Position numbers and translations under genes: made by a program. Under the pieces are notes generated by a model. The model was given only the letters and a program-made list of their open reading frames with translations, was not told the origin of the DNA and searched no databases. Of a stretch of DNA of 64,000 nt, positions 1 to 64,000 are shown piece after piece (within the stretch, counting starts at the first letter, position 1; every line of letters starts with the position of its first letter). Origin of the DNA: Georgenia soli. Its GTDB lineage: Bacteria; Actinomycetota; Actinomycetes; Actinomycetales; Actinomycetaceae. The DNA lies in the NCBI RefSeq assembly GCF_002563695.1, contig NZ_PDJI01000004.1, positions 1,612,001 to 1,676,000 of the forward strand, given 5' to 3'.

Positions 1-1
1 C

Positions 2-850
2 CGTGCCGGGTGGGACGACACCTCGGACCTGGAGACGACGGCCGTGCGCCGGCAGGGCTTCCTGGGGGTGCGCGGCGACGCCCCCACGCCGCGGAGCGAC
101 GCCACGGACGCGACGGCAGGTGCCCGCGACGCCGGCGCCGCCACCTCCCCCGACGCGCCGGCCGCCGGCACTCCGACCTCCACCGACGTGCCGGCCACCG
201 GCACCCGCACCCCGACGAGGTCCGCGCCCAGCCCCGAGGACGCCGCCCTGCGCGACCGCTGGCGCGAGCGGCCCGCACCGACCGGTGACGCACTGCTCGA
301 CGGCGCCACCCAGGCCACCCCACGCTCGCGCGCGGCCGCCCACTGGTGGGGCCTGCTCCTCACGCTCCTCCTGTCGCCCGTCGCCTGGTACCTCGTGGCC
401 GACGCCGGTGCCCGCCTCACGCTCGGCGACAACAGCCCGTGGGCCCGCGGGGAGCTGAACCCGGCCGCCGTCGCCGAGCTCGCCGCCGGCTTCCTCGTCA
501 CCGCCGTGGTGCTGCTGACCGCCCGCTGGTCCTCCCTGGGCGCACTGGTCACGGGCACGCTCGTGCTGCTCGCCGGGCTCACGTTCGTGGTGGTGCCCGC
601 GGAGACCGCGGCCTTCCTCGAGCCGGTGACCACCTGGCTGTGGAACCTCAACGCCCTGGGCGGCAACGTCGCGCACCACCTGATGGTCGACGGGCCGTCC
701 GGGCGCCTGGCGCTCTACGGTCTCGGCCTGCTCCTGACGGGCGTCGTCGCGCGCGGCGCCCGCCGGCGCGGGCGCGCCGAGGAGCGCACACGGGAGGCCT
801 ACGCCCGCAGCACGGGCCGCTCGGCACGCCACGGCAACGGCCGGGGCTGA
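2..850 (+). CDS. Predicted integral membrane protein, 5' end outside the window
   Basis: The reading frame is open from the first bases of the window, so the true start lies upstream; an internal GTG at 44 is less likely because the frame before it reads like protein. About 85 polar, Ala/Thr/Pro-rich residues precede four hydrophobic segments (HWWGLLLTLLLSPVAWYL, then three near residues 165, 190 and 240) and a basic C-terminal tail. I recognise no family. It probably sits in the cytoplasmic membrane with a disordered cytoplasmic N-terminal region. It is separated from acs by about 140 bases. Confidence 0.7.
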   Translation, partial: RAGWDDTSDLETTAVRRQGFLGVRGDAPTPRSDATDATAGARDAGAATSPDAPAAGTPTSTDVPATGTRTPTRSAPSPEDAALRDRWRERPAPTGDALLDGATQATPRSRAAAHWWGLLLTLLLSPVAWYLVADAGARLTLGDNSPWARGELNPAAVAELAAGFLVTAVVLLTARWSSLGALVTGTLVLLAGLTFVVVPAETAAFLEPVTTWLWNLNALGGNVAHHLMVDGPSGRLALYGLGLLLTGVVARGARRRGRAEERTREAYARSTGRSARHGNGRG

Positions 851-915
851 ACCCCCGACGTCACGCCGGCCGTCCCGGCAGGCACCCCGGGGCTGTCGGG
901 CCCGGGCGAGTTCGC

Positions 916-952
916 TATGTTGCATGCGACAGTTTGTGTGACCCGCAGCACT
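916..952 (+). promoter_or_regulatory. Possible acs promoter with a Crp-like half site
   Basis: TATGTT at 916-921 could be a -10 hexamer. Downstream, TGTGA at 937-941 followed by six bases and GCACT resembles half of a Crp/GlxR box (TGTGA-N6-TCACA), with three of five matches in the second half. Crp control of acs is known in other actinobacteria and a crp gene lies 5 kb away, but the match is weak. Confidence 0.25.
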
Positions 953-991
953 GCAGCGACGCACGAAGACCCTCGCCCCAGGAGGACGCAG

Positions 992-2989
<1,998 letters not shown>

Positions 2990-3055
2990 CAGCACCCGCT
3001 GGTTCCGCCGCCGGCGGCCGGCACCCCAGCGCGGTGGGCCGGCACGATCGCTGCC

Positions 3056-3101
3056 CGACACGTCGACCGCTACTGGCACACCAGTAGCGGTCGACGTGTC
3101 G
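3056..3101. repeat. Perfect 21-bp inverted repeat between acs and azlC
   Basis: Two perfectly complementary 21-base arms (3056-3076 and 3081-3101) are separated by the four bases CACA. There is no T run, so it may act as a factor-assisted terminator for acs or be a dispersed palindromic element. The arms contain GTCGACCGCTACTGG. Confidence 0.8.
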
Positions 3102-3190
3102 AGGCGCGGTCGGTGCCGGGGCGCGGAGGTGTCCTCCCGAAGCATGGGCAGCAACCGCCTCACCCCGAGGGGCCGACCTAACCTGGCGGC

Positions 3191-4030
3191 ATGTCCACGC
3201 CCGCCTTCCCCACCTCAGAGGGCGACGACGGGACGCACCAGGCCGGCCTGGGACCTGACGGGTCGCACGACGGCGACGCAGGGACCGGGCACGACCGCCG
3301 CGCCTACCGGCGGCACCAGGTGGCCCTGGCCGCCAGGGACACCGTCGGCGTCGGCATGGGGTACCTCCCGCTCGGCGCCGCGTTCGGCGTGCTGCTGTCC
3401 GCCAGCGGGCTGCAGTGGTGGTGGGCGCCGGTGTTCTCCGTGCTCATCTACGCCGGTTCGATGGAGTTCCTCGCGATCGGCCTGGTCACCGGCGGCGTCG
3501 GCCTCGCGCAGGTCGCGGCCACGACGTTCTTCGTCAACTTCCGGCACGTCTTCTACGGGCTGAGCTTCCCGCTGCGCAAGGTGCGCTCCGGCATCGGCCG
3601 GCTCTACGGCGTGCACGCCCTGACCGACGAGGCGTACGCCCTGCTCGCCACGCGCCCCCAGCAGGGGCTCACCGGCACCCGGGTGCTGGCGACACAGATC
3701 CTGTGCCACCTGTACTGGCTGACCGGCTCCACCGTCGGGGCGCTTCTCGGCGCGCGCCTCGGCCTCGACGCCGAGGGGCTCGGCTTCACGCTCACCGCGC
3801 TGTTCGTGGTCCTGACCATCGACGCCTACCGCGCCGCACCCGACCTGCCGACGCTGCTCATGGCCCTCGCGTGCGCCGGCCTCGCCCTCGCCGTCGCGCC
3901 CGGAGGGATGCTGGTGCTGGCGCTGACCGCCTTCGTCGTCGTCCTCGTGGCCCGCCTGCTCCTGCGCCGCCGGGACGGGGCCGCCCCGGCCGGCGACCTC
4001 GGCCACCACGTGGGAGGCACCGATGCCTGA
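3191..4030 (+). CDS. azlC: AzlC-family branched-chain amino acid exporter subunit
   Basis: The 279-residue membrane protein carries the AzlC signature region (VGMGYLPLGAAFGVLLSASG and GSMEFLAIGL) after about 45 polar residues and has seven or more hydrophobic helices. AzlC works with the small subunit AzlD to export branched-chain or related amino acids. The downstream azlD start overlaps its stop by 8 bases, indicating translational coupling. The start has no Shine-Dalgarno; TAACCT at 3179-3184 ends six bases before the ATG, as expected for a leaderless mRNA. Confidence 0.93.
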   Translation: MSTPAFPTSEGDDGTHQAGLGPDGSHDGDAGTGHDRRAYRRHQVALAARDTVGVGMGYLPLGAAFGVLLSASGLQWWWAPVFSVLIYAGSMEFLAIGLVTGGVGLAQVAATTFFVNFRHVFYGLSFPLRKVRSGIGRLYGVHALTDEAYALLATRPQQGLTGTRVLATQILCHLYWLTGSTVGALLGARLGLDAEGLGFTLTALFVVLTIDAYRAAPDLPTLLMALACAGLALAVAPGGMLVLALTAFVVVLVARLLLRRRDGAAPAGDLGHHVGGTDA

Positions 4031-4346
4031 CGCCGGCCAGGTCCTGCTGACCCTGCTGGTGATCTTCGCCGTCACCTACGCCCTGCGGCTGGCGCCGTTC
4101 GTCGCGCTGCGGCGGGTGCGGGACTCCGCCGTCGTCGACCACCTCGCCCGCACCATGCCGCTGGGCGTGATGGCGATCCTCGTGGTGTACACCCTCTCGA
4201 CGGTGGACCTGACGGCCGCGCCGCACGGGCTCCCGGAGCTCGCCGGCGTGGGCGTCACCGCCGCCCTGCACCTGTGGCGGCGCAACGCGATGCTGAGCAT
4301 CATCGGCGGCACCGGGACGTACATGGCCCTGGTCGCCGTCCTGTGA
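4023..4346 (+). CDS. azlD: AzlD-family transporter small subunit
   Basis: A 107-residue hydrophobic protein with four predicted membrane segments and the AzlD pattern ALRLAPFVALRRVRDS and ARTMPLGVMAILVVYT. It forms the second subunit of the AzlCD exporter. Its ATG lies inside the last codons of azlC, so the two genes are one operon. Length and composition are normal for the family. Confidence 0.93.
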   Translation: MPDAGQVLLTLLVIFAVTYALRLAPFVALRRVRDSAVVDHLARTMPLGVMAILVVYTLSTVDLTAAPHGLPELAGVGVTAALHLWRRNAMLSIIGGTGTYMALVAVL

Positions 4347-4410
4347 GGGTGGCGAACGTTACCGGGCGATACCGTCCGGGGCCGGCCGGGCAGCCGGTAG
4401 CGTGCCGTCC

Positions 4411-5343
4411 GTGGTCGCCGACTCGAGCTGCGTGCTGGTCCCAGGTCCCTGGGAGCACCGTGACGTCCCGGCGAACGGCGCCCAGTTCCACGTCGTGACG
4501 GCGGGCGAGTTCCGCCCGGACCGGCCGGTGGTGCTGCTGCTGCACGCCTTCCCCCAGTTCTGGTGGGCGTGGCGCCACCAGATCCCTGCGCTCGCCGAGG
4601 CGGGCCACGCCGTCGCCGCCATGGACCTGCGGGGCTTCGCCGGCTCCGACAAGCCGCCGCACCGGCACGAGACCGCCGTCCTCGCCCGCGACGTCGCCGG
4701 CGTCGTCCGCTCCCTCGGGGCCGCGAGCGCCGTCGTCGTCGGGCACGGGTTCGGCGGCACGGTGGCATGGGCGATGCCGCACGTGGCCCCGGACCTGACC
4801 CGCGCCGTCGCGGCTCTGGCGAACCCGCACCCCGTGCCGCTGCACCGGCTGCGCAACCTCCTCCCCGCACGGGCGGTCGGCACGCTGCTGCGCTTCCAGC
4901 TCCCGTGGTTCCCGGAGCAGGCGCTGCGCAAGGGCGATCTCGTCGCCCGGCTGCTGCGTGCCTGGTCCGCGCCCGGCAACGACGGCGCCACCTCCCAGGC
5001 CGGCCTCTACACCGAGGCGATGGGGCTGCCGTTCGCCGCGCACTCGACGATGGAGCACTTCCGCTGGCTCGTCCGGTCCACCCCGCGCGCCGACGGGCGC
5101 CGGTACCTGGCGCAGGTGAGCGCCCCCGTCACCGTGCCCACGCTGACCGTGCGGGGCGCCCAGGACCCGTTGCTGCCCGCCCGGATGTTCGCCCACGACG
5201 CCGCATACGTCACCGGCCCGCTGCGCCACGAGGTGGTCGACGGCGCGGGGCACTTCCTGCCCGAGGAGGCCCCCGACCGGGTCACGGCGCTGCTGCTGGA
5301 CTTTCTCGCCGACCTCGACCCGACCGGGACCGGCCGCCCCTGA
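4411..5343 (+). CDS. Alpha/beta hydrolase-fold protein lacking the usual nucleophile
   Basis: The protein (310 residues) has the epoxide-hydrolase-like fold: oxyanion region LLLHAFPQFWWAWR, the motif AMDLRGFAGSDKP, and a C-terminal GAGHFLPEEAP with the catalytic His. At the nucleophile elbow the sequence is VVVGHGFGG, with Gly where Asp or Ser is expected, so classical hydrolase activity is doubtful. I chose GTG 4411 over GTG 4402 because TAGCGT (4398-4403) ends seven bases before it, matching the leaderless pattern. It converges on nth with an 18-base gap. Confidence 0.85.
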   Translation: MVADSSCVLVPGPWEHRDVPANGAQFHVVTAGEFRPDRPVVLLLHAFPQFWWAWRHQIPALAEAGHAVAAMDLRGFAGSDKPPHRHETAVLARDVAGVVRSLGAASAVVVGHGFGGTVAWAMPHVAPDLTRAVAALANPHPVPLHRLRNLLPARAVGTLLRFQLPWFPEQALRKGDLVARLLRAWSAPGNDGATSQAGLYTEAMGLPFAAHSTMEHFRWLVRSTPRADGRRYLAQVSAPVTVPTLTVRGAQDPLLPARMFAHDAAYVTGPLRHEVVDGAGHFLPEEAPDRVTALLLDFLADLDPTGTGRP

Positions 5344-5361
5344 CCCGCCTCGGGCCGGCAC

Positions 5362-6090
5362 TCACACCGTGACGAGGGCGCGCGCCTTCTCGGGGTCGGT
5401 CTCGCCCTCGCCGTAGGACGGGCACAGCTCGGCGAGCACGCAGGCCCCGCACGCGGGGCGGCGGGAGTGGCACACGCGCCGCCCGTGGAAGATCAGCCGG
5501 TGGCACGCCATCGTCCACTCCTCGGGCGGGAGCAGCTCGGCGACGGCCTTCTCCACCTTCACCGGGTCCTTCTCCCTCGTCCACCCGAGCCGCCGCGCGA
5601 GCCGGCCGACGTGCGTGTCCACCGTGATGCCCGGGACGCCGAACGCGTTGCCGAGCACGACGTTGGCGGTCTTGCGGCCGACGCCGGGCAGCTTGACCAG
5701 CTCCTCGAGGGTCGCGGGCACCTCGCCGCCGTGCTCGGCGACGAGGGCGGCGCCGATCCCCTGCACCGAGGCGGCCTTGGCGCGGAAGAACCCGAGCGGG
5801 CGGAGGATCTCCTCCAGCTCCTCCCGACGGGCGCCGGCGTAGGCGGCGGCGTCGGGGTACCGCGCGAACAGGGCGGGCGTGACCTGGTTGACCCGTTTGT
5901 CGGTGGTCTGCGCGGAGAGCACCGTCGCCATCAGCAGCTCCAGCGGGCTGGTGAAGTCGAGCTCGCAGCGCGCGTCCGGCCACGCGGCGGCGAGGAGCTC
6001 GTCGACCGCGAGCGCCTGCTCACGGGCCGCCTTCCTGGACCGGGGGCGCGGCGCGCGGGCCGGGCGCGTGCGTGGCGTCGCGGGGCTCAT
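5362..6090 (-). CDS. nth: Endonuclease III, DNA glycosylase/AP lyase
   Basis: This 242-residue enzyme removes oxidised pyrimidines and cleaves AP sites in base-excision repair. The helix-hairpin-helix [18 protein letters not shown] has the catalytic Lys, followed by [13 protein letters not shown] with the catalytic Asp. The C-terminal C-x6-C-x2-C-x5-C cluster ([17 protein letters not shown]) binds 4Fe-4S. The ATG at 6090 is chosen over longer starts because TACCCT lies six bases upstream (leaderless) and the extension has no family resemblance. It is divergent from crp, an arrangement also known in mycobacteria. Confidence 0.96.
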
Positions 6091-6220
6091 GCGGTCAGGG
6101 TAGTTGCGCCCGTGGCGGACGCGCCCGTGCCCGTACTCACCGGTGGTGGCAGGATGTAGCCGATGTCGCGGCTCGTCAGCGGGCCGCAGGACGATGACCG
6201 GCGGCAGATGGGAGCCCACT

Positions 6221-6898
6221 GTGGAACAGAACGTGATCGGCACCGTGCCACTCTTCGACGCGCTCGACGAGCAGGACCAGGCCGAGCTGCGCTCCCTGAT
6301 GTCCGAGACCACGCTGCGTCGTGGCGAGATCCTCTTCAACGAGGGCGACCCGGGCGACCGGCTCTACCTCGTCGTCGACGGCAAGGTGAAGCTCGGTCAC
6401 ACGGCCAGCGACGGCCGCGAGAACCTGCTCGCCGTGCTGGGCCCCGGTGAGCTGCTCGGCGAGCTCACCCTCTTCGACCCGGGCCCCCGCTCGACCACCG
6501 CGACCGCCGTGGCCCCCACGCGGCTGCTGGCCCTCGAGCACGACGCCCTGATGAACTTCGCCGACTCTCGGCCGGCACTGTCCCGGCACATGCTCAAGGC
6601 GCTCGCCCAGCGGCTGCGCCGCACGAACGAGTCGCTCGCGGACCTGGTCTTCTCCGACGTCCCCGGGCGCGTCGCCAAGGCGCTGCTCGACCTGGCGGAC
6701 CGGTTCGGGCAGCCCACCGACGAGGGCGTCCACGTCCCGCACGACCTCACCCAGGAGGAGCTCGCCCAGCTCGTGGGCGCCTCGCGCGAGACCGTGAACA
6801 AGTCCCTGGCGGAGTTCGTCTCCCGCGGCTGGATCCGCCTCGAGGGCCGCGCCGTGCTGCTGATCGACCTCGACCGGCTGCGCCGCCGCGCCCGCTGA
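6221..6898 (+). CDS. crp: cAMP-responsive Crp/GlxR-type regulator
   Basis: The 225-residue protein has an N-terminal cyclic-nucleotide domain (about 10-125, with [22 protein letters not shown]) and a C-terminal winged helix with the recognition helix [16 protein letters not shown]. It closely resembles mycobacterial Crp and corynebacterial GlxR as I remember them ([20 protein letters not shown]). The GTG at 6221 follows GGAG at 6211-6214; a longer frame from 6104 lacks support. It is a global carbon-metabolism regulator and may control acs in this window. Confidence 0.95.
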
Positions 6899-6920
6899 CC
6901 CCGGCGGCACCCGGCCCCTA

Positions 6921-6958
6921 CGACGGCGCCCCCTCCCGAGCGGGAGGGGGCGCCGTCG
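6921..6958. terminator. Hairpin terminator between crp and ridA
   Basis: Perfect 18-base arms (6921-6938 and 6941-6958) form a GC-rich stem centred on CCCTCCCG/CGGGAGGG. It lies between convergent crp and ridA genes and can serve both strands. Confidence 0.8.
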
Positions 6959-6976
6959 TCGTGGTCCGTGGCGTCG

Positions 6977-7444
6977 TCAGCGGACGGCGACGACGATCTC
7001 CACCTCGACCGGTGCGTCCAGGGGCAGGGCGGCCACCCCGACGGCGGAGCGGGCGTGCCGGCCCGCGTCACCGAAGACCTCGCCGAGCAGCTCGGAGGCC
7101 CCGTTGACCACACCGGGCTGACCGGTGAAGGAGGGCTCCGAGGCGACGAAGCCGGTCACCTTGACCACGCGCACGACGTTCTCGAGACCGCCGACCTCGG
7201 CGGCGACGGCGGCGAGGGCGTTCAGCGCGCAGGTGCGGGCCGCGTCCTTGGCCTGCTGCGGCGTCACCGCACCGGCGGACTCCCCGACCTTGCCGGTGAG
7301 GGGCAGTGCGCCGTCGACCATCGGCAGCTGCCCGGAGGTGTGCACGAGGTCGCCGTGGCGCACCGCCGGCACGTAGGCCGCCACGGGCGGGACCACGGCC
7401 GGCAGCTCGATCCCGAGCTCCGCCAGACGTTCGGTGACGCTCAC
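6977..7444 (-). CDS. RidA family protein
   Basis: A 155-residue YjgF/YER057c/UK114-type protein, longer than the 130-residue core because of N-terminal TERLAELGIELP. The core shows GDLVHTSGQLP, DAARTCALNALAAV and RSAVGVAALPLDAPVEVE. The family deaminates reactive enamines/imines; the catalytic Arg of classical RidA is at the RSAVGV position here, so activity is possible. The GTG start overlaps the stop of the upstream small gene by four bases (GTGA), so they are translationally coupled. Confidence 0.9.
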   Translation of the reverse strand: MSVTERLAELGIELPAVVPPVAAYVPAVRHGDLVHTSGQLPMVDGALPLTGKVGESAGAVTPQQAKDAARTCALNALAAVAAEVGGLENVVRVVKVTGFVASEPSFTGQPGVVNGASELLGEVFGDAGRHARSAVGVAALPLDAPVEVEIVVAVR

Positions 7445-7605
7445 CGCTCCCCCTTCGGCCGCTTCAGGTACGCCACCAGGTTGTTGGAGCCGGCGGGGCC
7501 CGGCACCACCTGGACGAGCTCCCAGCCGTCCTCGCCCCACTGGTCGAGGATGGCCTTGGTGTTGTGGATCAGCAGCGGAATCGTCGCGTACTCCCATGTG
7601 GTCAT
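7441..7605 (-). CDS. Small DUF4177-type protein upstream of RidA
   Basis: A 54-residue protein starting MTTWEYATIPLL and ending LVAYLKRPKGER, with the DUF4177 core GEDGWELVQVVPG. Its function is unknown. The position immediately before a RidA gene with a 4-base overlap is, as I recall, also seen in mycobacteria, suggesting a linked role. Confidence 0.85.
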   Translation of the reverse strand: MTTWEYATIPLLIHNTKAILDQWGEDGWELVQVVPGPAGSNNLVAYLKRPKGER

Positions 7606-7648
7606 GGCGCCATCCTAGGGGCCGCCCCCGGCCCCGCCGCCGGGCGGC

Positions 7649-7990
7649 TCAGGCGCTGCTGGCGGCACGGATGCGCGCGATGATGCGGGGCGGCCGCTGG
7701 GCGCGGAGCTCGGCGATGAGGTCGTCGTCCTCGCGGCGCAGCCACGCCTCCCAGTCGCGTACCTCCGGGTACCGGCGCACCAGGGCGCGCCGCTCCCGCT
7801 CGGTGAGCCCTCCCCACACCCCGAACGAGGTGTTGGAGCCGAGCGCCTCGGCCAGGCACTGCATCCGCACCGGGCAGGTGAAGCACAGCTGGCGGGCCTG
7901 CCGCTGCGCAGCCCCGCGGACGAACAGCGCGTCAGGCTCGAGCCCCGCGCACGCTGCGCCCGACGCCCATGTCTGATCCTCGTTGATCAC
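7649..7990 (-). CDS. WhiB-family iron-sulfur transcription factor (WhiB4-like by position)
   Basis: The 113-residue protein has the four WhiB cysteines (AACAGLEPD, then CFTCPVRMQC) that bind a 4Fe-4S cluster, and the GVWGGLTERERR turn before a basic C-terminus. WhiB proteins act with sigma factor region 4 and respond to redox or NO. The GTG at 7990 follows an AGGAGG Shine-Dalgarno. It is divergent from ponA, the neighbourhood of whiB4 in mycobacteria, so WhiB4 is the best guess by synteny. Confidence 0.92.
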   Translation of the reverse strand: MINEDQTWASGAACAGLEPDALFVRGAAQRQARQLCFTCPVRMQCLAEALGSNTSFGVWGGLTERERRALVRRYPEVRDWEAWLRREDDDLIAELRAQRPPRIIARIRAASSA

Positions 7991-8222
7991 CGGACCTCCT
8001 CGTTGCGACGCCCCCCGCCGCCCCGGCGGGACCGCCGGGTGAATTCGTCCACCGGTGACGTTATCCGTGATGCAGTTGACACGGAAGGGCCGTGATCGAA
8101 ACGCGACCTTGGTCCCCGCCGGGAGCAACGGTGCAGGTCGTCGCGCAGGCGGGCGCGTGGGTTCCTGCCCGGCGTGGCGTGCGCCACCACGCAGGGCTGC
8201 CGTCGGAGGGGCCACGTACCCT

Positions 8223-10676
8223 ATGCCTATGTCGTCTCCCTCGTCGGCGCCGGGGCGCGCCGTCAAGCCGATGCAGCTGCTCGTCATGCTGCTCGCCTTC
8301 CTCCTGGTCGCCGGGGTCGGCGGCGTGCTCACCGCCGGGCTGGTCATGCCCGCGGTCGGGGCGGCGGGGGCGGTCAGCCAGTCCACGACCGACCTGTTCG
8401 AGGACCTGCCGAGCGAGCTCGCCATCCCCGAGCCGTCGCAGAGCAGCCAGATCCTGGCGGCCGACGGCTCGCTGCTGGCGACGATCTACGCCGACAACCG
8501 CATCGTCGTGCCGCTGGAGGAGATGTCGCCGTACGTGCGCGACGCCGTCGTCGCGATCGAGGACCGGCGCTTCTACGACCACCGCGGGGTCGACCCGGAG
8601 GGCATGCTCCGTGCCCTGGTGAACAACCTCTCGGGCGGACCGCTCGAGGGGGCCTCCACGCTGACGCAGCAGTACGTCAAGAACGTGCTCGTCGAGGCGG
8701 GCCGCATCTCCGGCGACCCCGAGGCCATCGACGCGGCCACCGAGACGACGGTCGGCCGCAAGCTCGAGGAGGCACGCCTCGCCATCGGGCTGGAGCAGAA
8801 GGTCAGCAAGGACGACATCCTCGAGGGCTACCTCAACATCGCCCAGTTCGGTCCGTCGCAGTACGGCGTCGAGACCGCGTCGAAGTACTACTTCTCCAAG
8901 TCGGCCAAGGACCTCACCATCCCGGAGGCGGCGATGCTGGCCGGCATCACCCAGTCGCCGGCCCGTCACGACCCGGTCCGCAACCCGGAGAACGCCAAGA
9001 AGCGCCGCGACGTCGTCCTCAGGCAGATGCTCAACCAGGGCTACATCACCCAGGCCGAGTACGACGAGTCCGTGGCCCTGTCCATCGAGGACATGCTCAA
9101 CGTCTCCCCCACCCCCAACGGGTGCGCAGCGGCCGGGATCTCGGTGTACTTCTGCGAGTACGTCGTCGACGACCTTCTGCGGTCGGAGAACTGGGGCAAG
9201 GACCGGGCAGACCGGCAGCAGGCCCTGTACCGCGGCGGGCTGGTCATCCACACGACGCTCGACCCCGCCAAGCAGCAGGCCGCCTACGACTCCGTCACCG
9301 CCAACGTCCCGGTCAACGACCCGTCCAACATCAAGATGGCGCTGTCCTCGGTCGAGCCCGGGAGCGGGAAGATCCAGGCGATGGTGCAGAACACCAAGTG
9401 GGGCACCCCGTCGGCGGAGGAACCTGGCGCCACGAAGGTCAACCTCAACGTCGGCCTCACGCACGGCGGCGGCCACGGCTTCCAGTCGGGCTCCTCGTTC
9501 AAGGTCTTCACGCTCGTCCGGTGGCTGGAGACGGGCCACAGCCTGAACGACATGGTGGAGTCCACCCGGCGGTCCTACCCCCGCTCCAGCTGGAACATCT
9601 CCTGCGGCAAGTACGAGGACAACTACGAGCCCAAGAACCTCGAGAGCTCCAACGTCTCCGGCCCGCTGCCGGTCATCGAGGCCACCCGCCGCTCCGTCAA
9701 CCTCACGTTCGTCGAGATGGCCAACCAGATGGACATGTGCGACATCGTGGCCACGGCCGAGAAGATGGGCGTCCGGACGGGCTCCGGCGAGCACCTGACG
9801 CCGAACCCCGCCGCCGTCCTCGGCTCGAACACCGTCACCCCGCTGAGCCAGGCCGTCGCGTTCGCGACGCTCGCCGCGGACGGCAAGGCGTGCGACCCGA
9901 TGTCGATCACCAAGGTCACCGACCGCAACGGCAACGAGATCGCCGCGCCGCAGCCGACGTGCAAGCAGGCGATCACGCCCGAGGTCGCGCAGGGCGTCAC
10001 CCACGCTCTCCAGACCGTGGTGTCCAAGCAGCCGGGCTCGACCGGGTCGAACGCCGTCCTGCCCGACGGCCGCCCGGCCGCCGGCAAGACCGGTACCGCG
10101 AACGACGACTCCGCCGCCTGGTTCGTCGGCTACACCCGCGAGCTCGCCGCAGCGGTGTGGATGGGGTACCAGGAGGGCACCAAGTCGATGTTCGACTCGA
10201 CCATCAACGGTCAGTTCCACAAGCTGGTCTACGGCGGCAGGATCCCGGCCCCGACGTGGCGCGACTACGTCGCCAAGGCGCTCGAGGGCACCCCGCACCA
10301 GCCCTTCGCGGCTGCGCCGGCCAGTGCCCTCTTCGGCGACCGGGTCCCGGTGCCGGACGTCGCCGGGCAGAGCGCGTCGGCGGCGCAGAGCGTCCTCGAG
10401 CAGGCCGGCTTCCAGGTGCAGCTGGGCTCCCCGGTGAGCTCCGGCTGGCGGGCCGGCGCCGCCGTCGCGACGAACCCGTCCGCCGGCACCCGCGTCTCGC
10501 CGGGGACCCGCGTCACGATCATCCCCAGCGCCGGCCCCGCGCCGGCACCCGCACCCGCACCGCCGGCCCAGCAGCCCTCCGGCGGCGGCGACGGCGGCGG
10601 CGGTGGTGGCGGCAACCCGGGCCGCGGACCAAACGGCGACGGTCCTCCCGGACAGAACGACGGGGGCGACGACTGA
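8223..10676 (+). CDS. Class A penicillin-binding protein with PASTA domain
   Basis: This 817-residue bifunctional peptidoglycan synthase (PonA2-like) has a membrane anchor at about 17-45, a GT51 transglycosylase domain (EDRRFYDHRGVD with the catalytic Glu; GASTLTQQYVKN), a transpeptidase domain (SSFK nucleophile motif, SVN, and KTGTA), and one PASTA domain (VPVPDVAGQSASAAQSVLEQ). The C-terminus is a Pro/Gly-rich tail. ATG 8223 follows GGAGGG at 8205-8210; a second ATG at 8229 is possible. The downstream metallophosphoesterase frame begins at its stop codon. Confidence 0.95.
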   Translation: MPMSSPSSAPGRAVKPMQLLVMLLAFLLVAGVGGVLTAGLVMPAVGAAGAVSQSTTDLFEDLPSELAIPEPSQSSQILAADGSLLATIYADNRIVVPLEEMSPYVRDAVVAIEDRRFYDHRGVDPEGMLRALVNNLSGGPLEGASTLTQQYVKNVLVEAGRISGDPEAIDAATETTVGRKLEEARLAIGLEQKVSKDDILEGYLNIAQFGPSQYGVETASKYYFSKSAKDLTIPEAAMLAGITQSPARHDPVRNPENAKKRRDVVLRQMLNQGYITQAEYDESVALSIEDMLNVSPTPNGCAAAGISVYFCEYVVDDLLRSENWGKDRADRQQALYRGGLVIHTTLDPAKQQAAYDSVTANVPVNDPSNIKMALSSVEPGSGKIQAMVQNTKWGTPSAEEPGATKVNLNVGLTHGGGHGFQSGSSFKVFTLVRWLETGHSLNDMVESTRRSYPRSSWNISCGKYEDNYEPKNLESSNVSGPLPVIEATRRSVNLTFVEMANQMDMCDIVATAEKMGVRTGSGEHLTPNPAAVLGSNTVTPLSQAVAFATLAADGKACDPMSITKVTDRNGNEIAAPQPTCKQAITPEVAQGVTHALQTVVSKQPGSTGSNAVLPDGRPAAGKTGTANDDSAAWFVGYTRELAAAVWMGYQEGTKSMFDSTINGQFHKLVYGGRIPAPTWRDYVAKALEGTPHQPFAAAPASALFGDRVPVPDVAGQSASAAQSVLEQAGFQVQLGSPVSSGWRAGAAVATNPSAGTRVSPGTRVTIIPSAGPAPAPAPAPPAQQPSGGGDGGGGGGGNPGRGPNGDGPPGQNDGGDD

Positions 10677-10726
10677 GCGCCGCCGACCCCCGGCGCCTGG
10701 TCCGAGGCCTGGGCGCCCTCACGCTC

Positions 10727-11632
10727 GTGGGCGCCGGGGCGCTCGGGTGGGCCCTCGCCGAGACGTCGATGTTCACCCTGCGCCGGCACACCGTGCCGCT
10801 GCTCCCCGCCGGCAGCCGGCCGCTGAAGCTGCTGCACCTGTCCGACCTGCACCTCGTGCCGAGCCAGCGGGACAAGGTCGCCTGGGTCCGTGACCTCGCG
10901 AGGAACGAGCCCGACCTCGTGGTGACCACGGGGGACAACATGGCGCACCCGGACGCCCTGCCCGGCGTCCTCGAGGCGTACGCACCGTTCCTCGAGCTGC
11001 CCGGCGCGTTCGTCCTCGGGTCGAACGACTACTACGCCCCGAAGCCCAAGAACCCCGCGCGGTACCTCCTGCCGGACGCCCGCACGGAGACGAACCATGC
11101 GCCCCTGCCGTCGGACGAGCTCACCGACGCGTTCCGCTCGGCTGGCTGGAAGGACCTGACCAACCGCCGGGACCGGGTGGAGGTCGCCGGGACCGGGATC
11201 ACTCTCGTGGGGGTGGACGACCCGCACCTTGACCGCGACCGCTTCCCAGCCCGGGAGCCACGCACCGCCGTGCGGGCCGCCGGGGCGTCCCCTGCCGACG
11301 TCGCGCTGCACCTCGGCGTCTCGCACGCGCCATACACGCGCGTGCTCGACGCCATGCACCGCGACGGCTGCGACCTGGTGCTGGCCGGGCACACCCACGG
11401 CGGTCAGCTCTGCGTGCCCTTCTACGGGGCCCTCGTCACCAACTGCGATCTCGACCGCTCGCGCGCGTCCGGTCTCCACGGCTGGCCCGGCGCCCGGCCC
11501 GACGCCGCCGGCGGCGAGGGCTCGACGTGGCTGAACGTCTCCGCGGGACTGGGCACGAGCCCCTACGCGCCGGTGCGCTTCACGTGCCGGCCCGAGGCCT
11601 CCCTGCTCACGCTCGTGGCGCGCGGGTCGTGA
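10727..11632 (+). CDS. Metallophosphoesterase, membrane-anchored
   Basis: A calcineurin-like phosphoesterase with metal motifs LHLSDLHL (DxH), VTTGDN (GDN), LGSNDYY in place of GNHD, and AGHTHGGQ (GHxH). The N-terminal ALGWALAE segment is part of a signal-anchor. The start is uncertain: the frame is open back to a CTG at 10673 that overlaps the ponA stop, which would complete the anchor helix; GTG 10727 is the first conventional start. Coupling with ponA suggests an envelope role. The Asn-for-His change in GNHD (GSND) may affect catalysis. Confidence 0.85.
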   Translation: MGAGALGWALAETSMFTLRRHTVPLLPAGSRPLKLLHLSDLHLVPSQRDKVAWVRDLARNEPDLVVTTGDNMAHPDALPGVLEAYAPFLELPGAFVLGSNDYYAPKPKNPARYLLPDARTETNHAPLPSDELTDAFRSAGWKDLTNRRDRVEVAGTGITLVGVDDPHLDRDRFPAREPRTAVRAAGASPADVALHLGVSHAPYTRVLDAMHRDGCDLVLAGHTHGGQLCVPFYGALVTNCDLDRSRASGLHGWPGARPDAAGGEGSTWLNVSAGLGTSPYAPVRFTCRPEASLLTLVARGS

Positions 11633-11751
11633 CGGTGCCCGGGTGCCGCGTCGAGACGCGCGGCACCGCCCGCACGCCCGGCGTGCGCCGCATCACAGCG
11701 GACCGGTTTCACGACCGGGGGTCGGCTCCGCTATCCTGAACCGGTTGCTTC

Positions 11752-11825
<74 letters not shown>

Positions 11826-11832
11826 CGGAAGG

Positions 11833-11871
11833 AAGGGCCACCGCCCTGCTACGTGCAGAGCGGTGGCCCTT
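11833..11871 (+). terminator. Terminator behind tRNA-Pro
   Basis: Twelve-base arms AAGGGCCACCGC (11833-11844) and GCGGTGGCCCTT (11860-11871) with a 15-base loop and a short pyrimidine tail, placed just after the tRNA. Confidence 0.8.
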
Positions 11872-11900
11872 CTCGCATCCCGGTCCCCGGCCGGTGCCGG

Positions 11901-12536
11901 CTACGGACGCAGGGCGCGCAGCTGGGTGTCCACCAGTTCGCAGACGTAGCGGTCCAGGTCCGCCCGCATCTCCGGCACCGTCTGGGTGGGTGCGACGAGG
12001 ATGTGCACCAGGATGGCCCCCTCGATCGCCTCCAGGAGCGGTCGCACCGCGGTGCCGGGCGGGAGCTCGCCGGCGGCCACCGCGTCCTCCACCTGCGACG
12101 CCAACGCGCACACGCCGCGGGCGAGGTCGACCTGGCGCAGCTGCCGCAGCTCCTCCGGGTTGGCGGCCGCCGCCGTGCACAGGGAGGCCATCGTCGGGCC
12201 GTACTCGCCCAGCAGCAGCTCGGCGCGGGCCCGGGCGTGCGCCACCAGCTGGTCCCGGATCCCGAGCCCGTCGGTCTGCGGGAGGGGCACCCGCGCCTGC
12301 AGGTCCCGCAGGGCGTCGAGCAGCAGCTCGCTCTTGTCGTTCCAGCGCAGGTAGATCGACGACTTGCCGATGCCCGCCTGGGACGCGACGCCGTCGAGCG
12401 TGAGACCGGACCAGCCGCGCCGCCCGAACAGCTCCAGCGCCGCGCGGTAGGCGCGTGGTTCGGTGTCGGCGTGCCGGGGGCGTCCCGGTCCGCGACGGCG
12501 TTGCTCGGTGGGCTGCAGCGCAACCACTTCAGTCAT
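11901..12536 (-). CDS. TetR/AcrR-family transcriptional regulator
   Basis: The 211-residue protein has an N-terminal helix-turn-helix (about 30-75: LTLDGVASQAGIGKSSIYLRW) and a ligand domain of the TetR_C type (GEYGPTMASLCTAAAANPEE). It presumably represses a nearby or distant gene in response to a small molecule; no divergent target gene is adjacent. The ATG at 12536 has an AAGGAA Shine-Dalgarno. It is preceded only by a small membrane peptide gene on the same strand. Confidence 0.9.
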   Translation of the reverse strand: MTEVVALQPTEQRRRGPGRPRHADTEPRAYRAALELFGRRGWSGLTLDGVASQAGIGKSSIYLRWNDKSELLLDALRDLQARVPLPQTDGLGIRDQLVAHARARAELLLGEYGPTMASLCTAAAANPEELRQLRQVDLARGVCALASQVEDAVAAGELPPGTAVRPLLEAIEGAILVHILVAPTQTVPEMRADLDRYVCELVDTQLRALRP

Positions 12537-12626
12537 CTCGGTTCCTTGTGTCCGCGCTGCCCCCATCAGCTCGCCTGCTTTCGGCCGGACACTACCCCGC
12601 GACGGACGCTCCCGGGCTGTTTTGAG

Positions 12627-12761
12627 CTACAGCAGCAGGAGCAGTGCGAGCGCCACGACGACGACCAGGAGAACCACGACGACCACCGCGACCCCGGGCC
12701 GGGGGCGTCGAGGTTCCGGGACGGGCCGTGGGTCGTCGGCCGTCCTCCGTTCTTCGGACAT
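12627..12761 (-). CDS. Small single-pass membrane peptide, 44 residues
   Basis: The frame encodes a polar, Pro/Arg-rich N-terminus (MSEERRTADDPRP) followed by an uninterrupted Val/Leu/Ala helix of about 20 residues at the C-terminus. A strong Shine-Dalgarno (GGAGGAGG) precedes the ATG at 12761. It lies 90 bases before the TetR gene on the same strand and could be co-transcribed. No family recognised; a tail-anchored microprotein is the simplest reading. Confidence 0.55.
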   Translation of the reverse strand: MSEERRTADDPRPVPEPRRPRPGVAVVVVVLLVVVVALALLLLL

Positions 12762-12933
12762 CACTCCTCCTCCCGCAGCAGGTCACGAGCTTCGCGTGGC
12801 CTCAGTCTCGGCCGAGCGCGCGGACCGCGCAACGACGTCTGCTCGTTCGCCCAGCGTTCACCCTCCGCCGCACCTGCCGGACACCTGCGGTCCCTAACGT
12901 GCAGGCGACACCCACCTTCCTCGAGGAGCCGTC

Positions 12934-15003
12934 ATGCCCAACCCGACCTCGCGTCGCCCCCTGCTCGCCCTCGTCGCCGGCCACGGCACGGGCCGGTCCG
13001 CCCTCACGTGCCGCTACCGCTGCGGTGACGCCTGCTTCCACGCGGTGCCGAACACCTCGGACAACTCCTACTTCGGTGACGTCGCGGCGAGCGCGTTCTC
13101 GCGCCGCAGCGTGCTCAAGGCCGGCGCCGTCGTCGCCCTGGCCGGGGCCGCCACCACCGCCCTGGGCCGCCAGAACGCCGTCGCCGCCCCCGCGGCCGGC
13201 GCGCCCGGTGCCGGTACCGGCGCCGCCGTCGGCCTGCGCTTCACCCCCATCGCCCAGCAGACCGACGACGCCGTGACCGTCCCGGCCGGCTACCTCCACG
13301 ACGTCGTCCTGAGCTGGGGCGACCCCCTCTTCTCCGACGCCCCCGCGTTCGACCCGGCGAACCAGACCGAGGCCGCCCAGCTGCGCCAGTTCGGCTACAA
13401 CAACGACCACGTCGGTCTGCTGCCCCTGAACAACCAGGACGAGCAGGTCATGGTCGTCAACCACGAGTACACCTCCGAGCCGATGATGTTCCCCGACTAC
13501 GACCCGGAGAACCCCACGGAGGAGCAGGTCCGGATCGCCTGGGCGGCACATGGGCTCACCGTCGTCGGCGTCACCGGCAAGCACCGCGGCCCGCGCTCCG
13601 GCGCCCTCGACCCCGTCGTCGACCACCCGCTGAACCGCCGACTCCACGTGGGCACCCCCTTCGAGCTCACCGGCCCGGCGGCCGGCTCGGAGCACCTGCG
13701 CACCTCCGCCGACCCGGAGGGCCGCAACGTCCTCGGCACCCTGAACAACTGCGCCGGCGGCCTGACCCCGTGGGGCACCTGGCTCACCGCCGAGGAGAAC
13801 TTCAACCAGTACTTCGCCAACGCGAACCAGGTCACCGACCCCGTGGCGCGCGAGCGCATGCGCCGCTACGGCCTGCCGGGCGGCACGTCGGAGCGCAGGT
13901 GGGAGCGCTTCGACTCCCGCTTCGACCTCGCCCAGGAGCCGAACGAGGCCAACCGCTTCGGCTGGATCGTCGAGGTCGACCCGTTCGACCCGACGTCGAC
14001 CCCGAGGAAGCGCACCGCGCTGGGCCGCTTCAAGCACGAGGCCGCGACCATCCGCATCGCCGCCGACGGCCGCGCGGTGGCCTACATGGGCGACGACGAG
14101 CGGTTCGACTACCTCTACAAGTTCGTCTCACGCGACCGCTACCGGCAGAACGACGCCGCGCACAACGCCACCCTGCTCGACAACGGCACCCTCTACGTCG
14201 CCCGCCTCACCGGCGACTCCCCCGCCTCCGAGATCGACGGTACCGGCGTCCTCCCGTCCGACGGCGCGTTCGACGGCGCGGGCGAGTGGATCCCGCTGGT
14301 CACCGGGAACGTCTCGCACGTGCCCGGCATGAGCGCCGAGGAGGTCCTGATCTTCACCCGTCAGGCGGGCGACGCCGTCGGCGCCACGAAGATGGACCGC
14401 CCCGAGGACGTCGAGCCCAGCCCGAGGACCGGCACGGTGTACGTGGCGCTCACGAACAACACCCGCCGCACCGCGGCGCAGGCGGACGAGGCGAACCCGC
14501 GCGGCTCCAACAAGCACGGGCACGTCCTCGAGCTCGAGGAGGCCGGTGCGGACGCCGCGGCGACCACCTTCGCGTGGCGCATCCTGCTGCTCTGCGGCGA
14601 CCCCGAGGACCCGAGCACCTACTTCGCCGGCTTCGACAAGACCCAGGTCTCCGCGATCTCGTGCCCGGACAACCTCGCGTTCGACGACCACGGCAACCTG
14701 TGGATCAGCACCGACGGCCAGCCCGGCACCCTCGGCACGAACGACGCGCTCTACGGCGTCGCCGTGCGCGGGAAGAACCGCGGGGAGGTCCGGCAGTTCC
14801 TCGCGGTGCCGCGCGGCGGGGAGACCTGCGGCCCGGTGATCACCGACAAGCGCGTGCTCGTCGCGGTCCAGCACCCCGGCGAGATCGACGGCGCCTCCTA
14901 CGAGAACCCGCTGTCGAACTGGCCCGACGGCGGCACCTCCGTCCCGCGTCCGGCGATCGTGGTCGCCTACCGCGCCGACGGCAAGAAGGTCGGCCAGGCC
15001 TGA
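12934..15003 (+). CDS. PhoX-family (DUF839) secreted phosphatase, Tat exported
   Basis: A 689-residue protein with a long N-terminal region and a twin-arginine motif SRRSVLKAGAV at about residue 58, followed by a beta-propeller of the PhoX type (NLGTLNNCAGGLTPWGTW-like region at 13735-13785; GRFKHEAATI; NKHGHVLELEE; DNLAFDDHGNLWISTDGQPG). PhoX enzymes are calcium/iron alkaline phosphatases acting outside the cytoplasmic membrane. GAGGA at 12923 supports ATG 12934. It is followed by a strong hairpin. Confidence 0.9.
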   Translation: MPNPTSRRPLLALVAGHGTGRSALTCRYRCGDACFHAVPNTSDNSYFGDVAASAFSRRSVLKAGAVVALAGAATTALGRQNAVAAPAAGAPGAGTGAAVGLRFTPIAQQTDDAVTVPAGYLHDVVLSWGDPLFSDAPAFDPANQTEAAQLRQFGYNNDHVGLLPLNNQDEQVMVVNHEYTSEPMMFPDYDPENPTEEQVRIAWAAHGLTVVGVTGKHRGPRSGALDPVVDHPLNRRLHVGTPFELTGPAAGSEHLRTSADPEGRNVLGTLNNCAGGLTPWGTWLTAEENFNQYFANANQVTDPVARERMRRYGLPGGTSERRWERFDSRFDLAQEPNEANRFGWIVEVDPFDPTSTPRKRTALGRFKHEAATIRIAADGRAVAYMGDDERFDYLYKFVSRDRYRQNDAAHNATLLDNGTLYVARLTGDSPASEIDGTGVLPSDGAFDGAGEWIPLVTGNVSHVPGMSAEEVLIFTRQAGDAVGATKMDRPEDVEPSPRTGTVYVALTNNTRRTAAQADEANPRGSNKHGHVLELEEAGADAAATTFAWRILLLCGDPEDPSTYFAGFDKTQVSAISCPDNLAFDDHGNLWISTDGQPGTLGTNDALYGVAVRGKNRGEVRQFLAVPRGGETCGPVITDKRVLVAVQHPGEIDGASYENPLSNWPDGGTSVPRPAIVVAYRADGKKVGQA

Positions 15004-15020
15004 CCCGGCCGACAGCTGCC

Positions 15021-15060
15021 GCGAGGGCCGCCGCCTCCCCCGGGAGGCGGCGGCCCTCGC
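15021..15060 (+). terminator. Terminator behind the PhoX-like gene
   Basis: Nineteen-base perfect arms (15021-15039 and 15042-15060, core GGGCCGCCGCCTCCC) with a two-base centre lie 18 bases after the stop. Confidence 0.85.
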
Positions 15061-15142
15061 TGTCGCACCTCAGGGACCGTCGCGCCGCCGACGCCCGCCG
15101 GGACCCGTCGCCGCCGTCGGCCGTCTCGGTAGGGTCGGGGAC

Positions 15143-15628
15143 GTGCCCGTCCCTCCCTTCATCACCGCGCTGCGCGCCCGCATCGGCCACGACCTCCTCT
15201 GGCTGCCCGGCGTGACGGGCGTCGTCCTGGACGACGACGACCGCCTCCTGCTGGGCCGCCGCGCCGACAACGGGCTGTGGGCGCTGATCTCCGGCATCCT
15301 GGAGCCCGGCGAGGAGCCCGCGCAGGGTCTCGTCCGGGAGATCGCCGAGGAGACGGGTGTGCGGGCCGAGGTGGTCGCGCTCACCTCCGTCGGCTCTGGC
15401 GACCGTGTCACCTACCCCAACGGGGACGTCTCGCAGTACCTGGACCTGACGTTCCTGTGCCGCCACGTCGACGGCGAGGCCTTCGTGGCCGACGACGAGT
15501 CCACCGAGGTCGGCTGGTTCGGGCTGGACAGGCTGCCGGAGAGGATGACGGCGAGCTCGCGCCACCGCCTGGCCGCCACGCTGGCCTACCGTGACGACCC
15601 GACGGCGGGTCCCGCCTTCACGCGCTGA
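15143..15628 (+). CDS. Nudix hydrolase
   Basis: A 161-residue cytosolic pyrophosphohydrolase with the Nudix box GILEPGEEPAQGLVREIAEE followed by TGV (G-x5-E-x7-REUxEExGU). The first 20 residues (FITALRARIGHDLLWLPG) match the N-terminus of actinobacterial MutT-like proteins. The substrate cannot be told. GTG 15143 is preceded by TAGGGT (15130-15135) seven bases upstream, a leaderless arrangement. Confidence 0.92.
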   Translation: MPVPPFITALRARIGHDLLWLPGVTGVVLDDDDRLLLGRRADNGLWALISGILEPGEEPAQGLVREIAEETGVRAEVVALTSVGSGDRVTYPNGDVSQYLDLTFLCRHVDGEAFVADDESTEVGWFGLDRLPERMTASSRHRLAATLAYRDDPTAGPAFTR

Positions 15629-15639
15629 GCGCGGAGCCC

Positions 15640-15675
15640 GAGCCGACGCACGAGACCGAGCCGACGCACGAGACC
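15640..15675. repeat. Two tandem 18-bp direct repeats
   Basis: GAGCCGACGCACGAGACC occurs twice in tandem (15640-15657, 15658-15675), followed by a decayed third copy. It sits between the convergent Nudix and DsrE-like genes. Confidence 0.75.
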
Positions 15676-15725
15676 GAGCCGCCGCCCGAGCGCCCCCCTG
15701 GCGCCCGGGCGTCGGCCGCCGCTGC

Positions 15726-16301
15726 TCAGATGAACAGCAGCTGGGCCCCCGCGGTCATCTCGATGAAGTCCGCCGCGGAGATGATGCCCTCGACGTCGTC
15801 GCGGAAGTCGGACGCGTCGAGGTCGTACATGTCGGCGGAGAGCCGGCACGCCCACAGGTGCCCGCCGGCGGCGACGATCTGGTCGAGGAACTCGGGGACC
15901 TCCGGCACGTCGAGGGCCGCCAGCTGCTTCTTCATCATCCGGGTGGCCATCGCCGACACCCCCGGCGCGGGCGCCAGGGCCTGGGGCATCCGCACCTCGT
16001 CCGGCAGTCTCATCCGGGAGAGGGGACCCGGCCGCGGCACCTCCTTGAGCGGGAGGTGCATGGCGGTGTTGGCGACCGGTGAGAAGGTGAGGTCGCGGGC
16101 CCGGGACGTCATGATCATGTCGAAGCCCCAGAACGTGAAGAACAGGTGCGTCTCCACGCCCTCACCCAGGGCTGCGTTGCCCAGGATGAGCCCGGGGTAG
16201 GCCATGTCGAGGGTGCCCTTGGAGCAGATGATGGCGAGCTTGCGGTCGGTCTCCTCGTCGTCGAAGCTCGGGACGATGAGCGGTGCGGTCTCGGTGGTCA
16301 T
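15726..16301 (-). CDS. DsrE/DsrF-like sulfur-relay protein (DsrE2 type)
   Basis: A 191-residue protein with the DsrE2-type pattern IICSKGTLDMAYPGLILG, FFTFWGFDMIM and, near the C-terminus, AGGHLWACRLSADMYDLD with the Cys expected to carry persulfide. Such proteins pass sulfane sulfur to TusE/DsrC or TusA partners. It is the last gene of a three-gene operon (11-base gap behind the TusE-like gene). ATG 16301 has a GAGAGG Shine-Dalgarno. Confidence 0.88.
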   Translation of the reverse strand: MTTETAPLIVPSFDDEETDRKLAIICSKGTLDMAYPGLILGNAALGEGVETHLFFTFWGFDMIMTSRARDLTFSPVANTAMHLPLKEVPRPGPLSRMRLPDEVRMPQALAPAPGVSAMATRMMKKQLAALDVPEVPEFLDQIVAAGGHLWACRLSADMYDLDASDFRDDVEGIISAADFIEMTAGAQLLFI

Positions 16302-16312
16302 GACGGTGCCTC

Positions 16313-16627
16313 TCAGACGCAGCCGTGTGGCTTGGGCAGGCCGGCGATGTAGGACATCTTCCGGCCGGGCTTCTTGGGGAAGAGGGCGAACTGCTCCTTG
16401 ACGGGGACCCCGCCGACGGTGTTGACGCGCCGCGTGGTGGGGGTCTCGCCCTGGGCACGGAAGTCCTCGCGCAGGAACCGGATCACCTTCCAGTGGGCGT
16501 CGGTCATCTCGATGCCGATCTGCCGGGCGAGCGCGCGGGCGATGTCCTCGTCCCACTCGTCGTACTCGGTGAGGAAGCCCTCCTCGTTGACGTGGACGGG
16601 CCTGGACCCGATCTCGACGACGGGCAT
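16313..16627 (-). CDS. TusE/DsrC-family sulfur carrier
   Basis: The 104-residue protein ends GLPKPHGCV, with the invariant penultimate Cys of DsrC/TusE that binds sulfur. The second DsrC Cys, ten residues earlier, is replaced by Tyr, so it is TusE-like rather than a trisulfide-forming DsrC. The N-terminal region has FLTEYDEWDEDIARALARQ and TDAHWKVIRFLRE as usual. It lies five bases after the SQR-like gene and before the DsrE-like gene, so sulfur from the flavoenzyme could be relayed along this operon. Confidence 0.93.
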   Translation of the reverse strand: MPVVEIGSRPVHVNEEGFLTEYDEWDEDIARALARQIGIEMTDAHWKVIRFLREDFRAQGETPTTRRVNTVGGVPVKEQFALFPKKPGRKMSYIAGLPKPHGCV

Positions 16628-16632
16628 GGTGG

Positions 16633-17880
16633 TCACCTTCCGCTCGTGCCGGCGGTCTCCTTGCCGGCCATGGACATGTGGGACGGGACAGGCATGGGCA
16701 GCCCGCGCAGGAGGACGTTCCAGTACACGTGGCGGAAGGCGAGCTTCCCCCAGTGGTTCGCGCGGGTCTCCCGGAGCAGGCTGAGCGGCCCCACTCTCGG
16801 GTAGGGGTAGACGCCGGGCAGCGGCTCGGTGTCGTAGTTGAAGTCGATGAGCAGGCCCTTGCCGTGACCGGACTCGATGAAGCAGTTGGCGTGCCCGTCG
16901 AACAGGTCCGTCATCGGTCGGCCGTGGACGTGGTCGAGGAAGTTGTTCACGAAGCCGTCGGACTCGAAGTGCGCCACCGAGCCGGCCTTCGAGGCCGGGA
17001 TGTCGTTGGCGTCCCCGATCGCGAAGATGTTGTCGTGGGCACGGGAGAGCAGCGTCCCGCGGTCCACGGGGACGTAGTTGAACTCGTCGCCGAGTCCGGA
17101 GCGCGCGACGTAGTCCGCGCCCATGTTGAGCGGGACGGTGACGAGGAGGTCGAAGGGGACCTCGCGCTCGTCCATCGACACCAGCGTCCTGGCGTCGGGG
17201 TCGATGTGCTCGACGTAGAAGTCGGGCTCGATGGCGATGTGCCGGTCCTCGAACATCGTGCCCAGGTGCGCCGACGCGACCGACTTGGTGAAGGGCCCCT
17301 CGAGCGGGGTGACGTAGACGATCTCCACCTTGTCGCGCATCTTCCTCTCCTCGAAGAAGGCGTCGGCGAGGAAGGTCAGCTCCAGCGGGGCGACCGGACA
17401 CTTGATCGGCATCTCGGTCACGTGGACCACGAGCCGGCCGCCCTCCCACGAGGCGAGCCGGTCGCGCAGGGCGAGGGCGCCGTCGAGGGTGAAGAAGTCG
17501 AAGATGCTGCGCCGCCACTCACCGTCGGCCATGCCGGTCGTCTCCGCGGGCCGCGGAGAGGTGCCGGTCGCGACGACCAGCTGGTCGTAGGGCAGGACGC
17601 GCCCGTCCTCGAGCAGCACCTGGTTCCCGCCGGGCTCGACCCGGTCGATCTCACCGAGCACCAGCTCGATGCCGTCGGTCAGGTACCTGTCGCGCGGCCT
17701 GATGAGGTCCTTGGGCTCGTAGACGCCGAAAGGCAACAGGAGCAGGCCCGGCTGGTAGAGATGGACGTCGTCGCGGTCGACGACCGTGATCCGCCACTCG
17801 CTCCGCGGCAGGCGCCGCCGCAGCTTGTTCGCCACCATGGTCCCGGCCGTGCCGCCCCCGAGGATCACCACGTGCTTCAT
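16633..17880 (-). CDS. Sulfide:quinone reductase-like FAD oxidoreductase
   Basis: The 415-residue flavoprotein has an N-terminal dinucleotide fold (VVILGGGTAGTMVANKL), the second motif LVVATGTSPRP, and NIFAIGDANDIPASKAGS. Cys161 (MPIKCPVAPLE) and Cys333 (HANCFIESGHGKG) fit the two redox cysteines of SQR enzymes; the third Cys of type I enzymes is absent. It would oxidise sulfide or persulfide at the membrane and pass electrons to quinone. It heads the operon with TusE- and DsrE-like genes, downstream of an operator-like site at 17953. Confidence 0.88.
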   Translation of the reverse strand: MKHVVILGGGTAGTMVANKLRRRLPRSEWRITVVDRDDVHLYQPGLLLLPFGVYEPKDLIRPRDRYLTDGIELVLGEIDRVEPGGNQVLLEDGRVLPYDQLVVATGTSPRPAETTGMADGEWRRSIFDFFTLDGALALRDRLASWEGGRLVVHVTEMPIKCPVAPLELTFLADAFFEERKMRDKVEIVYVTPLEGPFTKSVASAHLGTMFEDRHIAIEPDFYVEHIDPDARTLVSMDEREVPFDLLVTVPLNMGADYVARSGLGDEFNYVPVDRGTLLSRAHDNIFAIGDANDIPASKAGSVAHFESDGFVNNFLDHVHGRPMTDLFDGHANCFIESGHGKGLLIDFNYDTEPLPGVYPYPRVGPLSLLRETRANHWGKLAFRHVYWNVLLRGLPMPVPSHMSMAGKETAGTSGR

Positions 17881-17952
17881 CGGTCTCTCCGCTCCGTCGC
17901 ATCACCTCCATGGTGCGACCGGCGGCGGGGTGCTCTCGAGGGCCGTTCGTCC

Positions 17953-17965
17953 TACCCCGGGGGTA
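17953..17965. promoter_or_regulatory. Operator-like site 1 (TACC-N5-GGTA)
   Basis: TACCCCGGGGGTA lies 73 bases upstream of the SQR-like start. Its form matches CsoR/CstR-family operators (G/C-rich palindrome flanked by TA), and two related sites lie by the other genes of this island. Confidence 0.6.
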
Positions 17966-17988
17966 TCTGAGGCGAGGACGGCGCCAGC

Positions 17989-18597
17989 TCAGGGGCGGCG
18001 CGCCACGACCACCGCGTCGAGCGCCGCCGCGCCGTCGTCGCCGACGGGTCGGGCGACGCGCTCCGCCCGCAGGATGCGCACGTGCGCGCCGGCGAGGTCC
18101 TCGACCACGTCGCCCGCGGTAAAGAGGACGGCGGGGTCCTGCGGGCCGCCGACCCCTTCGGCCAGGTTGGCGGAGTCGTGCCCGACGACGAGGAGGGTCC
18201 CGCCCGGCGCCAGTGCCTCCGCCGCCCCGCGCAGCACCTGGCGGCGGTGCTGGGCGGGCAGGTGGAGGTACAGCACGACGACGGCGTCGTAGGCGGCCGG
18301 CCGCGGCGGTTCGGCGACGACGTCCGCGCGGACCCACTCGATGCGACCCACGGTCGCCGGCGCGTGGTCCCTCTGCAGCTCGCGAGCCTTGCGGATCGCC
18401 TCGGCGGAGAAGTCGACGGCGGTCACCGTCCAGCCCCGCGAGGCCAACCAGGTCGCGTGCCGCCCCTCCCCCGTGCCGACGTCGAGGACCGAGCCCGCCG
18501 GCAGGGCGGAGAAGGTCTCCACCAGGAACCGGCTCGGCTCGGCGGACCAGACACGTCCCGCCTCGCCGTACCGGGCGTCCCAGGCCGCAGGGTCCAT
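17989..18597 (-). CDS. Class I SAM-dependent methyltransferase
   Basis: A 202-residue Rossmann methyltransferase with motif I VLDVGTGEGRHATWLA, motif II VTAVDFSAEAI and motif IV YDAVVVLYLHLP. It resembles TehB/thiol-type methyltransferases in size. Its start is separated by one base from the stop of the CstR-like regulator gene, so they form an operon. A substrate such as a thiol or sulfide is inferred only from context. Confidence 0.88.
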   Translation of the reverse strand: MDPAAWDARYGEAGRVWSAEPSRFLVETFSALPAGSVLDVGTGEGRHATWLASRGWTVTAVDFSAEAIRKARELQRDHAPATVGRIEWVRADVVAEPPRPAAYDAVVVLYLHLPAQHRRQVLRGAAEALAPGGTLLVVGHDSANLAEGVGGPQDPAVLFTAGDVVEDLAGAHVRILRAERVARPVGDDGAAALDAVVVARRP

Positions 18598-18598
18598 C

Positions 18599-18862
18599 TC
18601 AGGCCAGGGAGAGGAACAGCTTCTCGAGCCTCTTGACGTCGAGCGTCTCCTCGCCGTCGGACTCCACCAGGCACTGCCGCATGCCGGAGGCGATGATGGC
18701 GAACCCGGCCCGGTCGAGCGCCTTGCTCACGGCCGAGAGCTGGGTGACGACGTCGGCGCAGTCCTTGCCCTCCTCGAGCATGCGGAGCACGCCGGAGAGC
18801 TGCCCCTGCGCGCGCTTGAGACGGTTGACGACCTTGCCCATGTCGGCCGGATCGAGCTCCAT
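18599..18862 (-). CDS. CsoR-family repressor, CstR-like (persulfide-sensing type)
   Basis: An 87-residue all-helical DUF156 protein (NRLKRAQGQLSGVLRMLEEG). Cys35 and Cys64 are 29 residues apart, matching C36/C65 of CsoR and C31/C60 of CstR. The copper-ligand His four residues before the second Cys is Gly here, arguing against copper and for persulfide sensing. It heads an operon with the methyltransferase and has an operator-like site 33 bases upstream (18895-18908), suggesting autoregulation. Confidence 0.9.
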   Translation of the reverse strand: MELDPADMGKVVNRLKRAQGQLSGVLRMLEEGKDCADVVTQLSAVSKALDRAGFAIIASGMRQCLVESDGEETLDVKRLEKLFLSLA

Positions 18863-18894
18863 GCGACCTCCTCGGTTCTCTCTGCCCGTCAGGA

Positions 18895-18908
18895 TACCGG
18901 GCGGGGTA
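18895..18908. promoter_or_regulatory. Operator-like site 2 (TACC-N6-GGTA)
   Basis: TACCGGGCGGGGTA lies between the DUF302 stop and the CstR-like start. It has the same TACC/GGTA arms as sites 1 and 3. Confidence 0.6.
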
Positions 18909-18927
18909 CCCGGTCCAACCTCGGCAC

Positions 18928-19317
18928 TCACGCCGAGAGTTCGTCGAGGGCGGCGCGCAGACGCCCGGCGGCCTCGTCCGCGACCGCCGTGAGCGCCTGG
19001 TTGCCGGTGACGCCCACCATGACCTGCGGGTCCAGCGCCTCCACCACGACGGCGTCGTCGGCAGCTCGCACGACGACGTTGCACGGCAGCAGCAGCCCGA
19101 TCGAGTCCTCGGCCTGGAGGGCCCGGTGCGCGAGCGGCGGGTTGCACGCCCCGAGGATCACCTGCGCGGGCACGTCAACGTCGAGCTTGCTCTTGAGGGT
19201 GGCCGCCATGTCGATCTCGGTGAGGACGCCGAACCCCTGCCCGGCGAGGGCCGCCCGCACCGCGGCGACCGCGGCGTCGAACGGCTGGTCGAGGGTGACG
19301 GTGATCCCGTAGGTCAT
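18928..19317 (-). CDS. DUF302 family protein
   Basis: A 129-residue protein with the DUF302 pattern FDAAVAAVRAALAGQGFGVL, TEIDMAATLKSKL and LGACNPPLAHRAL, then IGLLLPCNVVV. The conserved Cys residues (ACNPP and LPCN) are present. DUF302 proteins are often near sulfur or heavy-metal genes; the biochemical role is unknown. It diverges from the rhodanese gene across the third operator-like site, and its stop is 65 bases from the regulator start. Confidence 0.9.
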   Translation of the reverse strand: MTYGITVTLDQPFDAAVAAVRAALAGQGFGVLTEIDMAATLKSKLDVDVPAQVILGACNPPLAHRALQAEDSIGLLLPCNVVVRAADDAVVVEALDPQVMVGVTGNQALTAVADEAAGRLRAALDELSA

Positions 19318-19362
19318 GGACGTTCCTTTCGTCGGTGGCGGCGCGCTCGCCGCCCTCGAGGT

Positions 19363-19378
19363 ATACCCTACGGGGTAT
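19363..19378. promoter_or_regulatory. Operator-like site 3 in the DUF302/rhodanese divergent promoter
   Basis: ATACCCTACGGGGTAT is an almost perfect palindrome (TACC-N6-GGTA within A/T flanks) located between the two divergent starts, so one bound repressor could control both genes. Confidence 0.7.
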
Positions 19379-19402
19379 CACTTCTCGATGGAAGGAACCA
19401 GC

Positions 19403-19780
19403 ATGACCTCATCCCAGGCCCCCTCCCTCCTCAGCCGGCTGCGCGGGCTCCTCGGCGGCGGGTCCGACGAGCGGCTCGGCTCCAGCGTGAGCGCAGCCAG
19501 GGCCGTCGAGCTCGTCCGAGACGGCGCGAACCTCGTCGACGTGCGCGAGCGCTCCGAGTGGCGCTCCGGCCACGCACCGCAGGCCGTGCACATCCCGCTC
19601 GCCGACCTGGACAAGGCGCCCGGTCGGCTGACGAAGGACAGGCCGGTGGTCGTCATGTGCGCGTCCGGCATGCGCTCACGCACCGGGGCCAAGCACCTGA
19701 GGTCCCTCGGCCTCGACGCCGCCAGCCTCTCCGGCGGCATCGGCGCCTGGCAGCGCGCCGGCGGGGCGGTCCGCCGGTGA
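19403..19780 (+). CDS. Single-domain rhodanese
   Basis: A 125-residue protein with a short basic N-terminus and one rhodanese domain: NLVDVRERSEWRSGHAP, HIPLADLDKAP and the active-site loop MCASGMRSR with the catalytic Cys. It transfers sulfane sulfur to acceptors such as thiols. ATG 19403 has GGAAGGA upstream; the longer frame from 19316 would cross the operator. It belongs to the sulfur island by position and shared operator. Confidence 0.93.
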   Translation: MTSSQAPSLLSRLRGLLGGGSDERLGSSVSAARAVELVRDGANLVDVRERSEWRSGHAPQAVHIPLADLDKAPGRLTKDRPVVVMCASGMRSRTGAKHLRSLGLDAASLSGGIGAWQRAGGAVRR

Positions 19781-19879
19781 CGCAGCCGACCCGTCGCATC
19801 GTCGTGATCTCGGGCGGCTGGCTCACGCTGACGGCGGTGCACCCGGACCTGGTCTGACCCGGGCGCACCGCCGTCGGCG

Positions 19880-22800
19880 TCACTGCGCGGGGCCGGCCGA
19901 GAGGTCGTCGAACAGCCCGGTCACGGGCGCGCTCGTCGACGAGGCGGACAGGTAGGTGCGCAGCCCCACACCGCCCGCCACCTGCAGCGCGGCGGTGGAG
20001 TCGGTGACCGACGCCGTCCACGCGTCGGGCTCCGGTGTGCCGTCGGCCCACACCTTCGCCCGGAACGTCGTCGGCGAGGTGCCGGACGCCTGCGCCCGTA
20101 CCTGCACGAGCTGGCCCGGCTGGACGGTGAGCCCGGTGACCGTGCGGGTCTGCAGGGCCGTCTCCGTGCCACCGACGTTGCGGCCGAGGATGAGCGACAC
20201 GCCGCCGGTCGACAGCATCCTGACGTCGGCGTAGTAGCGGTCACCGGTGCTCACGAGCCGCGGCTGCACCGTCAGGTAGGTGCCGCCGCCGGTCGCGGCC
20301 TTGTCCGAGCCCACCCGCACCCGGACGTCCGTGTCCGTGGCGGACACCCCGAGCAGCTGCATGCCCGGGCCGCTGCCGGCGGTACCCATGCGGATCCGGC
20401 CCACGCCGTCGGCCACGGAGAAGTTCGTGGCCGTGCCGATCCGCGTCCAGGCCCCGCCCGTCTCGGCGCTCCCCCAGCCGCCCGTGACCGAGCGGGTGAA
20501 GGTGTCGAGCGCGAACGGGCCCGCGGTGGTGCTCACGGCGACCTGCTTCGTCGTGCTGCCCGTGGCACCGGCGTCGTCCGTGACGGTGAGCGTGACGTCG
20601 TAGGTGCCGCCCGCCGCGTAGGTGTGCGACGCCGTCGCGCCCGTCGCGGTGCCGCCGTCGCCGAAGGTCCAGGCGTACGAGGCGATCGTGCCGTCCGGGT
20701 CGCTCGAGCCGGAACCGTCGACGGCCACCGACAGGCCGTCCGGAGCCGCCGTGAACGAGGCCGTCGGCGCCGCGTTCGCCAGGGCGACCGTCACGGTCTT
20801 CGTCACCGAGCTCGACGCCCCGCGGTCGTCCGTCACCGTCAGCGTGACGTCGTAGGTGCCGCCCGCCGCGTAGGTGTGCGACGCCGTCGCGCCCGTCGCG
20901 GTGCCGCCGTCACCGAAGGTCCAGGCGTAGGAGGCGATGGTGCCGTCGTCGGTGGACGCCGATCCGTCGACGTTGACCGTCAGCCCGTCGCTGGTGGACC
21001 CGAAGGCCGCCACCGGGGGCTCGTTGGGCGCCGTCGTCGACGAGCCGGCCGCGTAGTGCGCCGCGACGCGAGCCGCCGGGAGCTCCTTCTTGTAGACGGC
21101 GACCTCGTCGAGGCTGCCGGCGAAGTAGCCGCTCGTCGGCGCCGAGGGCCACCCGGTCACCGTGTCGCCGCCGACGCGCCAGTACCCGATGGCCAGGTGC
21201 TGGCCGACGGTGACGTCGCTGCGCGCGCCGACCTGCCGGCCGTCGAGGTAGAGCCTCATGCCGCTCGGCGAGAGGGTGGCCACCGCGTGGTGCCAGGCCC
21301 CGTCGTTGTAGCTGGCGGTGCTGCTCACCACGAGCCTGCTGGCGTTCGGCCGCACCCCGAAGTGGATCCGGCCGGCGTTGTCCATGTACAGCTGCCGGTC
21401 GTGCCGGCTCGAGCTGCCCGCCGTGTTGCGGTTGCTCCAGCCGACCAGGCGGCCGCCCGTGGTCGTGGTGGTCCGGAACCAGGTCTCGACCGTGAACTCG
21501 TCCGGCGGGTGTCCCTGCGTGCCGGTGGCCGCCCACCCGGCGGTGGTGCCGTTGAAGGTGGCTGCGCCGTCGGTGTCGCCGCCGATCGCTCCCGGGGTGC
21601 CGCGGGTGACCCCGGTGCTCGCGGTGAGCGGGAGGAAGCCGACCGTGTCACCCATCGCGGTGCCGGAGGCCTCACCCATCCGCCAGTAGTCGGTGGGCTC
21701 GTCGTCGTAGACGGCCTTGACGTACGCACTGTCCGCGCCGCTGGACGCCACCGTCACGCTCGTCCAGGGAGAGTTGGCGACGTTGCCGAAGGGGTCCGTC
21801 ACCACGACCCGGTACTGGTGCGTCGACCCGGGGGCCAGCCCCGTGTCGGTGACGCCCATCGTGAACGGGTTCCAGAACCGCGCGGTGGTGCTGCGGGTGT
21901 GGATGAGCCCGGCCGCGTTCTGCGTGTCCCGGTAGACCCGGTACGTCAGGTGCTCGTTGTCGATGTCCTCGTTGGTGCGCCAGTTGACGCGCACCTTGCC
22001 CGCCTCGGTGGAGCGCACGTTGAGCGGGTAGGTCGCGTTGAACAGCGACGGGCCCTTCCTGTTGGGCGCCTTGCCGCTGAACGTGAACCGGGTGAGGCCC
22101 TGCTGGCTGGTGCCGTTGACCCGGGTGAACTCCCCGCCCAGGACGACGTAGTCGTCGTTCCCGACGACGCTCCACGGCCCCTGGGCCTGGCCGGTGAACG
22201 TGCCGGCGTTGATGTTCGGGAACCAGCCGAGCATCGAGGATCGGGGCTGGCCCTCGAAGTTGGCGTACCGGCCCTGGTCGGGCTCCCACGTCACGGTGCC
22301 CGTCGGCTCCTTGCCGAGCGCGATGGCGCGGTAGTAGGGGTAGTCGCCGACGCCGCCGGCCCCCTGCCGGACGCCGTCGATGTTCTCGCAGTAGTGGGTG
22401 TGGCTGGCGCCGTACACCACGTCGCCGATCGGGTAGACGCCGTACATGTCCCCGTGGCAGTCGTCGAGCCAGCGGACCTCGCCGGCGTTCCAGCTCGCCG
22501 CGAACACCCCTTCCCAGGTGCCGCCCGTGCGCCCGTAGGTCCAGCCGCCGCCGTAGATGTACTCGCCGTCGGTGGCCAGGGTGTCGATCGCGCCGTCGAC
22601 GGTGCCGTTGCGCACGTACTGGTTGGTCTGGAACGGCAGGCTCGCGCCGGTGGTGGCGTCGACCATCCCCAGGCCGTACCCGGGGTTGCTCGAGCCGTTG
22701 AGCGCGGTGAAGCCACCGCCGACGGCGACCTTGGTGCCCTCGGGGTTGATCGTCAGCGCCGCGACCGTCCCGCCGGTGGCCTGCGGCGCCCAGTCGAGCA

Positions 22801-23464
22801 GCGCGCCGTTCGAGGCGTTGAACGCCGCGAGGTTCTGGCGGTTGACGCTGCCGACCCCGAGGAAGGACCCGCCGACGTAGACCTTGTCGTTCGTGGCCAC
22901 GACGGCGGCCACGTCGTAGTTGACCGGCGGCGCGAAGTTCGCGACGAGCGCTCCGGTCGCCGCGTCGAAGGCGGCGACGCGGCGCCGCGTCTGCCCGTTG
23001 ACGGACGTGAACTCGCCGCCGACGTAGATGCGGCTCTTGTCCGGGGAGACGGCGATCGAGCGCACCTGCTGGTTGAACGTCGGCGCGAAGGACGTCATCT
23101 GCCCCGTGGTGACGTTGAAGGCCAGCATGTTGCCGCGGGGAACGGTGCTCTGCCCGGGCGCCGCCCCCGCCGGCCGGGCGTCGGTGAAGTTCCCGCCCAC
23201 GTAGACGATGTCCCCGACCATCGCCATCGCCCACACGACACCGTTGATCTGCGGCGTGGGCAGCTCGTCCGCGGAGACCGTGACCGGCGTCGCGGGGTCG
23301 CCGGGGTCGGCCGGCGCCGTGTCCGCCTGCGCCCTCGGCACACCACCGAGGCTGAGACCCGTGACGGACAGTGCCGCGGCCAGAACCGCGGCGAGGAGGA
23401 GCCGCAGCACCCTCCCGGGTGCTGCCGGCAATGCGCTCGAACTGATCACCTCGATCAACCCCAC
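19880..23464 (-). CDS. Large secreted PKD/LamG-domain protein with N-terminal propeller
   Basis: The 1194-residue protein has a Sec signal (LLLAAVLAAALSVTGLSL, ending near RAQADTAPAD), an N-terminal repeat region of propeller type (IVYVGGNFTDAR, IYVGGEFTSVNGQTRR, VYVGGSFLGVG, VVLGGEFTRVNGTSQQG), a fibronectin-like segment, a LamG/concanavalin-like domain (EFTVETWFRT, WHHAVATLS, GSLDEVAVY), two PKD domains (SYAWTFGDGGTATGAT twice) and a C-terminal jelly-roll-like region. No cell-wall sorting signal is seen. Likely an extracellular glycan-binding or adhesive protein. GTG 23464 is the first start; GTG 23446 is possible. Confidence 0.85.
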   Translation of the reverse strand: MGLIEVISSSALPAAPGRVLRLLLAAVLAAALSVTGLSLGGVPRAQADTAPADPGDPATPVTVSADELPTPQINGVVWAMAMVGDIVYVGGNFTDARPAGAAPGQSTVPRGNMLAFNVTTGQMTSFAPTFNQQVRSIAVSPDKSRIYVGGEFTSVNGQTRRRVAAFDAATGALVANFAPPVNYDVAAVVATNDKVYVGGSFLGVGSVNRQNLAAFNASNGALLDWAPQATGGTVAALTINPEGTKVAVGGGFTALNGSSNPGYGLGMVDATTGASLPFQTNQYVRNGTVDGAIDTLATDGEYIYGGGWTYGRTGGTWEGVFAASWNAGEVRWLDDCHGDMYGVYPIGDVVYGASHTHYCENIDGVRQGAGGVGDYPYYRAIALGKEPTGTVTWEPDQGRYANFEGQPRSSMLGWFPNINAGTFTGQAQGPWSVVGNDDYVVLGGEFTRVNGTSQQGLTRFTFSGKAPNRKGPSLFNATYPLNVRSTEAGKVRVNWRTNEDIDNEHLTYRVYRDTQNAAGLIHTRSTTARFWNPFTMGVTDTGLAPGSTHQYRVVVTDPFGNVANSPWTSVTVASSGADSAYVKAVYDDEPTDYWRMGEASGTAMGDTVGFLPLTASTGVTRGTPGAIGGDTDGAATFNGTTAGWAATGTQGHPPDEFTVETWFRTTTTTGGRLVGWSNRNTAGSSSRHDRQLYMDNAGRIHFGVRPNASRLVVSSTASYNDGAWHHAVATLSPSGMRLYLDGRQVGARSDVTVGQHLAIGYWRVGGDTVTGWPSAPTSGYFAGSLDEVAVYKKELPAARVAAHYAAGSSTTAPNEPPVAAFGSTSDGLTVNVDGSASTDDGTIASYAWTFGDGGTATGATASHTYAAGGTYDVTLTVTDDRGASSSVTKTVTVALANAAPTASFTAAPDGLSVAVDGSGSSDPDGTIASYAWTFGDGGTATGATASHTYAAGGTYDVTLTVTDDAGATGSTTKQVAVSTTAGPFALDTFTRSVTGGWGSAETGGAWTRIGTATNFSVADGVGRIRMGTAGSGPGMQLLGVSATDTDVRVRVGSDKAATGGGTYLTVQPRLVSTGDRYYADVRMLSTGGVSLILGRNVGGTETALQTRTVTGLTVQPGQLVQVRAQASGTSPTTFRAKVWADGTPEPDAWTASVTDSTAALQVAGGVGLRTYLSASSTSAPVTGLFDDLSAGPAQ
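20589..20946. repeat. Duplicated PKD module at DNA level
   Basis: Bases 20589-20659 and 20841-20911 are identical over 71 positions, and the similarity continues with few mismatches to about 20694 and 20946. The offset is 252 bases (84 codons), the length of one PKD domain, so the domains arose by a recent or conversion-maintained duplication. Confidence 0.8.
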
Positions 23465-23563
23465 ATTCGCTGAGAGTGGTAAGGGTCCGCGTCGCGTGGA
23501 GCGAGCGGGGTGCCCGTGGCGGCCGCCACGGGTGGAGAGAGCTTCCGGTCCGTGACTCCCCTG

Positions 23564-24328
23564 TCAGTCGACGGCGCCCTCGAAGGCCACGGTGGGCGCC
23601 TCGCCCGTGTAGCTGATCTCGACGCGGACGTCGTCACGCTGGTCCTCGGGAACGGCGAAGACGTACGTCCCGGTGGCCGAGGCGCCGGCCGCCAGCTCGC
23701 CCTGGAGAGGCGCGCTGCCCTGCCCGAAGTCGGTGGCGGGGGTGCGGTCCCCGCCGTAGGAGAGGTAGCCGACCACGCCGTCCAGCGCGATCGGCGCGTC
23801 CGAGCCGTTGGTGGCGCGGACGGTCACCTCCAGCGCGGGACCGGCGACCTCACCCGGTGCACGCGCGACCCCCTGCACCCCACGGACCCCGGCCAGCCGC
23901 ACGGTCAGCCCGGTGCCGAAGTCGCCGGTCCCGTCCAGGTCGACCGGGGCCTGCGTGCGCACCGACCCGACCGGCACGGTTCTGCCCTGCCCGGGCGTAC
24001 TGGGCGCACCCGGGCTCGGTGACGGGATGGTGGAGCCGTCCGGCATCGTGGTCGGGGCAGGCTGCGGTGGCGCCCCGGTCGCCGTCGCCGTCGCCGACGG
24101 GGTGGCGGACGCTGTGGCGACCGCCGACGGCGCGGCGTCGTCGACCCCGGCGGGCCCACCGCCGTCGCGCGAGGCGGAGACACCCCACCCCACGCCCGCG
24201 AGCACCGCGACGAGCGCCGCGGCCACGAGGGCGCGCCTGCGCGCCGTGGCCCCCACGTCAGCGGACCTTCCCGGGGACGCACCGCCCCCCGACGCGGACG
24301 TATCCGTCCCCATCAGGCCAGGGGGCAT
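23564..24328 (-). CDS. Membrane-anchored lipoprotein-like/DUF4352-type extracellular protein
   Basis: A 254-residue protein with a basic stretch and one membrane segment (ALVAAALVAVLAGVGWGV at about 30-48), a Ser/Thr/Pro-rich linker and a C-terminal beta-sandwich region (ALEVTVRATNGSDAPIALDGV; YVFAVPEDQRDDVRVEISY) resembling DUF4352 domains. No lipobox Cys. Function unknown. Starts at TTG 24355, ATG 24328 and ATG 24313 are all possible; 24328 has GGAG ten bases upstream. Confidence 0.75.
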   Translation of the reverse strand: MPPGLMGTDTSASGGGASPGRSADVGATARRRALVAAALVAVLAGVGWGVSASRDGGGPAGVDDAAPSAVATASATPSATATATGAPPQPAPTTMPDGSTIPSPSPGAPSTPGQGRTVPVGSVRTQAPVDLDGTGDFGTGLTVRLAGVRGVQGVARAPGEVAGPALEVTVRATNGSDAPIALDGVVGYLSYGGDRTPATDFGQGSAPLQGELAAGASATGTYVFAVPEDQRDDVRVEISYTGEAPTVAFEGAVD

Positions 24329-24557
24329 GCCCCATCCGCTCCGAGGTGTACGCAACCATTCCGTCGCCCCATTCCCCCCCGGCTGAAGCGAGTATCAGAT
24401 GGGGAGTGAGGGCGCGTCCCCCGTTTGAAAATCACTTGTCCCCCGCCCCAAAAGGGCCGCTTCCTCCAGCACCGAGAGGCGGTCGGCGCCCGCTGCGCGA
24501 CCCCCGCGGACGACGGCGTCACGGAGCCTTAGCATGGGTGGCGAGGGACTGACCGAG

Positions 24558-26153
24558 ATGCGTGCCCGTCGCGACGATGCGAGCCGGCTGGTGGCCGTGC
24601 TGCTGGGCCTGCTCGCGCTCCTGGCCGGGCTGGGCGCGAGCGCGGCCGCCCCACCGCCCGGGAACGCGGCCACCGCCCCACGGGTGCTCGCGACCACCCT
24701 CGCCACCCCCGTCACGCCCGTGATCGCGGAGCACGTCGCCGAGGGGATCCGCCGGGCGCACGACGGGGGCTACGCCGCGTACGTCATCGAGCTCGACACC
24801 CCGGGCGGGCTCGTCACTGCCATGCGCGACATCGTCCGGGACATCCTTGGCAGCGACGTACCCGTGATCGTCTACGTCTCCCCCGCCGGTGCCCGGGCAG
24901 GATCAGCCGGGGCGATCATCTCCCTCGCGTCGCACGTGCTCGTCATGGCCCCGGGCACCACCATCGGCGCCGCGACACCGGTGGGGCCCCAGGGCGAGAA
25001 GGTGTCCGGAAAGATCGTCAACGACGCCGCCGCCCAGGCCGGCGCCCTGGCGAACCTGCGCGGGCGCGACGCGGGCTTCGCCGAGGAGGCCGTGCGCGAC
25101 GGGCGCAGCATCGCGGTGGAGGAGGCGCTCCGGCTCGGCGTGGCCGACGGCCGCGCCACCGACCTGGCCGGGGCCCTGAGGGTCGCGGACGGCCGCGAGG
25201 TCACCGTCGCGGGCGACCGCACGGTCACCGTCGCCACCGCCGACGCCACCGTCGACCGCCAGGACCTGAGCCTGTTCCGGCGCGTCCTGCAGGTCCTCGT
25301 GGACCCGGACCTCACGTTCCTCCTGCTCGTCCTCGGCGCCCTGGGCCTCATCTACGAGCTGGCGACCCCTGGGGTCGGGATCGCCGGGTCCGTGGGCGCG
25401 GTGTCGCTCGTCATCGCCCTCTTCTCCCTCTCCGTCCTTCCGGTCGCGGCCGTCGGCGTCCTGCTGCTCCTGCTCGCCGTCGGGCTGTTCGCCGCCGAGG
25501 CGTTCGCGCCCGGGACCGCCGGTTTCGCCCTCGGAGGTGCCGTCGTGCTCGTGCTCTCCTCGTTCTTCCTCTTCGACTCCTCCGAGGGCGTCTCGGTCGA
25601 CCCGGCCGTCGCCGTGCCGCTGGCCGCCGTGCTGTTCGTCGGCGCGGTCCTCGCGGGCCGGCTCGTCATGCGCACGCGGCACCTGCCCTCGACCACCACC
25701 GGGGGCGACCTGCTCACGGGCCGCACCGTGCGGCTCGCCGAGGCCGACGGCGCCACGGGCCGTGCGTTCACCGAGGGGACCTGGTGGTCCGTGCGCAGCA
25801 CCGGTGCCACCCTCGTGCCCGGGGGTGACGTCACCGTGGTCGGGCTCGACGGGCTCACGCTGGTCGTCGAGCCGCAGGCGTCCGCCCCGGAGCCGCAGAC
25901 CCGCGCCTCGGAGTCCCCGGCCCCTGGCTCGGCCGAAGTCCTGCCGTCGGCGCCGCCGGTAGGCGCCCAACCCGGGGCACCGCTCGACGACGACGCAGCC
26001 ACCGTCGTCGAGCCGCGCGTCGTGCCCGACCCGGCGGTCGCCGTCGACGAGCGGGTGGTCCCGGGCCCCGCCGTCGTCGACCGGCCGGCCGGGACGCAGC
26101 AGCCGATCACCACCGGAACGGCCTGGGGGACCGAAAGGAAGGACTCCGCATGA
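24558..26153 (+). CDS. NfeD family membrane-bound serine protease (ClpP class)
   Basis: The 531-residue protein has a signal/anchor, a ClpP-like protease domain (VIELDTPGGLVTAMRDIV; SAGAIISLASH with the catalytic Ser; GEKVSGKIVNDAAA with the Lys), several membrane helices (about 240-380), an OB-fold NfeD domain (GRTVRLAEADG; VVGLDGLTLVVEP) and a disordered acidic/proline tail. It is thought to cleave the C-terminus of its stomatin partner, encoded next with an ATGA overlap. ATG 24558 follows GAGGGA; ATG 24534 lacks a ribosome site. Confidence 0.93.
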   Translation: MRARRDDASRLVAVLLGLLALLAGLGASAAAPPPGNAATAPRVLATTLATPVTPVIAEHVAEGIRRAHDGGYAAYVIELDTPGGLVTAMRDIVRDILGSDVPVIVYVSPAGARAGSAGAIISLASHVLVMAPGTTIGAATPVGPQGEKVSGKIVNDAAAQAGALANLRGRDAGFAEEAVRDGRSIAVEEALRLGVADGRATDLAGALRVADGREVTVAGDRTVTVATADATVDRQDLSLFRRVLQVLVDPDLTFLLLVLGALGLIYELATPGVGIAGSVGAVSLVIALFSLSVLPVAAVGVLLLLLAVGLFAAEAFAPGTAGFALGGAVVLVLSSFFLFDSSEGVSVDPAVAVPLAAVLFVGAVLAGRLVMRTRHLPSTTTGGDLLTGRTVRLAEADGATGRAFTEGTWWSVRSTGATLVPGGDVTVVGLDGLTLVVEPQASAPEPQTRASESPAPGSAEVLPSAPPVGAQPGAPLDDDAATVVEPRVVPDPAVAVDERVVPGPAVVDRPAGTQQPITTGTAWGTERKDSA

Positions 26154-27076
26154 GCACCGCACTTCTCGTCGGCCTCGGGGTGGCCGCCCTCGTCGTCCTG
26201 CTCCTCCTCGCCGCGGCCGTGCACGTGCTGCCCGAGTACGAGCGCGGCGTGATCCTGCGCCTCGGGCGCATCCAGCCGCTGAAGGGGCCGGGCCTCATCG
26301 TCATCGTCCCGGTCGTCGACCGCCTGACCCGGGTGAACCTGCGCACGCAGACCTACGACATCCCGCCGCAGGACATCATCACGCGCGACAACGTGACGGT
26401 CCGCGTCAACGCGGTGACCTACTTCAACGTCATCGACGCGATCCGCTCGGTGCTGTCCATCGACGACTACCGCTTCGGCACCCAGCAGATCGCGCAGACC
26501 ACCCTGCGCTCGATCCTCGGCCAGACGGCGCTGGACGACCTGCTGACCAAGCGTGACGAGGTCAACCAGCGCCTGCAGCAGGTCATCGACTCCGTCACCG
26601 ACCCGTGGGGCGTGAAGGTCACCATCGTCGAGGTCAAGGACGTCATCCTGCCCGAGGGCATGCGGCGCGCGATGGCCCGGCAGGCCGAGTCCGAGCGCGA
26701 CCGGCGCGCCAAGGTCATCCACGCGCTCGGCGAGAAGGAGGCTGCCACGAACCTCGGCGAGGCCGCCGTCGTGCTCGAGGCCCACCCCGCCGCGCTGCAG
26801 CTGAGGGTGCTGAGCACCCTCCTGGAGGTGGGGTCGGAGCAGAACTCCACGATCGCCTTCCCCATCCCCATGGAGTTCCTGCGCACGCTCGACCCCACCC
26901 GCGCGACCGCCGCGGGCGACGGTCGGCCGGGCGCGGGCCCGACGGTCTCCGCGCCGGCGCCGGTCGCCCCACCGCCCACTGCCCCACCGGTCGCCCCACC
27001 GGCCACCGCTCCACCGGCCACGGCCCCGCCGGCCACGGCACCGCCGGACGTGCCGCCCGCGAGCGCGGCCGCGTGA
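26150..27076 (+). CDS. Slipin (SPFH/stomatin-like protein)
   Basis: A 308-residue membrane-associated protein: one N-terminal helix (LLVGLGVAALVVLLLLAAA), an SPFH domain (YERGVILRLGRIQ, RTQTYDIPPQDIITRDNV, DDLLTKRDEVNQRLQQ) and the membrane-microdomain helix region ARQAESERDRRAKVIHA. The C-terminus has tandem PPATA units (about 275-300), a likely protease-target tail. It overlaps the NfeD gene by four bases, the classical operon. Confidence 0.94.
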   Translation: MSTALLVGLGVAALVVLLLLAAAVHVLPEYERGVILRLGRIQPLKGPGLIVIVPVVDRLTRVNLRTQTYDIPPQDIITRDNVTVRVNAVTYFNVIDAIRSVLSIDDYRFGTQQIAQTTLRSILGQTALDDLLTKRDEVNQRLQQVIDSVTDPWGVKVTIVEVKDVILPEGMRRAMARQAESERDRRAKVIHALGEKEAATNLGEAAVVLEAHPAALQLRVLSTLLEVGSEQNSTIAFPIPMEFLRTLDPTRATAAGDGRPGAGPTVSAPAPVAPPPTAPPVAPPATAPPATAPPATAPPDVPPASAAA

Positions 27077-27146
27077 CGGCGACGGCGCGGGGCGCAGGCA
27101 GGTCGGCCCAGCCTCCGGCGTCGGTGCCGCGCCCTACGCTTCGACC

Positions 27147-29012
27147 ATGAGCACCACCTCCCCCGTCCCGCGCACCGACCCGAACGTGTGGCCGCCGCCC
27201 CAGTGGGAGCTGCGGCTGCGGGCCCGGGAGGTCGAGCTGCCCGAGTGGGCGGAGGACGCCCCGGACCGGGCGGTCGTGGTCGCGACCGACCGTGGCGTGC
27301 TGCAGGTGCACTCGTTCGAGGTCTCCACGGGCCGGCTCGTCCCCGCCACGGACCGGCCGCAGGGCACCACCACGTGCGCCATCGACCCGCGCGGCGCGTG
27401 GGTGTGGTGGTTCGACGACACCGACGGCGACGAGTTCGGCCGGTGGCGCCGCCAGCCGTTCGGCTCCCCGCCGGGGCAGGGCGTGCAGGACCCGATCAAC
27501 CTGCCCGACTCCTACCCCGCGGGGCTGCTGCTCGCCCGGGACGGCACCGCCGTCGTCGGCCGGACCGACGACCGCGGCACCACGGTGCACCAGGTGGTGG
27601 TCGGCGGTGCCGGCTACGGCACGGACACCCCGGTGCTGCTGTACCGCCACACCAACGACGCCGTCGCCGCGGCGCTGTCGCACGACGGCAACCTCGTGGC
27701 GGTCGAGCACTCCGAGCGCGGCGACAACCGCCGCCCCGCGCTGCGGGTGGTGCGCTCCGACACGGGTGCCGTCGTCGCCGACCTGGACGACGGCCCGGGC
27801 CGGGCGCTCAGCGCCATCGACTTCGCCCCGCTCGACGGCGACCTGCGGCTCCTGGTGGGCCACGAGCGGCGCGGCCGGTCCGAGCTCGCCGTGTGGGACC
27901 TGGGCACCGCGCTGGTGCAGGACGTGCGGCTGACCGACGGTGCCGGTGACCCGCTGCCCGGCGAGGTGACCGAGGCGTGGTGGTACCCCGGCGGGCGGGA
28001 GCTGCTGGTCGCCGTCGACCACCTCGCGCGCACGCGCCTGTACCGCCACGTCCTGGCGACCGGCACGACGACGCCGCTCGGCCCCCCGGACGGCTCCGTC
28101 GCCGAGGCCGGCCCGCGGCCCGACGGCGACGTGTGGCTGCGTTGGTCCTCCGCCGCCCAGCCGCGGCAGGTCATCTCCGCCCGCACCGGCCGCGAGGTGG
28201 TCAGCGCCGGCGGGCACCGTCCCGCCCCCTCGGTGCCGGTCCGCGACGTGTGGGCCGACGGGCCCGGCGGCCGGGTGCACGCGCTGCTGCGCGTCCCGGA
28301 GGCCGGCTCCGCCCCGTACCCCACCGTCGTCGACCTGCACGGGGGGCCGGCGTGGCACCGGTCCGACTCCTTCTCCCCCTACCTGGCGGCCTGGGTCGAC
28401 CACGGCTTCGCCGTCGTCTCGGTCAACTACCGCGGGTCCACGGGGTACGGCACCGCGTGGCGGGACGCGCTCGAGGGCCGCGTCGGGCTGACGGAGCTGG
28501 AGGACGTCGCGGCGGTGCACGACGCGCTGGTGGCCGAGGGGGTGGTGGACCCGGCGCGGTCCGTGCTCGTCGGGGCGTCGTGGGGCGGGTATCTCACCCT
28601 GCTCGGGCTGGGCACGCAGCCGGACCGGTGGGCGCTGGGGCTCGCGGACGTCCCGGTGGCGGACTACCTGACGGCGTACCACGAGGAGATGCCGGACCTG
28701 CAGGCGTTCGACCGCTCGTTGTTCGGCGGCTCACCCGAGGAGGTGCCGGACCGCTACCGGGAGTCCAGCCCGCTGACCTACGTCGACGCCGTCCGCGCGC
28801 CGGTGCTGATCACGGCGGGCCGCAACGATCCTCGGTGCCCGCTCGGGCAGATCGACTCCTACGTGGGCGCGCTGCGGGCCCGTCCCGACCACGGGGCCGC
28901 GGTCGAGCTGTACACGTACGGGGCCGGGCACGGCTCGGTCGTGGACGACGAGGAGGTCTCGCAGCTGCGCCGTCAGCTGGACTTCGTGGCCCGCCACCTG
29001 CCGACCGGCTGA
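27147..29012 (+). CDS. S9 family serine peptidase (acylaminoacyl-peptidase type)
   Basis: The 621-residue protein has an N-terminal seven-bladed propeller region and a C-terminal alpha/beta hydrolase domain. Catalytic triad: Ser in VLVGASWGGYLT (about residue 476), Asp in ITAGRNDPRCPLGQ, His in YGAGHGSV. VDLHGGPAWHRSDSF forms the oxyanion loop. It has no signal peptide and is probably a cytosolic oligopeptidase. ATG 27147 has TACGCT six bases upstream and no Shine-Dalgarno. Confidence 0.94.
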   Translation: MSTTSPVPRTDPNVWPPPQWELRLRAREVELPEWAEDAPDRAVVVATDRGVLQVHSFEVSTGRLVPATDRPQGTTTCAIDPRGAWVWWFDDTDGDEFGRWRRQPFGSPPGQGVQDPINLPDSYPAGLLLARDGTAVVGRTDDRGTTVHQVVVGGAGYGTDTPVLLYRHTNDAVAAALSHDGNLVAVEHSERGDNRRPALRVVRSDTGAVVADLDDGPGRALSAIDFAPLDGDLRLLVGHERRGRSELAVWDLGTALVQDVRLTDGAGDPLPGEVTEAWWYPGGRELLVAVDHLARTRLYRHVLATGTTTPLGPPDGSVAEAGPRPDGDVWLRWSSAAQPRQVISARTGREVVSAGGHRPAPSVPVRDVWADGPGGRVHALLRVPEAGSAPYPTVVDLHGGPAWHRSDSFSPYLAAWVDHGFAVVSVNYRGSTGYGTAWRDALEGRVGLTELEDVAAVHDALVAEGVVDPARSVLVGASWGGYLTLLGLGTQPDRWALGLADVPVADYLTAYHEEMPDLQAFDRSLFGGSPEEVPDRYRESSPLTYVDAVRAPVLITAGRNDPRCPLGQIDSYVGALRARPDHGAAVELYTYGAGHGSVVDDEEVSQLRRQLDFVARHLPTG

Positions 29013-29108
29013 GCGTCCTGCACAGTTCGTGCGGGACGGTCGGCAAGGGCACGGGAACGGCACGCCCGAGGGCAGACACAACCGCACGCGTGCTGCCATG
29101 CTTCGGCC

Positions 29109-29726
29109 ATGTCCGCGCAGCCGACGACGGCGTCAGCAAGGTGGCGAGCACTCGTGCCCCGGCCCGACGACCCGGGACTGGCACGGCTCGCCGTCCGGCT
29201 GGGCATCGTCGCGCTGGTGCTGTCCGTGGTGGTCCTTGCCGTCGCGCTGGTGCGCCCGCGCCTGGAGCCGGGTCCGGCCAGCGGGGCCGTCGGGTCGACG
29301 CTGGACGCCACGGCCGACGCGTACACGTTCACGGACCCGGACGAGGCGGCCGCCGTCTACTCCGTGCGCAACGCCGGGCTGCTGCCGGTCACCGTCCACT
29401 CCGGGCCTCTGGATGACGGCGGAGCGGCAGACGTCCTCGACGGGGCCGTCACCGATGCGGACCTGCTCACCGGGGTGGCGGTGCCGTCGCGCACCGTCCC
29501 GGCGGGCGGAGAGGTCGCGGTGCGGGTGACGGTCGAGTGGCCGCGGTGCGCCGCCTTCGCCGCCGGCTCGGGCGTCGAGCGCGCTGAGATCGCGCTCGCC
29601 ACCACCGTGCTCGGTGTGCCGGGGAGCGCCGTCGTCCAGCTCAGCCCGGCACTCGGGCTGCGCGCGACCACCCCGGTGGAGCCCGCCCACGACTGCGACG
29701 GCGTCCTCCACGTGGGCGACGGCTGA
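29109..29726 (+). CDS. Hypothetical single-pass membrane protein
   Basis: A 205-residue protein with one membrane helix at about 30-50 (VRLGIVALVLSVVVLAVALV) and an extracytoplasmic domain with alternating beta-like segments (AVYSVRNAGLLPVTVHSG; VAVRVTVEWPRCAAF). Two Cys (PRCAAF and HDCDG) could form a disulfide. No family recognised. CATGCT ends six bases before the ATG, consistent with leaderless expression. Confidence 0.75.
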   Translation: MSAQPTTASARWRALVPRPDDPGLARLAVRLGIVALVLSVVVLAVALVRPRLEPGPASGAVGSTLDATADAYTFTDPDEAAAVYSVRNAGLLPVTVHSGPLDDGGAADVLDGAVTDADLLTGVAVPSRTVPAGGEVAVRVTVEWPRCAAFAAGSGVERAEIALATTVLGVPGSAVVQLSPALGLRATTPVEPAHDCDGVLHVGDG

Positions 29727-29797
29727 CCTCTGACCCTGCCCCATCCCCACGGGCGCGCACCGTTCCCTGGGCGCGACCGGCTGTGCCCCTGCCCCCT

Positions 29798-29856
29798 CGC
29801 GAGAACGCCCTAAGTGCTCATCGGCGAGCGCGGACGGGCACTTAGGGCGTTGTCGT
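29798..29856. repeat. Palindromic element A (14-bp arms, 20-base loop)
   Basis: Arms AACGCCCTAAGTGC (29804-29817) and GCACTTAGGGCGTT (29838-29851) are perfectly complementary; the loop begins TCAT and ends CGG. Reversed, it aligns with element B at 31087-31146. It lies 66 bases after the stop of the DUF559-type gene. Confidence 0.85.
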
Positions 29857-29922
29857 GGCAGTCACGGCCGGCAGAGCTGCAGCCCCGGGCAGCTCGGCCG
29901 GTTCCCCCTCGGTGAGAGGCCA

Positions 29923-30945
29923 CTACAGGTGCCGAGCCGGCGCGGACGCCCACCTGTCCAGCGCGCGACGGACCGTCCGGGCGATCAGTCCAGGTACGGC
30001 AGCCTCACGGGCCGTGAAGCGCAGGAGGCGAGCCCCACCGTGCAGCAGGAGCAGGTCCTGACGACTTCTGTCGTGCAGCAGCGCCTTGGGGGCCTCGTGG
30101 TAGTCCCGCCCGTCGAGCTCGCCCAGCAGCCAGATGCCGCCGTCGAGACGCCACCCCATGTCGCCTCGTCCGAGCAGGATTCCGTCGCCGTCGAGAATCT
30201 CCACCTGGAGGTCGTCGGGCGGTACCCCGTGCTCGATGCAGTCCACACGGCCGAAGCTCTCGAGCGGTGACTCTGCTCGGCCGTCCGCCTCTGCCCACCA
30301 CTCGTGCGTCCGCGCCACTCCGCGTCGGCCGCGTGCAAGTGCGTGCGCGCGTTCGAGTCCCGGTCCGTCGATGAGACGACGACGCAGCATGGAGTCCATC
30401 ACCGCGACAGCGTTTCGATGCGGCAGCTCCGGCACCGCCTGCGCCAGCGCCCACTCCGGAGCTGCGACGCGGAACCCGCCCGCCAGCACGGTGCGCATAC
30501 CGGAGTCGAACTGCCTCACGACGACGCTGACAGAACCCTCGACGTCTCGTGACGGTACGTCCGTGGCCGGCGCGACGGTCGCGCGCGCGACAGGTGCCGG
30601 CGTCCTACGCCATTGAGTGCCATAGATCGCCACCTGCGACGTGTCGGTCGACGGAAGCCCTTCTGCGCCCAGCAGAGCGAGTGCCGTGGTGCCCACCGCC
30701 GCAGCCGTGGGGCCATGACGCAAGAGCCCGGTGAGCGCCGTCCTCCGCCCGCGCTCCGACCAGTCGCGAGGCTTCGTCGGGTCGACGTCGAACACGCCAC
30801 GGCACACCCGGGACCAGGTGCCGGAGCGGCACAGGCGGGTCCGGACCGGTGCGGTCAGACCGTGCGCCTCGGCCTGCCTCGCCGACACGAGGCCGCTCTG
30901 CCGCTCAGCCAGGTGGTGCAGCGATGCCGGCACGGAACGCGTCAT
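29923..30945 (-). CDS. AbiEi-like wHTH plus DUF559 (Vsr-like nuclease fold) protein
   Basis: The 340-residue protein has an N-terminal winged-helix region as in AbiEi antitoxins (HLAERQSGLVSARQAEAHGL; RLCRSGTWSRVCRGVF) and a C-terminal DUF559 domain of the PD-(D/E)XK/Vsr type (AESPLESFGRVDCIEHG, GRGDMGW, WLLGELDGRDYHE, DRSRQDLLLLHGGARLLRF). Such genes are abundant singletons in actinobacteria and their role is unknown. An upstream start at 31014 with AGGGA is also possible. It stands alone between two inversely oriented palindromes and has no cognate AbiEii-type toxin next to it. Confidence 0.85.
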   Translation of the reverse strand: MTRSVPASLHHLAERQSGLVSARQAEAHGLTAPVRTRLCRSGTWSRVCRGVFDVDPTKPRDWSERGRRTALTGLLRHGPTAAAVGTTALALLGAEGLPSTDTSQVAIYGTQWRRTPAPVARATVAPATDVPSRDVEGSVSVVVRQFDSGMRTVLAGGFRVAAPEWALAQAVPELPHRNAVAVMDSMLRRRLIDGPGLERAHALARGRRGVARTHEWWAEADGRAESPLESFGRVDCIEHGVPPDDLQVEILDGDGILLGRGDMGWRLDGGIWLLGELDGRDYHEAPKALLHDRSRQDLLLLHGGARLLRFTAREAAVPGLIARTVRRALDRWASAPARHL

Positions 30946-31086
30946 CGCCCCAGACGACCATCTCCGCACCGCCAGGAGGCCGTACCCTCGCGGCAGCTGT
31001 GGAGCGGCGGTCATCGCAGTCCCTGTGTACAACCCGCTCGCGTGGTTCGGCCTTCCTCACGTGCCGGGGCCACCCTTGCCTCAGGT

Positions 31087-31146
31087 GACGAGAACGCCCT
31101 GACTGCCCGTTCCAAGCTGGAAATGAGCAGTCAGGGTGTTCTCGCG
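31087..31146. repeat. Palindromic element B (inverse copy of A)
   Basis: Arms GAGAACGCCCTGACTGC and GCAGTCAGGGTGTTCTC (31090-31106 and 31127-31143) pair with one G-T type mismatch around a 20-base loop. In reverse orientation it matches element A over the outer ends, arms, loop start TCAT and loop end CGG. Confidence 0.85.
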
Positions 31147-31271
31147 GGTGGAGGGCGCGGCAGGGCGTTGCCGCGGCGGGTGGAGGGCGCGCCGGGGCGT
31201 CGCCGCGGCGGGCGGAGGACGCGACGGGGGCGTTGCCTCGGCGGATGAAGGGCGCGACGGGGCGTTGCCCC
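31134..31271. repeat. Minisatellite of 32-33 bp units seeded from element B
   Basis: Units of the form GGGCGTTGCCGCGGCGGGTG followed by GAGGGCGCGNCG start at 31163, 31195, 31228 and 31260 (the last partial). The first, diverged unit (31134-31162) begins inside the right arm of palindrome B. The array ends six bases before the asd stop codon. Confidence 0.8.
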
Positions 31272-31276
31272 ATCGC

Positions 31277-33859
<2,583 letters not shown>

Positions 33860-34651
33860 TCACCCCCAGTACTGCTGGACCGTCTGGTAGCCCAGGCGGA
33901 GCACGAGCGCCCCGACGACGACGATGAAGATGACGCGGACGAACCCGCTCCCCTTCGCCACGGCCATGCGGGCCCCGATGTAGCCGCCCACGAGGTTCGC
34001 GGCCCCGACGGCGAGCCCGAGCGACCAGATCACGGCGCCGTGCGGGACGAAGAAGACGAGCGCGCCGGCGTTGGTGGCGAAGTTGACGATCTTCGCGATC
34101 GCGGAGGCGGGGAGGAACGCGTAGCCGAGGACCCCGACCAGGGAGATGACGAGGAAGCTCCCGGTGCCCGGGCCGAGCAGGCCGTCGTAGGCGCCGATGA
34201 GCAACCCCAGCCCCAGCGCGGCCCCCACGTGCCGGTTGCCCTCCCAACGCAGCACGGTGGTGCGGCCGACGGAGGGCCGCGCCAGCGTCCAGGTGGCGAC
34301 GGCGACGCACGCCACGAGGATGATCGGCGTGAACGCCTCGGCCGGGATACGGCTGGCGACGGCGGCCCCGGCGATCGCCGCGACGAAGGCCGCGACGGCC
34401 ATCGGGGCGGCGGTGCGCAGGTCCGGGCCGACCCGCCGGTAGTACGTCAGGGCGCTGATCGAGGTGCCCATGATGGAGCCGACCTTGTTGGTGGCGAGCG
34501 CCTGGACGGGCGCGATGCCCGGGACGAGCAGCAGGGCCGGCAGCTGGATGAGGCCGCCGCCGCCGACCACCGCGTCGACCCAGCCGGCGGTCAGCCCGGC
34601 GAGCACCAGCAGGATGATGGTCAGGGCGTCGATCTCGAGCACGTGGGCCAT
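33860..34651 (-). CDS. TSUP (TauE/SafE) family permease
   Basis: A 263-residue membrane protein with eight or so helices and the TSUP motifs [32 protein letters not shown] and [14 protein letters not shown]. The family exports sulfite or organosulfur/organic anions. It follows recR by 48 bases on the same strand, and lies before lysC. Whether it serves the sulfur island 15 kb away cannot be judged. Confidence 0.92.
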
Positions 34652-34699
34652 CCCACCATGCCGACGCGGTCGCCGATGACCGCCGTCCGGTTTCCGGGG

Positions 34700-35299
34700 T
34701 CAGGCCTCGATGCGCCGGCGGCCCTCGAACGCGCGGCCCAGCGTCACCTCGTCGGCGTACTCCAGGTCGCCGCCGACGGGCAGCCCGGAGGCGAGCCTGG
34801 ACACGGGGATGTCCATGCCCCGCAGCATGCGCGCGAGATAGGTGGCGGTCGCCTCGCCCTCGATGTTGGGGTCGGTGGCGAGGATGACCTCCTCGACGGC
34901 ACCGTCGGCGAGCCGGCTCATCAGCTCGCGGATGCGCAGGTCGTCCGGGCCCACGCCGTCGATCGGGTTGATGGCGCCGCCGAGCACGTGGTACTTGCCG
35001 CGGAACTCGCGGGTGCGCTCGATAGCGACGACGTCCTTGGCCTCCTCCACCACGCACAGCACGGCGGGGTTGCGGCGCGGGTCGGTGCAGATGCGGCACT
35101 GGGCGTGCTCGGAGACGTTGCCGCAGATCTCGCAGAAGCGGACCCGGGCCTTGACCTCGGTGAGCGCGTGCGCGAGCCGGCCGACGTCCTCGGCGTCGGC
35201 CGAGAGGATGTGGAACGCGATGCGCTGCGCGCTCTTCGGGCCGACGCCGGGCAGCCGGCCGAGCTCGTCTATCAGGTCCTGGACCGCACCTTCGTACAC
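34700..35299 (-). CDS. recR: Recombination protein RecR
   Basis: The 199-residue protein has an N-terminal helix-hairpin-helix ([17 protein letters not shown]), a C4 zinc finger ([16 protein letters not shown]) and a Toprim domain ([33 protein letters not shown]). It works with RecO/RecF in gap repair. The GTG start has TAGGCT seven bases upstream, a leaderless form, although dnaX ends only ten bases upstream. The ybaB gene that usually lies between dnaX and recR is absent. Confidence 0.97.
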
Positions 35300-35309
35300 G
35301 CGTACCAGC

Positions 35310-37862
35310 CTACGGCGCGGCCGGGCCGTCGGCGGACACGGTGATCTCCTCGATCACGGTGCCGCCGAGAACCTGCGCCACGAGGGGCGCCCCGACCATG
35401 CCCGATCCCTCGGCGTCGGGGTCGTCGCGGGACGGGGTGTCGTCGGCGAGGGCGACGGTAGGCCGGTGGACACGCTCCGGCGCGGGCCGTACGGACGCCT
35501 CCGGAGCCGACGGCGCCGAGCGGACGTACCCCGGCTCGCCCGGGTCGTCGTCCACGGGCTCGGGCGGCAGCGGGTAGTCCGGCTCACCCGGGCCCGCGGG
35601 GACCGCCGCGGCTGTCACCCCCGTCGGGGCCGAGGCGGCGGAGCCTGCGGTCGGGCCGACGGCGGAGCCGGGCGCAGCAGAGCCGGGGTCCGCGGGGCCG
35701 GGGCCTGCCGGGCCGGGGCCTGTCTGGTTCGGGCGCGCCGTGCCGTGAACCGCGGAGCCTCGACCTGCGGCGGCGGGCGCCGCCGTGCCGGGGCGTGGGG
35801 CGCCGGCCACGGGGGCCCCGGCGTACCGGGTGGCCGGACCGGTCGTCGTCGCCTGTGCCGGGGCGGGGCTCGCCCAGCTGCTGCGGGCGTCGGCCACCGC
35901 GCTGGACGGCGTGGGTGCGCTCACCGGCGTGCCCCCCGCGGGGGCGGGACCCGCCGAGGGCCGTGACTGGCCACCGCCGGGCCCGCCGTCGTCGACGACG
36001 CCCTCCACGCGGAGCTGCACGCCGAGGGTCTCGACGAGGGCGCGCTGGACGAACTCGGCGTGGGGTCCGCTGCGGAACGTGCTCGCGAGACCGGGCGTGC
36101 TGAAGATGAGGCGCAGGGCGCCGTTGGCCACCGGGCCGGGCTGGGCGTTCTGCTTCACGAGCGCCCACGTGGAGCGCTTCAGCCGAGCCAGCATGTCGAT
36201 GACCTCGGGCCAGCGGTGCCGGATCATCTCGGCGTCCGCCCCCGCCTCGGGCGCGGGCGGGGCTGCCGCTGCGCGAGGCGCGGCAGGCCGATCGGCCGGC
36301 GGTGGCGTCTCCCGCCCGGCCGGCGCGCCCTGGGCTGCGGGCGCGCTCGGCGCTCCCGGCCCGGCCTGCGCGCCCGGCGCGTTCTCGTGCGGGCGAGCCG
36401 CGTGGTCCTCCGGCGCTTCCTGCGACGCCGATACCGCAGACGACGCCGGAGCGACCTCTCCCGCCGGCTCCCCCACCGGCCCGGCGGCCACCGGGGCGGT
36501 CTGCGGCTCGGGCGCCTGCGCGACAGGCGTCTGGGCCGCAGGGGTCGGCTGAGGCACCGGCGTCTGCTCGGCGGGCGTGGCCGGGGGCGCGGGCACGCTC
36601 TGCGCAGCGGCCGGCGGCGCCGGGGCGACCTGTGGCGGGGTGACCGGTGCGGCGACCTCCCGGATCGGCCGCGGCGCGGCGGGCGGCAGGCTGGTTCCGC
36701 CGTCGACGAGCTGGCGCTCGAGACGGTCGAGGCGGGCCCCGTAGCCGGCGTCGCCCCCGTCGGCACCCGGCAGCAGGAGGCGGGCGCAGAGCAGCTCGAG
36801 CTGCAGGCGCGGGGAGGTGGCGCCGCTCATCTCGGTGAGGGCGTCGTTGACGAGGTCGGCGGAACGGGAGAGCTGCGCGGGCCCGAGGTGGCGCGCCTGG
36901 GCACGCATCCGCTCGAGCTGGTCCGCGGGCACGCCTCGCAGCGCGGCGGCGGCGTGGTCGCCGGCCATGGCGATGACCACGAGGTCACGCACACGCTGGA
37001 GCAGGTCCTCGACGAAACGCCGCGGGTCGTGACCGGTCTCGATGACGCGGTCGACCACCCGGAACAGGCTCGCGCCGTCACGGGCGGCGAGGGAGTCCAC
37101 GACGTCGTCGAGCAACGCCGAGTCGGTGTAGCCGAGCAGCGCCACGGCCCGCTCGTAGTCGAGGCCCGTGTCCTGCGCGCCGGCGATGAGCTGGTCGAGC
37201 ACCGAGAGGGTGTCTCGGACGGAGCCGCCGCCCGCCCGCACCACCATCGGGAGCACTCCGCCGCCGACGTGGACGCCCTCGGACGCGCACAGCTGCTCGA
37301 GGTAGGTGAGCAGCTGCTCCGGCGGAACCAGCCGGAACGGGTAGTGGTGGGTGCGGGACCGGATGGTGCCGATGACCTTGTCCGGCTCCGTCGTCGCGAA
37401 GATGAACTTGATGTGGGCGGGGGGTTCCTCGACGAGCTTGAGCAGGGCGTTGAAGCCCTGCGCCGTCACCATGTGGGCCTCGTCGAGGATGAAGATCTTG
37501 TAGCGGTCCCGGGCCGGGGCGAAGCTGGCGCGCTCGCGCAGCTCGCGGGCGTCGTCGACACCGTTGTGCGAGGCCGCGTCGATCTCGACGACGTCGAGCG
37601 AGCCGGGGCCGCCGCGCGCCAGCTCGACGCAGGACGGGCAGGTGCCGCACGGGGTGTCGGTGGGGCCCTGCTCACAGTTGAGGCAGCGGGCCAGGATGCG
37701 GGCGGAGGTGGTCTTCCCGCAGCCGCGCGGGCCGGAGAAGAGGTAGGCGTGGTTGGCCCGGTCCGCGCGCAGCGCCGCCATCAGCGGTTCGGTCACGTGC
37801 TCCTGGCCGATGACCTCCTGGAAGGTCTCCGGCCGGTAGCGGCGGTACAGGGCTGTGCTCAC
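35310..37862 (-). CDS. dnaX: DNA polymerase III subunit gamma/tau
   Basis: An 850-residue clamp-loader ATPase: Walker [16 protein letters not shown]4 zinc module ([19 protein letters not shown]), Walker [11 protein letters not shown] and sensor [16 protein letters not shown]. After about residue 400 come long Pro/Ala/Gly-rich stretches, then a tau-specific folded segment ([22 protein letters not shown]). TAACCT ends six bases before the GTG at 37862, again leaderless. It is transcribed toward recR, with SRP RNA upstream on the same strand. Confidence 0.96.
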
Positions 37863-37940
37863 GCACCGAGGTTAGCCGCGCGCACCCACACCTGGCACAC
37901 GCCCTCGTCAGGGCTGTGCACGGCCGGCCGGGAATGTAAG

Positions 37941-38028
37941 GACCCCCCGTGCACCCGCCAGAGCTCACCTACCCTTGCTGCCTTCCGGCCCTGGGGGAGT
38001 TCGGCAAGATGACGCCGCACGAGGGGTC
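37941..38028 (-). ncRNA. ffs: Signal recognition particle 4.5S RNA
   Basis: On the minus strand the conserved apical domain GGCCGGAAGGCAGCAAGG is present, and the ends GACCCCTCGTGC and GCACGGGGGGTC close the long hairpin. This is the small bacterial SRP RNA that pairs with Ffh to target membrane proteins. Exact ends are approximate. Location beside dnaX is common in actinobacteria. Confidence 0.9.
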
Positions 38029-38171
38029 GCGAGCAAGTCTAACGGACCGTCGAGGCTGTGTGTGCACGGGTGACCAAGCCCACCTTGGCGGCCGCACCCC
38101 CGTGGTCGAGGCGCCGCGCCCTGTCGGGTATCCTCGACACTCGAAAGTCCGCCGCAAGGCGTCTTTCCCCA

Positions 38172-38256
38172 GGAGGATTCGCCTAGTGGCCTATGGCGCA
38201 CGCTTGGAAAGCGTGTTGGGTTAACGCCCTCGGGGGTTCGAATCCCCCATCCTCCG
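38172..38256 (+). tRNA. tRNA-Ser (anticodon GGA)
   Basis: Acceptor GGAGGAT pairs with ATCCTCC, the anticodon stem ACGCT/AGCGT encloses the GGA anticodon, and a long variable arm (TTGGGTTAACGCCCTC) marks a class II serine tRNA. CCA is not encoded. Confidence 0.96.
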
Positions 38257-38261
38257 CCGAT

Positions 38262-38303
38262 CGAATCGGGTGCCCGCTCCGGCGGGCACCCGATTCGTCT
38301 TTC
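38262..38303 (+). terminator. Terminator behind tRNA-Ser(GGA)
   Basis: Sixteen-base arms CGAATCGGGTGCCCGC (38262-38277) and GCGGGCACCCGATTCG (38282-38297) followed by TCTTTCT. Confidence 0.9.
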
Positions 38304-38590
38304 TGCCCGCGTGCGCGCCCTCGCCTCCCGCGCGCGCCCGGGCCCGTGGTCGTCGGCCGTACGAGGGTCCGGCGCCGAGCCGTCGAGCGACGCCAGGCGG
38401 AAGTACTCGGCGGCGACCAGCAGGTTGTCGACCCAGCGGGACGGGTGGGTGGAGCGACCCACCCACGGTCCCCCCGGTTCGCCCGTCGACGACACGCCGC
38501 CGCGCGCTCCCGTGACCTACTTCACCGCCGCGGATCCGGCGTCTTTCCGGGCCTGCCGCGAACCCGCCGTCCACAGTCCGTGATCTAAAC

Positions 38591-38620
38591 GTGACATTGG
38601 CGGTATCGACGCGCTAACGT
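38591..38620 (+). promoter_or_regulatory. Promoter of the riboswitch-NlpC/P60 transcript
   Basis: GTGACA (38591-38596) and TAACGT (38615-38620) are spaced 18 bases, about 40 bases before the riboswitch. Confidence 0.55.
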
Positions 38621-38661
38621 CTGCATCGCTTCACGAACCCTCCTCGTGGAGTCTCCGGGCG

Positions 38662-38843
38662 GGATGCCGAACCCTGCCGCCGCCCGGGGTCGGTGCGAGA
38701 TCCCGCGGCAGGGACGGGGGACCCAGTGTTCGTGGCCCGGATCTTGGTCCGGGTCTTGGGGTGAAGTGCGTGGCCGGTCCTTCGGGGCCGGGTGCGTGCC
38801 GGGCGTTCTCCCGCCCGAACCCGACAGCTCACCTCGTAGGCAG
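38662..38843 (+). promoter_or_regulatory. Cyclic di-AMP riboswitch (ydaO-yuaA)
   Basis: The leader contains the hallmark blocks of this class: GCAGGGACGGGGGACCC, GGGGTGAAG, GGCCGG...GGGCCGGG, CTCCCGCCCGAACCCGACAG and CTCACCTCGTAGGC. The class senses c-di-AMP and usually turns cell-wall hydrolase genes off, which fits the NlpC/P60 gene behind it. The ribosome site AGGAGAGG (38847-38854) lies directly after the aptamer. Confidence 0.92.
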
Positions 38844-38861
38844 CCAGGAGAGGCCTTCGTC

Positions 38862-39665
38862 TTGACCAGCACCGCCATGACCTCCGCCGCGCGTGCGCGG
38901 CACCGCGCCGCCCGGCGCCCGTCCACCCCGCTGTCGTCCCTGGTCTCCGGTCCCACGGCCCGCCGCTCGCTGCTGACGGTGGCGTCCTCCGGGCTGGCGA
39001 TCACCATGGCCGCGACCACCGCCGCGGCGGCCCCGGAGTCCGGGTCCACCCAGGCCCTGCCCCAGGTCGACGTGACCTCGCTGACCTCCGAGGCGCTCTC
39101 GGCGATGGTGACGACCCCGTCGGTGTCCGTGCCGGCGGACGTGACCTGGTCGGTGGAGGAGGTCGCCGCCGAGGCGACCCCCGCCCCCGAGCCCGAGCCC
39201 GAGCCGGCCCCGGTCGTCGAGCGTGCGTCCGCGCCGGCCCGCACGGCCGAGCGGGCCCCGCTGCCCGCGGCGGCCGCCCCCGCCGCGGCCGCGGCCCCCG
39301 CCGCCGCCCCGGCCGCGCCGGCCCCCTCGGCGTCGGCGTCGGCGATCGTGAACATCGCCCGCCAGTACGTCGGCACCCCGTACGTCTCGGGCGGGACGAC
39401 CCCGGCCGGGTTCGACTGCTCGGGGTACACCCAGTACGTCTTCGCCCAGGTCGGCATCAGCCTCCCGCGCACCTCCGGGGAGCAGCGCTACGCCGGGACC
39501 GTGGTCTCCGCGGCCGAGGCCCGTCCGGGCGACCTGGTCTGGGGCCCGGGGCACGTGGGCATCTACACCGGCAACGGGCAGCACATCGCGGCCCGCAGCC
39601 CGGGCACCGCGCTGTACGAGTCCCCGATCTACATCTCCAACCCGGTCTTCATCCGCGTCGCCTGA
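38862..39665 (+). CDS. NlpC/P60 family cell-wall endopeptidase
   Basis: A 267-residue secreted peptidoglycan hydrolase: signal region RRSLLTVASSGLAITMAATTA, an Ala/Pro/Glu-rich linker, and a C-terminal NlpC/P60 domain with the catalytic Cys in GFDCSGYTQYVF and His in GPGHVGIYTG and NGQHIAARS. The TTG at 38862 is chosen because the ribosome site AGGAGAGG is eight bases upstream; the ATG at 38877 is too far. Expression is under the c-di-AMP riboswitch. Confidence 0.9.
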   Translation: MTSTAMTSAARARHRAARRPSTPLSSLVSGPTARRSLLTVASSGLAITMAATTAAAAPESGSTQALPQVDVTSLTSEALSAMVTTPSVSVPADVTWSVEEVAAEATPAPEPEPEPAPVVERASAPARTAERAPLPAAAAPAAAAAPAAAPAAPAPSASASAIVNIARQYVGTPYVSGGTTPAGFDCSGYTQYVFAQVGISLPRTSGEQRYAGTVVSAAEARPGDLVWGPGHVGIYTGNGQHIAARSPGTALYESPIYISNPVFIRVA

Positions 39666-39717
39666 CGCACCCACCCGGGTGACCCGCGGCCCACGGCCGC
39701 CCACCGCACACGCCGGC

Positions 39718-39743
39718 GGCCCGCCCCCTCGAGGGGGCGGGCC
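39718..39743 (+). terminator. Palindromic hairpin behind the NlpC/P60 gene
   Basis: Thirteen-base perfect arms, GGCCCGCCCCCTC and its complement, without a loop spacer; likely terminator lying 52 bases after the stop. Confidence 0.6.
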
Positions 39744-39859
39744 GTCGCCGTCCAAGGAGAAGTCGTATCGCTCTCGTCCGACGCATTCCGCTCTCGTCCC
39801 GCCCGGCACGCCCCGACACCTCCGCCGAGGATCCTGCCGGGCCGTCTAGGATCCCTCGG

Positions 39860-40183
39860 GTGATGTTCAAGGCCGTCGGGGACGGGCGCCCCTACCCGGA
39901 CCACGGCTTGACGACCCCGCGCGACTGGGCGGCCATCCCGCCGCGCCAGGTCCGGCTGGACCAGCTCGTGACCACCAAGAGCACCCTGGACCTGCGCTCG
40001 CTCCTCTCCTCCGACTCCACCTTCTACGGCGACCTCTTCGCGCACGTGGTGTCCTGGCGCGGGAACCTCTACCTCGAGGACGGCCTGCACCGGGCCCTGC
40101 GTGCCGCGCTGCAGCAGCGGCTCGTGCTGCACGCCCGCGTTCTCGAGCTGGACGCCGAGGGTCGCATCCGTGAGCAGGTCTGA
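39860..40183 (+). CDS. Conserved actinobacterial small protein, often labelled VapB-like
   Basis: A 107-residue protein with FKAVGDGRPYPDHGL, WAAIPPRQVRLDQLVTTK, LLSSDSTFYGDLFAHVV and LEDGLHRALRAALQQR. I recall this conserved family being labelled a VapB antitoxin, but no VapC toxin gene is adjacent, so the name is doubtful. The GTG at 39860 or ATG at 39863 follows TAGGAT (39847-39852), a leaderless pattern. The next gene starts 19 bases after its stop, so the two may be linked. Confidence 0.8.
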   Translation: MMFKAVGDGRPYPDHGLTTPRDWAAIPPRQVRLDQLVTTKSTLDLRSLLSSDSTFYGDLFAHVVSWRGNLYLEDGLHRALRAALQQRLVLHARVLELDAEGRIREQV

Positions 40184-40202
40184 CTCCGTTACCGTTCCTC
40201 CT

Positions 40203-40832
40203 GTGACGGAGCGAACCACCCTCGACGACGACGCCGCCCTGCGACGTGCGGCCCGGCGCCGCCGGCTCCAGCAGCGCCAGACCGTCATCTTCGGCGGTCT
40301 GATCACCGTCCTGCTCGTCGCCGCCCTGCTCGCCGGCGCCGTCTGGTCCGGCCTGCTGCCGGCGCCGTTCACACGGGACTTCTCGCGCGAGGACAGCTCC
40401 GACGGACAGGTGCTCCAGCCGTGCCTGCCCGACGGCGCCACGGCGGTGCCGCTCGGCTCGATCACCGCGAACGTCTACAACGGCACGGACACCGCCGGCC
40501 TCGCCGCCACCACGGGCGAGGCGCTGGGTGCCGCCGGGGTGCTGGTCAACCAGCAGGCAAACTGGCCGCAGGGCACGTACGAGGGCACGGTGCAGATCGT
40601 GACGGGCCCGCTCGGGGTGACGGCCGGCTACTCGCTCGCCCGGCTGTTCCCGGACGCCGTCGTCACGCTGGACGGCCGCTCCGACGAGTCGGTCGACGTC
40701 GTGCTCGGGTCCGGCTACACCAAGATGATCAGCGCCGACGAGATCGCCGCGCTCGACCCGGAGGCGGCGCTGACGTCGCCCGAGGGCTGCACGCCCGTCT
40801 CAGCGCCCACCGAGGAGCCCGCGGAGGGCTGA
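40203..40832 (+). CDS. LytR C-terminal domain (LytR_C) envelope protein
   Basis: A 209-residue membrane-anchored protein: cytoplasmic basic N-terminus, one helix at about 35-55 (IFGGLITVLLVAALLAGAVW) and an extracytoplasmic LytR_C domain (ITANVYNGTDTAGLAATTGEAL; AGVLVNQQANWPQG; VVLGSGYTKM). Such domains occur at the end of cell-wall polymer ligases, here alone. The GTG 40203 has TACCGT seven bases upstream. It ends in a bidirectional hairpin facing the permease gene. Confidence 0.85.
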   Translation: MTERTTLDDDAALRRAARRRRLQQRQTVIFGGLITVLLVAALLAGAVWSGLLPAPFTRDFSREDSSDGQVLQPCLPDGATAVPLGSITANVYNGTDTAGLAATTGEALGAAGVLVNQQANWPQGTYEGTVQIVTGPLGVTAGYSLARLFPDAVVTLDGRSDESVDVVLGSGYTKMISADEIAALDPEAALTSPEGCTPVSAPTEEPAEG

Positions 40833-40855
40833 CCTCCTCGCGGTCAGCCCTCCGC
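40821..40855. terminator. Bidirectional terminator between convergent genes
   Basis: Fourteen-base arms GCGGAGGGCTGACC (40821-40834) and GGTCAGCCCTCCGC (40842-40855). The left arm contains the LytR_C stop codon. Confidence 0.8.
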
Positions 40856-40876
40856 GACGGCCGGTCCGGCGGCTCG

Positions 40877-42220
40877 TCAGCTCTCGCGCCGCAGCTCGCC
40901 GGGGTTCAGCTCTGCCCCTGCGGGCGCCGACGCGGGGGTCGCCGCCTCCTGGCTCGTGCCCCGGGCGCGGGAGATCTGCCGCATGAGGTGGTAGACGACG
41001 ATCGCCGCGGCGGACCCCATCGCGATGCCCTCGAAACGCATCTCGCCTACCACCCAGGTGTAGTTGGCGATGCCCAGGATGAGGGCGACAGCCGCTGTGT
41101 TGAGGTTGACGGGGTCGGAGAAGTCGACGCGGTTCTGCACCCAGATCCGCACGCCGAGCATGCCGATCATCCCGTAGAGGACGGTCGCCGCCCCGCCGAG
41201 CACTCCGGCCGGGATCGTCGCGATCAGCTCGCCGAACTTCGGCGACATGCTCAGCAGGAACGCGACCACCGCGGCCACCAGGTAGGCGGCGGTGGAGTAC
41301 ACGCGGGTGGCCGCCATGACGCCGATGTTCTCGGCGTACGTCGTGGTGCCGGACCCGCCGCCCGCGCCTGCGAGCATCGTGGAGACGCCGTCGGCGAAGA
41401 GCGCCCGGCCGGTGACGTCGTCGAGATTCTCCCCCGTCATCGCCGCCACGGACTTCACGTGGCCGACGTTCTCGGCAACCAGGACGAGCACGACCGGCAC
41501 GAACAGGCCCATGAGGGCCAGGTCGAACGTCGGGGTGGTGAAGTCGGGGAGCCCGACCCAGGCCGCCTCCCTCACCCCGCTGAAGTCGACCTCGCCACGC
41601 AGCTGCGCGGTGGCGTAGCCGACGAGGACGCCGAGGAGGATGGAGAGCCTGCCGAGCAGCCCCCGGAACAGCACGGTGGACAGCAGGATGGCTCCGACGG
41701 TGACGAGAGCCGTCACCGGTGCCTTCTGGACGTTGCCCCACGCCGACGGCGCGAGGTTGAAGCCGATGAGGGCCACGATGGCGCCGGTGACGGTGGGCGG
41801 CATGACGATGTCGATCCACCGCGAGCCGGCGAAGTGCACGACGAGACCGATGATCGCGAGCAGGACGCCGACGGCGACGACGCCGCCCAGCGCGGATGAC
41901 CTGCCCTGCGACGCCGTAGCGGCCGTGATGGGGGCGATCAGGGCGAAGCTCGAGCCGAGGTAGCTGGGCACCCGCCCGGCCGTGACGACCAGGAACAGCA
42001 CCGTGCCGACGGCGGAGAAGAACAGGGTGGTCGCCGGCGGGAACCCGGTCAGGAGCGGCACGAGGAACGTCGCGCCGAACATGGCGACCACGTGCTGCGC
42101 GCCGATGCCGATGGTGGCGGGCCAGCTCAGCCGCTCTTGCGGGGCCACCACCTCGCCGGGGCCGATGTGCCGGCCGTCCCCGTGGACCGTCCATCTGCCG
42201 AAGCCCTTGCGTGCGTTCAT
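40877..42220 (-). CDS. Nucleobase:cation symporter (uracil/xanthine permease, NAT family)
   Basis: The 447-residue transporter has 12-14 helices and the NAT signature ENIGVMAATRV; the substrate-binding region GSSFALIAPITAA and AENVGHVKSVA are present. The family takes up uracil, xanthine or related bases with protons; uracil is favoured by similarity to UraA and by the upp gene in this window, but purines are possible. ATG 42220 follows GGGAGGG. Confidence 0.9.
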   Translation of the reverse strand: MNARKGFGRWTVHGDGRHIGPGEVVAPQERLSWPATIGIGAQHVVAMFGATFLVPLLTGFPPATTLFFSAVGTVLFLVVTAGRVPSYLGSSFALIAPITAATASQGRSSALGGVVAVGVLLAIIGLVVHFAGSRWIDIVMPPTVTGAIVALIGFNLAPSAWGNVQKAPVTALVTVGAILLSTVLFRGLLGRLSILLGVLVGYATAQLRGEVDFSGVREAAWVGLPDFTTPTFDLALMGLFVPVVLVLVAENVGHVKSVAAMTGENLDDVTGRALFADGVSTMLAGAGGGSGTTTYAENIGVMAATRVYSTAAYLVAAVVAFLLSMSPKFGELIATIPAGVLGGAATVLYGMIGMLGVRIWVQNRVDFSDPVNLNTAAVALILGIANYTWVVGEMRFEGIAMGSAAAIVVYHLMRQISRARGTSQEAATPASAPAGAELNPGELRRES

Positions 42221-42367
42221 CGCAGCCCTCCCCGTTGTCCGTTGCGCCTGCTCCCGCATCGTCGAGGGGCCGGTTCGGGAGGACAGGCTAACGCCGATGA
42301 GCCTCGGCCCGTTCCGCGCTGTGCCATTCTGGGCGCTGGCGTGCAGGCCGGGCCACGAGGGGGACGG

Positions 42368-42877
42368 ATGAGCTGGGGCGAGAACCAGCACGGCGGCGCC
42401 GCGGGCGCCCCGCGGCCGGACAACCCGTTCGCCTCGCCCTCCGCACGGCCGGCCCCTCCACCGCGGGCCTTCCTGCCCGACTACGCGGCCGCGCCGCTCC
42501 CGGGCGCCGGACCGTCGCCCTACATGACCTCTCCCGGGCCCGAAACGTCCATGGACGACGGCGCACCCGTCGCCTTCCCGGGCAGCGAGCTCGTGGACCG
42601 CGGCGCGGTCCTCGCCGGGCCCGGCTACACCTCGGCCGTGGTACGCAACGACCCCCTCGCCGTCGCCGCCCTGATCCTCGGGGTGCTCGCGGTGGTTCCC
42701 GGGCTGGGGGTGGCCGCCGTGGTGTGCGGGCACCTCGCGCTGCGGCGCCTCGCCGACGGCTACGCGGGCGGCCGCGGGCTGGCCGTGGCGGGCCTCGTGC
42801 TCGGCTACGTGCTCACGGCCCTGTGGGTGCTGCTCGTGCTCGCCGTCTGGGGTGTGCGGGACCTCTTCGCAGCCTGA
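42368..42877 (+). CDS. DUF4190 domain membrane protein
   Basis: A 169-residue protein with about 95 polar, Pro/Ala-rich residues and then two helices in DUF4190 form (DPLAVAALILGVLAVVPGLG and GLAVAGLVLGYVLTALWVLL). Function unknown. It is convergent with nupC, whose stop lies ten bases beyond. Confidence 0.85.
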   Translation: MSWGENQHGGAAGAPRPDNPFASPSARPAPPPRAFLPDYAAAPLPGAGPSPYMTSPGPETSMDDGAPVAFPGSELVDRGAVLAGPGYTSAVVRNDPLAVAALILGVLAVVPGLGVAAVVCGHLALRRLADGYAGGRGLAVAGLVLGYVLTALWVLLVLAVWGVRDLFAA

Positions 42878-42887
42878 GGCTCGCCTG

Positions 42888-44453
42888 TCAGCCGATGAGG
42901 ACGCCGGCGATGGCGGCGCTCATGAGGTTGCCGAGCGTGCCGGCGAGCACGGCAAGCATGCCCAGCCGTGCGATGTCGGAACGCCGGTCCGGGGCGATGC
43001 CACCGAGGCCGCCGATGAGGATCGCGAGCGAGCCGAGGTTCGCGAAGCCGGTGAGGGCGAACGTGACGATCGCCTGGGTCTTCGCGGAGAAGTCCTCGGC
43101 GCGGGGCGCGAAGTCGGAGAAGGCGACGAACTCGTTGAGGACCACCTTCTGCCCCAGGAAGCTGCCCGCGTCGACCGCCTCGTTCCACGGCACCCCGACG
43201 ACGAACATGATCGGGGCGAAGACGTACCCGAGCAGCTGCTGGATCGTCAGCTCGACGCCGAAGAGGCCGCCGACGGCGCCGAGGACGAGGTTCGCCAGCG
43301 CGATGAGGGCGATGAAGGCCAGCAGCATCGCGCCCACGTTGAGGGCGAGGCTCAGCCCGTCCGACGCGCCCTTCGCCGCAGCGTCGATGACGTTCGTGGG
43401 GCCGTCGTCCTCGTCGTCGGGACCGGCGTCGTCGGTCTCGGGGCCGCTGCCGGGCGTTGCGGTGTCGGTCATGACCGTCCGCCTCTCGCGGGCGGGGCGG
43501 CCGCGGTCGGTCGGGCCGAGGTCGTCGCCGTCACCGCCGTCGGCGTCGGCGTCGGACCACCGGGCATCGTCACCCGAGACCGTGCCCGCGCGGTCCTGAG
43601 CGCCCCGACGGCGGGCAAGCTCCGCCGTCGCCGCCGAGGAGGCCCCACGGCTGCCGCCGGCGACGAACCGGGCCACGAGCCCGCCCCTGGCGCCCCTGGC
43701 GCCCCTGGCGCCCCTGCGAGAATCCGCGTCGGCGGCGGTCGCGGCACGACGCTCGACGGACCCGGAAGCCGCGGCCTCCACCGCCGGTCCGTCGTCCTCG
43801 AGCGCCCCCGCCGGGACGAGGATCTTGGCCATCATCAGCGCGGCCGGCGCCGCCATGAAGCTGGCGGCGATGAGGTAGTCGAGGTTGGCGCCCAGAAGGG
43901 AGTAGCCCACGAGCACCGACCCCGCGACCGTGGTGAGTCCGCCGGCCATGACGGCGAACAGCTCGGAGCGCGTCATGCCCGAGATGTAGGGCCGGATGAC
44001 CAGGGGTGCCTCGGTCTGCCCGACGAAGATGTTCGCGGCCGCGTTCATCGACTCCGGCCGGGTGGTGCCGAGGAGCTTCGCGAGTCCGCCGCCGATGATC
44101 TTCACGACCCACTGCAGGATCCCGAGGTGGTAGAGCACCGCGGTGAGCGACGCGAAGAAGACGATGACCGGCAGCACCTGGAAGGCGAACACGGATCCCT
44201 CGTCGGGCAGGATCGGGCCGAAGAGGAAGTCGATGCCGGCGCGCGAGGAGTTGATGACCGCCTGGACGGCCTGCGTCATCGCCCCCAGGACGGTCTTGCC
44301 GACCGGGACGTAGAGGACCAGCACGCCGAAGATCACCTGGATCGCCAGCGCCAGCCCGACCGTCCGCACGCTGATCCGCCGGCGGTCGGCCGAGAAGAGG
44401 ACCGCGATGGCGAGGATCACCACCATGCCGCCCAGACCCCAGAGAACGTTCAC
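42888..44453 (-). CDS. nupC: CNT-family nucleoside transporter with a large hydrophilic insertion
   Basis: A 521-residue concentrative nucleoside transporter: [20 protein letters not shown] and [14 protein letters not shown] are the substrate and gate motifs, and [20 protein letters not shown] starts the second half. Typical members have about 400-430 residues. Here residues about 218-352 form an Arg/Gly/Asp-rich, non-membrane insertion (bases about 43398-43802) including a GAR repeat. The reading frame is intact through it. Uptake of nucleosides is expected if the insertion is tolerated as a cytoplasmic loop. Confidence 0.88.
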
Positions 44454-44568
44454 GTCTCCTCCTCCGCCACGTACGGACCGAAACGCCCACGGTGGCAGAG
44501 CCTGGCGCAGGCCGCGCGCCGGGAGGGGGCCGCGCGGCAGCGGTCGTCCAGAACCTTAGGATCGCTGC

Positions 44569-45303
44569 GTGAAGCCCTTCCTGCTCGTGGCCACCCGCCC
44601 CGAGGACGCCGCCGCCGACAGCGAGTACGAGGCGTTCCTGCGCTACGGCGGCCTGACCGAGGACCAGCTCGTCCGGATCCGCCTCGAGTCGACCCCGCTG
44701 CCGCCGCTGGACCTCGACGACTGGTCGGGGATCATGCTGGGCGGCAGCCCGTTCACCAGCTCCATCCCGGAGGAGCACAAGTCCGACACCCAGCTGCGGG
44801 TGGAGCACGAGCTCGGGCGCCTTCTCGAGGTGCTCATTCCCGCCGACTACCCGTTCCTGGGAGCCTGCTACGGCGTCGGCACGCTGGCCCGGCACCTCGG
44901 GGCGACGCTCGACGGCACGTACTCGGAGCCGATCTCCGCCGCCACGATCGAGGTCACCGCGGAGGGCGCGGCCGACCCCCTGCTCGAGGGCTTCCCGGAC
45001 AGCTTCCAGGCCTTCGTCGGTCACAAGGAGGCGGCCAGCCACCTTCCCGACGGCGCCGTCCTCCTCGCCCGCGGCGAGGCCTGCCCCGTGCAGATGTTCC
45101 GGGTGCGGACCAACCTCTACGGCACGCAGTTCCACCCGGAGCTCGACGTCCACGGCATCCTCGAGCGCATCCGGATCTACCGCGACGCCGGGTACTTCGA
45201 CCCGGCCGAGCAGGCGCAGGTGGAGGCGTCCGTGCGGGACGTCGAGATCACCGTCCCGCAGCGGATCCTCGCCAACTTCGTCAACCGGTACGCGCGGGAC
45301 TGA
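44569..45303 (+). CDS. Class I glutamine amidotransferase-like protein
   Basis: A 244-residue GMP-synthase-type amidotransferase domain without a synthetase partner. Catalytic Cys in PFLGACYGVGTLA and His in GTQFHPELDVHG; the usual Glu follows. It may cleave gamma-glutamyl bonds. GTG 44569 lies six bases after TAGGAT, so it is leaderless. Confidence 0.9.
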   Translation: MKPFLLVATRPEDAAADSEYEAFLRYGGLTEDQLVRIRLESTPLPPLDLDDWSGIMLGGSPFTSSIPEEHKSDTQLRVEHELGRLLEVLIPADYPFLGACYGVGTLARHLGATLDGTYSEPISAATIEVTAEGAADPLLEGFPDSFQAFVGHKEAASHLPDGAVLLARGEACPVQMFRVRTNLYGTQFHPELDVHGILERIRIYRDAGYFDPAEQAQVEASVRDVEITVPQRILANFVNRYARD

Positions 45304-45305
45304 CC

Positions 45306-45327
45306 GGGCCGCCATCGGCGGCGGCCC
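45306..45327 (+). terminator. Short hairpin behind the amidotransferase
   Basis: GGGCCGCC (45306-45313) pairs with GGCGGCCC (45320-45327) across a six-base loop. Confidence 0.5.
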
Positions 45328-45415
45328 TCCGCGCCCCTCAGCCGGGCCTGGGCGATTCGTCCGTATCCTGACCCGCCCCGCGACGCCGTCGGGGCGCCCG
45401 GCATCATCGGCGCCC

Positions 45416-46414
45416 ATGACGACGCACACGGCAGGCACGACCTCCGGCCCGAACGCCGAGGACCGCAGCGCACGCGTCGCGGTGACGCTGTTCCCACTCC
45501 TGATCCTGGCGGGCGCGGGGATCGCGTTCCTCAGGCCCGGAACATTCACGCCGCTGGGCGACGCGATCAACCCGCTCCTCGGCGTGATCATGTTCGGGAT
45601 GGGGCTGACCCTCACGCTGCCGGACTTCCGGCTCGTGGTCACGCGCCCCGTGCCCGTGCTGCTCGGCGTGGTCGCCCAGTACTCGATCATGCCGCTGCTC
45701 GGGCTCGGTGTGTCCTGGGTGCTGCAGCTGCCGCCGGAGCTGGCCGCCGGCGTGATCCTCGTGGGCTGCGCGCCGGGCGGGACGGCGTCGAACGTCGTGA
45801 CGTACCTGGCCAAGGGCGACACCGCGCTGTCCGTGACGATGACGTCCGTCTCGACGCTGCTGGCCCCGCTCCTGACCCCGGTGCTCACGCTGTGGCTCGC
45901 CGGGCAGTACATGCCCGTCGACGGCGTCGGCATGGCGAAGTCCATCCTGCAGATCGTTCTCGTCCCGGTGGCGCTGGGCCTGGTGGTGCGCGCGCTGCTC
46001 CCGCGCGTGGTGACCCGTGCGCTGCCGGTGCTGCCGTGGATCTCGGTGATCGCGATCACTCTCGTGGTCGTCGCGGTCGTCTCCCGCAGCGCGGACAAGA
46101 TCGTCGAGGCGGGCCTGCTCGTCCTCGCGGCCGTCGTGCTGCACAACTGCCTCGGGTACGCGATCGGCTACGGCTTCGCCGCGGTGACGAAGCAGCCCGA
46201 GCGGGTGCGGCGCACGGTCGCCGTCGAGGTCGGCATGCAGAACTCGGGGCTCGCGGCCGGCCTGGCCGCCACCTACTTCGGCCCGCTCGCCGCGCTACCG
46301 GGTGCCGTCTTCTCGGTGTGGCACAACGTCTCCGGCGCGATCCTGGCGGCCGTGCTCCGGCGTCGTCCGCTCGCCCCCGAGCCGGCGCGCGCCACCGAGG
46401 CCGTCGCCTCCTGA
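45416..46414 (+). CDS. BASS family (bile acid:sodium symporter-like) transporter
   Basis: A 332-residue membrane protein of nine or ten helices with the family core FGMGLTLTLPDFRLV, GCAPGGTASNVVTYLAKGD and VGMQNSGLAA. Natural substrates of bacterial members include organic anions such as pyruvate or pantothenate; the substrate here is unknown. ATG 45416 lies in a region rich in A/C with no clear Shine-Dalgarno. Confidence 0.92.
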   Translation: MTTHTAGTTSGPNAEDRSARVAVTLFPLLILAGAGIAFLRPGTFTPLGDAINPLLGVIMFGMGLTLTLPDFRLVVTRPVPVLLGVVAQYSIMPLLGLGVSWVLQLPPELAAGVILVGCAPGGTASNVVTYLAKGDTALSVTMTSVSTLLAPLLTPVLTLWLAGQYMPVDGVGMAKSILQIVLVPVALGLVVRALLPRVVTRALPVLPWISVIAITLVVVAVVSRSADKIVEAGLLVLAAVVLHNCLGYAIGYGFAAVTKQPERVRRTVAVEVGMQNSGLAAGLAATYFGPLAALPGAVFSVWHNVSGAILAAVLRRRPLAPEPARATEAVAS

Positions 46415-46484
46415 GGGAGCCGATCCGCACGTGCGCCGGGCGATGCGCACGCGAGCGGTGTCCGTTCTGTGTCAGTCTTTGGCG

Positions 46485-47855
46485 ATGACCGACCTCCCAC
46501 GCCTGGCCGTGCGCCGGACGGTGTCGACGACGCTTCCGACGGAGCACGGGACCTTCTCGATGCACGGGTACGACGGCGCCGGCGGCCTGGGCCACGTCGC
46601 ACTGGTGATGGGCGACATCGCCGGCGAGGGCGTGGACGACGTCGCACCGCTCGTCCGCGTGCACTCCGAGTGCCTCACGGGTGACGCGTTCGGCTCCCGC
46701 CGCTGCGACTGCGGCGAGCAGCTGGACGCGGCGCTGGCCGCGATCGCCCGCGAGGGCCGCGGTGCCGTCGTGTACGTGCGCGGCCACGAGGGGCGCGGCA
46801 TCGGCCTCCTGGCGAAGCTGCAGGCGTACGCCCTTCAGGACGCCGGCCTGGACACGGTGGACGCCAACCTCGAGCTGGGGCTGCCCGCCGACGCGCGCAC
46901 GTACGACGAGGTGGCCGACATCCTCCACGACCTCGGCGCCACGCGGGTGCGCCTGATGTCCGCCAACCCCGAGAAGGCGGAGCGGCTGGGCGAGCTGGGC
47001 ATCGAGGTGGTGGCCCGGCAGATGCTGCCCGTCGCCGACCGGCCGGAGAACGCCTTCTACCTGGAGACCAAGCGGCGCCGCATGCGCCACGACTCGGTCG
47101 GCGCCGTGCCCGACGCGTGGTCGGAGCTCGTGGCGGGGCGCGTGCCGGAGCACGGCGTCGCGGGCACGGACTCGGCGCTGCTCGACCGTTACGGGCCGCT
47201 GGTGGCGGCCGGGAGCGAGCTCGTGGTCGGCCAGCTGGCGCAGAGCCTGGACGGCTTCATCGCGGCGCGCTCCGGGGACGCCGAGTACGTCAGCGGCGAG
47301 CAGGACCGCGAGCACCTGCACCGCCTGCGCGCACTGGTCGACGCCGTCGTGATCGGCGTGCAGAGCATCGTCGCCGACAACTCGCGCCTGACCGTGCGGG
47401 CGGTGCCGGGCACCTCGCCGGTGCGGGTGGTGCTCGACCCGAGCGCCCGGGCGCCGCGGAGCTCCCACGTCCTGACGACGGGCGACGCGCCGACCCTGTG
47501 GGTCGTCGGCCCCGACGCCGCCGCGCCGGAGGTGGCCACCCACGTCAGCGTGCTGCGGCTCCCGGTGGGACCGTCCGGCTTCGAGCCCGCGGTCGTGCTC
47601 GCCGCGCTGCGCGAGCGCGGGCTGGGGCGGGTGCTCGTGGAGGGCGGGGGGCGCATCGTCTCGGCGTTCCTCGCGGCCGGGCTTCTGGACCGCCTGTTCC
47701 TCACCGTGGCGCCGCTGCTCATCGGCGACGGCGTCCCCGGCATCCGGTTCGACGGCTCTGACCGCCTCGCGGACGCGCTGTCGGCGCCGGTGCGGCGCTT
47801 CGTGCTCGGCGACGACATCTGCACCGAGCTCAACCTCGCGGCCGTGCGCGCCTGA
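46485..47855 (+). CDS. GTP cyclohydrolase II fused to RibD-type reductase domain
   Basis: The 456-residue protein joins a RibA domain (about 1-205) and a RibD C-terminal reductase domain (about 235-450). RibA zinc ligands are in HSECLTGDAFGSRRCDCGEQL (read as C-x10-C-x-C), with VRGHEGRGIGLL and AYALQD, whose Tyr is retained as in standard enzymes. The reductase part shows LAQSLDGFIAARSGD, GVQSIVADNSRLTVR and VLVEGGGRIVSAFL. No DHBP synthase or deaminase is present. This points to a pathway from GTP through a pyrimidine to a reduced ribityl product. It faces a glycosyltransferase, overlapping its 3' end by 26 bases. Confidence 0.9.
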   Translation: MTDLPRLAVRRTVSTTLPTEHGTFSMHGYDGAGGLGHVALVMGDIAGEGVDDVAPLVRVHSECLTGDAFGSRRCDCGEQLDAALAAIAREGRGAVVYVRGHEGRGIGLLAKLQAYALQDAGLDTVDANLELGLPADARTYDEVADILHDLGATRVRLMSANPEKAERLGELGIEVVARQMLPVADRPENAFYLETKRRRMRHDSVGAVPDAWSELVAGRVPEHGVAGTDSALLDRYGPLVAAGSELVVGQLAQSLDGFIAARSGDAEYVSGEQDREHLHRLRALVDAVVIGVQSIVADNSRLTVRAVPGTSPVRVVLDPSARAPRSSHVLTTGDAPTLWVVGPDAAAPEVATHVSVLRLPVGPSGFEPAVVLAALRERGLGRVLVEGGGRIVSAFLAAGLLDRLFLTVAPLLIGDGVPGIRFDGSDRLADALSAPVRRFVLGDDICTELNLAAVRA

Positions 47856-49041
47856 GCGAGACCTGACCGGGACGGCGCTGGTCGTCGAGCAGCTGGCCGA
47901 CGATCGCTGCGGTGACGTCCCAGCCGGGCAGCCGGGCGCGTCGGTCCTGGGCCGTGCGGCGCCAGGTGCTGCGCAGGGCCGGGTCCGTGAGCCACCGCCG
48001 CAGCACCCTCGCCAGGGTGTGGGGGTCCCCGGTGGGCACCGCCGTCCCGGGGATCCCCGGAGCGGGGACCACCACCCCGGACGGTTCGCCCGCACCGCCG
48101 TCCGGGGCGCCGCGGGTCAGGGCCTCGACCGCGCCCGTACCCGCGCCCACCACGGCCGGCACGCCGTGTGCGAGCGCCTCGAGGACCACCATGCCGAACG
48201 TCTCCGTGCGGGAGGTGAGCACCAGCAGGTCGGCCGCCGCCCACTGCTCCTCCAGCGCGTCGCCCATCAGCGCCCCGGCGAACCTCACTCTGTCTCCCAG
48301 CGCATCGGCCGCGCGCCGGACGGTGCCCGCGTAGTCGGGGTCGACGTCGTGGGAGCCGACGAGGACGGCCGTCCACGCGAGGTCCTGCACCTCCGCGAGC
48401 GCGCGCACGAGAGTCAGCGGGTCCTTGGTGGGAGTGAGGTTCGCGACGGCGAGGATGCGCGGCGGCGCCGAGCCTCGGGCGGGGGCGGCCCGGCGTACGC
48501 CCGGCCGGGCCACGCGCACGTCGGTCAGGCCGTGACGGGCGGCGAGGTCCTGGGCCGCCGTGCTGCTGGTCGCGACGACGGTCGACGCCGCCCGCAGCGC
48601 CCGTCCCTCGGCCTCCTCGCGGCGCGCGGCGACGGCGGGCGGGAGACCTACCTCGTCGGCGGTCGCCATGTGCACCAGCACGACGACGCGGTGCCCGGCC
48701 GCCACCGCCTCCGCCACGGGTCCGGGTGCCCCGCTCGCGACGATGCCGTCGACCAGGCAGACCGGGTGGGCTGCGAGTGCCTCGGCGAGGCGGTCGAGGT
48801 CGGGGCCGGCCGGGTCGGGCCAGGACCCGGGCAGGGCATGGACGACGACGCCGGTGCCACCCGCCCGCAGGGCCGCCACCAGCTCGCGGTTGTAGGTGTT
48901 GCCGCCGCTCGGGCCGGTGCGGTCCCACGTCACGAAGCCGAGGTGACCGGCGCCCGGCCCCGCGTCCGCCGTCGCCCGGCCGGCCGTCCCGTCCGCGGGC
49001 TTCCCTCCCGCCGTCGCCCGGCCCGCCGTCCCGTCCGCCAT
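47830..49041 (-). CDS. Glycosyltransferase family 4 protein
   Basis: A 403-residue GT-B enzyme: donor-binding region RILAVANLTPTKDPLTLVRAL, and TSRTETFGMVVLEALAHGVP with the conserved E-x7-E. The N-terminus begins with a duplicated DGTAGRATA stretch before LGFVTWDRTGPSGGNTYNREL. It is third in a minus-strand cluster with the dehydrogenase and QueD-like genes, and overlaps the convergent ribA fusion. The acceptor is unknown, possibly a pterin- or pyrimidine-derived compound. Confidence 0.88.
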   Translation of the reverse strand: MADGTAGRATAGGKPADGTAGRATADAGPGAGHLGFVTWDRTGPSGGNTYNRELVAALRAGGTGVVVHALPGSWPDPAGPDLDRLAEALAAHPVCLVDGIVASGAPGPVAEAVAAGHRVVVLVHMATADEVGLPPAVAARREEAEGRALRAASTVVATSSTAAQDLAARHGLTDVRVARPGVRRAAPARGSAPPRILAVANLTPTKDPLTLVRALAEVQDLAWTAVLVGSHDVDPDYAGTVRRAADALGDRVRFAGALMGDALEEQWAAADLLVLTSRTETFGMVVLEALAHGVPAVVGAGTGAVEALTRGAPDGGAGEPSGVVVPAPGIPGTAVPTGDPHTLARVLRRWLTDPALRSTWRRTAQDRRARLPGWDVTAAIVGQLLDDQRRPGQVSLRRARPRG

Positions 49042-49057
49042 CGCGCTGTCGTCCTGG

Positions 49058-49435
49058 TCAGAGCTCGCGGGTGTAGGTGGCCCAGGCGTCGGGGTGCTCG
49101 CGCAGGGTGACGTCCAGCCCGGCGTAGAGGCCGGCGGGCAGCCGGTCCGCCACGCGGTCGGCGACGAGCTTCGCCAGCGCCTCCGTGGTGGTCAGCGTCC
49201 CGGCGAGCTCGGGGTGCTCGTCGAGGTTGGTGTAGTCGAGGTCCGCGAGGGCGTCCTTGAGGAGCGTCGTCGCCTCGCCGATGTCGATGACGATGCCCTC
49301 CTCCCCCAGCTCCGCCCGCCGGATCGTCAGCTCGACGACGTAGGTAGCGCCGTGGAGGGCCTGCGCAGGCCCGAACGCAGGGTGCGGCAGGGAGTGGGCG
49401 ATCATCATGCGGTCACGGACGGTCAGGGCGAACAT
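49058..49435 (-). CDS. 6-pyruvoyltetrahydropterin synthase/QueD-like protein with altered active site
   Basis: A 125-residue T-fold protein recognisable from IAHSLPHPAF, LHGATYVVEL, GIVIDIGEATTLLKDAL, LDYTNLDEHPEL and a final REHPDAWATY. The zinc motif HGH is HGA, the catalytic Cys four residues before it is Ala, and the LDH dyad is LDY. The canonical reaction is thus unlikely, yet the fold and gene context are kept. The ATG overlaps the dehydrogenase stop by one base, indicating coupling. Confidence 0.85.
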   Translation of the reverse strand: MFALTVRDRMMIAHSLPHPAFGPAQALHGATYVVELTIRRAELGEEGIVIDIGEATTLLKDALADLDYTNLDEHPELAGTLTTTEALAKLVADRVADRLPAGLYAGLDVTLREHPDAWATYTREL

Positions 49436-50409
49436 CAGGCTCCTTCGGGGTAGACGACGACGTGGCACAACGGGGATCCCTCCCCGGCGTAGAGGCGCTC
49501 CATCGCGGCCGGGAGGTCGGCGAGGTCGGAGCGGCTGGTGAGGAACGCGTCGAACGCGGGGTCGGCGAGCTGGCGCATCGCGAGATCCAGGCGGTCCGCC
49601 GTCGTCCGCCGGGCACGGCGGGCGGCGGCGACGGCGCCGACCTGGCTGGCACGGACGCTCAGCCTGCGGGAGTGGAACGGGCCGCCGAGCGGCACGCGCG
49701 GAGCCCGGGTGCCGTACCAGGACATCTCGATCAGCTCGCCCTCGTCGCCGAGCAGCTCCAGCCCCCGGGCCAGGCCCTGCTCGGACGCCGAGCAGTGGAT
49801 GACGAGGTCGCACTCGCCGGCGGCGTCGTCGGGACGGACCCAGTCCACCCCGAGCGCCTGCGCCAGCCGCTCGCGGGCGGGGTCGACGTCGACAAGCTGC
49901 AGCCGGTCCAGGGGGAAGGCGCGCAGCAGCGCCGCCACCGCGCCGCCCACCATGCCGGCCCCGACGACGGCGACCCGGTCGCCGAGGCGCGGGGCGGCGT
50001 CCCACAGCGCGTTGACGGCGGTCTCCACGGTGCCGGCGAGGACGGCGCGGTCGGAGGGGACGTCGTTGGGAACGAGGGTGAGCGCGTTCACCGGGACGAC
50101 GTACCGGTCCTGGTGGGGGTACAGGCAGAACACGCGGCGGCCGACGAGCTCCTCGGGCCCCTTCTCGACCACGCCCACCGAGAGGTAGCCGTACTTCACC
50201 GCACCCGGCAGGTACCCCTCCTGGAACGGCGCCCGCATTCTGTCGGCCACCTCGGCCGGGACGGCGCCGCCGTGCACGAGCATCTCCGTGCCACGGCTGA
50301 TGCCGGAGTGCAGCGTGCGCACGAGGGCCTCGCCCTCCCCCGGTTCGCGGCCCGGCTCGGTGCGCAGCTCGCCGTGGCGTGGCGATGTCGTCCAGTAGGC
50401 GGTCCACAT
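49435..50409 (-). CDS. BchC-like medium-chain dehydrogenase lacking zinc cysteines
   Basis: A 324-residue dehydrogenase with the MDR layout: catalytic-domain start EALVRTLHSGISRGTEMLV, and the NAD fold DRVAVVGAGMVGGAVAALL with the acidic DVDPAR. The GISRGTE motif is as in BchC-type enzymes, and the usual catalytic Cys is Ser, so it is probably not zinc-dependent. The first gene of the minus-strand cluster with QueD-like and GT4 genes; ATG 50409 preferred over the longer frame. Confidence 0.87.
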   Translation of the reverse strand: MWTAYWTTSPRHGELRTEPGREPGEGEALVRTLHSGISRGTEMLVHGGAVPAEVADRMRAPFQEGYLPGAVKYGYLSVGVVEKGPEELVGRRVFCLYPHQDRYVVPVNALTLVPNDVPSDRAVLAGTVETAVNALWDAAPRLGDRVAVVGAGMVGGAVAALLRAFPLDRLQLVDVDPARERLAQALGVDWVRPDDAAGECDLVIHCSASEQGLARGLELLGDEGELIEMSWYGTRAPRVPLGGPFHSRRLSVRASQVGAVAAARRARRTTADRLDLAMRQLADPAFDAFLTSRSDLADLPAAMERLYAGEGSPLCHVVVYPEGA

Positions 50410-50488
50410 GCTCTCGATTCTGTCGTGGACCGGCCGAAGCGCACGTGCAACGCGAGCGACGGCGCGGGGCCGGCCATACGCTCGGACG

Positions 50489-51118
50489 ATGGGCAGACAC
50501 ACGGCAGAACTTCAGATGCGGGACCACTTCGCCCGTACGGACCTGCGCGCGGGCCAGGCCGAGCTCACGTGGCACCTGCTGATCGAGGACCCCGAGGTCG
50601 TCCGGACGCTGGCCCGGTGGCGCGGCTCCCTGGCCGGGGCGGAGCATCTGGCCCCGGTGGCGGACGAGGGTCTCCACCTGACCATGCAGGTTGTGGGCCT
50701 TCTGGACGCGCTGCCGGCGGACGCTCCGGCACGGGTGGCGTCGGCGGTGCGGGACCGACTGCGCGGCCTGGGGCCGGTCACGGTGGAGCTGACCCGGCCG
50801 GAGGTGGTCGAGGACGGCGTGGTGGTCGGGGTGCGCGACGACACCGCGCTGCAGCAGCTGCGGGCCGCGATCCGTGCCGGCGTCGCCGACGCCGGCCTGG
50901 AGATCTCTGACGGTGACGACTGGTGGCCGCACGTCACGCTCGCCTACTCCACCACCGAGGCGACCGGCGAATCGACGCGGGAGGCGCTCGCCGTCGCGGC
51001 GGAGGATCCGGCGGGGCCGCCGGCGCTCACCGTGCAGCGGGTCTCTCTGCTCGCACAGCGGATGGAGCCTCCCACGTACGTCTGGGACGTCCTGGACGCC
51101 GTCGAGCTCAGCGCGTAG
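50489..51118 (+). CDS. 2H phosphoesterase (2'-5' RNA ligase family)
   Basis: A 209-residue protein with two H-x-T motifs, LHLTMQVVG and PHVTLAYST, the catalytic pair of 2H phosphoesterases. The family includes 2',3'-cyclic phosphodiesterases acting on RNA ends. TACGCT ends six bases before ATG 50489, so the start is leaderless. It is followed 37 bases later by an AlkB-like gene. Confidence 0.9.
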   Translation: MGRHTAELQMRDHFARTDLRAGQAELTWHLLIEDPEVVRTLARWRGSLAGAEHLAPVADEGLHLTMQVVGLLDALPADAPARVASAVRDRLRGLGPVTVELTRPEVVEDGVVVGVRDDTALQQLRAAIRAGVADAGLEISDGDDWWPHVTLAYSTTEATGESTREALAVAAEDPAGPPALTVQRVSLLAQRMEPPTYVWDVLDAVELSA

Positions 51119-51155
51119 ACCGGAGGGGAGTCGGCCGGCAGACCGGGGAGGTCCG

Positions 51156-51770
51156 ATGGGACGGATGCGGGGCGTCGTCGAGGAGCCGGCCGGGCTGCGC
51201 TACGTGCCCGACTTCCTCACGCAGGCCCAGGAGGAGTGGCTCCTCGCGCGCCTGACGGAGCTGGAGTACGGCGAGGTGCGCATGCACGGCCAGGTCGCGC
51301 GCCGCGTGGTGCGCCACTACGGCGCGAGCTACCACTTCGAGACGGGGTCGGTGACGCCCGGCGAACCGATCCCCGACTGGCTCCAGCCGGTCCGGGAACG
51401 CTGCGCCGCTCTCCTCGAGAGGCCGACGGCGGACCTGGCCGAGGCCCTGGCGACCTACTACCCGCCGGGCGCGTCGATCGGCTGGCACCGGGACGCACCG
51501 GCGTTCGGCGACGTCGTCGGGGTCTCGCTCGGCTCGCCGTCGCCCATGCGTTTCCAGCTCGGCAAGGGGGACGAGCGCCGGGTGTGGGAGCAGTGGCTCG
51601 AGCCCCGGTCGGCGTACGTGCTCGCCGGCCCGGTCCGGACGCGGTGGCAGCACCACATCCCCGCGGTGCGCGAGCCCCGCTCCTCCCTGACGTTTCGTAC
51701 CCTGCGCCGCGGCTTCGCCGAACGGATGCGGAGCCCGGCGGAGGGGGGCGGGGGCGACCGGGTCGGGTGA
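51156..51770 (+). CDS. AlkB-like 2-oxoglutarate/Fe(II) dioxygenase
   Basis: A 204-residue protein with the metal triad IGWHRDAP (HxD) and WQHHIPAV (distal His) and the 2OG-binding Arg in SLTFRTLRR. AlkB enzymes remove methyl groups from alkylated DNA or RNA. ATG 51156 follows GGGAGG at 51145. The preceding 2H phosphoesterase may be co-transcribed and act on nucleic acid damage as well. Confidence 0.93.
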   Translation: MGRMRGVVEEPAGLRYVPDFLTQAQEEWLLARLTELEYGEVRMHGQVARRVVRHYGASYHFETGSVTPGEPIPDWLQPVRERCAALLERPTADLAEALATYYPPGASIGWHRDAPAFGDVVGVSLGSPSPMRFQLGKGDERRVWEQWLEPRSAYVLAGPVRTRWQHHIPAVREPRSSLTFRTLRRGFAERMRSPAEGGGGDRVG

Positions 51771-52015
51771 GGGACCGGTGCCCCGTCTCCGGTGGTGTGC
51801 CCGCCGATGGCCTACGCCGAGGCCCACGAGATCTACCGAAGCCCTCATCGCTGCCTGATGCCCGGCTACTTCGGATCGCCTGTCCCGCCGCACGACTTCC
51901 GTCGCACGGCCTGCCCCGGTGACCGCCTTCCCTCGGCTCTTTCCGATCGCCTGTCGGTGGCAGCTACCGTGGAGGACCCCGCCTCAGCCCGCAGCCATCT
52001 CTACCGAGGACGCCC

Positions 52016-52840
52016 ATGAACCTGCATGACGACCTGCTCGGCGTGCGCGCCGTCGCCTTCGACGTTGACGGCACACTCGCCGGCGGCGACCACCGCGTGA
52101 GCCCGCGGACGCTGCAGGCGCTGGCCGACCTCAGGGCAGCGGGCGTCGAGCCGATCATCGTGACGGGCCGGATCGTCGGATCGGCCACCGCCATCCTCGC
52201 GGACGCCGGGATCGACGGTTACGCGGTGGCGTCCAACGGGGCGGTCGCCGTCGACACCCGGGACCCGGATCCCCTCCATGCCGCCGTCATGGATCCCGAC
52301 GAGGCACAGGCCGTCGTCGCCTTCTGCGAGGGCCGGGCGGTGGAGCCGTCGCTGTTCACGGTCGACACCATGGTCGTCGAGGAGGGCAGCGTGGTGCACG
52401 ACCTCCTCGTCCGCGCCGACCCCACCGCGCCGACCCGCGCCGTCCCCCCTGGGGAGCTGCCCTTCACCGCTGCGACGAAGGCATGCATCTTCGGTGAGCC
52501 CGCCACCCTCGACGCCCTCGACGGCGAGATCCGCGCCAAGTTCCCACGGATGGTCCGTTCGATGGACACGGCCTTCGAGATGAGCGCCGCAGGCGCCGAC
52601 AAGTGGGTCGCGCTGAGCGCCATCCTCGAGCGGATCGGCATCCCGCCGGAGCGCTGCGCCGGGATCGGCGACGGCGAGAACGACGTCGTGTGGCTCTCTC
52701 GCGTCGGTTTCCCGGTCGCCATGGGGAACGCCCGCGAGCCGGTCCGCGAGGTGGCACGGCTCGAGATCGGCCATCACGCCGACGAGGCCGTGGCAGAACT
52801 GGTCGAGGCGTTGCTCAGGGCACGCGCCGCCGCCCGGTAG
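52016..52840 (+). CDS. HAD-superfamily (Cof type) hydrolase
   Basis: A 274-residue sugar-phosphatase-like HAD protein: nucleophile motif AFDVDGTLAGG, motif II IIVTGR, and GDGENDVVWLSRVG. The cap domain is type IIB. The last 12 bases of the gene, including the TAG stop, are the first unit of a tandem repeat. Substrate unknown. Confidence 0.92.
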   Translation: MNLHDDLLGVRAVAFDVDGTLAGGDHRVSPRTLQALADLRAAGVEPIIVTGRIVGSATAILADAGIDGYAVASNGAVAVDTRDPDPLHAAVMDPDEAQAVVAFCEGRAVEPSLFTVDTMVVEEGSVVHDLLVRADPTAPTRAVPPGELPFTAATKACIFGEPATLDALDGEIRAKFPRMVRSMDTAFEMSAAGADKWVALSAILERIGIPPERCAGIGDGENDVVWLSRVGFPVAMGNAREPVREVARLEIGHHADEAVAELVEALLRARAAAR

Positions 52841-52941
52841 CTCGTCGCTCGGCGCGAGCCGCCCGGTAACTCGCCGCTCGGGGCGCGAGCCGCCCGATAG
52901 CTCGGCGTTCGGGGCGCGAGCCGCCCGATAGCTCGGCGTTC
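52829..52941. repeat. Four tandem 31-bp units starting in the HAD gene end
   Basis: Units begin at 52829 (29 bp), 52858, 52889 and 52920 (partial) and follow the form GCCGCCCGATAGCTCGGCG then TTCGGGGCGCGA. The TAG in the first unit is the HAD stop codon. Confidence 0.85.
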
Positions 52942-53073
52942 ACCAGGGCCCCGGCCGTCTCTGGCTATGGTCGCCTCCCAGCTATGGCTCCTAGCTGGCC
53001 CCGACTGCCACCGTTTCCACAGCGGACCACCTTGTCGGGGCCGATGTCGGTGGGTCGTACTAGTGTTCGATAC

Positions 53074-54385
53074 ATGGATGCGGAGCGGGGTCGGCAGGTC
53101 GGCGGGTGGTGCTGCCCGCAGGACGGGTGGCGTGGCCCGTGCGAGCATCTGCGGGCCCTGGCAGGGCGGGCGGGCGCGGAGGAACGCGTGGCCCGGGCGC
53201 GGGAGCTGTCGACCGTGGGGCTGGCGGGGCTGGGGGTGCTGCTCGAGGCCGGGGACCCGTGGGCGCAGGAGGTGCTGGCGGACCTGATCGGCCCGGACGA
53301 GGACCCCGGCCCGGCGGCACCGACGTGCGACGGCGAGGGCGCGGCCGTGCTGGCAGGCCTGGCCCCGGCCGGGTTCACCCGCACCGGCCCCCTCCCGGAC
53401 GACGACGCGGCCGCCCCGCCCCACACTCCCCCCGGCGCGGACGAGACGGACGAGACGGCCGACACGGCCGACGCAGTCGACGCCGCCCCCGACGCTGCCG
53501 GCGCCGACGCGGACGATGCAGTCGACGCGGAGGAGGTCGGGCCGGCGTGGTCGCGGGCGTTGCGGCGGCGGATGGAGACGGTGTTCGACCCGGGGGAGGA
53601 CGTCTCGGTGCTCGGGGTCGGGATCGCGGCCCTGGCCGGGATGCGCGCCGGGCCCGACCTGGCCGCGGTGCTGACCGGCACGCAGACCCGCACCCTGGGG
53701 CGGGCGGCCGGGATCGAGGTCCTCGCCGCCCACCGCCGCATCGAGAGCTGGGCCGCGGGGCAGGTCGCCCGCGCCGCCGCCGGCCTGTCCGACGCGGCGA
53801 CCTTCTTCGCCCACCCGGCGGTCGAGAAACCGGTGGACGTCACCGCCGAGGAGATCGCCATGCGCCTGGCCGTCTCCCGCCAGGAGGCCCGCACCCTCAT
53901 CACCGTCGGGCACGGCCTGACCCGCACCTTCACCGAGACCGCCGCCGCCGTGGCCGCCGGGGTGGTGGACTACCCCAAGGCCCGGGCCATCGTGACCACC
54001 CTGGCCACCTCCCCCGTCCCCGTCGCCGTCCAGGTCGAGCACGACGTGCTGGAGGAGGCCGACGGGCGCACCGTGGCCCAGGTCCGCCGGGACCTGGCCA
54101 AGGCCCTGGTCACCGTCGACCCCGCCGACGCCCAGGCCCGTCACGCCCGCGCCCGGGCGAAACGGCACGTCAACCACACCCGGGCCCTGCCCGACGGGAT
54201 GGGCTCGATCTACGCCGTCCTGCCCGCCCAGGACTGCGTCCAGGTCGACCTGACCCTGGACGCCATCGCCCACACCGCCAAGCACGACGGCGACCCCCGC
54301 ACCATCGACCAGCTCCGCGCCGACGCCCTCCTCGCCCTGACCCACGCCGCCCTCCTCACCGGCCACACCGGCCCCGAACCCGCCG
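53074..54385 (+). pseudogene. DUF222/HNH (13E12-type) gene, 5' fragment
   Basis: The frame from ATG 53074 (TAGTGT seven bases upstream) gives 437 residues of a DUF222 protein: ALRRRMETVFDPGEDVSV, LARTL-type core AMRLAVSRQEARTLI and LADALLALTHAALLTGHTGPEPA at the end. It includes an acidic DETADTADAVDAAPDA insert. At 54386 an IS3-family element interrupts it. The HNH domain that should follow is missing on both sides of the insertion, so the gene is inactive as a nuclease. Confidence 0.88.
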
Positions 54386-54412
54386 TGAACCGCCCCGGGT
54401 TCCGTGGAGAGT

Positions 54413-55369
54413 TCAGTTGTTGGCTCCGACCGGCTGGACGGAGTCGTGCTTGGCGTAGTGGTTGGCTTCGTGCTGGGTCGGGGTGAGGTAGCCGAGCGCG
54501 GAGTGGAGTCGTCGGGTGTTGTACCACTCGACCCAGGCCATGGTGGCGTACTCGACGTCGGCGATCGACCGGTAGGGGCCGGCGTGGAAGACGTCGGGCT
54601 TGATGCACTCGGTCTTGTACAGGCCGACGATCGACTCCATCAGGGCGTTGTCGTAGGCGTCGCCGACGCTGCCGATCGAGGGTGCGATGCCCTCGAGGTC
54701 GAGGTGCTCGGTGAAGCGCAGCGAGGTGTACTGGCTGCCGGCGTCGGAGTGGTGGATCAGCCCGGTGGTGACGGGGTGTCCCTGGTGGCTCCTGGCCCAG
54801 GTGGCCATGCGCAGGCAGGTCAGCACCAGGTCGGTGTGCCTGGTCGTCATCGCGTGCCAGCCGACGACGGCCTGGGAGAAGACGTCGACGGCGAAGGCGA
54901 CGTAGACGAACCCGGCCCAGGTCCGCACGTAGGTGAAGTCGGCGACCCAGACCAGGTTGGGGGCCGCGGCGGTGAAGTCGCGGTTGAGCCGGTCCCCGGC
55001 CCGGCTGCCGTCCTTGCCCGGGACGGTGGTGCGGACCTTCCCCGAGCGCACCGCTCCGCGCATCCCGTGCTCGCGCATGAGCCGCTCGAGAGTGCAGCGG
55101 GCGACCGTCACGCCGCGGGCGCGCAGGGCGTGCCAGGTCTTGCGGTACCCGTACAGGCTCTCCGGGGTCGGGCGGCCGTGGGCGTCGAGGCGCAGCCGGC
55201 GCAGCTCGTGCAGGACGGTGGCGTCGGAGACGGTCCGCGCCGCGGGCCGGCGGGAGCGGTAGGCGTAGTAGGTGCTCGGGGCGATCTTGCAGCCGTGCTC
55301 GGTCAGCACGCGGCAGATCGGCTCGACCCCGAACCTGGCCCGGTTCTCGTCGATGAACCGGCAGATCAC
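54413..55369 (-). CDS. IS3-family transposase orfB (DDE integrase domain)
   Basis: A 318-residue rve-type catalytic domain: first Asp in LVWVADFTYVRTW, second Asp in IHHSDAGSQYTS and Glu in NALMESIVGLYKTE. The GTG 55369 overlaps the orfA stop (GTGA). It is probably produced mostly as an orfAB fusion through -1 frameshifting at the TCTTTCTTC run (55396-55404 on the minus strand). Confidence 0.92.
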   Translation of the reverse strand: MICRFIDENRARFGVEPICRVLTEHGCKIAPSTYYAYRSRRPAARTVSDATVLHELRRLRLDAHGRPTPESLYGYRKTWHALRARGVTVARCTLERLMREHGMRGAVRSGKVRTTVPGKDGSRAGDRLNRDFTAAAPNLVWVADFTYVRTWAGFVYVAFAVDVFSQAVVGWHAMTTRHTDLVLTCLRMATWARSHQGHPVTTGLIHHSDAGSQYTSLRFTEHLDLEGIAPSIGSVGDAYDNALMESIVGLYKTECIKPDVFHAGPYRSIADVEYATMAWVEWYNTRRLHSALGYLTPTQHEANHYAKHDSVQPVGANN

Positions 55370-55686
55370 CGCTGTGGCGGGTCGAGCTCCCGCGCGAAGA
55401 AAGACGCCGCGGACTTCAGGATCTCGTTCGCCCGCCGCAGCTCGCGGTTCTCCTTCTCCAGCTCCTTGATCCGCGTCGCCTCGGCGCTGGTCACCCCGGG
55501 TCTTGCGCCGGCGTCGACCTCGGCCCGGCGCACCCACTTACGCAGCGTCTCGTGCCCGACCCCCAGCCTTTCCGCGATCGTCCTGATCGCCTCGTACTCG
55601 CTGGTGTAGTCCTGCCGGTGCTCCAGGACCATGCGCACAGCGCGCTGCTTGAGCTCCTCCGGGTACCGCTTCGTCGTCTTCGACAT
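55366..55686 (-). CDS. IS3-family transposase orfA (helix-turn-helix)
   Basis: A 106-residue protein with an HTH of the Tnp-1/InsE type (RTIAERLGVGHETLRKWVRR) followed by a leucine-zipper-like helix (IKELEKENRELRRANEILK). ATG 55686 is chosen because it precedes SKTTKRYPEELKQ, the standard start of the family. Confidence 0.93.
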   Translation of the reverse strand: MSKTTKRYPEELKQRAVRMVLEHRQDYTSEYEAIRTIAERLGVGHETLRKWVRRAEVDAGARPGVTSAEATRIKELEKENRELRRANEILKSAASFFARELDPPQR

Positions 55687-55737
55687 GAGATCGATCCTTC
55701 CAAGGAAGGAACCCTCCACGGAACCCGGGGCGGTTCA

Positions 55738-55895
55738 CCCAGCCCGAACCCGGCATCTTCGTCTGGACCACCCCCTCCGGCCACACCTACCGCCGCGAGA
55801 CCAACGGCACCACCACCCTCATCGCCATCGGCCCACCCCGTCACGCCAGTCCGGAGCCCACGCACCACGACCACGACGACCCACCGCCGTTCTAG
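55738..55895 (+). pseudogene. DUF222/HNH gene, 3' fragment
   Basis: Right of the IS, the frame starting at 55740 reads QPEPGIFVWTTPSGHTYRRE and ends at a TAG (55893-55895). This is the usual C-terminus of DUF222-HNH proteins, which follows the HNH core directly. The core itself is absent. Confidence 0.85.
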
Positions 55896-56154
55896 ACGGT
55901 CCGGAAGAGTCACAGCAGCACACTGATGCCAGTGCGACGCCACGCTCCCCGAGCAGAGATCTCCCGCTCGCGCCGGTGCGAAGCACGGCGGCTCCTCACC
56001 GGCACAGTCGGCCAACGGGTGGGCGTCACGAACCGGGGAATGCCATGAATCGGGTTGGCGCGGGAACCGGGGTCCGTGGCAGAAACCGAGGGCGGGACAC
56101 CGAAGGAATGTGCGTCGCCCGGACGTCCGGGAAGAGGACGCACCACAGGAATGA

Positions 56155-56183
56155 CGAAGGGCCCCGGGATCCGGGGCCCTTCG
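56155..56183 (-). terminator. Terminator of tRNA-Ser(CGA)
   Basis: Perfect 13-base arms CGAAGGGCCCCGG and CCGGGGCCCTTCG with a three-base spacer lie six bases downstream of the tRNA on the minus strand. Confidence 0.75.
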
Positions 56184-56188
56184 GCTGG

Positions 56189-56274
56189 CGGTAGCGGTGG
56201 GATTTGAACCCACGGAGGCTGTTAACCTCACACGCTTTCGAGGCGTGCTCCTTAGGCCGCTCGGACACGCTACC
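56189..56274 (-). tRNA. tRNA-Ser (anticodon CGA)
   Basis: On the minus strand the acceptor GGTAGCG pairs with CGCTACC; the anticodon stem CACGC/GCGTG holds a CGA anticodon; the long variable arm (GAGGTTAACAGCCTC) is that of a serine tRNA. CCA is not encoded. The IS element lies 450 bases away. Confidence 0.96.
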
Positions 56275-56451
56275 TCGCCGGACGATGCTACCGGTGCCGT
56301 CGTCGCCGCCCAAACTCGGCCGGAGTGCGACCGGTCACCCTCACCTGCTCAGACTCCTCGCACCGCCCGTCGGTCGTCCGTGCCGGCACTTCCCTGCCCG
56401 GCACACCGGGCGTACCGTCCGGGTCGAGGACGTCCTGCTCAAGGAGGAGAC

Positions 56452-57027
56452 ATGACGACCATCTCTGGCTACGAGTACGAGACCGTCACCACGTCGCCGG
56501 TGACGCCGGAGGAGCTCCAGCTCCTCAAGGCATCGGTGCTGTTCGGGCCGGCGGACGAGGCGGCGTTGCGTCAGGCGGGCGAGGTCCTCGCCAACCAGAT
56601 CGAGGACGTGCTCGACGTCTGGTACGGCTTCATCGGGTCCCATCACCACCTGCGCGCCCAGTTCTCCGGACCGGACGGCGAGCCGGTCAGCCGGTACCTC
56701 GACGCGGTCCGCGGCAGGTTCGGGCAGTGGATCTGGGACACCTGCGAGCGCCCGTGGGACGAGCAGTGGCTGGCCTACCAGAACGAGATCGGGCTGCGGC
56801 ACACCCCGTACAAGAAGAACCGCACCGACCGCGTCGAGTCGACCACCCACGTCCCGCTGCGCTACCTCATCGCCCTGATCTACCCCATCACCGCGACGGT
56901 CCGCCCCTTCCTCGAGAAGTCGGGCCGCACCGCCGACGAGGTCGACGCGATGCAGGAGTCGTGGCGGAAGGCGGTCATCCTCCAGGTCGCGCTCTGGACA
57001 CGGCCGTACGCCCCCGGGCCCTGGTGA
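56452..57027 (+). CDS. Protoglobin-domain protein
   Basis: A 191-residue single-domain protoglobin with SGYEYETVTTSPVTPEELQLL, FIGSHHHLRAQFSG and EIGLRHTPYKKNRT, whose His is the expected proximal heme ligand. Protoglobins bind O2, CO or NO and in sensors are fused to output domains; none is fused here. ATG 56452 follows an AAGGAGGA Shine-Dalgarno. The stop codon lies in a 20-bp tandem repeat. Confidence 0.9.
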   Translation: MTTISGYEYETVTTSPVTPEELQLLKASVLFGPADEAALRQAGEVLANQIEDVLDVWYGFIGSHHHLRAQFSGPDGEPVSRYLDAVRGRFGQWIWDTCERPWDEQWLAYQNEIGLRHTPYKKNRTDRVESTTHVPLRYLIALIYPITATVRPFLEKSGRTADEVDAMQESWRKAVILQVALWTRPYAPGPW

Positions 57028-57069
57028 GTCCCCCCGGGCCCTGGTGAGTCCCCCGGGCCCTGGTGAGTC
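57011..57069. repeat. Three tandem 20-bp units spanning two stop codons
   Basis: CCCCCGGGCCCTGGTGAGTC occurs at 57011-57030 and 57031-57050, and 19 bases of it at 57051-57069. The first unit contains the protoglobin stop and the last touches the stop of the convergent oxidase. Confidence 0.9.
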
Positions 57070-58279
57070 AGAGTCCCAGCACGTGCTCCCGCACCTCGAT
57101 ACCGCCCGCGAAACGCTGCAGCGAGAACGAGGCGACGTCGTCGTCCGGGGTCCGTCCCTCGGCGAGGTCGGCGAGGACGATCCCCATGAGGGCGGAGAAC
57201 TTGAAGCCCTCGCCGGAGTCCCCGCACGCCAGGACCACCCCACCGGGCAGGCGGTCGATGACGAAGCGGCCGTCAGGCGACATCGTCCACGAGCACACCT
57301 GCGCGTCGAGCGCGCGCGGCGTGAGCGCGCCGAGGTCACGGCGCACCCGTTCGACGATCAGTTCCGTCAGCGTCTCCTCGGGCGTGCGGTCCTCGTCGCC
57401 GGGCACCAGGTCACGCAAGGAGCGGTCAAGGCCGAGTTTGTAGCCGACGCCCGGCGTGGCCATGGCGTACATGCCGGGCTCGTCGGCACCCGCCCCGGAA
57501 ACTGCGTCGGCGCCTTCCCCTGACGCCCCGTCGGCACCAGCCACGTCATCCCGGGCGTGACGCGGTCCGTCGAACAGGCACGGCATCCCGTCCGCCGCAT
57601 GCGGGTCCGCGGGGTCGCCCACGTGGACGACCTGCTCCAGCCGGGGCCGCAGCGGCAGGTCCAGTCCCAGCGTTGCCAGCAGCGGCTGCGCCCCGGGCCC
57701 AGGCGCGAGGACGACGACGTCCCCCGCGTACGTCGTCCCGTCCACGCACACGACCTCGGGTCCGTGCGGCGTCGTGCGCACCTCACGCACCTCGGCCCCG
57801 GTCACCACGGTCCCGCCCGCCGCCTCGAGCAGCCCCGCCTGGGCCCGCATCGACCCGGCAGCAAGGACAGGCCCGGCGTCGGCCTGCCAGACCGCGCGGC
57901 GACCGTCCGGGCGCAGGCCCGGGAAGTACCGTCCGACGTCGTCCGGCTCGACGAGCTCGTGAGCGACGCCCTCGGCGCCGAGCGCCTCCACCACGGCCGG
58001 GATGCTCGCGTCGTCGCGCCACAGCAGGCCGCGCCGCAGGAACACCTCGGTGCCCGAGCGGCTCGCGAGCCGCTCCATGGCCTCGACGCCACGTCGGGCG
58101 AGCCGCACGCGCACCCGGTCGGGATGGGTCAGGCGCCAGATCCGCGTCGGGCCGGAGGACGAGGAGAGCGCGTTCGCGACGCCGTACCGGTCCAGGAGGA
58201 CGACATCGTGCCCGCGCCCGACCAGCTCGGCCGCCGCAGGCAGACCCCACGCTCCGGCCCCCACCACGATGCATCGCAT
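57068..58279 (-). CDS. FAD-dependent amine oxidase, MSOX/MTOX (SolA-like) type
   Basis: A 403-residue flavoenzyme: CIVVGAGAWGLPAAAELV is the FAD fold, and SSGPTRIWRLTH the conserved sarcosine-oxidase motif. The Cys in VCSWTMSPDGRFVID is where monomeric sarcosine oxidase binds flavin covalently. GDSGEGFKFSALMG closes the domain. It would demethylate N-methyl amino acids such as sarcosine. ATG 58279 follows TAACCT by seven bases, so it is leaderless. Confidence 0.9.
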   Translation of the reverse strand: MRCIVVGAGAWGLPAAAELVGRGHDVVLLDRYGVANALSSSSGPTRIWRLTHPDRVRVRLARRGVEAMERLASRSGTEVFLRRGLLWRDDASIPAVVEALGAEGVAHELVEPDDVGRYFPGLRPDGRRAVWQADAGPVLAAGSMRAQAGLLEAAGGTVVTGAEVREVRTTPHGPEVVCVDGTTYAGDVVVLAPGPGAQPLLATLGLDLPLRPRLEQVVHVGDPADPHAADGMPCLFDGPRHARDDVAGADGASGEGADAVSGAGADEPGMYAMATPGVGYKLGLDRSLRDLVPGDEDRTPEETLTELIVERVRRDLGALTPRALDAQVCSWTMSPDGRFVIDRLPGGVVLACGDSGEGFKFSALMGIVLADLAEGRTPDDDVASFSLQRFAGGIEVREHVLGL

Positions 58280-58393
58280 ACCGGCGAGGTTAGTCGCCGC
58301 CTGTCAGGAGCCCCACGGCCGGGTTGTCCCTCGGGCCCGCTTCGCCCGCAGGCCAGGTTTCCGCCTCCCGTCGACCTCGCCCGTCGGGCGCGG

Positions 58394-58843
58394 TCAGAAC
58401 CCCTGGGTCAGCTCGCCCCAGGACCGCAGCAGCGGCCTAAGGTCGTCGTCGAACAGCCGCACGGCCTCACCCTCCACACGTTCGGCGTCGTCCTCGGCGA
58501 AGTCGTCCGCCGTGACGATCGTGTGGAGCAGCTCGCGCACCTGATTCTCACGGGCGAGATAGACCTGCGGCTGCTTCGACTGGTCGCCGCCGAAGCGCAC
58601 GAACGCCCACCAGCCGTCGGGGAAGACGGTCGGAGGACGCCGCGCATAGGCCCACGGCACCAGCCACCCGGCCGAGTCGGTGACAGACACCCGGATCCGG
58701 CGGTGCTCGCCCGCCTCGTTGAGGATCTCCACGAGATCCTCGTCCTCGGCCGGCCAGGTCACGTCCACACCGGCGAGGTAGGAGGTCACCAGGTCACGGC
58801 CACGCGTGTAGAGGTCCTCCGGCGCCTTGCGCTCCGTGTCCAT
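58394..58843 (-). CDS. Hypothetical protein of 149 residues
   Basis: The protein is acidic with no membrane segment, starting MDTERKAPEDLYTRGRDLVT and containing FPDGWWAFVRFGGDQSKQ and LHTIVTADDFAEDDAERVEG. I recognise no family. TACCGT lies six bases before the ATG (leaderless). The sirtuin gene diverges upstream. Confidence 0.8.
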   Translation of the reverse strand: MDTERKAPEDLYTRGRDLVTSYLAGVDVTWPAEDEDLVEILNEAGEHRRIRVSVTDSAGWLVPWAYARRPPTVFPDGWWAFVRFGGDQSKQPQVYLARENQVRELLHTIVTADDFAEDDAERVEGEAVRLFDDDLRPLLRSWGELTQGF

Positions 58844-59078
58844 GACAGGACGGTAGGCCGACCCGCCGGAGCGCGCACCAGCGGCGCGCCGTCTGCCCCC
58901 TCAGCGACCCATCGCCTCGGCACGACCCTCCGCCACCCGCCGGGCAAACCCCGGCGCGGCGCGCGAAATCCGCCTTCGTGCAGCGGAAAAGCCGCCGTCC
59001 CCCGGCAGCTTCGTCCCCACCGTAGCGGGGCAGGGGCGCGCGCGCAGACGACGCCCACCGCGACGTAGCCTGGAGCGC

Positions 59079-60065
59079 GTGAGCGAGCCAGAGGATCAGG
59101 TGCGTCTGCCGCGGCACGGCCACCACAGCGTGGCCGAGCTCTTCCCGCGCACCCATGCCGAGGCGTCCCCGCGGCTGGTGATCAAGCCGGCCCCTGTCGC
59201 ACCTCCCGCCGCGGGCCACGTTCCCGACCCGGACGACGTCGGAGCCGCTCTGGCACCCGTGGTCGCCCTCCTCGCGGGGCGGAAGCTCGCCGTCCTCACC
59301 GGCGCCGGACTCTCCACCGACTCCGGCATCCCGGACTACCGCTCCCCCGGGTCGCCGCCGCGGCACCCGATGACGCACCAGCAGTTCGTCGCCTCCGCGG
59401 CGTTCCGCCGCCACTACTGGGCCCGCAACCACCTCGGCTGGCGCCACCTCCTCGCCGCCCGGCCGAACCGGGGCCACCGGGCGCTCGCCCGCATGGAGGA
59501 CGCCGGCCTCGTGTCCGGGTTGATCACGCAGAACATCGACCTGCTGCACCTGCGGGCCGGCTCCCGCCGCGTCATCCACCTCCACGGCCGCTACGACCGC
59601 GTGGTGTGCCTGGACTGCGGCGCGGTCGTGCCGCGCGAGGAGCACGACGCCGCCCTGGTGGCGCTCAACCCGCACTGGCGCGAACGGTTCCAGCACGTCG
59701 CCGACCTCGAGGTCGCGCCCGACGCCGACGTCGTCCTCGACTCCACCGCGGACTTCCGGGTCGCCGACTGCCCCCGCTGCGGCGGGGTCCTCAAGCCGGA
59801 CGTGGTCTTCTTCGGCGACAACACCCCGCGCGAGCGGGTCGACCGGGCGTACGCGTTCGTCGACGACGCCGAGGCGCTGCTGGTCGCGGGCTCGTCGCTC
59901 GCGGTGATGAGCGGGCTGCGGTTCGTCCGCCGGGCGCACAAGGCCGGCAAGCCGGTCGCCGTCGTCAACCGCGGCCCCACGCGCGGGGACGACCTGGCCA
60001 GCGTGCGCGTCCACGTGGGCACCAGCGAGGCGCTGCCCGTGCTGGCGCGAGAGCTGGGCGCCTAG
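59079..60065 (+). CDS. SIR2-family NAD-dependent deacetylase (sirtuin)
   Basis: A 328-residue sirtuin: [18 protein letters not shown] binds [15 protein letters not shown] and the catalytic His in [12 protein letters not shown] follow. Zinc ligands are CLDCGA and [18 protein letters not shown] and AGSSLAV complete the core. The first 45 residues are extra and disordered. It could deacetylate acetyl-CoA synthetase Lys, as known elsewhere; acs is in this window but distant. GTG 59079 is seven bases after TAGCCT. Confidence 0.94.
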
Positions 60066-60071
60066 TTCCCC

Positions 60072-60338
60072 CTACCCGGACGTGAACCCGCGCAGTCCCT
60101 CGGGCTCCTCCTCGCGGACCTCGACCCGGCTCACGTCGGCGTGCCGCGGCCCCTGGCGGGCCCACTCGATCAGCGACTCGACGGCGGACTCGGCGCCCTC
60201 CGCCACCGCTTCGACGGTGCCGTCGTCGTTGTTGCGCACCCATCCGCTCACGCCCAGCCGCTCGGCCTGGAGCTCGCAGGAGTAGCGGTAGCCCACGCCC
60301 TGCACCCGGCCGTGGACCACGAGACGGCGGCGGATCAT
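60072..60338 (-). CDS. acyP: Acylphosphatase
   Basis: An 88-residue acylphosphatase with the substrate Arg in [12 protein letters not shown] and catalytic Asn in [13 protein letters not shown]. It hydrolyses carboxyl-phosphate bonds. Length is normal for the family. Its stop is six bases from the convergent sirtuin stop. Confidence 0.93.
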
Positions 60339-60389
60339 GCGGTTCAGTCTGGTCCGGCCGCGGCGGCCGGGCCACCGCGGCGGGCGCCG

Positions 60390-60839
60390 TCAGCGCCGCT
60401 GCGCGAAGAACTCCCGCAGCAGCGCGGCGCTCTCGTCACCGCGCACCCCGGCCTCCACCTCGACCCGGTGGTTCAGCCGGGAGTCCCGCACGACGTCGCG
60501 CACGGACCCCGTCGCCCCCGCCTTGGGGTCCCAGGCTCCGAGCACCACCCGGTCCACCCGCGCCAGCACCGCCGCCCCCGCGCACATGGTGCAGGGCTCG
60601 AGCGTGACGACGAGCGTGCAGCCCTCGAGCCGCCAGGTCCCGAGCGCGGCGGACGCCTCCCGCAGGGCGAGGATCTCGGCGTGGGCCGTGGGGTCGCCGT
60701 CGGCCTCCCGGCGGTTGCGGCCCCGTCCGACGACGGAGCCGTCGGGGCCGAGGACGACCGCCCCGACCGGGACGTCGCCGTCGAGCACGGCCTCACGGGC
60801 GAGGGTGAGGGCCTCGTCCATGGCCGCCTCGTACGTCAT
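60390..60839 (-). CDS. tadA: tRNA-specific adenosine deaminase
   Basis: A 149-residue zinc deaminase with HAE in [13 protein letters not shown] and PCxxC in [28 protein letters not shown] is the conserved N-terminal segment. It probably converts A34 to inosine in tRNA-Arg. ATG 60839 starts the standard [11 protein letters not shown]; a longer frame to 60896 is unlikely. It diverges from upp with 80 bases between. Confidence 0.92.
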
Positions 60840-60919
60840 GGGGTCATGATGTCGCACCGGCGCCCGCTCCCCCGGACGGCCGACGTGGTGCCGCACGCGC
60901 CGGACGGTACGTTTGGCGC

Positions 60920-61558
60920 ATGCGCCTGCACGTCGCGGACCACCCGCTGATCGCCCACAAGCTCACCGTCCTGCGCGACGAGACCACGGAGTCCCCGACG
61001 TTCCGGCTCCTCGTCGACGAGCTCGTCACCCTGCTCGCCTACGAGGCGACGCGCGACGTGCGGGTGACCCAGGTCCAGGTCACCACCCCCGTGGCGACCA
61101 CGACCGGGACGCACCTCGCCGCGCCGCGCCCGATCGTGGTGCCGATCCTGCGCGCCGGACTCGGGATGCTCGAGGGCATGACGCGCCTGCTGCCGACGGC
61201 GGAGGTCGGGTTCCTCGGCCTGCAGCGCGACGAGACGACGTACGAGGCGATCACCTACGCCAACCGTCTCCCGGACGACCTCTCGGGCCGCCAGTGCTTC
61301 GTGCTGGACCCGATGCTCGCCACCGGGCACACGCTCATCGCCGCGATCGAGTACCTGCTCGAGAAGGGCGCGCGCGACGTCACCGCCATCTGCCTGCTGG
61401 CCGCCCCGGAGGGCCTGCGCACGCTCGACGAGGCCATCGGCGAGCGCGGCGACGTCACCATCGTCACCGCCTCGGTGGACGAGCGCCTGAACGAGCAGAA
61501 GTACATCGTCCCCGGCCTCGGCGACGCCGGGGACCGCCTGTACGGCGTCGTCGGCTAA
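60920..61558 (+). CDS. upp: Uracil phosphoribosyltransferase
   Basis: A 212-residue salvage enzyme forming UMP from uracil and [21 protein letters not shown], the PRPP loop [20 protein letters not shown], and the C-terminal [15 protein letters not shown] that holds uracil. TACGTT ends six bases before the ATG, giving a leaderless mRNA. Together with the NAT permease at 41 kb it could form uracil uptake and salvage. Confidence 0.97.
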
Positions 61559-61613
61559 GGCTCCCGCGCGGCGCCGGAACCCGCCGCCCCGACGCCGCCG
61601 GGAACCGCCGGCG

Positions 61614-62960
61614 TCAGGCGTGCACGGTCTCCGGCGCTCGGGAACCGCGGAACACCCCGAGCGCGGTCGCAAGGTCCTCCTTGAGGTCCTCGACGTCCTC
61701 CAGCCCCACGGAGAACCGCACGGTGGTCGGCGCGATCCCGAGCGCGTCACGCGTGACGGGGTCGAGGCGCCGGTGCGTCGTCGTGGCCGGGTGGGTGACC
61801 ATCGACTTGGCGTCGCCGAGGTTGTTGGAGATGTCGATGACGCGCAGGGCGTCGAGGAACGCGAAGGTGCGCTCGACGTCGGCCCGGGCGGACAGGCCCC
61901 CGCTCCCGGCCGCGGAGCCGTCCAGCGTGAACGTCACCACCGTCCCGCCGCCGCTCATCTGCGCCCGGGCGAGCTCGTACTGGGGGTGCGACGGCAGGAA
62001 CGGGTAGCGCACGGACGCGACCCCCGGTTGCTCCTCGAGCCAGCCGGCGAGCTCCAGGGCCGCGGCGGTCTGGGCGCGCACCCGCAGCGGCAGCGTCTCC
62101 AGACCCTTGGCGAGCACCCACGCGTTGAACGGGGCCAGGTTCGGCCCGGTGCTGCGGATCAGGGACTGCACCGGCCCGCGCACGATGTCGCGGGGACCGA
62201 GGATCGCGCCGCCCATGACACGACCCTGCCCGTCGATGTGCTTGGTGGCGGAGTAGACGACGAGGTCGGCGCCGAGCTCCAGCGGACGCTGCAGCACCGG
62301 GGTGGCGAAAACGTTGTCGACGACGACGGTCGCGCCGGCCGCGTGGGCCAGCCTCGCGATGGCCGGCAGGTCGAGGACGTCCTGCATCGGGTTGGAGGGC
62401 GACTCGAGGAAGACGACGTCGGCCGGGGTGGCCAGAGCGGCCTCCCACTCGTCGAGGTTCGTCCCGGTGACGTAGTCGGTGCGCACCCCCCAGCGCGCCA
62501 GGACGTCGTCGAAGACGCACAGCGTGGAGCCGAAGAGCTCACGGGCCGCCACGATGCGCGAGCCGTTGCTCACCAGCGCGGCGAGGGCGCTGAACACGGC
62601 GGACATCCCCGTCGACGTCGCGTAGCAGTCCTCCGCCCCCTCGATCAGGGCCAGACGCTCCTCGAACGTGGTCACCGTGGGGTTGGTGTAGCGCGAGTAC
62701 GTGTACCGCTCGATCTCCTCGGAGAACGCGGCCTCGGCCTCGGCGGCGCGGTCGTAGACGAATCCCTGGGTGAGGTACAGCGCCTCCGCCGTCTCCTGGA
62801 AGGCGCTGCGGTACTGCCCGCCCCGCACGGCGAGGGTGGCGGCGCGCAGCCCGGTGGGGTCGGTCGCGGGCCGCGGCAGGACGGGCTGGAGGACCGGCCG
62901 GACGTTCTCGGGCGGGGGCGGACAGAGAGGGTCGGACGGACAGTGCGGCAGGTCGGACAT
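61614..62960 (-). CDS. metZ: O-succinylhomoserine (or O-acetylhomoserine) sulfhydrylase
   Basis: A 448-residue Cys/Met metabolism PLP enzyme: YSRYTNPTVTTFEERLA, ESPSNPMQDVLDL and the PLP Lys in VYSATKHIDGQGRVMGG. It makes homocysteine from an activated homoserine and sulfide. The extra N-terminal 35 residues are Pro-rich. ATG 62960 has a GAGGAG ribosome site which lies directly behind a likely SAM riboswitch, so methionine synthesis is probably feedback controlled. Confidence 0.92.
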   Translation of the reverse strand: MSDLPHCPSDPLCPPPPENVRPVLQPVLPRPATDPTGLRAATLAVRGGQYRSAFQETAEALYLTQGFVYDRAAEAEAAFSEEIERYTYSRYTNPTVTTFEERLALIEGAEDCYATSTGMSAVFSALAALVSNGSRIVAARELFGSTLCVFDDVLARWGVRTDYVTGTNLDEWEAALATPADVVFLESPSNPMQDVLDLPAIARLAHAAGATVVVDNVFATPVLQRPLELGADLVVYSATKHIDGQGRVMGGAILGPRDIVRGPVQSLIRSTGPNLAPFNAWVLAKGLETLPLRVRAQTAAALELAGWLEEQPGVASVRYPFLPSHPQYELARAQMSGGGTVVTFTLDGSAAGSGGLSARADVERTFAFLDALRVIDISNNLGDAKSMVTHPATTTHRRLDPVTRDALGIAPTTVRFSVGLEDVEDLKEDLATALGVFRGSRAPETVHA

Positions 62961-62973
62961 GTCGGGCTCCTCA

Positions 62974-63046
62974 TCTGTCCTGGCGGGTGGCCCCGCGCCA
63001 CAGGGTGGCCGGTGCCGCAGCGTCGTCGAGCCAGGTCCCTCGGCCG
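62974..63046 (-). promoter_or_regulatory. Likely SAM riboswitch ahead of metZ
   Basis: On the minus strand: CCGAGGGACCTGGCTCGACG, then GCTGCGGCACCGG, CCACCC and CACCCGCCAGGACAG. GAGGGA-C-NGGC-x-CG followed by a GCNGCGGCACC-like core and a closing GCCAGG that pairs with CCTGGC fits the SAM-I/SAM-IV fold. The class assignment is not certain. It ends just before the metZ ribosome site, suggesting control of translation. Confidence 0.7.
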
Positions 63047-63047
63047 C

Positions 63048-63066
63048 GTCGGATCGTTGATCCGAC
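63048..63066. repeat. Small hairpin upstream of the riboswitch
   Basis: GTCGGATC and GATCCGAC pair around GTT. It lies directly 5' of the riboswitch and may be its P1-like extension or a separate hairpin. Confidence 0.5.
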
Positions 63067-63240
63067 GGTAACGAGCCGGCCCAGGCTCCCGACCGCGCGG
63101 CCCGGGGCGGGGCCGGATCCTGAGACTGCGGACGGCCACCGTCCACCACGTGGACGCATCCCCCGCCGGCCCCGGCCGGGCGCACGGAGCGGGCGCCGCC
63201 GCCGGGCCGCCCCGCGGCACGCCTGACATGATCGGGTGCC

Positions 63241-64000
63241 ATGACCACCTCAGGCCGTCATGCGGCCCCAGCACCCGTCGTCGTCGAGGACCTGCTCGGT
63301 CCGCCGTGGGTGGCCCGCACGATCCCGCTGGGAGACATCTCCGACGGCGGGGAGGAACCTGCCGCCCCCGACGTCGCCACCCTCGTGCACCACGAGGACG
63401 CGGGCTCCGCGCCGCGGGCCGTCCTCTACCTGCCCGGCTTCGTCGACTACTTCTTCCAGGCCGAGCACGCCCAGGCCTGGATCGACGCCGGCTACGACTT
63501 CTACGGCCTCGACATGCGCCGCTCCGGCCGCTCGACCAACGGGCACCCGCGCCCCGACGACGTCCGGGACCTCCGGGTGCACGACGAGGAGATCGGCAAG
63601 GCGCTCGCCGTCGTCCAGGAGGGCGGCCCGCGCCCGGTCGTGCTGCTCGGGCACTCGACCGGCGGCCTGCAGGCCGTGCTCTGGGCGGCCGACCACCCCG
63701 GCAGCATCGACGCCGTCGTCCTCAACTCCCCGTGGCTCGACCTCAACGCCGGGTGGTTCCAGCGGGGGCCGCTGACCGCCGTCATCGACCGGCTCGGGGG
63801 CTGGCTGCCCAGCCTCCCGGTCGGGAGCCTGAACCAGGCGTACGGCCGCTACCTGCACACCGGGACCGGGGGCGACTGGGACTACGACCTCACCCTCAAG
63901 CCGCACGAGGGCTTCCCCGCGCGTGCCGGGTTCGTCCGCACGGTGCGCCGCGCCCACGCGGAGGTGGGCCGCGGCCTGGAGGTCTCGGTGCCTGTGCTGC
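63241..64000 (+). CDS. Alpha/beta hydrolase, 3' end beyond the window
   Basis: From ATG 63241 the frame stays open to the window end (253 codons). VLYLPGFVDYFFQAEHAQAW, YDFYGLDMRRSGRSTNG and the nucleophile elbow VVLLGHSTGGLQ with Ser are visible; the His region lies outside. CATGAT ends seven bases before the ATG. It is probably a serine hydrolase/lysophospholipase-like protein. The stop is not in the window. Confidence 0.9.
   Translation, partial: MTTSGRHAAPAPVVVEDLLGPPWVARTIPLGDISDGGEEPAAPDVATLVHHEDAGSAPRAVLYLPGFVDYFFQAEHAQAWIDAGYDFYGLDMRRSGRSTNGHPRPDDVRDLRVHDEEIGKALAVVQEGGPRPVVLLGHSTGGLQAVLWAADHPGSIDAVVLNSPWLDLNAGWFQRGPLTAVIDRLGGWLPSLPVGSLNQAYGRYLHTGTGGDWDYDLTLKPHEGFPARAGFVRTVRRAHAEVGRGLEVSVPVL

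Follow-up and report, generated by a model that had tools for sequence, protein, structure and literature searches.

A solitary AbiEi-like nuclease gene lies between two copies of a dispersed palindrome in a high-GC actinobacterium

Results

Architecture of the locus

The window, by which we mean the whole stretch of 64,000 nucleotides analysed, belongs to the 4.27 Mb genome of a high-GC actinobacterium (G000), probably Georgenia-like to judge from its closest named homologues. Only one reading frame sits between the palindromes A and B (Table 1), and it encodes an AbiEi-like wHTH joined to a DUF559/EDxHD-type nuclease half. The adjoining genes are asd (semialdehyde dehydrogenase) and a 205-codon gene without Pfam match; the GC3 of the nuclease gene is 0.80, compared with 0.91-0.99 in the adjoining gene calls. 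Low model confidence at residues 1-30 of the predicted structure, together with an ATG at residue 30, suggests that the true start is at about 30945.

Table 1. Features of the locus, with positions in the window.
Feature	Position	Strand	Remarks
Palindrome A	29800..29855	none	56 bp; family member G000:C4:1641805-1641850; flanked by 29109-29726 (+) and the nuclease gene (-)
Solitary gene, AbiEi-like wHTH + DUF559/EDxHD-type nuclease	29923..31032	-	369 codons from TTG 31032; likely true start ATG ~30945
Palindrome B	31089..31144	none	56 bp; copy of A in inverted orientation; downstream of asd and upstream of the nuclease gene
Minisatellite	31144..31269	none	32-bp unit, 3.9 copies; first base is the last base of B

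In the protein, AbiEi_4 (PF13338) is the sole Pfam match. The DUF559/Vsr-type nuclease half was recognised via alignment with relatives and via its fold, the best match of the predicted structure being a Vsr-like homing-endonuclease fold; the match to 3r3p comes from a second comparison with VIA-align and is absent among the 50 matches listed by Foldseek. Residues of the nuclease half are invariant across the aligned relatives, and acidic and His residues are conserved. Among the neighbours in the window no AbiEii nucleotidyltransferase toxin gene lies beside the nuclease gene, and no Rfam intron was found in 28800-32200, the gene being intergenic between asd and the 205-codon gene. A search for the Y1 transposase (PF01797), which was positive in 5 of 14 genomes as a control, gave 0 matches in the whole G000 genome.

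The initial annotation described the gene as bounded by two inversely oriented copies of one palindrome with a 20-base loop, and both points hold. A and B each consist of outer arms paired around a 20-base middle, and their best local match, 83% over 29 nt, is in inverted orientation (whole-length alignment score 29 inverted vs 19 direct). The RNA folds of the plus strand have z values of -5.5 and -5.9, with none of 200 shuffles as good. The pattern GAACGCCCT-N20..50-AGGG has 2 matches in the window vs 0.06 expected, and CGAGAACGCCCTAAGTGC gives example letters of the window copies. A is placed between convergent 3' ends, those of 29109-29726 (+) and of the nuclease gene (-).

The palindromes belong to a dispersed family

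Using the family pattern with up to 3 mismatches, we found 16 places in G000 and none with the reversed control. One decayed member brings the family to 17 copies, 15 of them besides A and B, so the palindromes are not unique to the locus. The length of the copies is constant at 56 bp. We aligned 22 of the 25 known copies, 16 from G000 and 6 from the sister species G001, leaving out L065, L068 and L069; the aligned copies open with GA[GC][AC]A[CT]GCCC and the terminal GTAG is absent. Paired changes in the two arms fill 37 double-change cells compared with 16.8 +/- 3.5 in shuffles (0 of 500 as high), a count that kinship among sequences can push above such shuffles. When the partner was slid by 1 to 3 columns, 3-14 double-change cells were left.

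The copies in G000 are distributed over 10 convergent, 3 tandem and 2 divergent settings and two positions inside genes, one convergent copy overlapping a called gene end by 12 bp. Based on our own gene calls, 10 of the 15 intergenic copies are thus convergent, against 60 of the 267 intergenic regions of the same stretches (p 3e-4). Every one of the 23 G000 half-sites that have no more than 1 mismatch lies inside a palindrome, and an autonomous element sharing the terminal repeats of the palindrome, as sought in a MITE test, was not found in this genome. Half-sites with 2-3 mismatches exist outside palindromes and are chance-like (13 in the reversed control at up to 3).

Both copies inside genes could be compared with G001. 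The palindrome at L061 (~9995-10050) lies in frame within a DEAD/DEAH helicase gene, in G000 and not in G001; the gene is 51 nt longer in G000, where the alignment splits the gap, so that its ends are approximate. Both species carry the second copy (L060 ~9995-10050; L068 ~7940-7995) within an ABC-transporter gene. A further palindrome family (GGTAAGTGCTCCTG...) was seen in G000 and G001, at L064:5522 and at L078, the orthologue of the L063 site.

Occupied and empty sites in related species

At up to 2 mismatches, the family occurs in 2 of 59 genomes, G000 (16) and G001 (4), and in none of seven other species of the genus or 50 more distant genomes; with a looser pattern, 8 sites are found in G001. 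Scans of a species-genome collection and of viral contigs for the family gave nothing relevant. Orthologues of asd are present in 9 of 9 species of the genus, including that of the window. Of the eight other species, G001 alone has fragments of the DUF559 gene together with a family palindrome where B lies. G000 and G001 are thus the only genomes found to share family and gene at the locus, and among the 59 genomes, at up to 2 mismatches, the palindromes were not found equally often without the gene. In G001 the gene is broken, with pieces in different frames and parts missing, and the family palindromes persist. The palindrome at the site of B shows compensated arm changes in this sister-species comparison. 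In G004, the interval of about 110 bp that separates asd from a relative of the 205-codon gene contains no nuclease gene and no palindrome, which makes it a candidate empty site.

G001 carries a family palindrome at the orthologous position for four of the 17 G000 sites (B, L025, L060, L064) and lacks one for eight (L020, L021, L026, L027, L059, L061, L062, L063). A has at best a short remnant, a 12-nt match that we do not rely upon. At L024 and L065 one flank is displaced in G001 and only one is cleanly aligned; for L022 and L023 the orthologous flank was not found in G001. Conversely, four of the eight G001 sites are absent from G000. Some empty sister sites hold another hairpin in the gap (L071, L073, L082, L083). 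The comparison of the two sisters, made without an outgroup, is equally compatible with gain and with loss.

Tandem arrays adjoin the palindromes

The minisatellite of the window had been described as starting inside B. It does adjoin B, but begins at the last base of the palindrome. An array (period of at least 12) lies within 40 bp of 14 of the 25 family palindromes of G000 and G001, compared with 20 of 125 control intergenic centres (Fisher p 6e-5), and several arrays, including the one at B, start or stop a few bases from the palindrome edge. Arrays that abut palindromes were observed at L022:9909-10006, at L020:9892-9996 and at 31144-31269 of the window. Half-sites 29 bp apart at L022 repeat the left arm of the palindrome itself. 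Recurrent breaks or slippage at the palindromes may lie behind the adjoining arrays. A second minisatellite (31-bp unit, 3.6 copies, 90% matches) was noted at 52829-52938 of the window.

Related genes are flanked by palindromes of their own

Relatives were sought in 396 genomes of the order; at least 46 genomes matched at E <= 1e-25, and at most five candidates were scored per genome. All 86 listed matches were examined, including the locus of the window and L113, which is cut by a contig end. A palindrome was counted with a score of at least 15 and a span of at least 44 within 250 bp of the gene. The hairpin scorer and the gene caller were made by us, the latter trained on the genome of the window; gene limits came from tblastn for the DUF559 genes and from the gene caller for the controls.

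Palindromes were found on both sides of 26 loci, on one side of 33 and on neither side of 27, whereas 620 control genes in 800 kb of two surveyed genomes gave 2, 60 and 558 (both-sided, Fisher p 1e-23). The thresholds were set after the first 49 loci had been viewed under looser settings; the 36 loci fetched last, with the thresholds already in use, gave 11, 13 and 12. With one locus per ortholog cluster and a third control genome, the counts are 21/27/26 of 74 vs 5/85/808 of 898 (both/one/none), and the excess holds at three other thresholds too. Hence the association of gene and palindrome is established by count.

In 26 of 26 two-sided loci the flanking palindromes are copies of each other, while the two both-sided controls of the 620-gene set carry unrelated hairpins on the two sides (likeness was compared for these 2 of the 5 both-sided controls of the enlarged set). 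Inverse orientation, part of the original description, is not general: 8 pairs are inverted, 15 direct and 3 are ties. The units measure 1106-1370 bp with a median palindrome span of 59.5 bp, and their letters vary by lineage, with CGAACGCTGAGTTGTTCGGCGTTC in L087 and CGAGCGTCTCTGTTTCTCAGG in L112 next to those of the window.

Six of 13 weaker same-genus matches have palindromes of score >= 13 in the examined flanks. The genome of the window contains a second AbiEi/DUF559-type gene of 311 codons (L030:1318-2253, minus strand; G000:C4 ~1177388). It is flanked by two copies of another palindrome (GGTGCACGTTCC...), at 1233-1294 and 2416-2475, which is independent of the A/B family. L029, the other weak paralogue in G000, has no palindrome in the examined flanks.

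Dispersed copies of the gene-flanking palindromes were found in three of the four genomes examined. A 400 kb sample from one contig of G043 contains two clear copies and one weaker copy (score 22) from two gene-flanking families, and an equal sample from one contig of G136 contains two clear copies of the L087 family. In G077, represented by 400 kb sampled from a whole chromosome, no copy of its own gene-flanking families was found. We also observed eight copies of a palindrome family containing GTTGTGGGC in the 400 kb of G077 (L136, L138, L140, L145, L147, L151), and the family again in G043 (L166). Both neighbours were called for five G077 copies, and four of these sit between convergent genes. 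A second enzyme behind these palindromes was considered and rejected, as no gene lies between two copies in the sampled stretches.

Enzyme and palindrome distances are correlated (Mantel r 0.40, 0 of 1000 permutations). Of 17 hand-picked close pairs, 15 are at one shared site with flanking genes common on both sides, so that the gene looks resident and the correlation partly reflects vertical descent.

Discussion

Considering the genome of the window alone, terminators were favoured, because 15 of the 17 copies are away from the nuclease gene. An ordinary terminator pair around an unrelated gene was indeed what we expected at first, and it was rejected in view of the survey of 86 loci. We consider it most probable (about 0.58) that the palindromes are spread or maintained by a nuclease specific to them, in a manner similar to REP/RAYT but with an unrelated enzyme. 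The locus would then represent a resident palindrome-nuclease unit, in which a single gene is enclosed by two copies of its matched palindrome. A dimer might bind the 56-60 bp palindrome with one wHTH per arm and might nick or cut it, or the cruciform or hairpin that it forms. Repair or re-integration after cutting could seed copies at exposed intergenic sites and keep the copies alike, the palindromes depending on the nuclease as non-autonomous passengers, just as REPs depend on RAYTs. We infer binding, cutting and mobilisation, as well as cutting as the cause of the spread. A resident enzyme with spreading palindromes fits better than a hopping gene, given the shared flanks, the mixed likeness within pairs and the variable orientation. 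Several findings stand against this explanation: 27 of the 86 loci have no palindrome at the threshold, the palindromes of G001 outlast the broken gene, the orientation of the pairs is variable, G077 has 0 copies in 400 kb, and L029 is without palindrome. Furthermore, the 10 of 15 convergent intergenic copies are terminator-like, and other hairpins occupy several of the empty sister sites.

Alternatively, the AbiEi-like half may repress its own gene via the upstream palindrome while the downstream copy terminates transcription, the scattered copies being a small regulon or decoys and no mobilisation taking place. Those AbiEi antitoxins that have been characterised autoregulate by binding promoter inverted repeats (PMC7319586), and the upstream palindromes lie close before the gene, with many scattered copies at convergent 3' ends. 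An operator needs no downstream copy, yet the one-sided loci comprise 18 with the downstream copy only and 15 with the upstream copy only. Divergent settings, moreover, are rare (2 of 15 intergenic copies vs 77 of 267 intergenic regions overall), two copies are inside genes, and the invariant residues of the nuclease half are not required by regulation alone. We therefore regard purely regulatory palindromes as unlikely.

It has also to be considered that hairpins or terminators spread independently and that the nuclease gene merely settles among them, because they are safe sites or because its insertion duplicates the palindrome. The abundant GTTGTGGGC family, which has no adjoining nuclease gene in the sampled stretches of G077, and the palindromes that persist beside the dead gene in G001 are compatible with such a bystander. 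Quasi-palindromes can self-correct by template switching, which would imitate covariation. On the other hand, in each of the 26 two-sided loci the flanking palindromes are copies of each other, and paralogues within the single genome G043 carry different palindromes (L097, L119, L125, L205). In the orthologous loci L112, L119 and L180, the likeness of the pair within a genome is 43-51 compared with 14-39 to the palindromes of the orthologues; the opposite is seen at L102/L128, and other ortholog groups give a mixed picture. Taken together, a gene that is only a bystander appears quite improbable.

Two ordinary bidirectional terminators around one gene by chance are very improbable: the convergent excess and the other hairpin that the sister species has in the same gap at some sites agree with terminators, but the family has a fixed length and shared letters, while most other strong hairpins of the window and of sampled G000 stretches have short loops and unrelated letters, two copies are inside genes, and the association is seen again in other genera, where the letters differ.

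Solitary AbiEi-nuclease genes are common and unexplained in actinobacteria. If palindrome-specific nucleases of the kind favoured here are general, these genes would drive a separate class of bacterial palindromic mobile DNA, without kinship to RAYT/REP. Each nuclease would recognise, cut and multiply its own 56-60 bp palindrome, coding copies included, and many anonymous high-GC palindromes would be their footprints; we give this extension even odds. If true, a palindrome family is driven by genes that often bear the names of toxin-antitoxin parts and that were found, under a strict cut-off, in at least 46 of the 396 genomes searched in the order. Since each gene names its own candidate substrate, the origin and spread of bacterial palindromic repeats would become directly testable. 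For annotation, such genes should not be named antitoxins on the N-terminal domain alone. In the open-access literature we found no description of the pairing of AbiEi/DUF559 genes with palindromes; subscription papers and most preprints were outside the scope of this search.

Palindromes between and inside genes are also known as the Rickettsia palindromic elements and the CGTC REPs; the Rickettsia elements inside genes have an in-frame habit. Unlike in these families, a candidate dedicated enzyme adjoins the palindromes here, and the letters are unrelated. The protein shares an AbiEi-type wHTH with the AbiEi antitoxins of type IV toxin-antitoxin systems, but has no adjacent AbiEii gene, its C-terminal half is a nuclease domain, and the palindromes are dispersed. 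With the EDxHD/Vsr-like homing endonucleases such as I-Bth0305I it shares the predicted Vsr-like catalytic fold; in contrast, the gene is intergenic between palindromes, with no intron detected and an AbiEi-type N-terminal half.

The closest parallel is given by the REPtrons, in which a REP-associated tyrosine transposase (RAYT) is encoded between two copies of a dispersed palindrome. Passages of two reports describe one enzyme gene between two palindrome copies that are also scattered between other genes, palindromes that follow the enzyme lineage, complementary arm changes and occasional copies inside genes (PMC2817692, PMC3733652). In the unit studied here the enzyme gene likewise lies between two copies of a dispersed palindrome, the palindromes may go with the enzyme lineage, the arms show complementary changes and some copies are in genes. 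The differences are that the enzyme is an AbiEi-wHTH with a Vsr-like nuclease instead of an HUH Y1 transposase, that the palindromes of about 56-60 bp lack the terminal GTAG tag, that the two copies are not consistently inverted and that the copy number is low (17). As Y1 transposase and GTAG tag are missing and the inverted pair is not a constant feature, the unit is not a RAYT. The initial annotation likened it to a REP/RAYT unit in which a Vsr-fold protein replaces the Y1 transposase, and this likeness is supported by the Vsr-like best fold match, by the two-sided loci (26 of 86 vs 2 of 620) and by a genome in which no Y1 transposase was found. Hence, the comparison may be apt as to how the unit works, and the REP/RAYT problem would then have been solved a second time, independently, with a homing-type nuclease instead of the HUH transposase.
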